A stretch of 34,074 nt of DNA from a virus. Of the stretch, positions 1 to 34,074 are shown one piece after another. Positions within the stretch are counted from its first letter, which is position 1; each line of letters starts with the position of its first letter. The notes under the pieces were generated by a model that made no database searches, was not told the origin of the DNA, and was given only the letters and a program-made list of their open reading frames with translations. Position numbers and translations under genes: made by a program. The DNA lies in IMG/VR virus record IMGVR_UViG_3300001533_000851, positions 1 through 34,074 of that record; one strand, given 5' to 3'.

Positions 1-1
1 C

Positions 2-217
2 GGGTTTGTTCTTAGCATCCTGTCGCTTCTAATGGTATTTATGCCATATTTCGGTCTGCCATTAGCAATTATTGGGCTGATATTGTCAAGCAAGAGCTGT
101 CATACACTGACAACTGCTGGCAAAATAATAAATATAGTCAGCATTGTAATAAATGGTATTTTGTTATTTGTAGTTATATGCCTAATAATCACAATGCCAC
201 ACCTAATTGGGTTTTAG
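2..217 (+). CDS. Small membrane protein, 5' partial (DUF4190-like)
   Basis: The frame is open from the window edge, so the 5' end is missing; the first in-window ATG is at 32 but the frame upstream of it already reads as a hydrophobic helix. Two membrane segments are visible, ending in the sequence L-P-L-A-I-I-G-L-I-L-S-S-K and then a second hydrophobic helix before a short tail. The pattern of two helices with a Gly-rich turn resembles DUF4190-type small membrane proteins. It ends 6 bases before the metallophosphoesterase gene, so the two are probably co-transcribed. Its role is unknown. Confidence 0.5.
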   Translation, partial: GFVLSILSLLMVFMPYFGLPLAIIGLILSSKSCHTLTTAGKIINIVSIVINGILLFVVICLIITMPHLIGF

Positions 218-223
218 GGTAAG

Positions 224-1045
224 ATGCCAAGCCTGAACGAAAACATAGAGAACAAACAAAGCTGGGAAACAATACTTGAAGCAGAGTCCATAACACCTGT
301 CCTGTATGTCCATAACTATGATACTGACAAGGTCATCTTATGTCCGATTGGGGATGAACATATAGGTTCTAAGTTCTATGATGCAGACAAACATAAAGAA
401 ATCTTAGAGTGGTGCTATAAAGAAAAGACACCAATAATCCTGATGGGTGACGAACTGGAAACTGCAACCAAGACATCTGTTGGAGCAGGTATATTTGAAC
501 AAGATGATATTGTCCAGAGGCAGTTGGAAAGAGCAGTATTGTTATACAAACCATTAGCAGATGCAGGGTTGTTAATTGGAAACCATATAGGGAACCATGA
601 AGCCAGAGTTTATCAGCATTCGGGTGCAAACCTGAGCAAGATACTGGCAGATATGCTACATATTACCTATCTGGGTGTTGGGGCAATACACTTATTCAAT
701 ATAGGTAACCAGCAATATACAATGTACACAACACATGGGACATCAGGTGCAAGACTGCCACACACCAAGATTGCAAACACCATCAAAATGTCAAACATGG
801 CATCCGTTATGATTTATTGTCAAGGGCACCTGCACCAGCTCAGTCATCATGTCCAGAACTATTACAGGGTTGACCTTGAAGATAGAACAATCAAGGAAGC
901 ACAGAGGCATTATATTATTTGTGGCAGTTACTTAAAACATTGGGGGAGCTATGCACACATAAGCAATATGGAACCATCAAGGATAGGCAGTCCAAAGATT
1001 AAGCTGTCAGGTGAGAAGCACCAAATAAGGGTGAGCTTAGGATGA
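224..1045 (+). CDS. Calcineurin-like metallophosphoesterase
   Basis: This 273-residue protein carries the ordered metal-binding motifs of calcineurin-like phosphoesterases: GDEHIG (D44, H46), GDE (D76), GNHE (N124, H125, E126), a lone His in THG (H171) and GHLH (H202, H204). Proteins of this fold use a di-metal centre to cleave phosphomonoesters or phosphodiesters. The length is typical of a single-domain enzyme and no signal peptide is seen, so it should act in the cytoplasm. It overlaps the next nuclease-like gene by 4 bases (ATGA), which suggests translational coupling and a shared nucleic-acid job, as for SbcD/Mre11 relatives. The exact substrate cannot be read from the sequence. Confidence 0.85.
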   Translation: MPSLNENIENKQSWETILEAESITPVLYVHNYDTDKVILCPIGDEHIGSKFYDADKHKEILEWCYKEKTPIILMGDELETATKTSVGAGIFEQDDIVQRQLERAVLLYKPLADAGLLIGNHIGNHEARVYQHSGANLSKILADMLHITYLGVGAIHLFNIGNQQYTMYTTHGTSGARLPHTKIANTIKMSNMASVMIYCQGHLHQLSHHVQNYYRVDLEDRTIKEAQRHYIICGSYLKHWGSYAHISNMEPSRIGSPKIKLSGEKHQIRVSLG

Positions 1046-1356
1046 AGTCAGAACATAATACATTAGTAGATTTGCTTGAAAAAGATTTAAGGGATAGGTA
1101 TAGGCTTATAATGAAAGAAGTATATTACCCAAATAAGAACCATCCAACTGGATGTGTAGACTTAATAGGTGTTGTTGATATGGATCTTTGGCATATAATA
1201 GAGGTCAAAGCAAACCACTGTACAAGGAACGAACAGAAAGCGTATGACCAATTACTCAAAGCCTGCCTTTACATTAACCAGTATTGTGTGCAGAAAGTCA
1301 GAGGCGTGTATATTGCAACATATAATAACAAAATAATAAGTAAGGTACTTATATGA
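1042..1356 (+). CDS. PD-(D/E)XK-type nuclease, small (VRR-NUC-like)
   Basis: The 104-residue protein has a short catalytic core read as G-C-V-D40-L-I-G followed after 13 residues by I-I-E54-V-K56, then Q70 in a helix. D...ExK plus a downstream Gln is the signature of the PD-(D/E)XK nuclease fold, most like single-domain VRR-NUC or small resolvase-type enzymes. It begins with an ATGA overlap on the phosphoesterase stop, so the two enzymes are translationally linked. The next zinc-ribbon gene overlaps it by 4 bases as well. A restriction-like or DNA-repair nuclease role is inferred; a divergent structural member is possible. Confidence 0.65.
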   Translation: MKSEHNTLVDLLEKDLRDRYRLIMKEVYYPNKNHPTGCVDLIGVVDMDLWHIIEVKANHCTRNEQKAYDQLLKACLYINQYCVQKVRGVYIATYNNKIISKVLI

Positions 1357-1538
1357 TGAAAATCGAAACTAAGAAGTTCAAGTATGATGGATCAGGCGAA
1401 GTTGTCAAGGGCAAGATTCATTATAACTATAACAAGAAACCATTTAAATACCAAAGAAGGTGTAGTATATGCAACCAGATGTTTATAACTAACAATCCCA
1501 AAAATACAATATGTAAGCACTGCTTGAATGACTTATGA
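1353..1538 (+). CDS. Zinc-ribbon mini-protein
   Basis: This 61-residue protein has two CxxC knuckles in its C-terminal half, C37/C40 and C54/C57, separated by 13 residues, which is enough for a four-cysteine zinc ribbon. The N-terminal half is basic and rich in Lys and Tyr, without a recognisable domain. It overlaps the nuclease gene by 4 bases and the next mini-protein by 4 bases, so it belongs to the same operon. Nucleic-acid or protein binding is the usual role of such ribbons. I do not recognise a named family. Confidence 0.6.
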   Translation: MMKIETKKFKYDGSGEVVKGKIHYNYNKKPFKYQRRCSICNQMFITNNPKNTICKHCLNDL

Positions 1539-1651
1539 TGAGAAAGGTAAGATTATATAGGTGTAGAAGGTGCGGTTGCATGAAACTTATCAAAGTAAGA
1601 TATAAAATATGCCAAAAATGCAAAAAAGGTGATAAAAGTGGACATAAATAA
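1535..1651 (+). CDS. 38-residue zinc-binding mini-protein
   Basis: A very short frame starts at the ATG that overlaps the previous stop (ATGA at 1535-1538). It encodes a basic peptide with Cys at positions 10, 13, 15, 26 and 29, arranged as CRRCGC and CQKC, a compact four-Cys zinc knuckle. It ends at TAA 1649-1651, a few bases inside the methyltransferase gene. The cysteine spacing and the double overlap argue for a real gene despite its size. It resembles the other zinc mini-proteins in this virus in design, not obviously in sequence. Confidence 0.5.
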   Translation: MMRKVRLYRCRRCGCMKLIKVRYKICQKCKKGDKSGHK

Positions 1652-2750
1652 GCTAAAACCATTAGAAAAGAACCCATTTAAGAGTCAGGGTGATAATCAA
1701 ATTAAAGCTATTGCGGACAGCATTGATAAGTTTAATATATTAGGTGGGAATAAGCGGTATTTTGCACTAAAGATGCTTGGTTATAAAGATGTGCCTGATG
1801 ATTGGATAGATCAAAGGCAGGATCTAACTGAAGAAGAAAAGAGGGAGTTTATAGTTAAGGATAATGCACACTGGGGAAGTGAATGGGACTTTGAGCTATT
1901 AAAGGAATGGAATATAGATTTATCTGATTTTGGTGTTGATTTCAAAGATTTAGATCTAAATATGGATACTAATGAAGTTAAAGAGGTTGAAGCAGACAAC
2001 CCTGACGAAATAAAAACTGAGATTCAGGATGGGGACATATTCCAGATTGGTAGGCATAGGTTGATGTGTGGGGATATATTAAAATATGATTTATTACTAA
2101 TGGATGGTCAAAAAGCAGAAATGTCATTCACAGATCCACCATGGAATGTAAATTATGGACAGAATCATCCATGTTGGAAGAAAAGAAATAAAATTATTAA
2201 TGATAACTTAGGTGATAATTTTTCAGATATATTAAATTTATGGTTTGAAAAGTATAGAAATAATATGTATAGTGGATCAATATTGTATGTTGTTATGTCG
2301 GCTCAAGAATGGGGTGGTATTATGCAAGTTCTTAAAAATCTTGATTTTCACTGGAGTAGTACAATTATATGGGTTAAGGATAGTTTTGTTTTAAGTCGAA
2401 AAGATTATCATACTCAATATGAACCAATATGGTATGGGTGGTTTAAGGATAAAAGATTGTATCCTCTAAAAGATAGAAAACAAAGTGATGTGTGGAATAT
2501 ACCAAGACCAAAGAACTCTGAAGAACATCCAACCATGAAACCAATAGAACTATGTGCAAGAGCAATATATAACAGTTCAAATGAGAATGGGATTATTATA
2601 GATTACTTTGGTGGTTCTGGTTCTACTATGGTTGCGTGTGAGCAGTTAAACAGAAGATGTTACATGATGGAGATAGATAACCATTACTGCCAAGTAATTA
2701 TAAACAGAATGAGGAAGCTTAATCCTAACTATTTAAACAAAAAATGGTAA
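1638..2750 (+). CDS. ParB-like / DNA N4- or N6-methyltransferase fusion
   Basis: The N-terminal ~75 residues look like a ParB/Srx-type domain (V-D-I-N-K-L-K-P-L opening, then GGNKR). The C-terminal part is a beta-class amino-methyltransferase: motif IV DPPW at about residues 166-169, HPTMKP at 297-302, then the SAM-binding motif FGGSGST at 324-330. Order IV before I defines the beta class. I choose GTG 1638, which sits five bases after an AGGTGA ribosome site; GTG 1629 would add three residues but overlaps that site. The ParB part seems to lack about 10-15 residues just before GGN. Placed beside terminase, it probably methylates viral DNA against host restriction or marks it for packaging. 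Confidence 0.85.
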   Translation: MDINKLKPLEKNPFKSQGDNQIKAIADSIDKFNILGGNKRYFALKMLGYKDVPDDWIDQRQDLTEEEKREFIVKDNAHWGSEWDFELLKEWNIDLSDFGVDFKDLDLNMDTNEVKEVEADNPDEIKTEIQDGDIFQIGRHRLMCGDILKYDLLLMDGQKAEMSFTDPPWNVNYGQNHPCWKKRNKIINDNLGDNFSDILNLWFEKYRNNMYSGSILYVVMSAQEWGGIMQVLKNLDFHWSSTIIWVKDSFVLSRKDYHTQYEPIWYGWFKDKRLYPLKDRKQSDVWNIPRPKNSEEHPTMKPIELCARAIYNSSNENGIIIDYFGGSGSTMVACEQLNRRCYMMEIDNHYCQVIINRMRKLNPNYLNKKW

Positions 2751-3139
2751 AAATAACTAAAACCAAATTTAAAAAAGCAATGGAAGGAAGTGCAGGGATA
2801 CTGGCAAATATAGCTAAAAGGCTAAATGTTACAAGGGGAGCAATAACATTATTTGTACAGAGGCATAAAGATATACAGGAACTACTAGACCAAGAAGATG
2901 AGTCTATCAATGATCTGGCTGAAGCTAAACTGATACAGAAGCTTAATGATGGTGACATGAAAGCAATAAGGTTCAGGCTTCAAACTAAAGCCAAGAACAG
3001 AGGGTATGTTGAAAGGCAGGAAGTATATAGTAATGTGAACGATATGACTACAGATGCACAGGCGTATCGTGAGCTGTTGCTAAATCAGAATTTAGATTAT
3101 GACAAGCCTAGACCAAAGAAAAAAAGAGATACTAAATAG
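2744..3139 (+). CDS. Terminase small subunit (helix-turn-helix)
   Basis: The 131-residue protein starts with a helix-turn-helix (about residues 18-42: A-N-I-A-K-R-L-N-V-T-R-G-A-I) followed by acidic helices and the stretch ending K-N-R-G-Y-V-E-R, which is typical of phage terminase small subunits of the type that recognise the packaging site. The C-terminal tail is basic. It overlaps the methyltransferase by 7 bases and the large terminase by 41 bases, the normal position for this gene. Its role is to bind viral DNA and load the large subunit for packaging. Confidence 0.75.
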   Translation: MVKITKTKFKKAMEGSAGILANIAKRLNVTRGAITLFVQRHKDIQELLDQEDESINDLAEAKLIQKLNDGDMKAIRFRLQTKAKNRGYVERQEVYSNVNDMTTDAQAYRELLLNQNLDYDKPRPKKKRDTK

Positions 3140-4565
3140 GGATGTAAAGGCAATAGTTAAGAGAAAGTTCCAGTATGATCTAACACCTATGCAGTGTGAA
3201 ATAGTCAGGACTATTGCATTTAGAGAGCATCAGAAGATTTCTATATCAGCAATGACTAGGTATGGCAAAAGTTTCTGTATTGCAATAGGTATAGCCCTTA
3301 TAATTGATTTTGGGATACCTGTCAAGATTGCATTCATAGGTCCAAAGCAAGAACAAGCAGGGATATTACGGGAATATATGGCAGACCTGATGCTAAGGTG
3401 TGATGAGCTTCTTGCAAAGGCAGACATTGATACAATCGGAACTGATAAGATCAGGAAAGAAACAAGCAAGAAAAGGATGACTTTCAAGACTGGAGCTGAA
3501 TATCGTGTATTCTCGGCAGAGGGTGAAGCAGACAGGCTTATGGGATTCGGAGCTGGAATTGTACTCCTAGACGAAAGAGTGCTTATACCTGAAAAGGCAG
3601 AAGCAAAGATAAGCAGGATGTTGGGAGATAATCCTAAGAACTATATGCTGATTGAATCATATAATCCATGGGACAGGGCAAGCAAAGCATTCCAGCATAC
3701 ACTTGACCCAGACTTCTATGTTATACATATTGATTGGCGTATTGCAGTTAAGGAAGGCAGGACTACACAGGAGTTTGTAGATATGCAGAGGAAGGAACTC
3801 ACACCTTTGGAGTTTGAGGTATTGTATGAGAGTAGATTCCCAGAAGAATCAGAGGATAGTCTGCACAGCCTGAAAAACATAATGAATGCTGAAAATCAGA
3901 AGTTTAAATTTATGGATGAGCTTATAGAGTTGGATAATAAACTTAAAGAAGCACATAAATATACCGAATCAGAAATCAACCAGATCAAGAAAGATATTAA
4001 TAAATATAAGGTTATTATTGCTTGTGATCCTGCCGATAAGGGACTGGATGAAACAGTCATAATGTTTGGCATTGAGAAGGATAATCACTATCAGGTTATA
4101 GATATATATTCAGAGCCAAAGTCTGAAAGTATGCAGATAGTTGGGTATATAATCAACAGAACTAAGGATCATGCAAACAAGCCATATAAGGTTGAGATCA
4201 AGATTGATAAGGTAGGCATAGGTGTAGGTGCATTCAGTCGGCTCAAGGAAATAGTATATACAGAGAATAACTGGAGCAATGTCAAGGTCAAGGGGTGCGG
4301 TGCAGGTGAACAGGCAATCAAGAAAGACCATTACATTAATCAGAAGGCTGAGAATAACTTTCGTCTCAGAGATTTATTTATCGATAATATGATGGGCATA
4401 CCTGAACATCATAAGCTTAGGCAACAGCTTATATCTATGAAATGGGAGCTGACAAGCACAGGCAAGAAGAAGGTTATTGATCCTGAAGATAAGAGCCCAG
4501 ACTATTCAGATTGTTTAGTTATTATGGTGTGGCGTGATAAGCAGGAGTTATTGTTTGAATTTTAG
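3099..4565 (+). CDS. terL: Terminase large subunit
   Basis: At 488 residues this is a full-length packaging motor. The ATPase domain has a Walker A-like TRYGKS at residues 53-58 and a Walker B IVLLDE at 154-159, followed by a coupling motif I-E-S-Y-N-P at 185-190. After a helical linker (about 255-303) the RNase H-like nuclease domain shows A-C-D310-P, then K-I-D370-K and the terminal P-D468-Y-S-D471, giving the acidic metal-binding set. The protein translocates DNA into the procapsid and cuts it to length. It starts inside the small-subunit gene and ends just before a late promoter. Confidence 0.95.
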   Translation: MTSLDQRKKEILNRDVKAIVKRKFQYDLTPMQCEIVRTIAFREHQKISISAMTRYGKSFCIAIGIALIIDFGIPVKIAFIGPKQEQAGILREYMADLMLRCDELLAKADIDTIGTDKIRKETSKKRMTFKTGAEYRVFSAEGEADRLMGFGAGIVLLDERVLIPEKAEAKISRMLGDNPKNYMLIESYNPWDRASKAFQHTLDPDFYVIHIDWRIAVKEGRTTQEFVDMQRKELTPLEFEVLYESRFPEESEDSLHSLKNIMNAENQKFKFMDELIELDNKLKEAHKYTESEINQIKKDINKYKVIIACDPADKGLDETVIMFGIEKDNHYQVIDIYSEPKSESMQIVGYIINRTKDHANKPYKVEIKIDKVGIGVGAFSRLKEIVYTENNWSNVKVKGCGAGEQAIKKDHYINQKAENNFRLRDLFIDNMMGIPEHHKLRQQLISMKWELTSTGKKKVIDPEDKSPDYSDCLVIMVWRDKQELLFEF

Positions 4566-4571
4566 TATATA

Positions 4572-4590
4572 TTGCAATAAAGTTTAAATA
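4572..4590 (+). promoter_or_regulatory. Late-class promoter, copy 1
   Basis: The 19-mer TTGCAATAAAGTTTAAATA sits between terL and the portal gene. TTTAAATA is a plausible archaeal TATA box with upstream AATAAAG as BRE-like sequence. The portal ATG is 35 bases downstream and has no Shine-Dalgarno before it, so the transcript should be leaderless or nearly so. The same 19-mer occurs unchanged at 7137-7155 and with one substitution at 20554-20572. Confidence 0.7.
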
Positions 4591-4624
4591 GTGGTTTTAT
4601 TTAATAATAAGTATTTTTATAGTC

Positions 4625-6937
4625 ATGGCGTCACTCAAAGAATGGATTTTTGGCAATAAATCAGTTATCAAGATAGATTATCTTGAGGAACAGACAAGAG
4701 AAGGTCTCCAGAAGGCATACATACCAAAATTTCTGTTTAAACCACCATTTGGTTATCCTAGATATGTCGATATGGATTATATACGCTGGCTTGCCAAGAC
4801 TCCATATGTAGAAATGTGTATAAATACTATACTTGATGAGATATGTGCTATTGAGTGGGACATTGTACCAGCTGATGACCTGCCTGAAGAACAGGTTGAT
4901 GAGGTTGAGATCCAGCATATTAAGAATTTATTTCTAAACCCAAACACGAATTCTGAAGAGTTTGACGAGGTATTTATTCGGAAGCCAGTCAGAGATATTC
5001 TTGAAGTTAATTCTGGAATTCTGGTTAAGGTGTATAATCTGAAAGAAGAACTTGTTGAGGTTGTAGCAAGAGAAGGGAGTACATTTACGAAGAACCCAGA
5101 CATACATGGTATGTACACATATAGGGAAGATATAATCCTGCCAACTGAGATTGTGGAAAGACCTGAGCTTGTTGAGAACCCATTTAAACAAATCTGGGAA
5201 GGCTCGGCACGAGATAAGGCTGCATATTTCCAGTATGGCTGGCTTGCAGGTCCAATGCCCATCCCATTTGGTAAGAAAGAGATTATCTGGCTGGAACGGA
5301 TGTATAGGACAGATGACCACTATGGGTATAGCCCAGTGCAGACTTTAGCCAAAACATTACAGTGGCTGATATGGTCTATTGAATCTGATGTTGATTATTT
5401 CAATGATAACAATGTGCCTAAAGGTATAATTGGACTTGATAATTCTGATGCAGATGAGATTTCAGCATTCAAGAAACAATGGTATGAACAACAGAGAAAG
5501 AAGGATGAGTTTGGAAACTGGCGTAAACAATTCCATAAAGTACCGATTGTGAACAAAGTGCCATCATTCACAAGGATTGAGCTTACTTCTGACGAGATGC
5601 AGTTAATTGAGAAACAGAAATGGTACTCTAAGCTTGTCTGGTCAATGTTTGGTGTTACACCTACTGAGCTCGGCTATACTGAAGATGCACAAGGTCAGTC
5701 TAACCAGATCGTGCAGAGTAAGGTATTTAAGAAGAAAGCTATTAACCCAATGTTAAGGTTGTTAGAAAATAAATATAATAAGCAGATAATAAATGAGTTT
5801 GGATATACTGGCACAATCAAAACTTCAAAAGGCAAAACTATTGATATTCCTAAATATCAGTTTAAGTTTATGGCGTTTGACATTGATGACGAGAGGAATA
5901 AATATGAATTATACAAACTCCAGACAGAAAGTGGTCTTAAAACAATAAATGAAGTTAGGCTTGAGGAAGGCTATGATGAGCTTGATTGGGGTAATGAACC
6001 ACCTAAGAACTGGAACACATCACCTAACAGCTTTAATTTTGGTGATAATTCATTTAATAATAAACCGAAGCAAGACAGAGATAAAGATGCACAGGACACA
6101 GACCAAAGAACCAAAGAGCCAAATGTCGAGAACCCTGACAAATCTGAAAAAGAAAGCAGAGAAAAGATTAAATCAGGTGAAAAGAAAATGTTAAGTACAG
6201 ATAATCCTTTAATCCTAAGAGAGAATGAACGACCAAAAACACCACAAAGACTAAAGCAAGCCATAGATTATGTGCTAAAGCTTAATGAACAAGAAATAAT
6301 TAAGTTTCTGGAAGCAGAATATTCAGGTGAAGATAAACTTAAAGAAGTCAAAGATATAAATAGCGTCATAGCCAAGATTAAATCATTGTTTAATTTTGAT
6401 TCTATTAGGATATTAGTTGATGCAATCATCAAGAATGTGTATTATGAAGGCTGGGATAAAGCTGAAAGTATGATGCAGCAAAACTTTATACCTGATGTAA
6501 ATGCAATTAATTTCCTGCAGACCTATACATTTGATAACATTAAAGGTATGTCAGACGAGATTGCAGATGATTTAAGGCAGGAATTACAGCGTGGTTTTAT
6601 GGAAGGTGAGGGTGTTAATAAGATGGCTGACAGGATTAAGAAAGTTTTTAATGTTGGCAGGAATAGAGCAGACATGATTGCAAGGACAGAGATTAATCGG
6701 TCATTGAATACTGGCAAGTTACATGCATATATAGTCGGTGGTGAGATTGGCATAAAAAAAGAATATAGTGCTCATATTGATCATAGAACTTCTGCATTAT
6801 GTAAAAGGCTTAATGGTAAAATAGTTGGTATTAATGAAAAGTTTACAGATAATATATCAGGCTGGTCTGGAATGTGTCCACCTGCTCATCCTAACTGTCG
6901 AAGTACATTTATTGTACTTGATGATGATTCAGTATAA
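4625..6937 (+). CDS. Portal protein fused to MuF-type head morphogenesis domain
   Basis: The 770-residue protein combines two normally separate head proteins. Residues ~1-460 look like an SPP1/HK97-type portal (tryptophan-rich core, L-E-R-M-Y-R-T-D-D-H-Y-G-Y-S-P-V-Q region). Residues ~460-530 are a charged, low-complexity linker. The C-terminal ~130 residues match the MuF/SPP1 gp7 minor head domain: A-R-T-E-I-N-R-S near 685, then D-H-R-T-S-A-L-C-K-R-L-N-G, and a final C-P-P-A-H-P-N-C-R-S with His and Cys residues. The portal forms the dodecameric DNA gate; MuF domains sit inside or next to it. No ribosome site precedes ATG 4625, in keeping with a leaderless start. Confidence 0.9.
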   Translation: MASLKEWIFGNKSVIKIDYLEEQTREGLQKAYIPKFLFKPPFGYPRYVDMDYIRWLAKTPYVEMCINTILDEICAIEWDIVPADDLPEEQVDEVEIQHIKNLFLNPNTNSEEFDEVFIRKPVRDILEVNSGILVKVYNLKEELVEVVAREGSTFTKNPDIHGMYTYREDIILPTEIVERPELVENPFKQIWEGSARDKAAYFQYGWLAGPMPIPFGKKEIIWLERMYRTDDHYGYSPVQTLAKTLQWLIWSIESDVDYFNDNNVPKGIIGLDNSDADEISAFKKQWYEQQRKKDEFGNWRKQFHKVPIVNKVPSFTRIELTSDEMQLIEKQKWYSKLVWSMFGVTPTELGYTEDAQGQSNQIVQSKVFKKKAINPMLRLLENKYNKQIINEFGYTGTIKTSKGKTIDIPKYQFKFMAFDIDDERNKYELYKLQTESGLKTINEVRLEEGYDELDWGNEPPKNWNTSPNSFNFGDNSFNNKPKQDRDKDAQDTDQRTKEPNVENPDKSEKESREKIKSGEKKMLSTDNPLILRENERPKTPQRLKQAIDYVLKLNEQEIIKFLEAEYSGEDKLKEVKDINSVIAKIKSLFNFDSIRILVDAIIKNVYYEGWDKAESMMQQNFIPDVNAINFLQTYTFDNIKGMSDEIADDLRQELQRGFMEGEGVNKMADRIKKVFNVGRNRADMIARTEINRSLNTGKLHAYIVGGEIGIKKEYSAHIDHRTSALCKRLNGKIVGINEKFTDNISGWSGMCPPAHPNCRSTFIVLDDDSV

Positions 6938-6954
6938 TATATTAGTAAAATACT

Positions 6955-7110
6955 ATGAAGAATAAACAATATTTCATGTTGAGGCTTTGGATGATTGCAA
7001 TAGTTATTTTATTGTTATTTTTAATTTGTGTTTCATTAGTAAAAGCTGGTGTAATATCAAATTCTACCATTTTTAATTATTCAGCTAATGATTTTGTATT
7101 AATTAATTAA
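6955..7110 (+). CDS. 51-residue signal-peptide protein, possibly a remnant
   Basis: A short frame follows the portal gene. Its product has a basic start, a strongly hydrophobic helix (about residues 11-29) and a signal-peptidase-like V-K-A boundary near residue 31, leaving only about 20 exported residues with one N-S-T sequon. No ribosome-binding site is visible. The design copies the start of the large secreted proteins at 14100 and 17630, so it may be the broken front end of such a gene. Just as possible is a genuine small membrane protein. Sequence around it is very AT-rich. Confidence 0.35.
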   Translation: MKNKQYFMLRLWMIAIVILLLFLICVSLVKAGVISNSTIFNYSANDFVLIN

Positions 7111-7136
7111 TATTTTTAAATCAATTTAAATATTGA

Positions 7137-7155
7137 TTGCAATAAAGTTTAAATA
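7137..7155 (+). promoter_or_regulatory. Late-class promoter, copy 2
   Basis: This is identical over 19 bases to the promoter before the portal gene. The TATA-like TTTAAATA ends 23 bases before ATG 7179, almost exactly the archaeal TATA-to-start distance, and there is no ribosome site. A leaderless transcript for the protease/capsid operon is therefore expected. Confidence 0.7.
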
Positions 7156-7178
7156 CCAGTTTTATATATAAATTAATT

Positions 7179-8141
7179 ATGGCTGATGATAAACAATTAT
7201 TCTTTCTGTATAGCGATAAACTTAATTATAAATCTGAATTATCTGGAACACAAAAAAAGTTCTATGTTGAGGGTGATATTAGCACGACAGACCCAGACTT
7301 AGTTAATGATGTTGTTTCTCAGAAATGTCTGGATGATATGTATGGTCAGCTAGAAACTAGAAGCATTAAGCTTGACTTTGAGCATGAAGCGTTTTTAGGT
7401 GACTCACCTATTGAAATGGAAAGGGCAAAGACAAAGTCACCACTTGGAAAGCGTACTATGTGGCAAAGGCTTAAAAATAGTGTTAGGGTACAATGGGAGC
7501 TAAACCCAAACTGGCAAAGGCTAGATTCAAAGGGTAATGTAATTAAATCGTTTAATGAGATTTGGGAAGAGATTAAAGGTGGATTCCTAGATGCATTCTC
7601 TATTGCATACATCCCTTTACATACAGTTAATACCAAACTCAAGAATGGTAAAAGTATAAGATTATTAGATTCTGTTAATCTTCTAAATGTTGCTCTTACT
7701 GGCAACCCAGTTAATACTGAAGCAAAGATGGTTTCTATCTTTGCAAAAAGTAGGGATTATTTAGAAAACAAGAATGAGGTGGATAATATGGCTGATAATA
7801 TTGATGCTAAAACAAATGAAGAAGATAAAATTAAAGAGAATATTGAAACAACAGAGACCACAACAGAACCAACTGATACTACAACAGAAACCACAACAGA
7901 GAAAACAACAGAAGAGACTACTGAACCAGAACAGAAATCAACAGAGAATAAAGAGTATATTGAGATTAAGTCTGCACTTAAAAATGCTGAGGATAGGCTT
8001 GCAGCACAGGACAAAGAGATAGCTGACTTAAAGTCAGTTGTTGAAAAGGCAAGACTAAAAGCATTTGGAGCAGAGGATAATAGTAAAAAGTCTGATGGTA
8101 ACATTAAAATTCAAGGATTAGGACCACTAGACAATATTTAG
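7179..8141 (+). CDS. Prohead protease fused to scaffold
   Basis: Residues ~25-185 resemble the HK97-type prohead protease: the H69 in K-L-D-F-E-H, a Ser141 in L-D-A-F-S-I-A-Y-I-P, and a closing L-L-N-V-A-L-T-G-N-P. These are the expected His and Ser of the herpesvirus-assemblin-like fold. From ~220 to 255 runs a Thr/Glu repeat linker, and ~258-295 is a predicted coiled coil that fits a scaffold delta domain. One polypeptide would therefore shape the procapsid and then digest itself and the capsid N-termini. It is the first gene behind the second late promoter and is followed by the capsid gene after 17 bases. Confidence 0.85.
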   Translation: MADDKQLFFLYSDKLNYKSELSGTQKKFYVEGDISTTDPDLVNDVVSQKCLDDMYGQLETRSIKLDFEHEAFLGDSPIEMERAKTKSPLGKRTMWQRLKNSVRVQWELNPNWQRLDSKGNVIKSFNEIWEEIKGGFLDAFSIAYIPLHTVNTKLKNGKSIRLLDSVNLLNVALTGNPVNTEAKMVSIFAKSRDYLENKNEVDNMADNIDAKTNEEDKIKENIETTETTTEPTDTTTETTTEKTTEETTEPEQKSTENKEYIEIKSALKNAEDRLAAQDKEIADLKSVVEKARLKAFGAEDNSKKSDGNIKIQGLGPLDNI

Positions 8142-8158
8142 ATTGAGGTGAATAGAAA

Positions 8159-9349
8159 ATGCAACACACATTAAATGAAAATGGTTCTCAGCATATTGCT
8201 GAAACAAAGTCAATGCAGGAAGAACTTAAAAGGTTGTCTGCAACAGGTCAGTCAAGCTCTACAAGTTACCAGCATTCATTTGGTGCATTACCTAATGGGT
8301 ATATGTACAGCTATGGCTTGAAAGGTATTGATCATAGACATGCACTAAAAGCAATCTATGAAGATGGATATGCACAGATGAAGGCAATGTCCACAACAAC
8401 AGGCGGAGCAGGTACAGCTGGATATGCACTTATTCCTGTATATGTAGATTCAAGGATACATGACGAGAGCAGGAAATACACACCACTTGTTGAGCTTATA
8501 CCTAGAGTAACTAATCAGGGTATGACAGCAGATTATAATGTAATCACTGCAAAGGGTGGTGGATATACAGCACTTGAAGATGCTGCACTTCCAGAAACTA
8601 ATGACACATATGTTAGAAGGAGCAAACCAATTAAGTTTTTATATGCAGTTGGTAGGGTAACAGGTCCATCAATGGCAGCAATGCCTAGCTATATGTTACA
8701 GGGCTTCCAGCCAAGCGGAACAGGTATGACAAGCGGAACAGCATTTACACCTGCATCAGCACCAAATGCAAAACAGCTAGAAGTTTTAATAAAAGCTAGA
8801 GCTATGAAGGAGCTTGAAGAAAACTTAATCATTAATGGTGATTCAACCACAGATGCAACCCAGTATGATGGTATTATTGTGCAACAGAGCACAACAAACC
8901 AGCTTGACTTGTCAGCTGCAGCTTTGACATGGGATGATGTAGAAACAGCAGTCAGGTATTCCTATGATGATGGTGGCAGACCTAAGCTAGCAGTTGGTTC
9001 AAGCTCAGTCATTGTTGACCTTAGGAAGATAATGATTGATACATTCAGGTATTCACCAGCTCAACTTAGTGCAGGTGCAGAGTTACCTTTCGGTGTTCCT
9101 GCAAAGATCACACTAGAAACAATGGTTGGACAAATACCAGCAATCCCTTCAATGTTTTTGTCTAATGTAACAGGCTCAAAACAGCTATGGTTCTTAGACA
9201 CAGACTATATTGAGATGAGGGTATTGCAAGATATGACTTATGAGGAACTTGCAAAGACAAACGACAGCCAGAAATTCATGCTGAAAATATATGAATGCTT
9301 AGTTGTTAGAGCACCAGCATTTAACTCATATATAGATAATATCGCTTAG
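8159..9349 (+). CDS. Major capsid protein, HK97-like
   Basis: The 396-residue protein has the size, position (directly after protease/scaffold) and texture of an HK97-fold capsid subunit. The first ~85 residues are polar and helix-prone and end in a Thr/Gly stretch, a likely protease-removed delta region. The body then starts at Y-A-L-I-P-V-Y-V-D-S, followed by a long spine-helix-like segment with L-E-E-N-L-I-I-N-G-D, the usual capsid feature, and a beta-rich C-terminus. A clear GAGGTG ribosome site precedes the ATG. The call rests on order and texture rather than on invariant residues. Confidence 0.8.
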   Translation: MQHTLNENGSQHIAETKSMQEELKRLSATGQSSSTSYQHSFGALPNGYMYSYGLKGIDHRHALKAIYEDGYAQMKAMSTTTGGAGTAGYALIPVYVDSRIHDESRKYTPLVELIPRVTNQGMTADYNVITAKGGGYTALEDAALPETNDTYVRRSKPIKFLYAVGRVTGPSMAAMPSYMLQGFQPSGTGMTSGTAFTPASAPNAKQLEVLIKARAMKELEENLIINGDSTTDATQYDGIIVQQSTTNQLDLSAAALTWDDVETAVRYSYDDGGRPKLAVGSSSVIVDLRKIMIDTFRYSPAQLSAGAELPFGVPAKITLETMVGQIPAIPSMFLSNVTGSKQLWFLDTDYIEMRVLQDMTYEELAKTNDSQKFMLKIYECLVVRAPAFNSYIDNIA

Positions 9350-9359
9350 AGGTGGAAAA

Positions 9360-9677
9360 ATGGGAGCAATAACAGATATTGATGTAACAGAAGTAAATCC
9401 TAATGCAGGTTTAAAAACAGTTGTTGTACAGACAAGAAACACAGTAGATGCTGCTGATACAATTGCAATTACACTTGCAGACTATGGGATTCATGCAACA
9501 GGTCTTTTGATAGTAGAAGGCTGGAAACATACCACAGATAACAGCGTGATTGTTGAAGAAAATCCAACAACTGAAGTATCGGCTGGTGTCTTGACGATAA
9601 CAGTACCATCAGGAACAAATGATGATATGCGTATATATAGGATAACTGGCAGACAGGTTGCAAATGATGTATCTTAA
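9360..9677 (+). CDS. Small capsid-associated (decoration-like) protein
   Basis: This 105-residue, beta-rich, Thr/Val-rich protein lies 10 bases behind the capsid gene with its own GAGGTGG site, and a transcription terminator starts over its stop codon. Small beta proteins in this place are often capsid decoration proteins or spikes made in similar amounts to the capsid. It has no Cys, no signal peptide and no catalytic motif. The function is inferred from position only. Confidence 0.5.
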   Translation: MGAITDIDVTEVNPNAGLKTVVVQTRNTVDAADTIAITLADYGIHATGLLIVEGWKHTTDNSVIVEENPTTEVSAGVLTITVPSGTNDDMRIYRITGRQVANDVS

Positions 9678-9699
9678 ATAGATACATTATATTTTTTTT
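9667..9699 (+). terminator. Hairpin plus T8 terminator behind the capsid genes
   Basis: ATGTATC (9667-9673) pairs with GATACAT (9681-9687) across a 7-base loop that contains the TAA stop of the previous gene. Four bases later comes a run of eight T (9692-9699). This looks like an intrinsic terminator; in archaea the T-run alone may suffice. It would cut down, not necessarily abolish, transcription beyond the highly expressed capsid genes. Confidence 0.6.
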
Positions 9700-9717
9700 A
9701 AATTATAAAAACAAGTA

Positions 9718-9768
9718 GTCCGATAAAGTAGGACACAGCATTGTAGTGGATTATTATGTCCTTACAAT
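9718..9768 (+). other. Structured intergenic element, possible pseudoknot
   Basis: Between the terminator and the next gene are mutually exclusive pairings. GTCC 9718-9721 can pair with GGAC 9731-9734. Alternatively GGACA 9731-9735 pairs with TGTCC 9757-9761 while ATTGTA 9740-9745 pairs with TACAAT 9763-9768, which would form an H-type pseudoknot. It ends 12 bases before the ribosome site of the next gene. Helices are short, so chance cannot be excluded. Confidence 0.3.
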
Positions 9769-9792
9769 GGAAATGACTCAGAGGTGGAAAAT

Positions 9793-11028
9793 ATGGCATT
9801 AAAACGAGTAGGGGTTTTTAACCCTATAACAAGACAGATTTCTGAAACTATTACTGTTTACTCTGATAAAAAAATTCAGTTCAGAGATACAGGTATTTAT
9901 ATCCATTCAAGTGCAGATGGTAAATTATTATTTAGTGCAGATGGTACTGCTGCCGACACATTCAAATTTAATGGTAAGATTACATTTAGTAATGATATTG
10001 TTATGAGTGGCAATCTTACAGTAAATGGTGATTTTGTATTTGGAGATGCGGCAGTTGATAATATGACAATCAATGGAACAGTTACACAACCCATTGAGAT
10101 TGAAGCCACTGAAGTTGCTTATCATCAAACTTTAACAATGCGACCAACAGCTGGTGGTGTTTATGGATTACTTCAAGAGATAACTATAACTGCAACAGGT
10201 GGTGAATCAATAGGTATTGGTGTAGGTTTATCTAATACATCAACTCAACTATTAACAACAGGTATTTATGTATATGGTGCAGCTGGAACAACTATTACAA
10301 ATGGTTTATACATTAATACAGATGGAACAATAACAACAGGTATAAATATTGCTAATGCAACTACAGGTATTGATATTGCAACAGGCGTAACCTATGGACT
10401 TAGGATGGAAGGCACATATACAAATGCAATCAGGATTGTATCAACTACAGCAACAACAGCTCATACAAGTGTAAGGGTACTTAATACTTATACAGGTGAA
10501 ACTGGTTATCATACTGCAGTTATGGGTGCAGCAATATATACACCAGCAACAACAGGGTATGGTGCAGTCATTGGTGTATATGGTGAAGCCAACATAAATG
10601 GTGAGTTCACAGGCGGGACTAACTGGTCATTCGGAGTTAGAGGTACACTTCAACTAACAAATAACACAGTAATTAATAATGGTAGTTCAATCTTTGGTGC
10701 TATAAATGCAAGTATGAAAGATGATGCAACTCCAACATTGACAGCTGGTCATATTTGTGGTATATATGTTGAGAATCTGATTGATGTTAATCTAAGTGCA
10801 ATCACTGGTATTACAGCAATGATATATATGGCAAACAATAGCAGTGCAACTTGTACAATGGACACAGCAATATACTTATATGGTCCAAAAGTAACATACT
10901 TTGCCCAGATATATGATGGTACTGTTTCAGGTTGTATTGTTGCAGATGCAGTTGGTGGAAGTCAATCACATAAAATCAAGATTGACATTGATGGCACAGA
11001 TTTTTATATCCCATGCCACACAGCATAA
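9793..11028 (+). CDS. Beta-rich virion surface protein (fibre/decoration-like)
   Basis: The 411-residue product is low in charge and very rich in Gly, Thr, Ile and Ala. It opens with segments like those of phage surface fibres (S-G-N-L-T-V-N-G-D) and continues in loose strand-turn repeats (T-T-G-I-N-I-A-N-A-T-T-G-I-D-I-A), suggesting a beta-solenoid or beta-prism. It ends in an I-D-G-T-D-F-Y-I-P-C tail. I start it at ATG 9793, six bases behind GAGGTGG; an upstream GTG at 9784 lies inside that site. T-runs flank it on both sides, so it may be a separate transcription unit. No signal peptide. Confidence 0.55.
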   Translation: MALKRVGVFNPITRQISETITVYSDKKIQFRDTGIYIHSSADGKLLFSADGTAADTFKFNGKITFSNDIVMSGNLTVNGDFVFGDAAVDNMTINGTVTQPIEIEATEVAYHQTLTMRPTAGGVYGLLQEITITATGGESIGIGVGLSNTSTQLLTTGIYVYGAAGTTITNGLYINTDGTITTGINIANATTGIDIATGVTYGLRMEGTYTNAIRIVSTTATTAHTSVRVLNTYTGETGYHTAVMGAAIYTPATTGYGAVIGVYGEANINGEFTGGTNWSFGVRGTLQLTNNTVINNGSSIFGAINASMKDDATPTLTAGHICGIYVENLIDVNLSAITGITAMIYMANNSSATCTMDTAIYLYGPKVTYFAQIYDGTVSGCIVADAVGGSQSHKIKIDIDGTDFYIPCHTA

Positions 11029-11032
11029 ATTT

Positions 11033-11047
11033 TATATTTTTTTTAAA
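11033..11047 (+). terminator. T8-run terminator
   Basis: Eight consecutive T (11037-11044) within TATATTTTTTTTAAA follow the surface-protein stop by a few bases. The same 15-mer occurs behind the capsid genes at 9688-9702. A weak 4 bp stem (ATGC/GCAT at the gene end) precedes it. Oligo-T tracts are the main signal for archaeal termination. Confidence 0.45.
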
Positions 11048-11085
11048 ATATCAAAAACTAAAAAAACTTATAGGGTGAAACAAAT

Positions 11086-11403
11086 ATGAAACTAAATATA
11101 CTAGAAAGATTAACTTTGCTTAATATTTTGCCAGAAGAAAACAATTATGTAACTCTAAAAATAATTGGAGAGCTAAAAAAAGATTTGAGTTTTACGGAAG
11201 AAGAGATTAAAAGATATAAATTTAAAAACTTTGAAGATGGAAGGGTTACATGGGATATGAAAGCAGATGATGAGAAAGATATTAATATCGGAGAAAAGGC
11301 ATCTGATATTATTAAAGAAAGTCTAAATAAATTAAATGATCAGAAAAAACTTAAAGAGCAACATCTAACTGTATATGAAAGATTTGTTGAAAAGGGAGTA
11401 TAA
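11086..11403 (+). CDS. Conserved-looking small phage protein, function unknown
   Basis: This 105-residue acidic, helical protein follows a GGGTGA ribosome site. It reads as a two-part helical protein, the second part including I-N-I-G-E-K-A-S-D-I-I and a final Y-E-R-F-V-E-K. I have the impression of a family common in tailed phages near the capsid genes, but cannot name it. It contains no Cys and no membrane segment. A role in head assembly or as a small chaperone would fit its place, as inference only. Confidence 0.5.
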   Translation: MKLNILERLTLLNILPEENNYVTLKIIGELKKDLSFTEEEIKRYKFKNFEDGRVTWDMKADDEKDINIGEKASDIIKESLNKLNDQKKLKEQHLTVYERFVEKGV

Positions 11404-11407
11404 TAAA

Positions 11408-11611
11408 ATGCCAATTATAGGAAAATTACCAAACGGAAAAAATATTATTAAAGGTGGTTTTAACTTAAATAATGATATGAATATTTTAAAAGGTGTTGTT
11501 CAATCTAGTTTAGAAAAAGTTGGATTCAGATTTAATGATTCTAAAATAGATAAAGTTAAGACTGAACCAAAACCAAAGCGTAAATATATTAAAAAGACCA
11601 CCAAAACATAA
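11408..11611 (+). CDS. 67-residue basic-tailed protein, unknown
   Basis: I start this at ATG 11408, five bases behind the previous stop and 10 behind a GGGAG site; the frame is open further upstream to ATG 11375 but that would overlap the previous gene by 29 bases. The product has a short beta-like N-terminus (M-P-I-I-G-K-L-P-N-G-K-N) and a Lys/Arg-rich C-terminal tail (P-K-P-K-R-K-Y-I-K-K), which may contact DNA. No family recognised. Confidence 0.45.
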   Translation: MPIIGKLPNGKNIIKGGFNLNNDMNILKGVVQSSLEKVGFRFNDSKIDKVKTEPKPKRKYIKKTTKT

Positions 11612-11643
11612 TATAACTCAGAACTTAACGAAGGTGATATAAT

Positions 11644-12030
11644 ATGAGAAAGTATAGTATGATTAAAGTATATAGTGGTGCTGCAAATGTAAGTGGCAAT
11701 GCAACAGGTTATTCTAATAGGGCAGTAATTGGTAAAATCCATGCAATTGTTGTTAAATATGACTCAAGCTCAAGTGCATTAACAGACATTGAGATTAAAG
11801 ATACATTTACAAGTCTTGATATTCTTGACATTGATAATTCAAACACCAATTCAATATATACTCCCAGAGTACCATGTATGGATTATCAGGGCAATATATT
11901 ATATTATGAAGCAACTGATGCTAAATGGATACCTGAACCTATACCTATAATGGGGTTGATCTCTTTAGGTATTACTAATCAAACACAGGGCAAAGGTGTT
12001 ACTATTTATTTACTTGTTGAAGAATATTAA
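11644..12030 (+). CDS. Beta-sandwich structural protein, virion-associated
   Basis: This 128-residue protein is beta-rich (K-I-H-A-I-V-V-K-Y-D) with an Ala/Gly/Asn-rich start, low charge and no catalytic residues. It follows a clear GGTGAT site and is translationally linked to the next gene, whose ATG lies one base behind its stop. The texture matches small phage capsid-vertex or fibre-base proteins found between capsid and adaptor genes. Function is inferred. Confidence 0.45.
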   Translation: MRKYSMIKVYSGAANVSGNATGYSNRAVIGKIHAIVVKYDSSSSALTDIEIKDTFTSLDILDIDNSNTNSIYTPRVPCMDYQGNILYYEATDAKWIPEPIPIMGLISLGITNQTQGKGVTIYLLVEEY

Positions 12031-12031
12031 A

Positions 12032-12418
12032 ATGTTATTTAAAAATATTGGAGAACAAAAGAAAATAAGGCTAGACGAGAATCCTTATAGGTGGGTAACT
12101 GTTAAAACTTATGATTATATAGACCTGCCTGAGCTTAGAGGATTAAGTTTAGGTTTTGAGAAAGTCAAAGTCCAAGAATATAAAGAAGATAAACTCATTG
12201 AAAAATTGCCAGATCCAGAAGTAGTATTGCCTGATAATGATTTTTATAATGAGCTTATATCAATAAAAGGTATAGGTCATAAAACTGCAAAAGATATAAT
12301 AGCAGCATACCCAATAAAGGCTGAATTATTAGAAGCCATAAAATTAAATAAAGAACTTCCATTTAGGGAGAATATTGACAACAAACTAATTAAAAACTTT
12401 TACAATGAAAAAGAATGA
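12032..12418 (+). CDS. Head-associated protein with helix-hairpin-helix motif
   Basis: The 128-residue protein carries a helix-hairpin-helix at about residues 83-96 (I-S-I-K-G-I-G-H-K-T-A-K-D-I), a motif that usually binds DNA backbone non-specifically. The first 70 residues are beta-like and charged. I start at ATG 12032, right behind the preceding stop; the frame is open to 11996 but that stretch reads as the other gene. Small HhH proteins of this size occur in phage head-tail regions. The exact job is unknown. Confidence 0.55.
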   Translation: MLFKNIGEQKKIRLDENPYRWVTVKTYDYIDLPELRGLSLGFEKVKVQEYKEDKLIEKLPDPEVVLPDNDFYNELISIKGIGHKTAKDIIAAYPIKAELLEAIKLNKELPFRENIDNKLIKNFYNEKE

Positions 12419-12680
12419 TACAAATGCAGTTATTATTGAAAGGATAGATAATTTAAAAGATTATTGTAAAGATAGATTTGATAAAAATGAAATACAATTT
12501 AAATATATTAATGAAGTAATACAAAAGCATGGTTTATTGATTAATACTCTTAAATCAAACCAAGACAATTATATTGAATTTGGAAAAGTAAATAAGAAAG
12601 ATGGGCAATGGGTATGGAATGCTTTTCTTTCAGTTATGGTGATTATTATTATGATTTTAACATTATATCAAGGTGTGTAA
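12405..12680 (+). CDS. Tail-anchored coiled-coil membrane protein (XhlA/holin-like)
   Basis: The 91-residue product has a long amphipathic, coiled-coil-like N-terminal half and one hydrophobic helix (about residues 69-88) near the C-terminus after the pair W-V-W. This layout is that of XhlA-type phage membrane proteins, which can help lysis. It overlaps the HhH gene by 14 bases and precedes the adaptor gene by 3. In an archaeal virus a peptidoglycan lysis role need not apply; a membrane anchor of unknown purpose is the safe reading. Confidence 0.45.
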   Translation: MKKNDTNAVIIERIDNLKDYCKDRFDKNEIQFKYINEVIQKHGLLINTLKSNQDNYIEFGKVNKKDGQWVWNAFLSVMVIIIMILTLYQGV

Positions 12681-12683
12681 AAT

Positions 12684-13514
12684 ATGCCAAGTTACATCAC
12701 AGCAACACAAGTAAGAGGAAGGTCAGGGATACCAACTAGTCTTATGACTGATGCAGAGATAAATACTATTATAGACCAAGTTGAATCAGAGATGGAACGA
12801 TATTTAAATACTGCTCTCACACCAAGAACCAATATTGACATTCTTGATGGTAATGGCACAGAGATAATATTTACACAGAAAAATCCACTTCTTAAAGTAA
12901 TATCGATAGAATGCAATGATAGTTCGATAGATGCAGATGATGTTTATGTGCATGAGCCAAGCGGTGAGATCTATCTGGGTGATAATGCGTCTGCATCATA
13001 CTGGACAAATGGCAAGAACAACACATTTATTAAATATATATATGGTATGCAGGAAGAAGATCTAAGCACAACAACAGATACAAGTGCGGATGTTGTTGCA
13101 GGGACTTCTGTCAGTATTGGAGTAACAAGTAGCTCATCATTTGCAGTTAATGACTGGGTTAAGATTAAAGGTATGGATGGATACAAAGAAGTATTTAAGA
13201 TTAGTGCAATTACAGATTCAACACATATAACAGCTGATCAGCTTATTGCACCACATGAAAGTGGAAGTATGATCATTAAGATGCGGCTTCCACAGACTAT
13301 AAAGAATTATATGCTGAATGAAGCAAGCATTGCTGTTGCAATAACAGCGATTGGCGAAACATACACATTCAATGCGTCATATCAGTTGGGTGAGCTTCAG
13401 GTTACAAAGGGTGTTCCTTACACACATTGGCGTGAGAGTGTTGAAAAACTAATGAAAGAACGAGCAAGATTACAGAATATGATAAAACCAAGACCAGTAA
13501 TTATGGTACAATAA
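12684..13514 (+). CDS. Head-tail adaptor (gp6/gp15-like) with domain insertion
   Basis: The first ~120 residues show the adaptor pattern: V-R-G-R-S-G-I, then acidic helices (D-A-E-I-N-T-I-I-D-Q-V-E) and a beta segment; the last ~75 residues are helical and basic. Such proteins form the ring beneath the portal. Between about residues 129 and 197 lies a Ser/Thr-rich beta stretch (F-A-V-N-D-W-V-K-I-K-G) that looks like an inserted SH3/KOW-like module and makes it longer (276) than common adaptors (~100-200). AAGGTGTG precedes the ATG. Confidence 0.7.
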   Translation: MPSYITATQVRGRSGIPTSLMTDAEINTIIDQVESEMERYLNTALTPRTNIDILDGNGTEIIFTQKNPLLKVISIECNDSSIDADDVYVHEPSGEIYLGDNASASYWTNGKNNTFIKYIYGMQEEDLSTTTDTSADVVAGTSVSIGVTSSSSFAVNDWVKIKGMDGYKEVFKISAITDSTHITADQLIAPHESGSMIIKMRLPQTIKNYMLNEASIAVAITAIGETYTFNASYQLGELQVTKGVPYTHWRESVEKLMKERARLQNMIKPRPVIMVQ

Positions 13515-13515
13515 A

Positions 13516-13749
13516 ATGGCATGGGAAGAATTAACAGCAGCTGAAAAAGGATATATTGGTGGCTTTCTTGATGGAGAGGGGTGTATAACTTATTGTACTT
13601 CACCACAAGGGAATGTGTATGCAAGAGTTTGTTTTTATAATACAAACAAAGAGATTATTGATTGGATTGCAGATGTGTTTGATGAGATTACAACAAAAAG
13701 AGGAATTGATAGAAGAAGAACATTAATGAACAAGGGTGGTCAAAATTAG
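13516..13749 (+). pseudogene. LAGLIDADG homing endonuclease fragment
   Basis: The 77-residue frame starts with the LAGLIDADG helix in the form Y-I-G-G-F-L-D-G-E-G (residues 13-22), with E21 in the catalytic acid position, and continues with Y-A-R-V-C-F-Y-N-T-N, typical of the same fold. Then it stops: free-standing LAGLIDADG enzymes normally need 130 residues or more. It starts one base behind the adaptor stop and its end overlaps the next gene by 14 bases. It is best read as a truncated homing endonuclease left in the intergenic site; a functional dimeric mini-domain is less likely. Confidence 0.7.
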
Positions 13750-14098
13750 TTGGGATGATACAAAAGAGCCTTATGATGGAACAAATGATGATGTTTCACT
13801 AATTAAGGCATCAGACTGGAACTCAATGGTTACTGACCAGAAACTAAGAGCCATTATCGGAGTAGAAGATAAAAGGGGAGCTGACTGTTCAGGATCTGAC
13901 AGTGCATTAAATAGGGTTTTGACTCTTGCAAATACTACATTGACAGATAAGGTATTTGTATTTGTAAATGGTCTAATATTACATAGTGCAGATGTAACAA
14001 TAAGCCATTTATCTGCAAGTTCAACAGTTACATTTTTAAATGCAGTATGGGATACAGATTATATAAAATGTATAAAGGTTCAACTAGAGGCTGAATAA
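13736..14098 (+). CDS. Small fibre/virion protein
   Basis: The 120-residue product starts at GTG 13736, the only start available behind a stop at 13727-13729. Its opening (residues 1-12, W-D-D near position 6) and a later A-S-D-W-N-S-M-V pattern are typical of phage tail- or head-fibre N-terminal regions; the rest is beta-rich and low in charge. Its own ribosome site seems to have been disturbed by the endonuclease fragment that overlaps it, so translation may be coupled to that fragment. Function inferred from texture and position. Confidence 0.45.
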   Translation: MVKISWDDTKEPYDGTNDDVSLIKASDWNSMVTDQKLRAIIGVEDKRGADCSGSDSALNRVLTLANTTLTDKVFVFVNGLILHSADVTISHLSASSTVTFLNAVWDTDYIKCIKVQLEAE

Positions 14099-14099
14099 A

Positions 14100-17000
14100 A
14101 TGAATAAATTAAACATTTTAATGATTGTTATGCTAATAAGTATGATTGGCTTAGTCTTTGCAATACCATTCACACCTCAAGGTGATATTGATATGAAATG
14201 GACATATGATATTATAAATGTCCCTAACTTAAATATAACTAATATTTATGCTAATTACACATATTCTGAATTTATTAATGCAACAGGTATTAATGTAAAT
14301 GGTACAATTACAGCAGATGAGTTTCAGGGCAATTTAAACTGGACTTATTTACAAAATTATCCTGATAGTTGTCCAGCTGGTTATGCAGTTACACAGATAA
14401 ATGATACTTTAACTTGCAGTGATTATTGGGTTGATGTTACAGGCGACACTATGACAGGTGATTTAGTTATACAAGCACATTTAAATGTAACAGAGAATGT
14501 AACAACTAATAACTGGTTTAGGGGTTTATTTAACTGGAGTATATTCCCTGATGTTTCAAGGTTTTATTTAACTTTTACTGGATCAGACTTAATATTTAAT
14601 GAAAGTAAACTAAATGATACAATCAATACAACAGTTAATCTACATGAACATTGGGTGAATGAATCTGGCGATACTATGACTGGTGATTTATTTTTTAATT
14701 TTTCAGGAATAAATGATATTGAAATAGTTAATAATGTCGAAACTATGTATAGTGGAATTAATACAACAGGTATTAATATAAAAAGTTCTGGAAATGATTT
14801 AGCTAATTTTGGAAAAATTGGAGGAACAAATGCAGTAAGTCTCTTAATAAATGCAGAATATAATACTTATAATTCAGGAATTGGATTATTTAATGGAACA
14901 AGTCAGGTGCTTGTTAATTGGTTAAGTTATTATGGACTTGATTTATATAATCCAATAACGGGAGTTATTGCAATTAGATTAGATGCAACAGATGGGCATA
15001 TTAATGCTACTGGGAATATTTATGATAATAATAATAGAGTATGCACAGCAATTAATGGCGAGTGTGAGAATTTAACAACTAATGCAAGTAATATTTTAAA
15101 TGAATATTGGGTTAATGAATCAGGCGATACTATGACTGGAAACTTGATAATTAATGCTGAGTTATATGTAGAAGATAATATATTAATCAGTGATAAAAAA
15201 GAAACTAATTACCGAGATGTATATTTTCCCGTGAGTGGATTCATTAATTATTTTAATAATACTGATAATCAATCTGTTGTTATTGGAACAGCTGATTTAT
15301 CTGCGATTAGTCCCAACTCACAATTACCATTCATTAAATTAATTAAACAAGACGGGGGTATGACACCTTTTTTTTATATAACAGATACCGATACAAAAAC
15401 CAATATTATTGAAATATCAGATGATATAATAATGGGTGATTTAGGACAATATGGTAATAATCTTATACCAAGCACAGGTGGTTCAATTGTGGTTATTGGT
15501 GAAACTAATGGAACACACGGGTTTGCTGATTTTCAATATGAACCTATAAGGGGTTTAACATTGGGAAATCAATTATCAGAAAATACAAGTAATTTTAATA
15601 TGGTTGGTGGAAGTGTAAGTGGTGGTAATTTAAGGATTGCAACCAATAATAATTATGCTGTAGTTGACATATCACAAGAAAATAATTTAATAAGTATTGG
15701 TGATAATAGTTATGAAATACCACTAAATTATTATTCTAAAACAGAAGGTGTTATACTTGATGTTCAACCATCTAATAAAACTTTTTATGTAAAACAAAAT
15801 ACAACTCTTGGGTTATCAGATTACTTATCACCACATATTAGATTTAAACAAGATAATTATGATGATATATCTTTTAATAATATTGAAAGATTTGTTGTTA
15901 GAAGTAAAGAAAATAATGGTGCTGTGCTTAATATGTTATTTTATGATTCTAACAATGTTAGTGAGGGTAATAAAGTTATATTTCACAAATCTGAAGGTAA
16001 TGAAAAAGCTAATGATACATTAAATATAGGTTCAATGGAATGGAAGGCATATAATGGCAGTGAATATATATCCTCTGCTAAAATGGATGTGAAAGTTAGT
16101 GGAACAATAGATGGCGATACTGTTCCAACAGATATTATTTATTCAGTTAGAGAAAAAGATGGAAATATGGATACATTATTAACATTGGCAAATGAATATT
16201 CTGTTGCTGTTGGTAATTATCAAAATAGTATAAGACCTGAGCATACTTTAGAATTATTTAATTATGGTGATAGTTCTAATAAATTTGTTGTTAGAAGAAA
16301 TGATGGTGGTTATACTGATAGTGGCTATCTAATGATTGATAACCCAGCAAGGAATCAGGCAAGGATACAATTTCCTACGAATAGCACAGCTGGTGGACCA
16401 TATGGTAATGGGATGTTGCTTATTGGTGGTGGTTATGGGAATTTAAGTAGTCCAACATTTGTAGAATTTATGAGGATTAATGCTGTAGATGTTGTTCCTG
16501 CAAATGTTCAGCCACAGTTTGGTTTTAATACGAGGAATAATCCATCTGAATTTTTCCACTTAAAAGCAAGTAATCAACCTGCAAATATTAGATTAGAAGT
16601 GGATTCATCTAATCAGTTCACATCAGGTTTAAGGTTCTTTGAATCAACAACTGACAGGGGTGGTGTATTATTTAATTCGAGTAATGATGATATAGTAATT
16701 AGTTCATATCAAGGTTCGACATATGGTGTAATCCCATCTTTGACATTTAATGGCGATGAAATTATTATTGGAGATAGAAGTATAGGTTCAGTTGGATATA
16801 AATTAATATTTGATGCAAATATGACACAAAGTTCACCTATTATAGTATTTAGGAATAATTTGGTAGAAGAAGGGTATATCCAATATTTTATGGATAGTAG
16901 GATGTTAATAAAAATGAATAATGAAAATCATTCAATAGACCTTGAATCTGACAATATTAATATTAATGGAAAAATAACAAATATATCTGGTAATCTGAGT

Positions 17001-17642
17001 GTTTCTGTTGATGGGTATATTAATGAATCAAGAATTTGCACAGTAGCCAATCCTTGCCTTGATAATGTTACAAATATAACTAATGATTTATATTGGAGAT
17101 TGGACTCAAGTAACTCACCATCAACAAATAACTGGACACACGAAGGAAACTTTAATGTTGATGATGGTGAATTTACTGCATATAAAAATTCAGGAACAAA
17201 TCGCATTAATGTTACATCTGGACTTAATTCAGTTACATTAGGAACAACATATAATACATTTGCTGGTTTATATTTCCATAACTCTGCTGGATTAATGCTT
17301 GGCAGAGAATCTTTGGGTGATCTTTTTATAAATGAATATGGTGGTGTAGGATTAGGTAATTATATTATACCTAATGACATTGATTTATTTATATATAAAA
17401 ATACACCTACAATAATGATGTATGACATTGTTACAGGTGGCAATGTTTCTATACATTTAGATAATCAAACACTTAAGTTTATTAATGGGACTAATGGAAA
17501 TATGATGACTATTAATAGATCTGGTGATATAACTGTAAATAGTGTGGTACTTTCAAATGGTGCAAGTATAACTGATAATTCCACTTGTTTAATATTAAAA
17601 AGTCCAGATGGAAGTTCGGAGAGTGCAATATGCAACCAATAA
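14100..17642 (+). CDS. Giant secreted fibre/adhesin-like protein
   Basis: The 1180-residue protein begins with a signal peptide (M-N-K-L-N then a hydrophobic helix, likely cleavage after V-F-A at 21). The rest is low-charge, Asn/Thr/Ser/Gly-rich beta sequence with very many N-x-S/T sequons. Three G-D-T-M-T-G repeats (about residues 115, 190 and 343), a known phage tail-fibre repeat core, punctuate the first third. Residues ~73-106 (N-L-N-W...C-P-A...T-C) recur in the next protein. An export signal on a fibre is unusual for phages and suggests host-surface display or glycosylation before assembly. It starts one base behind the previous stop and overlaps the next gene by 13 bases. Confidence 0.6.
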   Translation: MNKLNILMIVMLISMIGLVFAIPFTPQGDIDMKWTYDIINVPNLNITNIYANYTYSEFINATGINVNGTITADEFQGNLNWTYLQNYPDSCPAGYAVTQINDTLTCSDYWVDVTGDTMTGDLVIQAHLNVTENVTTNNWFRGLFNWSIFPDVSRFYLTFTGSDLIFNESKLNDTINTTVNLHEHWVNESGDTMTGDLFFNFSGINDIEIVNNVETMYSGINTTGINIKSSGNDLANFGKIGGTNAVSLLINAEYNTYNSGIGLFNGTSQVLVNWLSYYGLDLYNPITGVIAIRLDATDGHINATGNIYDNNNRVCTAINGECENLTTNASNILNEYWVNESGDTMTGNLIINAELYVEDNILISDKKETNYRDVYFPVSGFINYFNNTDNQSVVIGTADLSAISPNSQLPFIKLIKQDGGMTPFFYITDTDTKTNIIEISDDIIMGDLGQYGNNLIPSTGGSIVVIGETNGTHGFADFQYEPIRGLTLGNQLSENTSNFNMVGGSVSGGNLRIATNNNYAVVDISQENNLISIGDNSYEIPLNYYSKTEGVILDVQPSNKTFYVKQNTTLGLSDYLSPHIRFKQDNYDDISFNNIERFVVRSKENNGAVLNMLFYDSNNVSEGNKVIFHKSEGNEKANDTLNIGSMEWKAYNGSEYISSAKMDVKVSGTIDGDTVPTDIIYSVREKDGNMDTLLTLANEYSVAVGNYQNSIRPEHTLELFNYGDSSNKFVVRRNDGGYTDSGYLMIDNPARNQARIQFPTNSTAGGPYGNGMLLIGGGYGNLSSPTFVEFMRINAVDVVPANVQPQFGFNTRNNPSEFFHLKASNQPANIRLEVDSSNQFTSGLRFFESTTDRGGVLFNSSNDDIVISSYQGSTYGVIPSLTFNGDEIIIGDRSIGSVGYKLIFDANMTQSSPIIVFRNNLVEEGYIQYFMDSRMLIKMNNENHSIDLESDNININGKITNISGNLSVSVDGYINESRICTVANPCLDNVTNITNDLYWRLDSSNSPSTNNWTHEGNFNVDDGEFTAYKNSGTNRINVTSGLNSVTLGTTYNTFAGLYFHNSAGLMLGRESLGDLFINEYGGVGLGNYIIPNDIDLFIYKNTPTIMMYDIVTGGNVSIHLDNQTLKFINGTNGNMMTINRSGDITVNSVVLSNGASITDNSTCLILKSPDGSSESAICNQ

Positions 17643-19087
17643 AAATTATTTTAGCAATATTTATGGTAATGTGTGTGATTCCAGTCTCAACTGCTATGTT
17701 TACACATAATAAAGATGCATATATTTTAGGTAGTTTATATATAAATGGTTCTCAGGCGTGTACTCCTGATAATGGGTTATGTGTTGGTGGTTCTAGTAAT
17801 ATAACTGGGAGTGATGAAACATTTATTAATACAATAACTAATAAATTGTATTTTAATGAATCCTATTTTAATTCAACAATCTTAGATCCTGCATTATTAA
17901 ATTATTATATTAAGAATGAGAATATAAATGCATCTGGTTATAATGTAACAGCTGATTATTTCATTGGTAATGGAAGTTTATTAACTGATATTTCTTCAGG
18001 CGATATTGATTATACAAATATTGCAATGACTAATAAATCAAATGATTTTGGTGTTTATAATCTTACAACAACAGGTTACTTTATAGGTAATGGAAGTTTA
18101 TTGACTAATCTTAATTGGTCTCATCTGTCAGAGTTCCCACTTGGTTGCCCAGCTGATACATATGTTACACAGATAGATGGTTCAATTACATGCACTGGTA
18201 TTACACTAGCGGGATCTTCAGGTAGTATTTTATTTAATGATGGTGGTGTATTTGGTGGCTTTGGTAAATGGAATAAAACACAGTATGCATTAGCAATTGG
18301 TGATGGAAATATTGCAAACTCAAATTATTCACTTGCATTAGGTAGTTATGCAAAAGCATTAAATAATAAAGCGATTTCAATAGGTGCGGCTTCTGAAGTT
18401 ACAGGTAATAGTGGGGTTGCAATCGGTGATGGTAATAATGTAACAGGTTATACAGGCATGGCACTAGGTGATCATAATTATATTAGTTCTGATTATGGCA
18501 TTGGTTTAGGCTCAAGGGTTAATGCAACAGGTAATGATCAATCAATAGCAATTGGTTTAGGAATACAAAATCAATTATCATATAGTATATTATTAGGTTC
18601 ATTATCAAATGCAATCCATATATTTGAGAATAATATTACAATATCACAACCAATATATACAAGTAAAGAAATTACTATAAATGATGATGTTGTTGGTTCT
18701 GTAATTTTTAAAATTATCAATCAAAGACACGAAGATATTAGTGGCATTCCATCAATTATATTTGGTGGTGGATATTCGGATACCCAATATGGTACAATGG
18801 CAGGTATTATGGCAAATAAAGAAAAAGTGTGGAATAGTACTGCATCATCAAGAGATTCAAACTTAATTTTTAGTGTAACTAAAGAGAGTGTTGTCGTAAA
18901 TGCTGTAACAATTAACTCCAATAAATCAATGTGTATTAATTCGACATCCTGCAGGCTTGAAGGGCTTGATGTAAATGGTAATATTATAGCAAATGAATAT
19001 TATTCAGGTGATGGAACAGTAGGTTATACAGGAAGTTGTGGAAGTGGAACAACTAATAATGAGGTGAGAAAATATGAACTTTACTGA
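17630..19087 (+). CDS. Secreted protein with YadA-like head repeats
   Basis: I start at ATG 17630, which follows GAGAG and gives a clean signal peptide (cleavage about after S-T-A, residue 22); open frame further upstream to 17585 overlaps the previous gene. The 485 residues hold two copies of G-Y/D-Y-F-I-G-N-G-S-L-L-T (about 110 and 150), the C-P-A...T-C module shared with the previous protein (158-189), and about 218-325 a run of A-I-G-D-G / A-L-G-S repeats, the left-handed beta-roll seen in YadA-type trimeric adhesin heads. N-glycosylation sequons are frequent. A cell-surface or virion adhesin is likely. Confidence 0.65.
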   Translation: MQPIKIILAIFMVMCVIPVSTAMFTHNKDAYILGSLYINGSQACTPDNGLCVGGSSNITGSDETFINTITNKLYFNESYFNSTILDPALLNYYIKNENINASGYNVTADYFIGNGSLLTDISSGDIDYTNIAMTNKSNDFGVYNLTTTGYFIGNGSLLTNLNWSHLSEFPLGCPADTYVTQIDGSITCTGITLAGSSGSILFNDGGVFGGFGKWNKTQYALAIGDGNIANSNYSLALGSYAKALNNKAISIGAASEVTGNSGVAIGDGNNVTGYTGMALGDHNYISSDYGIGLGSRVNATGNDQSIAIGLGIQNQLSYSILLGSLSNAIHIFENNITISQPIYTSKEITINDDVVGSVIFKIINQRHEDISGIPSIIFGGGYSDTQYGTMAGIMANKEKVWNSTASSRDSNLIFSVTKESVVVNAVTINSNKSMCINSTSCRLEGLDVNGNIIANEYYSGDGTVGYTGSCGSGTTNNEVRKYELY

Positions 19088-19199
19088 GTTTATTGTATAT
19101 ATGCAATTAATAAGTCAGATACTTTTTAATTTAGGTGTTGGCTTTGTTGCAGTTGTATATAGCTGGAAAAAGCTTAAAGATAATCAAATCAAGAGATAA
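19074..19199 (+). CDS. 41-residue membrane mini-protein (holin-like)
   Basis: Behind a clear GAGGTGAG site a frame of 41 codons starts 13 bases before the previous stop. Its product has one membrane helix (about residues 12-30: I-S-Q-I-L-F-N-L-G-V-G-F-V-A-V-V) and a Lys/Arg-rich C-terminal tail (W-K-K-L-K-D-N-Q-I-K-R). Small size, one helix and a basic tail suit a holin-like or pinholin-like protein, but a simple regulator of membrane proteins is equally open. Confidence 0.5.
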   Translation: MNFTEFIVYMQLISQILFNLGVGFVAVVYSWKKLKDNQIKR

Positions 19200-19208
19200 G
19201 GTGATATT

Positions 19209-19631
19209 ATGGCTAAAACAGAAAGCAATACTAATGGATATGTGGCTGCCTTAATAGCTTTGCTTTTACTGATTGGTGTTCCATATGCAGGACAAACAAT
19301 ATCAGAGTTATCTGGTGATGAATTGAGTGGTTATTATGTATGTTCATTAACAGGCGACATTCAAGAGTTTAAAGGTGGGATTTCAGGTACAGGATATACA
19401 GGCTATCCTAATCTTGAAAATAGGAAAGGTTATTTAACTTGTGGTACAACTTCAAATAAAGGTGAATGGCTCACAATAGAACAGTATGCTGAGTTTATAG
19501 GTATAGACCCAGACAATACATTAGATGAACAAGATGATAATTATAATATAATAAATACAAAAACACAAAAATGGGGTGAGAATGTGTTTATTTGTTCACA
19601 AAGTGAGTGTGTTAGATGGCAATCAAATTAA
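19209..19631 (+). CDS. Membrane-anchored Cys-containing exported protein
   Basis: An AAGGTGAT site precedes the ATG. The 140-residue product has a hydrophobic helix at about residues 12-28 and a polar exported part with four Cys (about C45, C77, C128, C133) and Gly/Tyr-rich turns, which could form two disulfides outside the cell. It ends inside the head-closure gene (16-base overlap). No family recognised. It closes the run of secreted proteins that starts at 14100. Confidence 0.45.
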   Translation: MAKTESNTNGYVAALIALLLLIGVPYAGQTISELSGDELSGYYVCSLTGDIQEFKGGISGTGYTGYPNLENRKGYLTCGTTSNKGEWLTIEQYAEFIGIDPDNTLDEQDDNYNIINTKTQKWGENVFICSQSECVRWQSN

Positions 19632-20128
19632 CATATTTTGATTTTGCATATTTTGATGTTGATTATTTTAATCAGAGATATATAATAGATTATGATGATC
19701 CATTTCCAACTGATAGTGCAACAGACTTCCATAATATCTTACTTGAGATTGGTGATTTATATCATATTATAAGGCAAACAACAACAACTGATGCACTTGG
19801 TCAGGTTTCTGATATATCTGAAACTGACTCAGTAAGTAATGATATGAAGGTTGTATTTGCACATATCCAAGATATAACTAAGAAAGATAGACAAATACAT
19901 AATATGGGACTGGCTGTTTCTGGTAATAGTAAAATATTTTTTAAAGAAAACTATTTTTTATGTCCTGAGTTTAAGATTGAAGAGGGTGATATAATATATA
20001 ATCAACATAGTGAAACATACTGGCGTTTGATTAAGATAATTGGTGAGAGGAAAGTTACTAATACAATTGTGTTTAAAGTTGGTGTTGTCCAGAGCATAGA
20101 TGACAAAGGATCAAGGGGTGCATCTTAA
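19616..20128 (+). CDS. Head closure / connector protein
   Basis: The 170-residue protein has a Tyr/Phe/Asp-rich start and a beta-rich core from about residue 60, with K-I-F-F-K-E-N, then E-E-G-D-I-I and Y-W-R-L-I-K-I-I-G, the pattern of SPP1 gp16-type head closure proteins that seal DNA-filled heads. It lies directly before the gp10-like gene, its normal neighbour. The adaptor gene, however, is 6 kb upstream on the other side of the secreted-protein island. Confidence 0.6.
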   Translation: MAIKLTYFDFAYFDVDYFNQRYIIDYDDPFPTDSATDFHNILLEIGDLYHIIRQTTTTDALGQVSDISETDSVSNDMKVVFAHIQDITKKDRQIHNMGLAVSGNSKIFFKENYFLCPEFKIEEGDIIYNQHSETYWRLIKIIGERKVTNTIVFKVGVVQSIDDKGSRGAS

Positions 20129-20130
20129 AC

Positions 20131-20553
20131 ATGCAAGGAATCAGGGTTAATGTAGAGTTCAATGATATTAATGCAACCAAACTATTAAGAAAAGCACTTT
20201 TTAAAGGTATGCTGAAATGTCAGGAGCTTGCAATCCGAAAAGTACCAGTTGATACAGGTATGTTAAAGGCTAGCATTAAGCTTGAGCCAAACACAGCAGG
20301 ATCTAATAAGTATGTGTTGTCTGCTGGCGTTGATTATGCGTTGTATGTAGAATATGGCACAAAGCCACACTTCCCCCCACTTGAACCTTTAAAAAAATGG
20401 AGTAGGCGTGTGTTGGGTGATGAGAGTGCTGCTTATGCAGTTGCTCAGAAGATAGCTAAATATGGCACTAAATCCCAGCCATTTTTCAGACCTGCTATGA
20501 TGGAAGTTCAGTATATCTGGCTGCCACAATATATTAATAAGATTATTGGTTGA
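20131..20553 (+). CDS. HK97 gp10-like neck/tail completion protein
   Basis: The 140-residue protein matches the HK97 gp10 family pattern: V-P-V-D-T-G-M-L-K-A-S-I (about residues 48-59), Y-A-L-Y-V-E-Y-G-T-K-P-H (70-81) with P-P following, and Q-P-F-F-R-P-A (about 116-122). These are the family's strongest signatures. It acts at the head-tail interface. It follows closure by 2 bases and its stop overlaps the region of the third late promoter. Confidence 0.88.
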   Translation: MQGIRVNVEFNDINATKLLRKALFKGMLKCQELAIRKVPVDTGMLKASIKLEPNTAGSNKYVLSAGVDYALYVEYGTKPHFPPLEPLKKWSRRVLGDESAAYAVAQKIAKYGTKSQPFFRPAMMEVQYIWLPQYINKIIG

Positions 20554-20572
20554 TTGCAATAAATTTTAAATA
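20554..20572 (+). promoter_or_regulatory. Late-class promoter, copy 3 (tail operon)
   Basis: TTGCAATAAATTTTAAATA differs from the other two copies at one position (G to T). It begins on the base after the gp10-like stop. Unlike copies 1 and 2, the next ATG (20710) lies 137 bases downstream, so the tail mRNA should have a real leader. Confidence 0.65.
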
Positions 20573-20709
20573 CTAGATACAATCATATATTGATTAATAC
20601 ATCGAGTATCACACCTAATTTATACCAACTAAACTTATCTGGAGTAGGTTTAGTTGTACATTTAAAATAATAGCCAAGCGGCAGTATATTAATACCAAGC
20701 GGTAAATTT
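20573..20709 (+). promoter_or_regulatory. Structured 5' leader of the tail operon
   Basis: The stretch between promoter and tail terminator gene has no coding look. CAACTAAAC (20626-20634) pairs perfectly with GTTTAGTTG (20648-20656) over a 13-base loop. Then CCAAGCGG occurs twice, 20674-20681 and 20695-20702, the second copy sitting where a ribosome site would be. There is no GAGGTG core. A translational control element is possible; no known riboswitch class is recognised. Confidence 0.4.
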
Positions 20710-21426
20710 ATGGCATATATAAACCCAAAATGGATTATTGTAGAGTTTCTTAGACGAAGAATCACCGATCCTAGAAGTCGGATTGTTTCTGGTTCAGACA
20801 CATTCTCAGCACCAACTGTTAGCCAGACTGACTTTGAGCTAGATCCAGAAACAGGTTATAAGCTAAGCTGCACAAATAGTTTCTTGGTTAATGTTACAAC
20901 TTATAAATATCTATGGAGAGATTATTGGATTGATTGGGAGAATAATAAATTAATTCTATTCACTGGGCTTACTGCTGGCGAAGCTGTTGATCCTGTTACA
21001 ATTGCATATAAAAAAGCAACAGGTTCAGACTGGATATTTCCTGATAAGCCAGATGAAAATCTAAGTGCAACATCATTCCCTAGAATAAGTGTATCAATAC
21101 CTGCAATGGTTGGCAGTAGGCTAGGTCAGTATAATGCACCAACAGAATCAGTTATCAGGTTTCAGGTTGATATTTGGTGCAAAGAAAAACAGAACAATCA
21201 GATATTTACAATAAGTGGAAGGAAGTACACAGGTGAGAAGCTTGCTGGATATTTAGGGTATAAGATATTAGAAGCATTTAATGAATATGAGGATGACTTT
21301 TTTCCTATTATGTATGGCTTTAATAATTTTTCAATGATGGATATGCCTTTCGATATCGAAACACAGACACATCATAAGATAATAGAATTTGATATGCGGA
21401 TGGTCAATATAGCTGACTATCCATAA
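20710..21426 (+). CDS. Tail terminator-like protein
   Basis: The 238-residue product sits between the gp10-like protein and the tail tube, the normal place of the tail terminator that caps tube growth and binds the head. It has a mixed alpha/beta texture, with F-P-R-I-S-V and V-D-I-W-C-K-E-K in the middle, then a helix region G-R-K-Y-T-G-E-K-L-A-G-Y. The protein is somewhat longer than usual terminators (~130-170). The call depends mainly on order. Confidence 0.5.
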   Translation: MAYINPKWIIVEFLRRRITDPRSRIVSGSDTFSAPTVSQTDFELDPETGYKLSCTNSFLVNVTTYKYLWRDYWIDWENNKLILFTGLTAGEAVDPVTIAYKKATGSDWIFPDKPDENLSATSFPRISVSIPAMVGSRLGQYNAPTESVIRFQVDIWCKEKQNNQIFTISGRKYTGEKLAGYLGYKILEAFNEYEDDFFPIMYGFNNFSMMDMPFDIETQTHHKIIEFDMRMVNIADYP

Positions 21427-21442
21427 CGAGGTGAATTAAAAA

Positions 21443-22405
21443 ATGGCAGAGTTTTATATTGGTCCAAGAGAAAGAATAATCTGGATAGAGGAAACAAGTT
21501 ATGGTACAGGTGGAACATTAGCAAATGCTTTAGTAATAGGTTATAATCATAGAATAACCCAGTCATTTAATCAGAACTTTCAGGAAGTCTTGACAGCTGG
21601 TTCTGATGACAGAAAAGTTAAAAGCTTAGTGTATGGTGTGTTATCTTTGCCATTTTCTATTACATATAACTTAGAAAACTGGCGATTCTTAAAATATATA
21701 TTTGACATTACAACTGAAACAGGCACAGCACCGACAACACACACACTAGACATAGGTAATACACTTAAATCATTCAAGCTTGAATGGGCAAAAAGGCATA
21801 CAGCCACACCACAAGTGTATCTAATCACAGGTGGTGTTGTTATGAATACAAGGATCTCTTTCCAGAAAGCAACAGGCGAAGGTCAGGAAGGTTTTGTTAT
21901 AGTATCACATGAATGTATTGCACAGGATTATACAAGTCCTGCCTCTGAGCAGGGCAGTATTTCATCATTATCTGGCGTACCATATCAGTTTAGACATTGT
22001 AAACTAACCATAAATAGTAGTGAGGTTGTCGAGGTTAATTCTGGCGAGATCAGTATTGCACAGGGCATAACTATAAATGACAGCCTGTATGCAAATGCAA
22101 CACTGAACAGGAAGATTGGTGAGCCAATACCAACTATACTCAGGATAACTGGCAAGTTTAACCTGAATGTCAAGGATTTGACATATTCAGACTTATGGGA
22201 AGCTGCAGCTGCAATCTCTGGGACTAATAAGCTAGAGTTTATTAGGACTTCAGGATCTGATGAAGCAGTCTGGACATTTACTAATCTCACTTGTTCACCT
22301 GCACCTGTTGGTAACACTAATCTTGAAGGTGTTGATAATGCAGAATTTATATTTCAGGCAACCAGTGTCCAAGTTGTAACTAAGGACAGCGTTGCTAATT
22401 ATTGA
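21443..22405 (+). CDS. Major tail tube protein
   Basis: This 320-residue protein starts behind a GAGGTGA site with Y-I-G-P-R-E-R and an early E-T-S-Y-G-T-G-G, typical of siphovirus tube subunits. It is beta-rich throughout, with repeated G-K-F-N-L-N / G-V-L-S-L-P strands, and directly precedes the tail chaperone pair, which is the hallmark order. Length suggests a tube domain plus an extra surface domain. It polymerises into the tail tube around the tape measure. Confidence 0.75.
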   Translation: MAEFYIGPRERIIWIEETSYGTGGTLANALVIGYNHRITQSFNQNFQEVLTAGSDDRKVKSLVYGVLSLPFSITYNLENWRFLKYIFDITTETGTAPTTHTLDIGNTLKSFKLEWAKRHTATPQVYLITGGVVMNTRISFQKATGEGQEGFVIVSHECIAQDYTSPASEQGSISSLSGVPYQFRHCKLTINSSEVVEVNSGEISIAQGITINDSLYANATLNRKIGEPIPTILRITGKFNLNVKDLTYSDLWEAAAAISGTNKLEFIRTSGSDEAVWTFTNLTCSPAPVGNTNLEGVDNAEFIFQATSVQVVTKDSVANY

Positions 22406-22416
22406 GGTGGTATATA

Positions 22417-22803
22417 ATGTATGAAGATGACTTTGTGAAGCATGAAGAAATTGAGTTTGTAATTGAAGATAGGAAGTTTGCATATATGCCAGTAACAGCT
22501 GGTCAAGAGAATGATTGGGTTATGGAATATATTGATGAGGAAGATTATTATGTGGATGGTGTAAGGAATAAAAGATATAAGAATAATATCACAATGCTCA
22601 ATAAGTGCAAAGTCAGAAACATAACTAAAGTACCATACACACAGGAAGATATAAATAATATCATAGGCATTAATAAAGACTGGTCAAGCTTGAATAAAGA
22701 CGAAAGATGGAATTTATTGTCACAACTTAAACCAAATATGTTTAGCAAGATTATCCAAGCGATAGACAGTATTGATGCTGTACCAAAAAAAAAAGACTTA
22801 TAG
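22417..22803 (+). CDS. Tail assembly chaperone, G-type
   Basis: I start at ATG 22417, seven bases after GAGGTGG; a TTG at 22402 in the same frame overlaps that site. The 128-residue acidic product ends in a Lys run (P-K-K-K-D-L). Position between tube and tape measure identifies it as the equivalent of lambda gpG. Its last codons contain ten consecutive A, on which ribosomes can slip -1 to make a longer product (see next entries). The short and long forms together are thought to coat the tape measure during tail assembly. Confidence 0.75.
   Translation: MYEDDFVKHEEIEFVIEDRKFAYMPVTAGQENDWVMEYIDEEDYYVDGVRNKRYKNNITMLNKCKVRNITKVPYTQEDINNIIGINKDWSSLNKDERWNLLSQLKPNMFSKIIQAIDSIDAVPKKKDL
22785..22794 (+). 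promoter_or_regulatory. Slippery A10 run for -1 frameshift
   Basis: Ten A follow CC at 22783-22784. In the G frame they read cc-A AAA AAA AAA, so an ideal A-AAA-AAA heptamer starts at 22785. The zero frame stops 7 bases after the run at TAG 22801-22803, while the -1 frame stays open to 23039. This is the position where tailed viruses place the G/GT shift. Confidence 0.7.
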
Positions 22804-23039
22804 ACTGGATTAATTATTACCAAGAAGGGAGTAATATCTCTCTAAACAAACAAGAGTGGCTGATACTTATGAAATGGAAATGCTGGAAAAAAGGAATAAG
22901 CCCAGCAGAGTTCAGGAAGTGTTATGCTAAAGATTTGAGAGATATAGACGATATTGAGAATGCAGTCAGTGCTAAGATTAAATCCGAGATAGAGATTAAT
23001 AAGCTGATGAACAGTATGAGGCAAAATAAAAGATGGTAG
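22791..23039 (+). CDS. Tail chaperone T domain (frameshift extension)
   Basis: This frame has no start of its own near the run of A; it is read as the -1 extension of the preceding gene, giving a G-T fusion of about 207 residues. The extension encodes D-W-I-N-Y-Y near its start, then W-L-I-L-M-K-W-K-C-W-K-K and a charged helical end, matching the helical, Trp-containing character of T domains. It ends 7 bases inside the tape measure gene. In lambda the GT form recruits the tape measure to tube subunits. Confidence 0.7.
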   Translation, partial: KRLIDWINYYQEGSNISLNKQEWLILMKWKCWKKGISPAEFRKCYAKDLRDIDDIENAVSAKIKSEIEINKLMNSMRQNKRW

Positions 23040-23869
23040 TTGTTGGAAAACTTGAAATAATAGGTGCAATTAATGATGCAGACCTAAGCAGAGGCATTGG
23101 TAGAGTTAAGGGTGGGATGGGTGAGCTTGAAAGAAACACAAAGCAAGCATTAGCACCCATGCAACAGCTTAGTATGACATCAGTTGCACTTGGCACAGCA
23201 TTAGGTCATGTTGCGGTTCAGGGCTTTAATGCATTAAATGCTTTGGCATCCAAAGCACCAGTCCTAGCACCAACATTTGCAAAGATGGAAGTTGCACTTC
23301 TAAATTTATCAAATACAGCAGGCAGGGTTTTAAAGCCAATATTTGAAGCAATTGCCACTGATCTTATCCCAGCAATATCTGAAGCTATAACTAACAATGA
23401 AGGTACTATTGGTGGTTTTGTGAATACAGTTACTGAAGGGATAGGTGATTTATCTAAAGCATTGAGAGGTCAATTATCCGAGATTGAGAATATAGTTCCT
23501 AAAGGTGGGATGATGGCATTGGGTGCAGCAGCGGGGTATGCATTAGCAGGTCCAACAGGATTATTTATTGGTGCAGGGCTTGGTTATGCTGCGGCTAATG
23601 CACTTATACCTGAAGTAACAGCTCAAACAAGAGAAGATTTTGGTATTTTTGGTGAAAGTAGAACTGCATTTGGGGAATTAGAGAAGGGGTTTGGTATGAG
23701 TGGAGAAGAATTTAGATCTCAGTATGGTCTTGTTGGGGGTTTTGGGAAGGTAGCAAGTGATTATGGGAGTTTTATTGTTAGTGCTATTTTTGACACAATT
23801 GAATGGATTTTTAGCAGATCATCAAATAAGGATAGAGAAATGGCACTGCCTAATGGTGTATCAAGATGA
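23033..23869 (+). CDS. Short tail tape measure protein
   Basis: The 278-residue protein follows the chaperone frameshift pair, the invariant place of the tape measure. The N-terminus is helical and rich in Ala/Gln/Leu, and residues ~158-192 form a Gly/Ala-rich hydrophobic membrane-like segment (G-L-F-I-G-A-G-L-G-Y-A), the usual insertion region. At about 0.15 nm per residue the tail would be only ~40 nm. Most siphovirus tape measures are 2-5 times longer. The start overlaps the T-domain stop. Confidence 0.75.
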   Translation: MVVVGKLEIIGAINDADLSRGIGRVKGGMGELERNTKQALAPMQQLSMTSVALGTALGHVAVQGFNALNALASKAPVLAPTFAKMEVALLNLSNTAGRVLKPIFEAIATDLIPAISEAITNNEGTIGGFVNTVTEGIGDLSKALRGQLSEIENIVPKGGMMALGAAAGYALAGPTGLFIGAGLGYAAANALIPEVTAQTREDFGIFGESRTAFGELEKGFGMSGEEFRSQYGLVGGFGKVASDYGSFIVSAIFDTIEWIFSRSSNKDREMALPNGVSR

Positions 23870-24642
23870 AAATAGAGAACTATGAAGGAACAGCGGATGC
23901 ATTCACATTCCCATATAATCCACAGACTTTTACAGAGTCATCAACTAAATTTCTGGATAAGCGTGATCTTCCATATTCATTTACATTTCTAGGATTTACT
24001 AATGCAATGAAAGCAAGGCGAACAATAACACTTAATGGTCATTTTTCTGGTACTGATAAGGCATCTGACTATCGTGCATTAGTCAAGCATATCAATGAAT
24101 ATAAATTAAAAAAGTTATATTTTGCAACTGATAAGTTCTATATTGTAACAGGTGTCAATGTCCAGAAAACACCAACAGGCACAAGACCTAACCATATTGA
24201 TTATGTTGCTACTTTTTTTAGTCCGTTTGGTTTGTTGTTTGGCGATACACAAAAAAGTGGGGCATATAATAGTGCAGAACTGAATGAAGGTAATATCCCA
24301 ACACCGATTGAGAAAATAACTGGTTCTGTTACAAGTGGTAATACAGTTGTTATTAAAGATAAAAATGGTAATGGGATACAGTTTACAGCAAGTGCAACTG
24401 GCACATTTACATTATGCATAATTAAGCTGACCAGCGAGAATGACGAGCAATGGCTGGCAGAATATATATATGGTGAGGTAGGCAGCACAAGACAAACATT
24501 AAAGTGTGCAACTAATGCAGGCAGTATGATATTACAGCTTGATGCCAGCGAAACATTAAACACAAGGTTCAATACTGGTTCTGCTACAATTACAAACATA
24601 ACACCTACATTCTATTTTAGGGATGGGTGGAGTAGTGAATAA
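23866..24642 (+). CDS. Distal tail (Dit)-like protein
   Basis: The 258-residue product starts with an ATGA overlap on the tape measure stop. It has the Dit layout: an N-terminal beta domain with F-P-Y-N-P-Q and R-R-T-I-T-L-N-G-H-F-S-G, then a C-terminal galectin-like beta domain ending in F-Y-F-R-D-G-W. Dit rings attach the tail tip to the tube and to the Tal protein encoded next. The call rests on order plus the general beta pattern. Confidence 0.6.
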   Translation: MKIENYEGTADAFTFPYNPQTFTESSTKFLDKRDLPYSFTFLGFTNAMKARRTITLNGHFSGTDKASDYRALVKHINEYKLKKLYFATDKFYIVTGVNVQKTPTGTRPNHIDYVATFFSPFGLLFGDTQKSGAYNSAELNEGNIPTPIEKITGSVTSGNTVVIKDKNGNGIQFTASATGTFTLCIIKLTSENDEQWLAEYIYGEVGSTRQTLKCATNAGSMILQLDASETLNTRFNTGSATITNITPTFYFRDGWSSE

Positions 24643-24644
24643 TC

Positions 24645-26744
24645 ATGGCATTTCTGGTTAATATAGGTGATGCAACCATCCAAACAATACATAGTATGTA
24701 CTATGAAAAAACATTGAATGGTATTTCTAAGTTTGAGATTAAAATTGGTGATGTAAGCTCATTCTTTAAAACAGAGATTGATACAGATGCAACTGTTAAT
24801 ATATATAAAGATGGCACATTAGAGTTATCTGGTGAGGTTAAGGTTCGGAAACTTATGCAGGGTGGTGCAATCTCAGTTTCAGGGTTTGGGAATGAGGTTG
24901 AGCTTGCCGAACAGAAGTGCCCAATGGTTGGCGGTGCTAAGGTAAGAACATGGACAAGTACAAGCGATAATACTATATTTTCTGCATTATTAAGTGGCTC
25001 TGGCTGGACAGCTAACACAAGCAACTCAACAGGCTCAACACTAAACAGTTTCAGGGTTAGCAATTCACAGAGTATATGGAACGGAATAATTGACTTGATA
25101 AAAAGTACAGGCAAGGATATATATGTAGATAACTCAACAAAAACATTATATTTGTATGATGAGCTAAAAAGGTCAGGTCAGTTTAAGTTTACTGAGAATA
25201 TTAATATTGGCGAGATAATAGAAGAAAAGAAAGCAGCAGAAGCATCTAAGGTTGAGGTTTATGGTAAGGGTGATGGTGATTTACAGATATATGGTTCTGC
25301 AGGTTCAGGGACACCAGTCAAGCAGATCATAGACAGGAACATCATATCTGATACTTATGCAACAGCAAGAGCAACAGCCGAGCTTGCACTAATCCAAGCA
25401 GCAACTACATATTATGACTTCATAGTTATTAATCCAAATATAGATGTCAGGGTTGGTGATGGTGGCGAGCTTAACTCACCAAGCTTAGATATAAATACAA
25501 ATGTTGATATTGTAAGGATAAAAAGAAGTATGAACGATATTGGCATTGAAATTCTTGAGCTTGAAGTTACTAATCCTGCATATAGGATTGCAAAGGGTAG
25601 TCTAGGTGAAGAAATAGCAAAGTCTGATGCTGCGTATGACATTGCAATGTCAAGTATGCAAGGATCAGGCGATACAATGTGGTGGGCTAATCGGCTTAAT
25701 TCTAAGCATAACTATCCATTGACAATTACATTTTTCCTGCCATCGTCTTTCATTGTTAATGAAGCGGGGAATATAAGTGTTAAGAATATGACAGTTGATT
25801 ATGACTTTGATGTGTATAATCAGCAGTTTGGAGTTGCAACATATATTGGTGGTGATGCAGATGTTGCTGATGACAGTGGATACAAAGAGCCAAATGTAAC
25901 AGGGAGCTCTGGTAATGCTGCACCTGATGTAAGTGGAACAAGTGCAACTCAAACACCAGCAACGATTTCAGCAGTATCCGCATGGGGTTCATCAACTTTT
26001 ATTAATTTTATAGGTTCTGGGTTTCATAGTGCAGCTGGTGGTGTAAATGAGTATATAATAGGTACAACATCACCCGTTTATTACCAGACAGTTATTTGTG
26101 TCATATTACAAAATTTTACTGGATTTTCGCAAACCGTAGATTTTTGGTGCAAATTTCCGAGTGGAACAACAGATAATTCAGGAGATTATAGTCTTGGTAA
26201 TGGCATAACTGCTATTTCTTTCTTCACTGAATCTGATAGTTCTAACACTTATGGTGTATTTGAAGTAAGAGATGATAATGATAAATGTTCAGGTTGGAGT
26301 GGTAGCCTCGTTAATGTATATACACATACACATGGAACACATGATCATGGAGATGGTAGTTATGCTGCTGCAAGTCATCCACATGATCAAGGTAGTTACA
26401 AAGCAGGAAATCACTTCCATGATGATGGTACTTATGAAGTGCCTAGTTCTGAGTTTGGTGATTATGAAATTAATGATGATGTTGATGATTCTGCATCAGT
26501 TCATTCCACATCTGTAACTATTTATCTTGATTTTTATAACACAAGTACAAAGGTATGGGATAATAAACATTCAGTAGTTTCAGCTTTTCCTGTTGGTGAA
26601 ACATTGAATACTAATATAGATATAACTAATAGTGGCACATACCCTGATGCTGCTGGGTTTTGGCGTGTCAGGTTAGATCCTAACTCAAGCTCTGCTGACT
26701 TTGTGCATGGTATTGTCAAGATTAAAAATGCATTAGACAATTGA
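24645..26744 (+). CDS. Tail tip hub (Tal-like) with C-terminal fibre domain
   Basis: The first ~340 residues of this 699-residue protein resemble a tail hub of the gp27/gp44 type (E-K-T-L-N-G-I-S-K-F-E-I-K-I-G-D start and long beta-sheets with helical insertions). The remainder is Gly/Ser/Asp-rich and fibre-like. Around residues 558-595 lies a His cluster with H-T-H-G-T-H-D-H-G-D and further H-P-H-D and H-F-H-D pairs, as in metal-binding receptor-binding tips of phages. It follows the Dit-like gene by 2 bases. Probably the host-contacting tip; no peptidase domain is visible. Confidence 0.65.
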   Translation: MAFLVNIGDATIQTIHSMYYEKTLNGISKFEIKIGDVSSFFKTEIDTDATVNIYKDGTLELSGEVKVRKLMQGGAISVSGFGNEVELAEQKCPMVGGAKVRTWTSTSDNTIFSALLSGSGWTANTSNSTGSTLNSFRVSNSQSIWNGIIDLIKSTGKDIYVDNSTKTLYLYDELKRSGQFKFTENINIGEIIEEKKAAEASKVEVYGKGDGDLQIYGSAGSGTPVKQIIDRNIISDTYATARATAELALIQAATTYYDFIVINPNIDVRVGDGGELNSPSLDINTNVDIVRIKRSMNDIGIEILELEVTNPAYRIAKGSLGEEIAKSDAAYDIAMSSMQGSGDTMWWANRLNSKHNYPLTITFFLPSSFIVNEAGNISVKNMTVDYDFDVYNQQFGVATYIGGDADVADDSGYKEPNVTGSSGNAAPDVSGTSATQTPATISAVSAWGSSTFINFIGSGFHSAAGGVNEYIIGTTSPVYYQTVICVILQNFTGFSQTVDFWCKFPSGTTDNSGDYSLGNGITAISFFTESDSSNTYGVFEVRDDNDKCSGWSGSLVNVYTHTHGTHDHGDGSYAAASHPHDQGSYKAGNHFHDDGTYEVPSSEFGDYEINDDVDDSASVHSTSVTIYLDFYNTSTKVWDNKHSVVSAFPVGETLNTNIDITNSGTYPDAAGFWRVRLDPNSSSADFVHGIVKIKNALDN

Positions 26745-26753
26745 GGTGTAACT

Positions 26754-27002
26754 ATGAAAATAAAAATAATAAAAGTGTATGAAAAGAATGGATCACTCAG
26801 GGTTGAAACTGAGTGTCCTTATGGCAGGGATAATATAGGTTGCTCTCTTGAGAGCCAGTATCTTAATCCATTAACCGACAAACCCAAATATATTGATGAG
26901 GTTAAATCATTGTTGGAACGAAAATATAAAAGGGAACTTGTCGAAGAGAAAGAAGTAAATAAGGAACTGTGGAATACTGAGATAGACACAGACCAGAAAT
27001 AA
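26754..27002 (+). CDS. 82-residue charged protein, unknown
   Basis: A GAGGTGT site 8 bases upstream marks the ATG. The product opens with a short beta region, has two Cys (C21 and C30) separated by eight residues, and ends in a highly charged Lys/Glu helix. It is followed without a gap by the next gene. Probably part of the tail or lysis operon; I recognise no family. Confidence 0.4.
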   Translation: MKIKIIKVYEKNGSLRVETECPYGRDNIGCSLESQYLNPLTDKPKYIDEVKSLLERKYKRELVEEKEVNKELWNTEIDTDQK

Positions 27003-27614
27003 ATGGCAAAAGTATATAAATCTCAATCAGAGAAGAATAAAAGAAACTCAGAATTAGATAATTTTATATCTAAATATGGTTCTGGAAATTTAGGGCTTAC
27101 TGAAGAACAAATTAAATCAAGAAAAGAAAAGTTAATTGGTAAAATTAATTTAAACAAGTATATAAATTATGGCGATAATCCTAATGATGGTTTAGTTCTT
27201 TTCAACTCTAAAATAATGTCTGATTTCATAAACCAAAGATACGAAAGAGATATGGATTATATCCCAGATGATATAATACAAAATATTTCAAGTTATCCAA
27301 AAGATATAAGAGCAATTGATAAAGATTGGAGATTAATTGGTGTTGATATTAAGGCAGATGGAAGTGCATGTTTAACTCTTATTTTATTTGATGGTCATGC
27401 AATGAATCGTATGAGAAGAAAGATAATGTCTGTTTCATTTGTATCAGATAAAAAATTAAATAAAATAATAATTAGTCAATATAATGAAGGTAAACTAAAA
27501 GAAGTATCAGACAGGGTTCTTTCAATCTTGAAGGATCAGGATGAAGCTCTGTATAATAAATTATTGGAATCATCTGATATTGATACGGATGAAGATAAAG
27601 AAGGACAGTATTGA
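27003..27614 (+). CDS. 203-residue soluble protein, unknown
   Basis: The gene starts directly after the previous stop. It encodes a charged protein with a Lys-rich helical start, a middle beta part (W-R-L-I-G-V-D-I-K-A-D-G) and an acidic Asp/Glu tail. No signal peptide, Cys cluster or catalytic motif is seen. The 3' end overlaps the ribosome site of the holin-like gene. It may be a baseplate or assembly factor, by position only. Confidence 0.4.
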   Translation: MAKVYKSQSEKNKRNSELDNFISKYGSGNLGLTEEQIKSRKEKLIGKINLNKYINYGDNPNDGLVLFNSKIMSDFINQRYERDMDYIPDDIIQNISSYPKDIRAIDKDWRLIGVDIKADGSACLTLILFDGHAMNRMRRKIMSVSFVSDKKLNKIIISQYNEGKLKEVSDRVLSILKDQDEALYNKLLESSDIDTDEDKEGQY

Positions 27615-27625
27615 GGTGGAAAAGA

Positions 27626-27904
27626 ATGTATGAAAATATAATAAATATAGCTGCTTTGGTTGGAGTTCCAATTTTAAGAAGCATTGCGGGCTGGGCTGAG
27701 AATGCTCTTGTTGATCGAAAAGTAACAGCATTTGAGTGGAAACTACTGCTTGAAACTGTTGTCAGGGTAGGTGCAATCAGTGTATTCACATATCTTGGAC
27801 TGAATGAGGCAGGCATTGACATAAGCGGTCTAGGTGCTGGTGCATCTGCATTTGTTATGGATAAAGTTCTGAGCAGCCTAAAGAAATATAAAGTAGTAAA
27901 ATAA
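27626..27904 (+). CDS. Holin-like membrane protein
   Basis: I start at ATG 27626, 6 bases behind GAGGTGG (a TTG at 27611 in frame overlaps it). The 92-residue product has hydrophobic or amphipathic helices at about residues 5-20, 45-60 (E-T-V-V-R-V-G-A-I-S-V-F-T-Y-L-G) and 68-84 (G-L-G-A-G-A-S-A-F-V-M), and a Lys-rich tail. Two or three membrane helices with a basic end at the close of the late operon fit a holin-like protein for virus exit. No lysin is visible next to it. Confidence 0.45.
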   Translation: MYENIINIAALVGVPILRSIAGWAENALVDRKVTAFEWKLLLETVVRVGAISVFTYLGLNEAGIDISGLGAGASAFVMDKVLSSLKKYKVVK

Positions 27905-27915
27905 TCACCACTATA

Positions 27916-27974
27916 TATAGTATCTGCTTGGGTTTGTTTTGGAAACCTCTTTTCAAGCTCTGGCAGATACTATA
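27916..27974 (+). other. Strong stem-loop between late and early genes
   Basis: A perfect 12 bp stem (27916-27927 with 27963-27974, TATAGTATCTGC against its complement) encloses 35 bases that form further helices: GGTTT 27931-27935 with AAACC 27943-27947, and TTG 27928-27930 with CAA 27954-27956. The nested order suggests a folded RNA rather than a chance palindrome. It lies 11 bases behind the late operon and 10 before an early promoter. It may be a terminator, a small RNA, or a DNA site such as for packaging or integration. Confidence 0.5.
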
Positions 27975-27983
27975 ATATTATAA

Positions 27984-28000
27984 ATAGAAACTTTTATATA
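27984..28000 (+). promoter_or_regulatory. Early-class promoter, copy 1
   Basis: ATAGAAACTTTTATATA combines a BRE-like TAGAAAC and a TATA box TTTATATA. It fits the other three early-class promoters except for a C where they have G. The next ATG is 28045 with its own GAGGTGAG site, so the mRNA has a leader of perhaps 20 bases. Confidence 0.6.
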
Positions 28001-28044
28001 TTAGTTATACATACTATTGTGGTATTGAGATGAGGTGAGCTAAT

Positions 28045-28242
28045 ATGAAACGAATCGAAAAGATAGAAATAAAGAAAAGTTCTGGCATATATTACTACAC
28101 TGGCGAGTTAAGGCAAGTTGATGATGACTGGGTAGAAATTACAACAACAAGAGGCGAAACCCTAAGATTCAGGTCAGAACAGATAGATGGAAGGCAATTA
28201 ATCGAAATGCGAGGAGATGATGAGAATGGTAGAAAAAGATAA
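28045..28242 (+). CDS. Small beta-barrel protein (LSm/SH3-like candidate)
   Basis: This 65-residue protein has regular strands: Y-Y-Y-T-G-E-L, W-V-E-I-T-T, E-T-L-R-F-R, and a final loop plus strand. The sequence G-E-L-R-Q-V-D-D-D-W-V-E-I-T-T resembles the central strands of LSm/Hfq-like or other small SH3-type barrels, which bind RNA or act as adaptors. It is the first gene behind the early promoter and overlaps the DNA-binding regulator gene by 17 bases. Fold assignment is a reading of strand pattern only. Confidence 0.4.
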   Translation: MKRIEKIEIKKSSGIYYYTGELRQVDDDWVEITTTRGETLRFRSEQIDGRQLIEMRGDDENGRKR

Positions 28243-28657
28243 GAAAATAACAACCATAAATGTATATGTAGAAATTTTAAATTATTGTAAGAAAAATAAA
28301 TTGAGCCTAAGCGAGTGGGTTAATACTGAGTTCAAAAATAAATACATAAGTGTAAGGGCTAAGGTTGCAGAGCTTGAGAAGCTGGAGCATAGGAAGGAAG
28401 AACTGATCAAAGAGATCAAAGAGATTAAGGACAGAAACGAAACAATGAAGATCAGTATAACAACTAGGGAGATGAGATTCCTAGAAACTATTGGTTCAAG
28501 ATTGGAAAAGGGTGCAGAATGGAAATATATCAAAAATTGTTACAATAATGAGCATAACAGGGATCTTTCTATTGAAGAATTGCAATTTTTGTATAAATCA
28601 CACAAAAATAAAATCAAAAATAGATTAGAAATGGCTCTCAAAAAACATAATAAATAA
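28226..28657 (+). CDS. Ribbon-helix-helix / coiled-coil DNA-binding regulator
   Basis: I prefer ATG 28226, 9 bases behind GAGGAG; ATG 28217 and 28220 are in frame as alternatives. The N-terminus reads as a ribbon-helix-helix: strand K-I-T-T-I-N-V-Y-V, helix E-I-L-N-Y-C-K-K-N, turn L-S-L-S, then E-W-V-N-T-E-F. A Lys/Glu coiled coil follows (about residues 45-75), then a mostly helical C-terminal half. RHH dimers bind tandem or palindromic operators, as in CopG, ParG and Omega. The gene lies only 32 bases before the ordered TATATAA array, its probable target. Repression, copy-number control or partition are all possible. Confidence 0.6.
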   Translation: MVEKDKKITTINVYVEILNYCKKNKLSLSEWVNTEFKNKYISVRAKVAELEKLEHRKEELIKEIKEIKDRNETMKISITTREMRFLETIGSRLEKGAEWKYIKNCYNNEHNRDLSIEELQFLYKSHKNKIKNRLEMALKKHNK

Positions 28658-28797
28658 TTTCACAACTTAAAATCACTTAATTAGGTGGTATTCTTATATA
28701 ACTTGATACTACACACTCTATATAAGATTTAAGTATTCTTATATAAGATGACACTACACACTCTATATAAGATTTAGGTATTCTTATATAAGATGAC

Positions 28798-28918
28798 ACT
28801 ACACAGATTATATAAGATTAGAGGATTCTTATATAAGATTTATCTTAATTTCTGAATCATTTATAAACAAAAACATGAGTTATATAAGATTTGATGATTC
28901 TTATATAATCTGTGTAGT
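28798..28918. repeat. Perfect 19 bp inverted repeat inside the array
   Basis: ACTACACAGATTATATAAG (28798-28816) is exactly complementary to 28900-28918, with 83 bp between. The interval carries one more pair of TATATAA sites on each side and an A-rich centre (about 28861-28876). The arms could hold a looped DNA complex or mark an origin with two-sided symmetry. Confidence 0.7.
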
Positions 28919-28970
28919 AGAAAGATAAGTAAAGCTAAAATTTTGTTATATATATATTATATAACTATAA

Positions 28971-28995
28971 GAAAGAAAGAAAGAAAGAAAGAAAG
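28971..28995. repeat. GAAA tetranucleotide microsatellite
   Basis: Six tandem GAAA units plus one base run from 28971 to 28995, within the iteron-like region. It gives a purine-only strand next to AT-rich sequence. Such tracts change length easily, so copy number may vary among relatives; a strand-opening or spacer role in the array is possible. Confidence 0.7.
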
Positions 28996-29051
28996 ACTAC
29001 ACATATTATATAACATTCAGCATTTCTTATATAACTTGACATATTTATGGC

Positions 29052-29087
29052 AAAAGTATATACTTTTGATAGATATTATATATATCT
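29052..29087. other. Pair of palindromes before an early promoter
   Basis: AAAAGTATATACTTTT (29052-29067) is a perfect 16 bp palindrome. Directly after it, AGATAT 29071-29076 and ATATCT 29082-29087 form a second inverted repeat. Both lie 20-50 bp upstream of the early promoter at 29107 and could be repressor operators. They differ from the TATATAA pair array, so another protein may bind them. Confidence 0.5.
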
Positions 29088-29106
29088 AATATTATGAATA
29101 CACCAT

Positions 29107-29128
29107 AAAATAGAAAGTTTTATATATA
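29107..29128 (+). promoter_or_regulatory. Early-class promoter, copy 2
   Basis: AAAATAGAAAGTTTTATATA plus TA: a BRE-like GAAAG directly before the TATA box TTTATATA. With the following bases to 29162 it is almost identical (52 of 56) to the promoter at 33036-33091. It drives the operon starting at ATG 29183. Confidence 0.7.
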
Positions 29129-29182
29129 GGTTATGCTTCCTAATATTATACATAAATAATATAAACAAGCGAAGTATACAAA

Positions 29183-29830
29183 ATGGAAAAACAACAAAAC
29201 ATAATACAGATCGAAGGGACTGAAAAGGTAGTTCTTGAAAAAGGGGGAAATACATATGAATTCACAGAAGGACTTTCCAATGGAAATCCAACATTATTTG
29301 TGAGACTAGATGAGGAGAAATCACAAATATATGCAATCAATTCTGAACATATAGTTTTTTCCTCACAAATGAAGAAAAAAATAGTAGGGATTGGTTTTTA
29401 TGGATGTAATCCACAAAAATATAAACAGGTTCGGATGATGTATGAAAAAATAGAAAAGCAAAAAAAAGAAAATGAGAAAATGGAGAAAAAAAGACTATAT
29501 TCTCCACTATATCAAGATATGGAGAAAATATCACTTCCCCAAAACAATCAGAATCCAGACGATGTCAAATGTCAGAATATTTTGAAAACTCAACTGAAAG
29601 GATATGGTAACGACAGTGAAAGTGAAGGACTGAATATTGCTGTTGAAAGCAGAAATATAGAAATCAGGAACCAAGCTCGAAAATATTGTGACCATAATTT
29701 CGAGATAAAATATTTTGAATCATCTACTGGAGATATGCGACTGGAACTAGAAAGGGAAGTTTTTTGCAAAAAATGTGGTTTTTCCAGAAGAGATATTATA
29801 AAAGAAAAAGTTAATAGAGGTTGGATATGA
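29183..29830 (+). CDS. Early protein with C-terminal zinc finger
   Basis: The 215-residue protein has a beta-like N-terminal ~75 residues, a Lys/Glu-rich helical middle (about 83-105) and a C-terminal domain with C169, H171, C195 and C198 (F-C-K-K-C-G-F-S). This set could bind one zinc. It is first in the operon behind the early promoter; no good ribosome site is seen before ATG 29183. No family is recognised; a DNA- or RNA-binding early regulator is plausible. Confidence 0.5.
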   Translation: MEKQQNIIQIEGTEKVVLEKGGNTYEFTEGLSNGNPTLFVRLDEEKSQIYAINSEHIVFSSQMKKKIVGIGFYGCNPQKYKQVRMMYEKIEKQKKENEKMEKKRLYSPLYQDMEKISLPQNNQNPDDVKCQNILKTQLKGYGNDSESEGLNIAVESRNIEIRNQARKYCDHNFEIKYFESSTGDMRLELEREVFCKKCGFSRRDIIKEKVNRGWI

Positions 29831-29886
29831 TGCGCAAGACGAAAAAAGAAGATTTGAAGCCAAATTACCATAAAGGGTGATGAAGA

Positions 29887-29997
29887 ATGAAGAAAGATGG
29901 AAAAAGAAGTTGTGGATGCGAATATAAAGGAGAAGCAGTCATAATGTGCTACAGGCACAGACAGATGTTTGAACAAATGTTGGAGGAGGATATATAA
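29887..29997 (+). CDS. 36-residue Cys/His mini-protein
   Basis: A GGTGATGA site 4-9 bases upstream marks ATG 29887. The peptide has Cys 9, Cys 11, Cys 21 and His 24 (C-G-C-E-Y and C-Y-R-H-R), a plausible zinc-binding set, then an acidic helix. Its stop overlaps the ATG of the next gene by one base. Between it and the zinc-finger gene upstream lies only a 17-codon frame of doubtful value. Confidence 0.45.
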   Translation: MKKDGKRSCGCEYKGEAVIMCYRHRQMFEQMLEEDI

Positions 29998-30389
29998 TGG
30001 CAGAAAACAATAAAATATATGATCAGATATTAATAAACACAGAGAACTACAAGGCACTCCTGCAAGAGATGTGCAATCTGAAGATAGAATTGATGAATTT
30101 GAACATAGCAATAACCAAGAAGAAAAACCAGTTCATAATGGAAGCAAACGCAGTAACTTCAGAAGATGGAAAACCAATGTATAAGAATGAACAGATGAGG
30201 CAGGTATATGTGGATGAGCAAGCAAATAAGCTGGACATAATAGACAAGATCAGGGAACTTGAGCAAAATGAGATGAAGCTTCAGGCAATGATAAGAGGTG
30301 TAGAGATGGAGATAAGAGTGCAAAAGACATGCCTAAATTATCTGGCAGGCGGTGATCACAATGCAGAATATGGGACTGACACAGTATGA
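29997..30389 (+). CDS. Coiled-coil early protein, unknown
   Basis: This 130-residue protein is nearly all helix. It has two long coiled-coil segments (about residues 14-46 and 75-112) around a short polar loop. A GGAGGAGG site precedes ATG 29997. It overlaps the next mini-gene by 29 bases. Prefoldin-like or scaffold-type helical hairpins have this shape, but no motif supports a function. Confidence 0.45.
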   Translation: MAENNKIYDQILINTENYKALLQEMCNLKIELMNLNIAITKKKNQFIMEANAVTSEDGKPMYKNEQMRQVYVDEQANKLDIIDKIRELEQNEMKLQAMIRGVEMEIRVQKTCLNYLAGGDHNAEYGTDTV

Positions 30390-30471
30390 ATGGGCTGAGT
30401 TGCATAGATTGATAATAAGAGCTAACAAGCTCCAACATAAATATATCAAAGATAATATGCTGAATAAATAA
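30361..30471 (+). CDS. 36-residue helical mini-protein
   Basis: The ATG at 30361 lies four bases behind a GGTGAT site inside the previous gene. The 36-residue product is a single amphipathic basic helix (E-W-A-E-L-H-R-L-I-I-R-A-N-K-L). It ends just before the third early promoter. It is kept because of the ribosome site and regular helix; it may still be a chance frame. Confidence 0.4.
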   Translation: MQNMGLTQYEWAELHRLIIRANKLQHKYIKDNMLNK

Positions 30472-30472
30472 T

Positions 30473-30494
30473 AAAATAGAAAGATATATATATA
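30473..30494 (+). promoter_or_regulatory. Early-class promoter, copy 3
   Basis: AAAATAGAAAG is followed by ATATATATATATG instead of TTTTATATATA, so the BRE half is identical to the other copies while the TATA part is a repeated TA tract. It serves the operon that starts at ATG 30542, which also has a GGTGGTGAT ribosome site. Confidence 0.55.
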
Positions 30495-30541
30495 TGTTAG
30501 TATATCTAAATAATAATAAACAATGTGGTGGTGATACAAAA

Positions 30542-31042
30542 ATGGAAATAAGAAAAATAGAAGGCGAAGTTGAAAAGTGGAGTGAGATCAAGGGTGGGTT
30601 CAAGTCAGACGGAAAGACATCCTATGCAAAAATCGGGCTGAAGCTCAAGAATAACCAAGAATGGTTTGCTTTTTTTGGTGAGAACAAATCAGATCTGGAA
30701 GAGCTAACCAGCAAGACACCAGTCGGCACAGTGCTGGAGTTCATCCAGACCAAGAAGGGTGAATATTGGAATTTTAAGGCTGGATCTATGAAAATACTCA
30801 AACAATCAGAAATCAAAGATCAACAACAACCGAAAGAGGAGCAGGTCATGATGAACAAAGAAGATTACTGGTCTGCAAAAGAGCAGAGGGATATTGCTAA
30901 CCATATCAGGATCAGTAGGCATGGTGCATTGAATACAGCAATAGAACTGGCAAAAGTCAAAGGAATAAAGCCAGAGCTTGATGACCTGAAGGTTATTGCA
31001 GACGAGATACTTATATATGTGAATGGTAAGAGCACAGAATAG
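30542..31042 (+). CDS. OB-fold ssDNA-binding protein candidate
   Basis: I start at ATG 30542 behind GGTGGTGAT; ATG 30494 in frame lies inside the promoter. Residues 1-88 are beta-rich with K-I-G-L-K-L-K-N-N, W-F-A-F-F-G and Y-W-N-F-K-A strands carrying exposed aromatics, like an OB fold. A Gln/Lys-rich linker leads to a helical C-terminus (106-166, R-I-S-R-H-G-A-L-N-T-A-I-E-L-A) that resembles the tail of many phage replication-accessory ssDNA-binding proteins. Likely covers viral ssDNA in replication or recombination. Confidence 0.5.
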   Translation: MEIRKIEGEVEKWSEIKGGFKSDGKTSYAKIGLKLKNNQEWFAFFGENKSDLEELTSKTPVGTVLEFIQTKKGEYWNFKAGSMKILKQSEIKDQQQPKEEQVMMNKEDYWSAKEQRDIANHIRISRHGALNTAIELAKVKGIKPELDDLKVIADEILIYVNGKSTE

Positions 31043-31054
31043 AAGAGGGGACAA

Positions 31055-31264
31055 ATGGGGCTAAAGCATCTGATACAAATTGAAAATATATTCAGGAAAT
31101 CTGAAAAACCAATAACTAAAACCCAAATAAGGGACACATTGAATACAGATATGGCTGTGGTAGAGGATGCTTTAGCTTATTTATTGTCGAAAAAGCATAT
31201 AACTTTTGTAACTAAAGGAAAAAGAATAAAGAGGTATAAATGGAATGGTGAACCTAAAAGATAA
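31055..31264 (+). CDS. Winged-helix DNA-binding protein, small
   Basis: A GAGGGG site precedes ATG 31055. The 69 residues form a winged helix: helix I-E-N-I-F-R-K-S, turn K-P-I-T-K-T-Q-I-R-D-T-L, recognition helix V-E-D-A-L-A-Y-L, and a wing H-I-T-F-V-T-K-G-K-R-I-K-R-Y with many basic residues. It probably regulates transcription of viral or host genes. It overlaps the SWIM gene by 20 bases. Confidence 0.6.
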   Translation: MGLKHLIQIENIFRKSEKPITKTQIRDTLNTDMAVVEDALAYLLSKKHITFVTKGKRIKRYKWNGEPKR

Positions 31265-31484
31265 GTCTGAGTTGCACAAAATCAAGCATATCTCAAGTAG
31301 AAAACACCATATATATAATGTTTTGTCAAGCAGTGGCAATAATTATGATGTTGTTATCATGGCAAGTTGCACCTGCAGGTATAGTTCTGTTCAGGGGATT
31401 CCGAATGGTAAGCCATGCTCACACATTCTTGCAGTGCTCAAGAAAATATATGATGATGGTGATTATTGTGAGGTTGCAGAATAA
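31245..31484 (+). CDS. SWIM zinc-finger mini-protein
   Basis: The 79-residue product matches the SWIM pattern CxCx(n)CxH: C42-T-C44 and, 14 residues later, C58-S-H60 followed by the usual hydrophobic helix I-L-A-V-L. SWIM fingers bind DNA or proteins and are known in recombination partners (SWS1-type) and MEKK-like proteins. Here it stands alone with a short beta-rich N-terminus, which is unusual. It lies near an OB-fold protein, so a recombination-linked role is possible. The stop overlaps the next ATG by one base. Confidence 0.7.
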   Translation: MVNLKDKSELHKIKHISSRKHHIYNVLSSSGNNYDVVIMASCTCRYSSVQGIPNGKPCSHILAVLKKIYDDGDYCEVAE

Positions 31485-31714
31485 TGAGTTTTTTTTGTTT
31501 GCGTTGTCTGGGCTGTGGTGAATGGATAACAGCTGAAGTAAGAAACATAACAACCTACAGACTCAAATGCCCATACTGCAACAAATCCAAAAAGTTAAAG
31601 ATCAAGAATAAACTTGGGTTTTCAATGCAATACTATGGACCTGTTAATGATGGCAGGCTTGCTGTAGCAATCTGTGGAAAGCTAAAAGAAAATGCAAATC
31701 ATAACCGAGAGTAA
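31484..31714 (+). CDS. Zinc-ribbon mini-protein
   Basis: The 76-residue protein has C5, C8, C11 (C-L-R-C-L-G-C) and C29, C32 (C-P-Y-C), enough for a four-Cys zinc ribbon with beta strands between the knuckles, and a basic loop (N-K-S-K-K-L-K-I-K). Such ribbons often bind single-stranded nucleic acid or RNA polymerase. It overlaps the following zinc protein by 23 bases. No named family is recognised. Confidence 0.55.
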   Translation: MSFFCLRCLGCGEWITAEVRNITTYRLKCPYCNKSKKLKIKNKLGFSMQYYGPVNDGRLAVAICGKLKENANHNRE

Positions 31715-31871
31715 ACACAGGATAGAGGTTGGCGGTGTTGTGAATCGGCACTGCAAGTATTGTGGCGTGGACACAAGATGCATCCTGATACTGGATCATA
31801 CAGACAGAAAAACAAGACTACTATGCAAGGATTGTGTCAAGATAGTGTATGGGATTAAAATTGCAAACTAA
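31692..31871 (+). CDS. 59-residue zinc-binding mini-protein
   Basis: ATG 31692 lies in another frame inside the previous gene. The product has C21-x2-C24, C30 and C45-x2-C48 (H-C-K-Y-C-G and L-L-C-K-D-C), a clean treble-clef/ribbon pattern. The spacing and regular strands between the knuckles argue for a real gene despite its shortness. The next gene starts 7 bases behind its stop. Confidence 0.55.
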   Translation: MQIITESKHRIEVGGVVNRHCKYCGVDTRCILILDHTDRKTRLLCKDCVKIVYGIKIAN

Positions 31872-31878
31872 CTTAAAA

Positions 31879-32220
31879 ATGGGAATTTTCAATAAACTCA
31901 AATACTGGCTGATGAGTAAAGATTATCTTATAAATGAACTTATCCAGCTAACTAATAAATATAATTACAAGATTGATTCTGTTGCTCCAATGATTGAAGA
32001 GCTTGACCAGAGTAAAATATATTATATCAAGATTGAAAATATAGATGATATTGCCAAGTTCAAGGATGCAATGCGTGATGTATCAGCAAGAATTAAATGG
32101 AGCTTGCCAATGATTTTAATTTCAAATGTTGACATGGAAAACATGAAAGTAGAAGAGATTACAAGAGTATATAACCAAATCAAGAAAAAGAGTGATAAAT
32201 ATGGAAAATCAGATATATAG
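31879..32220 (+). CDS. Helical early protein, unknown
   Basis: I start at ATG 31879, 7 bases behind the previous stop; the frame is open to ATG 31849 (10 residues more). The 113-residue product mixes a Lys/Tyr/Leu-rich N-terminal helix with a beta-alpha part (I-Y-Y-I-K-I-E-N-I-D-D). Neither start has a good ribosome site. No domain is recognised. The end overlaps the winged-helix gene by 20 bases. Confidence 0.4.
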   Translation: MGIFNKLKYWLMSKDYLINELIQLTNKYNYKIDSVAPMIEELDQSKIYYIKIENIDDIAKFKDAMRDVSARIKWSLPMILISNVDMENMKVEEITRVYNQIKKKSDKYGKSDI

Positions 32221-32491
32221 ATATATAATTAAGAAGCAGTATATGGACATGATTATTGATCTAGGTTATGACCAGTATTGTATGGATAAGCTAAGCAAAA
32301 AGACAGATGTGCATTATGCACACTTAACAAATGTGATTAATTCTCTGATGTTAGATGGTATCTTAACTAAAAAATTAATTAATAAAAAGCATTATGTTGT
32401 TCTAACCGAGAAAGGCAAAGCACTTTCTGATGAGTTTATAACAATCAGAGATATAATCGAAAACAAGGCGGTGAAACAAAATGATGAATAA
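32201..32491 (+). CDS. Winged-helix regulator (MarR/PadR-like)
   Basis: I start at ATG 32201, right behind an AGTGAT site (GTG 32192 in frame would overlap it). The 96 residues show helix Q-Y-C-M-D-K-L-S-K-K-T, recognition helix Y-A-H-L-T-N-V-I-N-S-L, and a wing L-I-N-K-K-H-Y-V-V-L-T-E-K-G-K-A-L, the usual winged-helix end. A sequence-specific transcription regulator is likely. It overlaps the next gene by 11 bases. Confidence 0.65.
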   Translation: MENQIYRYIIKKQYMDMIIDLGYDQYCMDKLSKKTDVHYAHLTNVINSLMLDGILTKKLINKKHYVVLTEKGKALSDEFITIRDIIENKAVKQNDE

Positions 32492-33017
32492 AGAAGCAGG
32501 AAAACCAAAAGATGTAAAACGAGAAGAACCAGTCAGGGAAATAACTGTCCTAAGTAATGGTGATATTCAGATGTATGAAAAGTTTGAAGCTACAACTATC
32601 TGGGATTATAGAGAGTTTTTGAGTTATTTCCGAGAATTTAATCTCGAAAAAGAACATAATGAGAAGGCAATTTCTGACGAAACAATTAATAAACATAAGA
32701 GTATGCTAGAAAACTTAAATGCCCAAATTCAATATATTAAACCATTTATTGATCAAGCTGAAAAGATAACAGCGGGTATATACGAAGAAAATAAGTATCA
32801 GGGTGAGTTAGCTAGGGTTAAGGATGAATTAAAAAATCCAATATCTGATATAGGTGCAGGTGCTTGGCTGATCAATGTTTTGGAAAATTTGAACAAACCA
32901 GAGAATGAAGATAAGAAAAAAAGGTTGTGGTCAGATTTAACTCCTGAAGAAACTCAGAAGCTAGCGAAGATAAAACTCAGGCAGATGCAGACTAATAGGA
33001 ATAAGAAGAGTAAATAA
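32481..33017 (+). CDS. Coiled-coil early protein, unknown
   Basis: A GGCGGTGA site precedes ATG 32481. The 178-residue protein has an N-terminal part with a beta hairpin (I-T-V-L-S-N-G-D-I-Q-M-Y), a long coiled coil (about residues 60-115) and a Trp-containing helical C-terminus ending in a basic tail. It is the last gene of its operon. No catalytic or metal site is visible. Confidence 0.45.
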   Translation: MMNKEAGKPKDVKREEPVREITVLSNGDIQMYEKFEATTIWDYREFLSYFREFNLEKEHNEKAISDETINKHKSMLENLNAQIQYIKPFIDQAEKITAGIYEENKYQGELARVKDELKNPISDIGAGAWLINVLENLNKPENEDKKKRLWSDLTPEETQKLAKIKLRQMQTNRNKKSK

Positions 33018-33035
33018 ATATTATGCTAACATAAT

Positions 33036-33057
33036 AAAATAGAAAGTTTTATATATA
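33036..33057 (+). promoter_or_regulatory. Early-class promoter, copy 4
   Basis: AAAATAGAAAGTTTTATATA plus TA, identical to copy 2, and the identity with it continues with four changes to 33091. A GGTGGTGAG ribosome site follows before ATG 33107. It drives the nuclease-containing operon at the end of the window. Confidence 0.7.
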
Positions 33058-33106
33058 TGTTATGATTCATAATATTATATATAAATAATATGGTGGTGAG
33101 AAAACA

Positions 33107-33349
33107 ATGTGGAACAAAAATAAAACTGAACCAACATTTCAGGAAGAAGTGTTTGAGATGGCACAACGAATAGACAAGCTAAGTAGCTTGAAAGCAAAGG
33201 AGTTCTTTATCCAGAGTTTATTAAGTCACGATGACAGGCTCAAGTTCAACAAGCAGTGCAAGATTCTGGAAACAATAGCAGACACAGATAAGGAAGTCCT
33301 AGAAGCAATAAGCAAACTCAAAGATCAGAAGCTACTGCCCAAACTATGA
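33107..33349 (+). CDS. 80-residue helical protein, unknown
   Basis: The product is wholly helical and charged, with regular Leu/Ile spacing (E-E-V-F-E-M-A-Q-R-I-D-K-L). It is the first gene behind the duplicated early promoter and overlaps the nuclease gene by 4 bases (ATGA), so the two are probably coupled. It might be an antagonist or partner of the nuclease; this is only from position. Confidence 0.4.
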   Translation: MWNKNKTEPTFQEEVFEMAQRIDKLSSLKAKEFFIQSLLSHDDRLKFNKQCKILETIADTDKEVLEAISKLKDQKLLPKL

Positions 33350-33651
33350 GCAACAAACAATATGGACTGACTAAGGAACGGCAGGTCAAGAAAATGCTGG
33401 AACAGCAAGGTTATCAGGCGTACAGGCAGAGGGGCTCGTTTGGGTGCTATGACATCATAGCAAGGAATAATAAGGAATGGAAGCTCGTGCAGGTCAAAGC
33501 GACAAAGCAGAAGTATGTGTCATATGGGTGCGACATCCAAGTTATTAGGAATGACCAAGTGCCAGAGAATACCAGCAAGGAACTCTGGATATACTGGTCT
33601 CCTTGCAAGGGCAGGGACAAGAAAGGCTGGGAGATAATCAAGATTGTGTGA
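33346..33651 (+). CDS. PD-(D/E)XK nuclease, Holliday-junction-resolvase-like
   Basis: The 101-residue protein has the Hjc-like layout: E11 and helix R-Q-V-K-K-M-L, Y-R-Q-R-G-S-F-G (about 26-33), D36 in C-Y-D-I-I-A-R, and V-Q49-V-K51-A-T. In Hjc the second motif is ExK; here Gln replaces Glu, as in some other families of this fold. A resolvase role for branched viral DNA before packaging is likely. It starts by an ATGA overlap on the previous stop. Confidence 0.65.
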   Translation: MSNKQYGLTKERQVKKMLEQQGYQAYRQRGSFGCYDIIARNNKEWKLVQVKATKQKYVSYGCDIQVIRNDQVPENTSKELWIYWSPCKGRDKKGWEIIKIV

Positions 33652-33663
33652 GGTGCAAGAAAA

Positions 33664-33828
33664 ATGATAATAGATGGAGAAACAATTAAGGATTGGTTAA
33701 GAAACTTTATTGAGGATGAACACAATAAGAAAGAAATGACTGTGAACATATACAATAAGATATGGGCTAAGATTGATGAGATTGAATACGAAATTAACTA
33801 TGGTGAGGTAATTTCCAAAAAAGAATGA
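33664..33828 (+). CDS. 54-residue acidic helical protein
   Basis: A TGAGGTG site 8 bases upstream marks ATG 33664. The product is an acidic amphipathic helix protein (W-A-K-I-D-E-I-E-Y-E-I) with no motif. It belongs to the nuclease operon. Its stop overlaps a GAGGT site that leads into the hairpin described next. Confidence 0.45.
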   Translation: MIIDGETIKDWLRNFIEDEHNKKEMTVNIYNKIWAKIDEIEYEINYGEVISKKE

Positions 33829-33847
33829 GGTACAAAAATGACACCCT

Positions 33848-33876
33848 CTCACCGACTAAAGTCGGGAGTTTCCAAC
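33848..33876. mobile_element. IS200/IS605-like end hairpin without transposase
   Basis: CTC 33848-33850, a bulged A, then CCGACT 33852-33857 pair with AGTCGG 33860-33865 and GAG 33866-33868. The hairpin is followed by TTTCCAACG. A hairpin of this type next to TTTCCAA is typical of the right ends of IS200/IS605 elements, whose RNA is part of the TnpB guide. No tnpA or tnpB lies in the window. It is GC-rich compared with its surroundings and sits between two GAGGTA(C)AAAAATG ribosome-site/ATG copies, which looks like an insertion. Confidence 0.4.
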
Positions 33877-33887
33877 GGAGGTAAAAA

Positions 33888-34074
33888 ATGGGTAAATGGT
33901 TAATAACTTATAGTGTTGAAAAGAAAATGAGAATATGCACAAAAAAAGTGGTATTCGGAAGAAGATATTAGATATGCAATTATAAAATTAAGTAGATATG
34001 GACAAAAAGATTATATTGATGTCAAACTTTTAGAAATGGCTTTATTTGGAAAAGCAGATGTGAATAATAAAAAT
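33888..34074 (+). pseudogene. Frameshifted small gene, 3' partial
   Basis: ATG 33888 follows GGAGGT and encodes M-G-K-W-L-I-T-Y-S-V-E-K-K, but this frame stops after 27 codons. Another frame is open from 33931 to the window end with protein-like content (K-W-Y-S-E-E-D-I-R-Y-A) yet has no ATG, GTG or TTG near its start. Dropping one A from the A7 run at 33941-33947 joins the two into one frame. So this is a real gene with a one-base change, a sequencing error, or a slip site. The 3' end is outside the window. Confidence 0.4.

Follow-up and report, generated by a model that had tools for sequence, protein, structure and literature searches.

The DNA analysed here, called the window throughout, is the whole of IMG/VR record IMGVR_UViG_3300001533_000851 (34,074 bases). 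It codes for a terminase, a portal protein with a minor-head domain, an HK97-type major capsid protein (MCP) and tail genes, recognized by PHROG match or synteny, and judged by these genes the record is that of a tailed virus. The large genes all lie on the + strand, GC skew is uniformly positive over the whole window, and no Rfam families or tRNAs were found in it. The protein encoded at 1629-2750 is a DNA methyltransferase (PHROG 498) with a fused ParB-like domain at its N terminus; several relatives have homologues of it. The locus studied here comprises the late-early junction, a gene for a small beta-barrel protein, a gene for an RHH-like protein, and a gene-free stretch (28658-29182) that holds a repeat array and, past it, an early promoter (Table 1).

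Table 1. Features of the locus, and ORB-like elements in the records of relatives
Feature	Position	Strand	Remarks
Late-early junction gap	27905-28044		140 bp; early promoter (TATA ~27990), no array
Small beta-barrel protein gene	28045-28242	+	65 aa; overlaps RHH-like gene
RHH-like protein gene	28217-28657	+	146 aa; directly upstream of array; proposed binder
Array of 12 YTATATAA sites	28694-29034		Ten TTATATAA and two CTATATAA; five 21-bp pairs (modules 1 to 5) plus single TTATATAA sites at 28694 and 28957
Module 1	28709-28746	+	CTACACA, NN, CTATATAA (28718), 13 bp, TTATATAA (28739)
Module 2	28754-28791	+	CTACACA, NN, CTATATAA (28763), 13 bp, TTATATAA (28784); tandem copy of module 1
Module 3	28799-28836	+	CTACACA, NN, TTATATAA (28808), 13 bp, TTATATAA (28829)
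Module 4	28880-28917	-	TTATATAA (28880), 13 bp, TTATATAA (28901), outer box on right, TGTGTAG (28911-28917)
Module 5	28997-29034	+	CTACACA, NN, TTATATAA (29006), 13 bp, TTATATAA (29027)
Archaeal-type early promoter element	29107-29126	+	ATAGAAAGTTTTATATATAG; upstream of gene 29183, ~75 bp past last site
ORB-like, L090 (G002)	~2440-2571
ORB-like, L103 (G020)	~4170-4309
ORB-like, L120	17270
ORB-like, L132	~3800
ORB-like, L138	8149
ORB-like, L139	10290
ORB-like, L140	7823

Relatives were found through the MCP, which retrieved 80 viral contigs with best segments 51-71% identical; their records were analysed whole or in part. In reference genomes, the MCP matches fell in four bins, namely the MAGs of a Woesearchaeota member, a Nanoarchaeota member, another archaeon and a WOR-3 member. 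Because the MCP relatives are binned mainly in Woesearchaeota and Nanoarchaeota MAGs, DPANN archaea are probably the hosts, with the caveat that virus contigs can be mis-binned. Direct searches with the terminase and the RHH-like protein against viral contigs found no kin, nor did the DNA-repair exonuclease against genome contigs, and a nucleotide search of phage records gave no match. A tyrosine integrase was present in one of the ten records checked (G020:C1:37342-37827, E = 8.6e-34) and missing from the other nine, so most of these viruses may not integrate by way of such an enzyme. One relative (L063/G019) has a record of likewise 34,074 bases; its MCP is 65% identical to that of the window, and the equal length is apparently a coincidence.

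A recount of the array bore out the ten TTATATAA and two CTATATAA sites described in the earlier note, together with the five pairs whose members start exactly 21 bp apart and the placement of the first three pairs in 45-bp direct repeats. Elsewhere in the 34,074-bp window, TTATATAA occurs three times (14059, 14943 and 15374), always unpaired, and there are no further 21-bp pairs. As a null model, we made 20,000 dinucleotide-preserving shuffles of 28658-29040; these held 0.32 sites on average and 4 at most, and none of them had 12 sites or as many as three pairs at one spacing. When 12 sites were placed at random, five pairs at any single spacing arose in 0.08% of placements. Since pairs 1 to 3 lie inside the 45-bp direct repeats and are not independent, the tandem copies were also collapsed, and four pairs at one spacing still arose in 0.16% of random placements. 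The array is explained neither by chance nor by tandem duplication.

The modules share a detailed anatomy, with the consensus CTACACA NN YTATATAA gATT N5 aTTC TTATATAA over the five pairs. The earlier note had reported a CTACACA box with most modules; in pairs 1, 2, 3 and 5 the box precedes the left core by 9 bp, and in pair 4 it is found on the opposite side and inverted, a switch that would be expected of a symmetric complex able to use the box at either of its ends. The same note had only TTC kept between the two sites, which understates the conservation: the spacer reads gATT.....aTTC, and only its middle five bases are free. With these conserved ends each pair is a quasi-palindrome, TTATATAAGAtT.....aTTCTTATATAA, while the core TTATATAA is an 8-bp palindrome in its own right. 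Nine of the 12 window matches to the 12-bp palindrome TCTTATATAAGA, at up to two mismatches, fall in the array. Two turns of B-DNA span 21 bp, which puts both cores of a pair on the same side of the DNA. Pairs 3, 4 and 5 have diverged in sequence, and a degenerate sixth module may exist at 28673/28694 (TCACTTAA/TTATATAA).

The protein encoded directly upstream looks RHH-like, a label that we draw from its sequence pattern and helix layout: strand-like residues 9-16 (ITTINVYV) precede a predicted helix (18-26), a predicted long helix (31-78) and C-terminal helices. The predicted monomer contains no strand (pTM 0.43, low confidence at the N terminus), and the fold-search matches of this model include no RHH fold. 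Pfam and NCBIfam scans of the 146-aa protein gave no RHH profile match; PF01402 had no match in the window or 11 relatives and PF07878 none in the window at E <= 5, and the sole contact with an RHH profile was that of L092 to RHH_5 (E = 0.19). PDB sequence and fold searches with the protein returned nothing convincing. Its nearest homologue is the L132 protein (BLASTP E = 3e-11, 29% identity, full length), and an alignment search with these two proteins brought up no further kin. The 65-aa neighbor is a predicted small barrel, with Hfq/SH3-like folds as its nearest, weak matches, and is conserved in eight relatives beside the RHH-like gene; alignments of this protein served to locate the equivalent cassettes. 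A viral Sm-like protein, if it is one, would be unusual.

Comparison with relatives shows that the repeats are private to each type of protein. The exact module pattern had no match in viral contigs, and TATATAA N14 TATATAA pairs stand at the RHH gene of no relative; ten other records instead have an RHH-like gene adjoining a non-coding stretch with a repeat motif of its own. Beside the RHH gene of L132, TACGTA N15 TACGTA occurs twice, 21 bp start to start, with no TACGTA pairs elsewhere in that 26.9-kb record; the two modules also have an outer box, GGCGCC, which switches sides from one to the other. A separate and more distant group of RHH-like proteins, which we call type A, is found in G005, G011, G030, L126 and L130. 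There the gap that precedes the gene for the 65-aa protein contains palindromic GTTG/CAAC modules, 35 bp long except for one of 39 bp; by reading, each 35-bp module has two TTANNTAA-like cores at a distance of 11 bp, or one helical turn. Yet other RHH-like proteins, in L128, L133, G003, G002, G020 and G047, go with other repeats. In sequence, repeat spelling changes with RHH type, so that motif and protein co-vary. The loss of the 21-bp pairing in relatives that keep the neighboring genes, named in the earlier note as evidence against a function, is literally what G005, G011 and G030 present, but a different paired motif is found there, which fits changed specificity better than absence of function.

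Modules near-identical to those of type A also stand directly upstream of TTTAAATA late promoters, at the portal gene or the gene that follows it (o7179), in L013, L029, L037, L040 and L054, a position that ties the motif to the control of transcription. With their right half, these modules overlap the late-promoter element GCTCAAC, which also occurs alone. Most of the GTTG module counted at L054:3140 falls inside coding sequence, and its left half is probably due to chance. Inverted or direct repeats exceeded those of shuffles (p <= 0.04) in 11 of the 13 RHH-adjacent gaps; G002 was borderline (p = 0.055), and the gap of G005 failed the test, which is an ungapped one. The control gaps of G019 and G021 also scored as repeat-rich; the former precedes an RHH-like gene and the latter a winged-helix-like gene. 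In G021 (L104 reverse complement, ~17274-17343), a tRNA-like sequence in a non-coding junction was seen by eye.

Several known systems resemble this arrangement in part. SvtR, AvtR and F55 are archaeal viral RHH regulators with repeated or inverted operators; an SvtR site lies ~80 nt upstream of the BRE/TATA at gp30, and the SvtR operator was proposed to seed spreading along the DNA from this distal site toward the BRE/TATA (PMC5569661). SvtR (SIRV1) and AvtR (AFV6) are thus alike to the proposed system as RHH-type regulators with inverted-repeat operators, whereas their hosts are crenarchaea, the window protein has no detected sequence relationship to them, and the review text consulted mentions no fixed 21-bp double-core modules for them (PMC5569661). 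F55 (SSV1) is an RHH protein that binds repeated sites both at early promoters and at the promoter of its own gene, but its tandem ATAGATAG repeats overlap the BRE and TSS, whereas the window has palindromic core pairs away from the promoter. In NikR, two RHH domains are joined by a C-terminal tetramer that bridges the operator GTATGA-N16-TCATAC (PMC7055735), the half-sites of which start 22 bp, or about two turns, from one another; it differs in having a single metal-regulated operator as opposed to five modules, and no relationship was detected in the C-terminal domain. The partition systems ParR/parC and omega/parS likewise combine an RHH protein with an iteron array and also repress promoters. 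The literature searched yielded no experimental papers on how tailed viruses of DPANN archaea control their genes.

Taken together, the five clustered modules of the array are probably operators that serve the RHH-like protein of the gene directly upstream and act on the downstream early promoter; array and gene most likely form a custom control switch, a regulator with its matching docking sites. For its working we infer the following steps. One RHH-like dimer would sit on each 8-bp core TTATATAA, and the helical C-terminal region would bridge two dimers on the same DNA face, two turns apart, as modelled on NikR with its half-sites at about that distance. Each module would consist of two cores flanked on one side or both by an outer CTACAC box, loading would be cooperative between neighboring modules, and the array, once filled, would repress or activate the early promoter that drives gene 29183 onwards. 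The putative binding to one face by the neighboring RHH-like protein, as suggested earlier, gains good support from L132, where a different palindrome keeps the same 21 bp, and from the 35-bp modules that go with more distant versions of the protein. Consistent with an operator are the repeated and inverted sites near a regulator gene and upstream of viral promoters, of the SvtR/AvtR/F55 type. Against it stand the missing RHH profile match, the predicted monomer with its lack of a strand, the 21-bp pairing that is not universal in the family, the window's other promoters, which carry no copies of the module, the two repeat-rich control gaps, and the position of the array, which in the window lies downstream of the RHH-like gene and in relatives over that gene's own promoter. 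No terminator-like site was found in the array, and a sigma-70 promoter scan is uninformative for an archaeal virus.

Because the gene/array unit sits in the late-early junction across the wider virus family, it may also act on replication, and the array could even be part of a viral replication origin, in which the repeat-bound RHH-like protein opens or silences an AT-rich origin recognized by host Orc1/Cdc6. Archaeal origins are laid out as inverted ORBs around an AT-rich core (PMC5333045, PMC3936714). The junction gap of relatives (~265-360 bp) contains palindromic modules and ORB-like elements; in G002, G045 (L132), L120, L138, L139 and L140, the elements TTTCCATAGGAA...GGGG share the junction with the RHH arrays, and in G002 and G020 an ORB-like inverted pair with outward G-runs flanks an AT-rich core (79% and 73% AT) holding palindromic repeats, as in archaeal origins. 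The motif scores 27-35 over a background of ~10, scores that are not independent given that the same sites built the matrix. These junction elements are candidate viral origins recognized by host Orc1/Cdc6, and no MCM helicase was found in the window or in nine relatives, as would suit viruses that rely on the host replisome. The window itself differs from archaeal origins in having no ORB-like site above background anywhere (best score 10.6). The GC-skew check advised earlier showed no switch at the array and is hardly informative where all genes run one way. An origin at the array is thus possible from the relatives' layout, yet in our estimate unlikely.

The other readings fare worse. The locus could be a centromere-like partition site to which an RHH protein of the ParR, ParG or omega kind binds, since plasmid partition of types Ib and II typically has iteron clusters next to an RHH-like gene (PMC5016525), but an AAA_31 search for ParA-type ATPases found none in the window or nine relatives, the near-identical modules of relatives also stand at late promoters, and a single record in ten has an integrase. 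We rejected the partition site for lack of a ParA ATPase and regard it as very improbable. Sequestration of host TBP by decoy sites, or a row of TATA boxes, was suggested by the likeness of TTATATAA to archaeal TATA boxes. None of the sites is preceded by AATAGAAA, the BRE-like element before TATA at the window's early promoters, on which ground a row of promoters was rejected; the paired core of L132, TACGTA at the same spacing, is not TATA-like, and outer boxes and spacing would be left unexplained, so that a TBP decoy has a very slender chance of being correct. Neutral expansion of AT-rich repeats by tandem duplication and slippage would account for modules 1 to 3 and is in keeping with a GAAA microsatellite at ~28971-28996, whereas modules 4 and 5 lie outside the tandem run with diverged spacers, the outer box of module 4 is on the opposite flank, the conditional probability of the spacing is ~0.001, and paired motifs recur in relatives. 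Pure tandem duplication was rejected on modules 4 and 5 and the inverted outer box, and we give neutral expansion as a whole hardly any credence.

The operator reading supplies a named protein and a defined DNA target with a testable geometry. The relatives form a natural series of joint changes in protein and target, from which the rules of recognition can be read off and then tested by swaps, and the ORB-like elements in their junction make viral recruitment or control of host replication testable. A wider picture is conceivable, though doubtful: DPANN tailed viruses might use an interchangeable regulator with a private repeat array at an ORB-based origin, each virus having an RHH-like protein of its own and matching repeats inside or next to the AT-rich core of that origin. 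The virus would thereby set the time at which host Orc1/Cdc6 fires its origin and would switch both early and late transcription, and specificities would diverge among co-infecting relatives much as in an immunity group.

Further regulatory sequence was noted around the array and along the window. Between the array and the early promoter lies a perfect 16-bp palindrome, AAAAGTATATACTTTT (29052-29067), perhaps the site of another regulator. Early promoters of similar type are found at ~27987, 30480 and 33042, and a ~75-bp early-promoter cassette (AATAGAAA-TTTTATATATA-GTTATG and a common downstream stretch) occurs three times (29088-29163, 30453-30524 and 33017-33091; 77-88% identical). Late promoters of the window at 4575-4600 and 7135-7165 have TTGCAATAAAGTTTAAATA in common, and those of relatives upstream of the portal gene and the next gene have (GCTCAAC)nnTAAAAAnnTTTAAATA in common.
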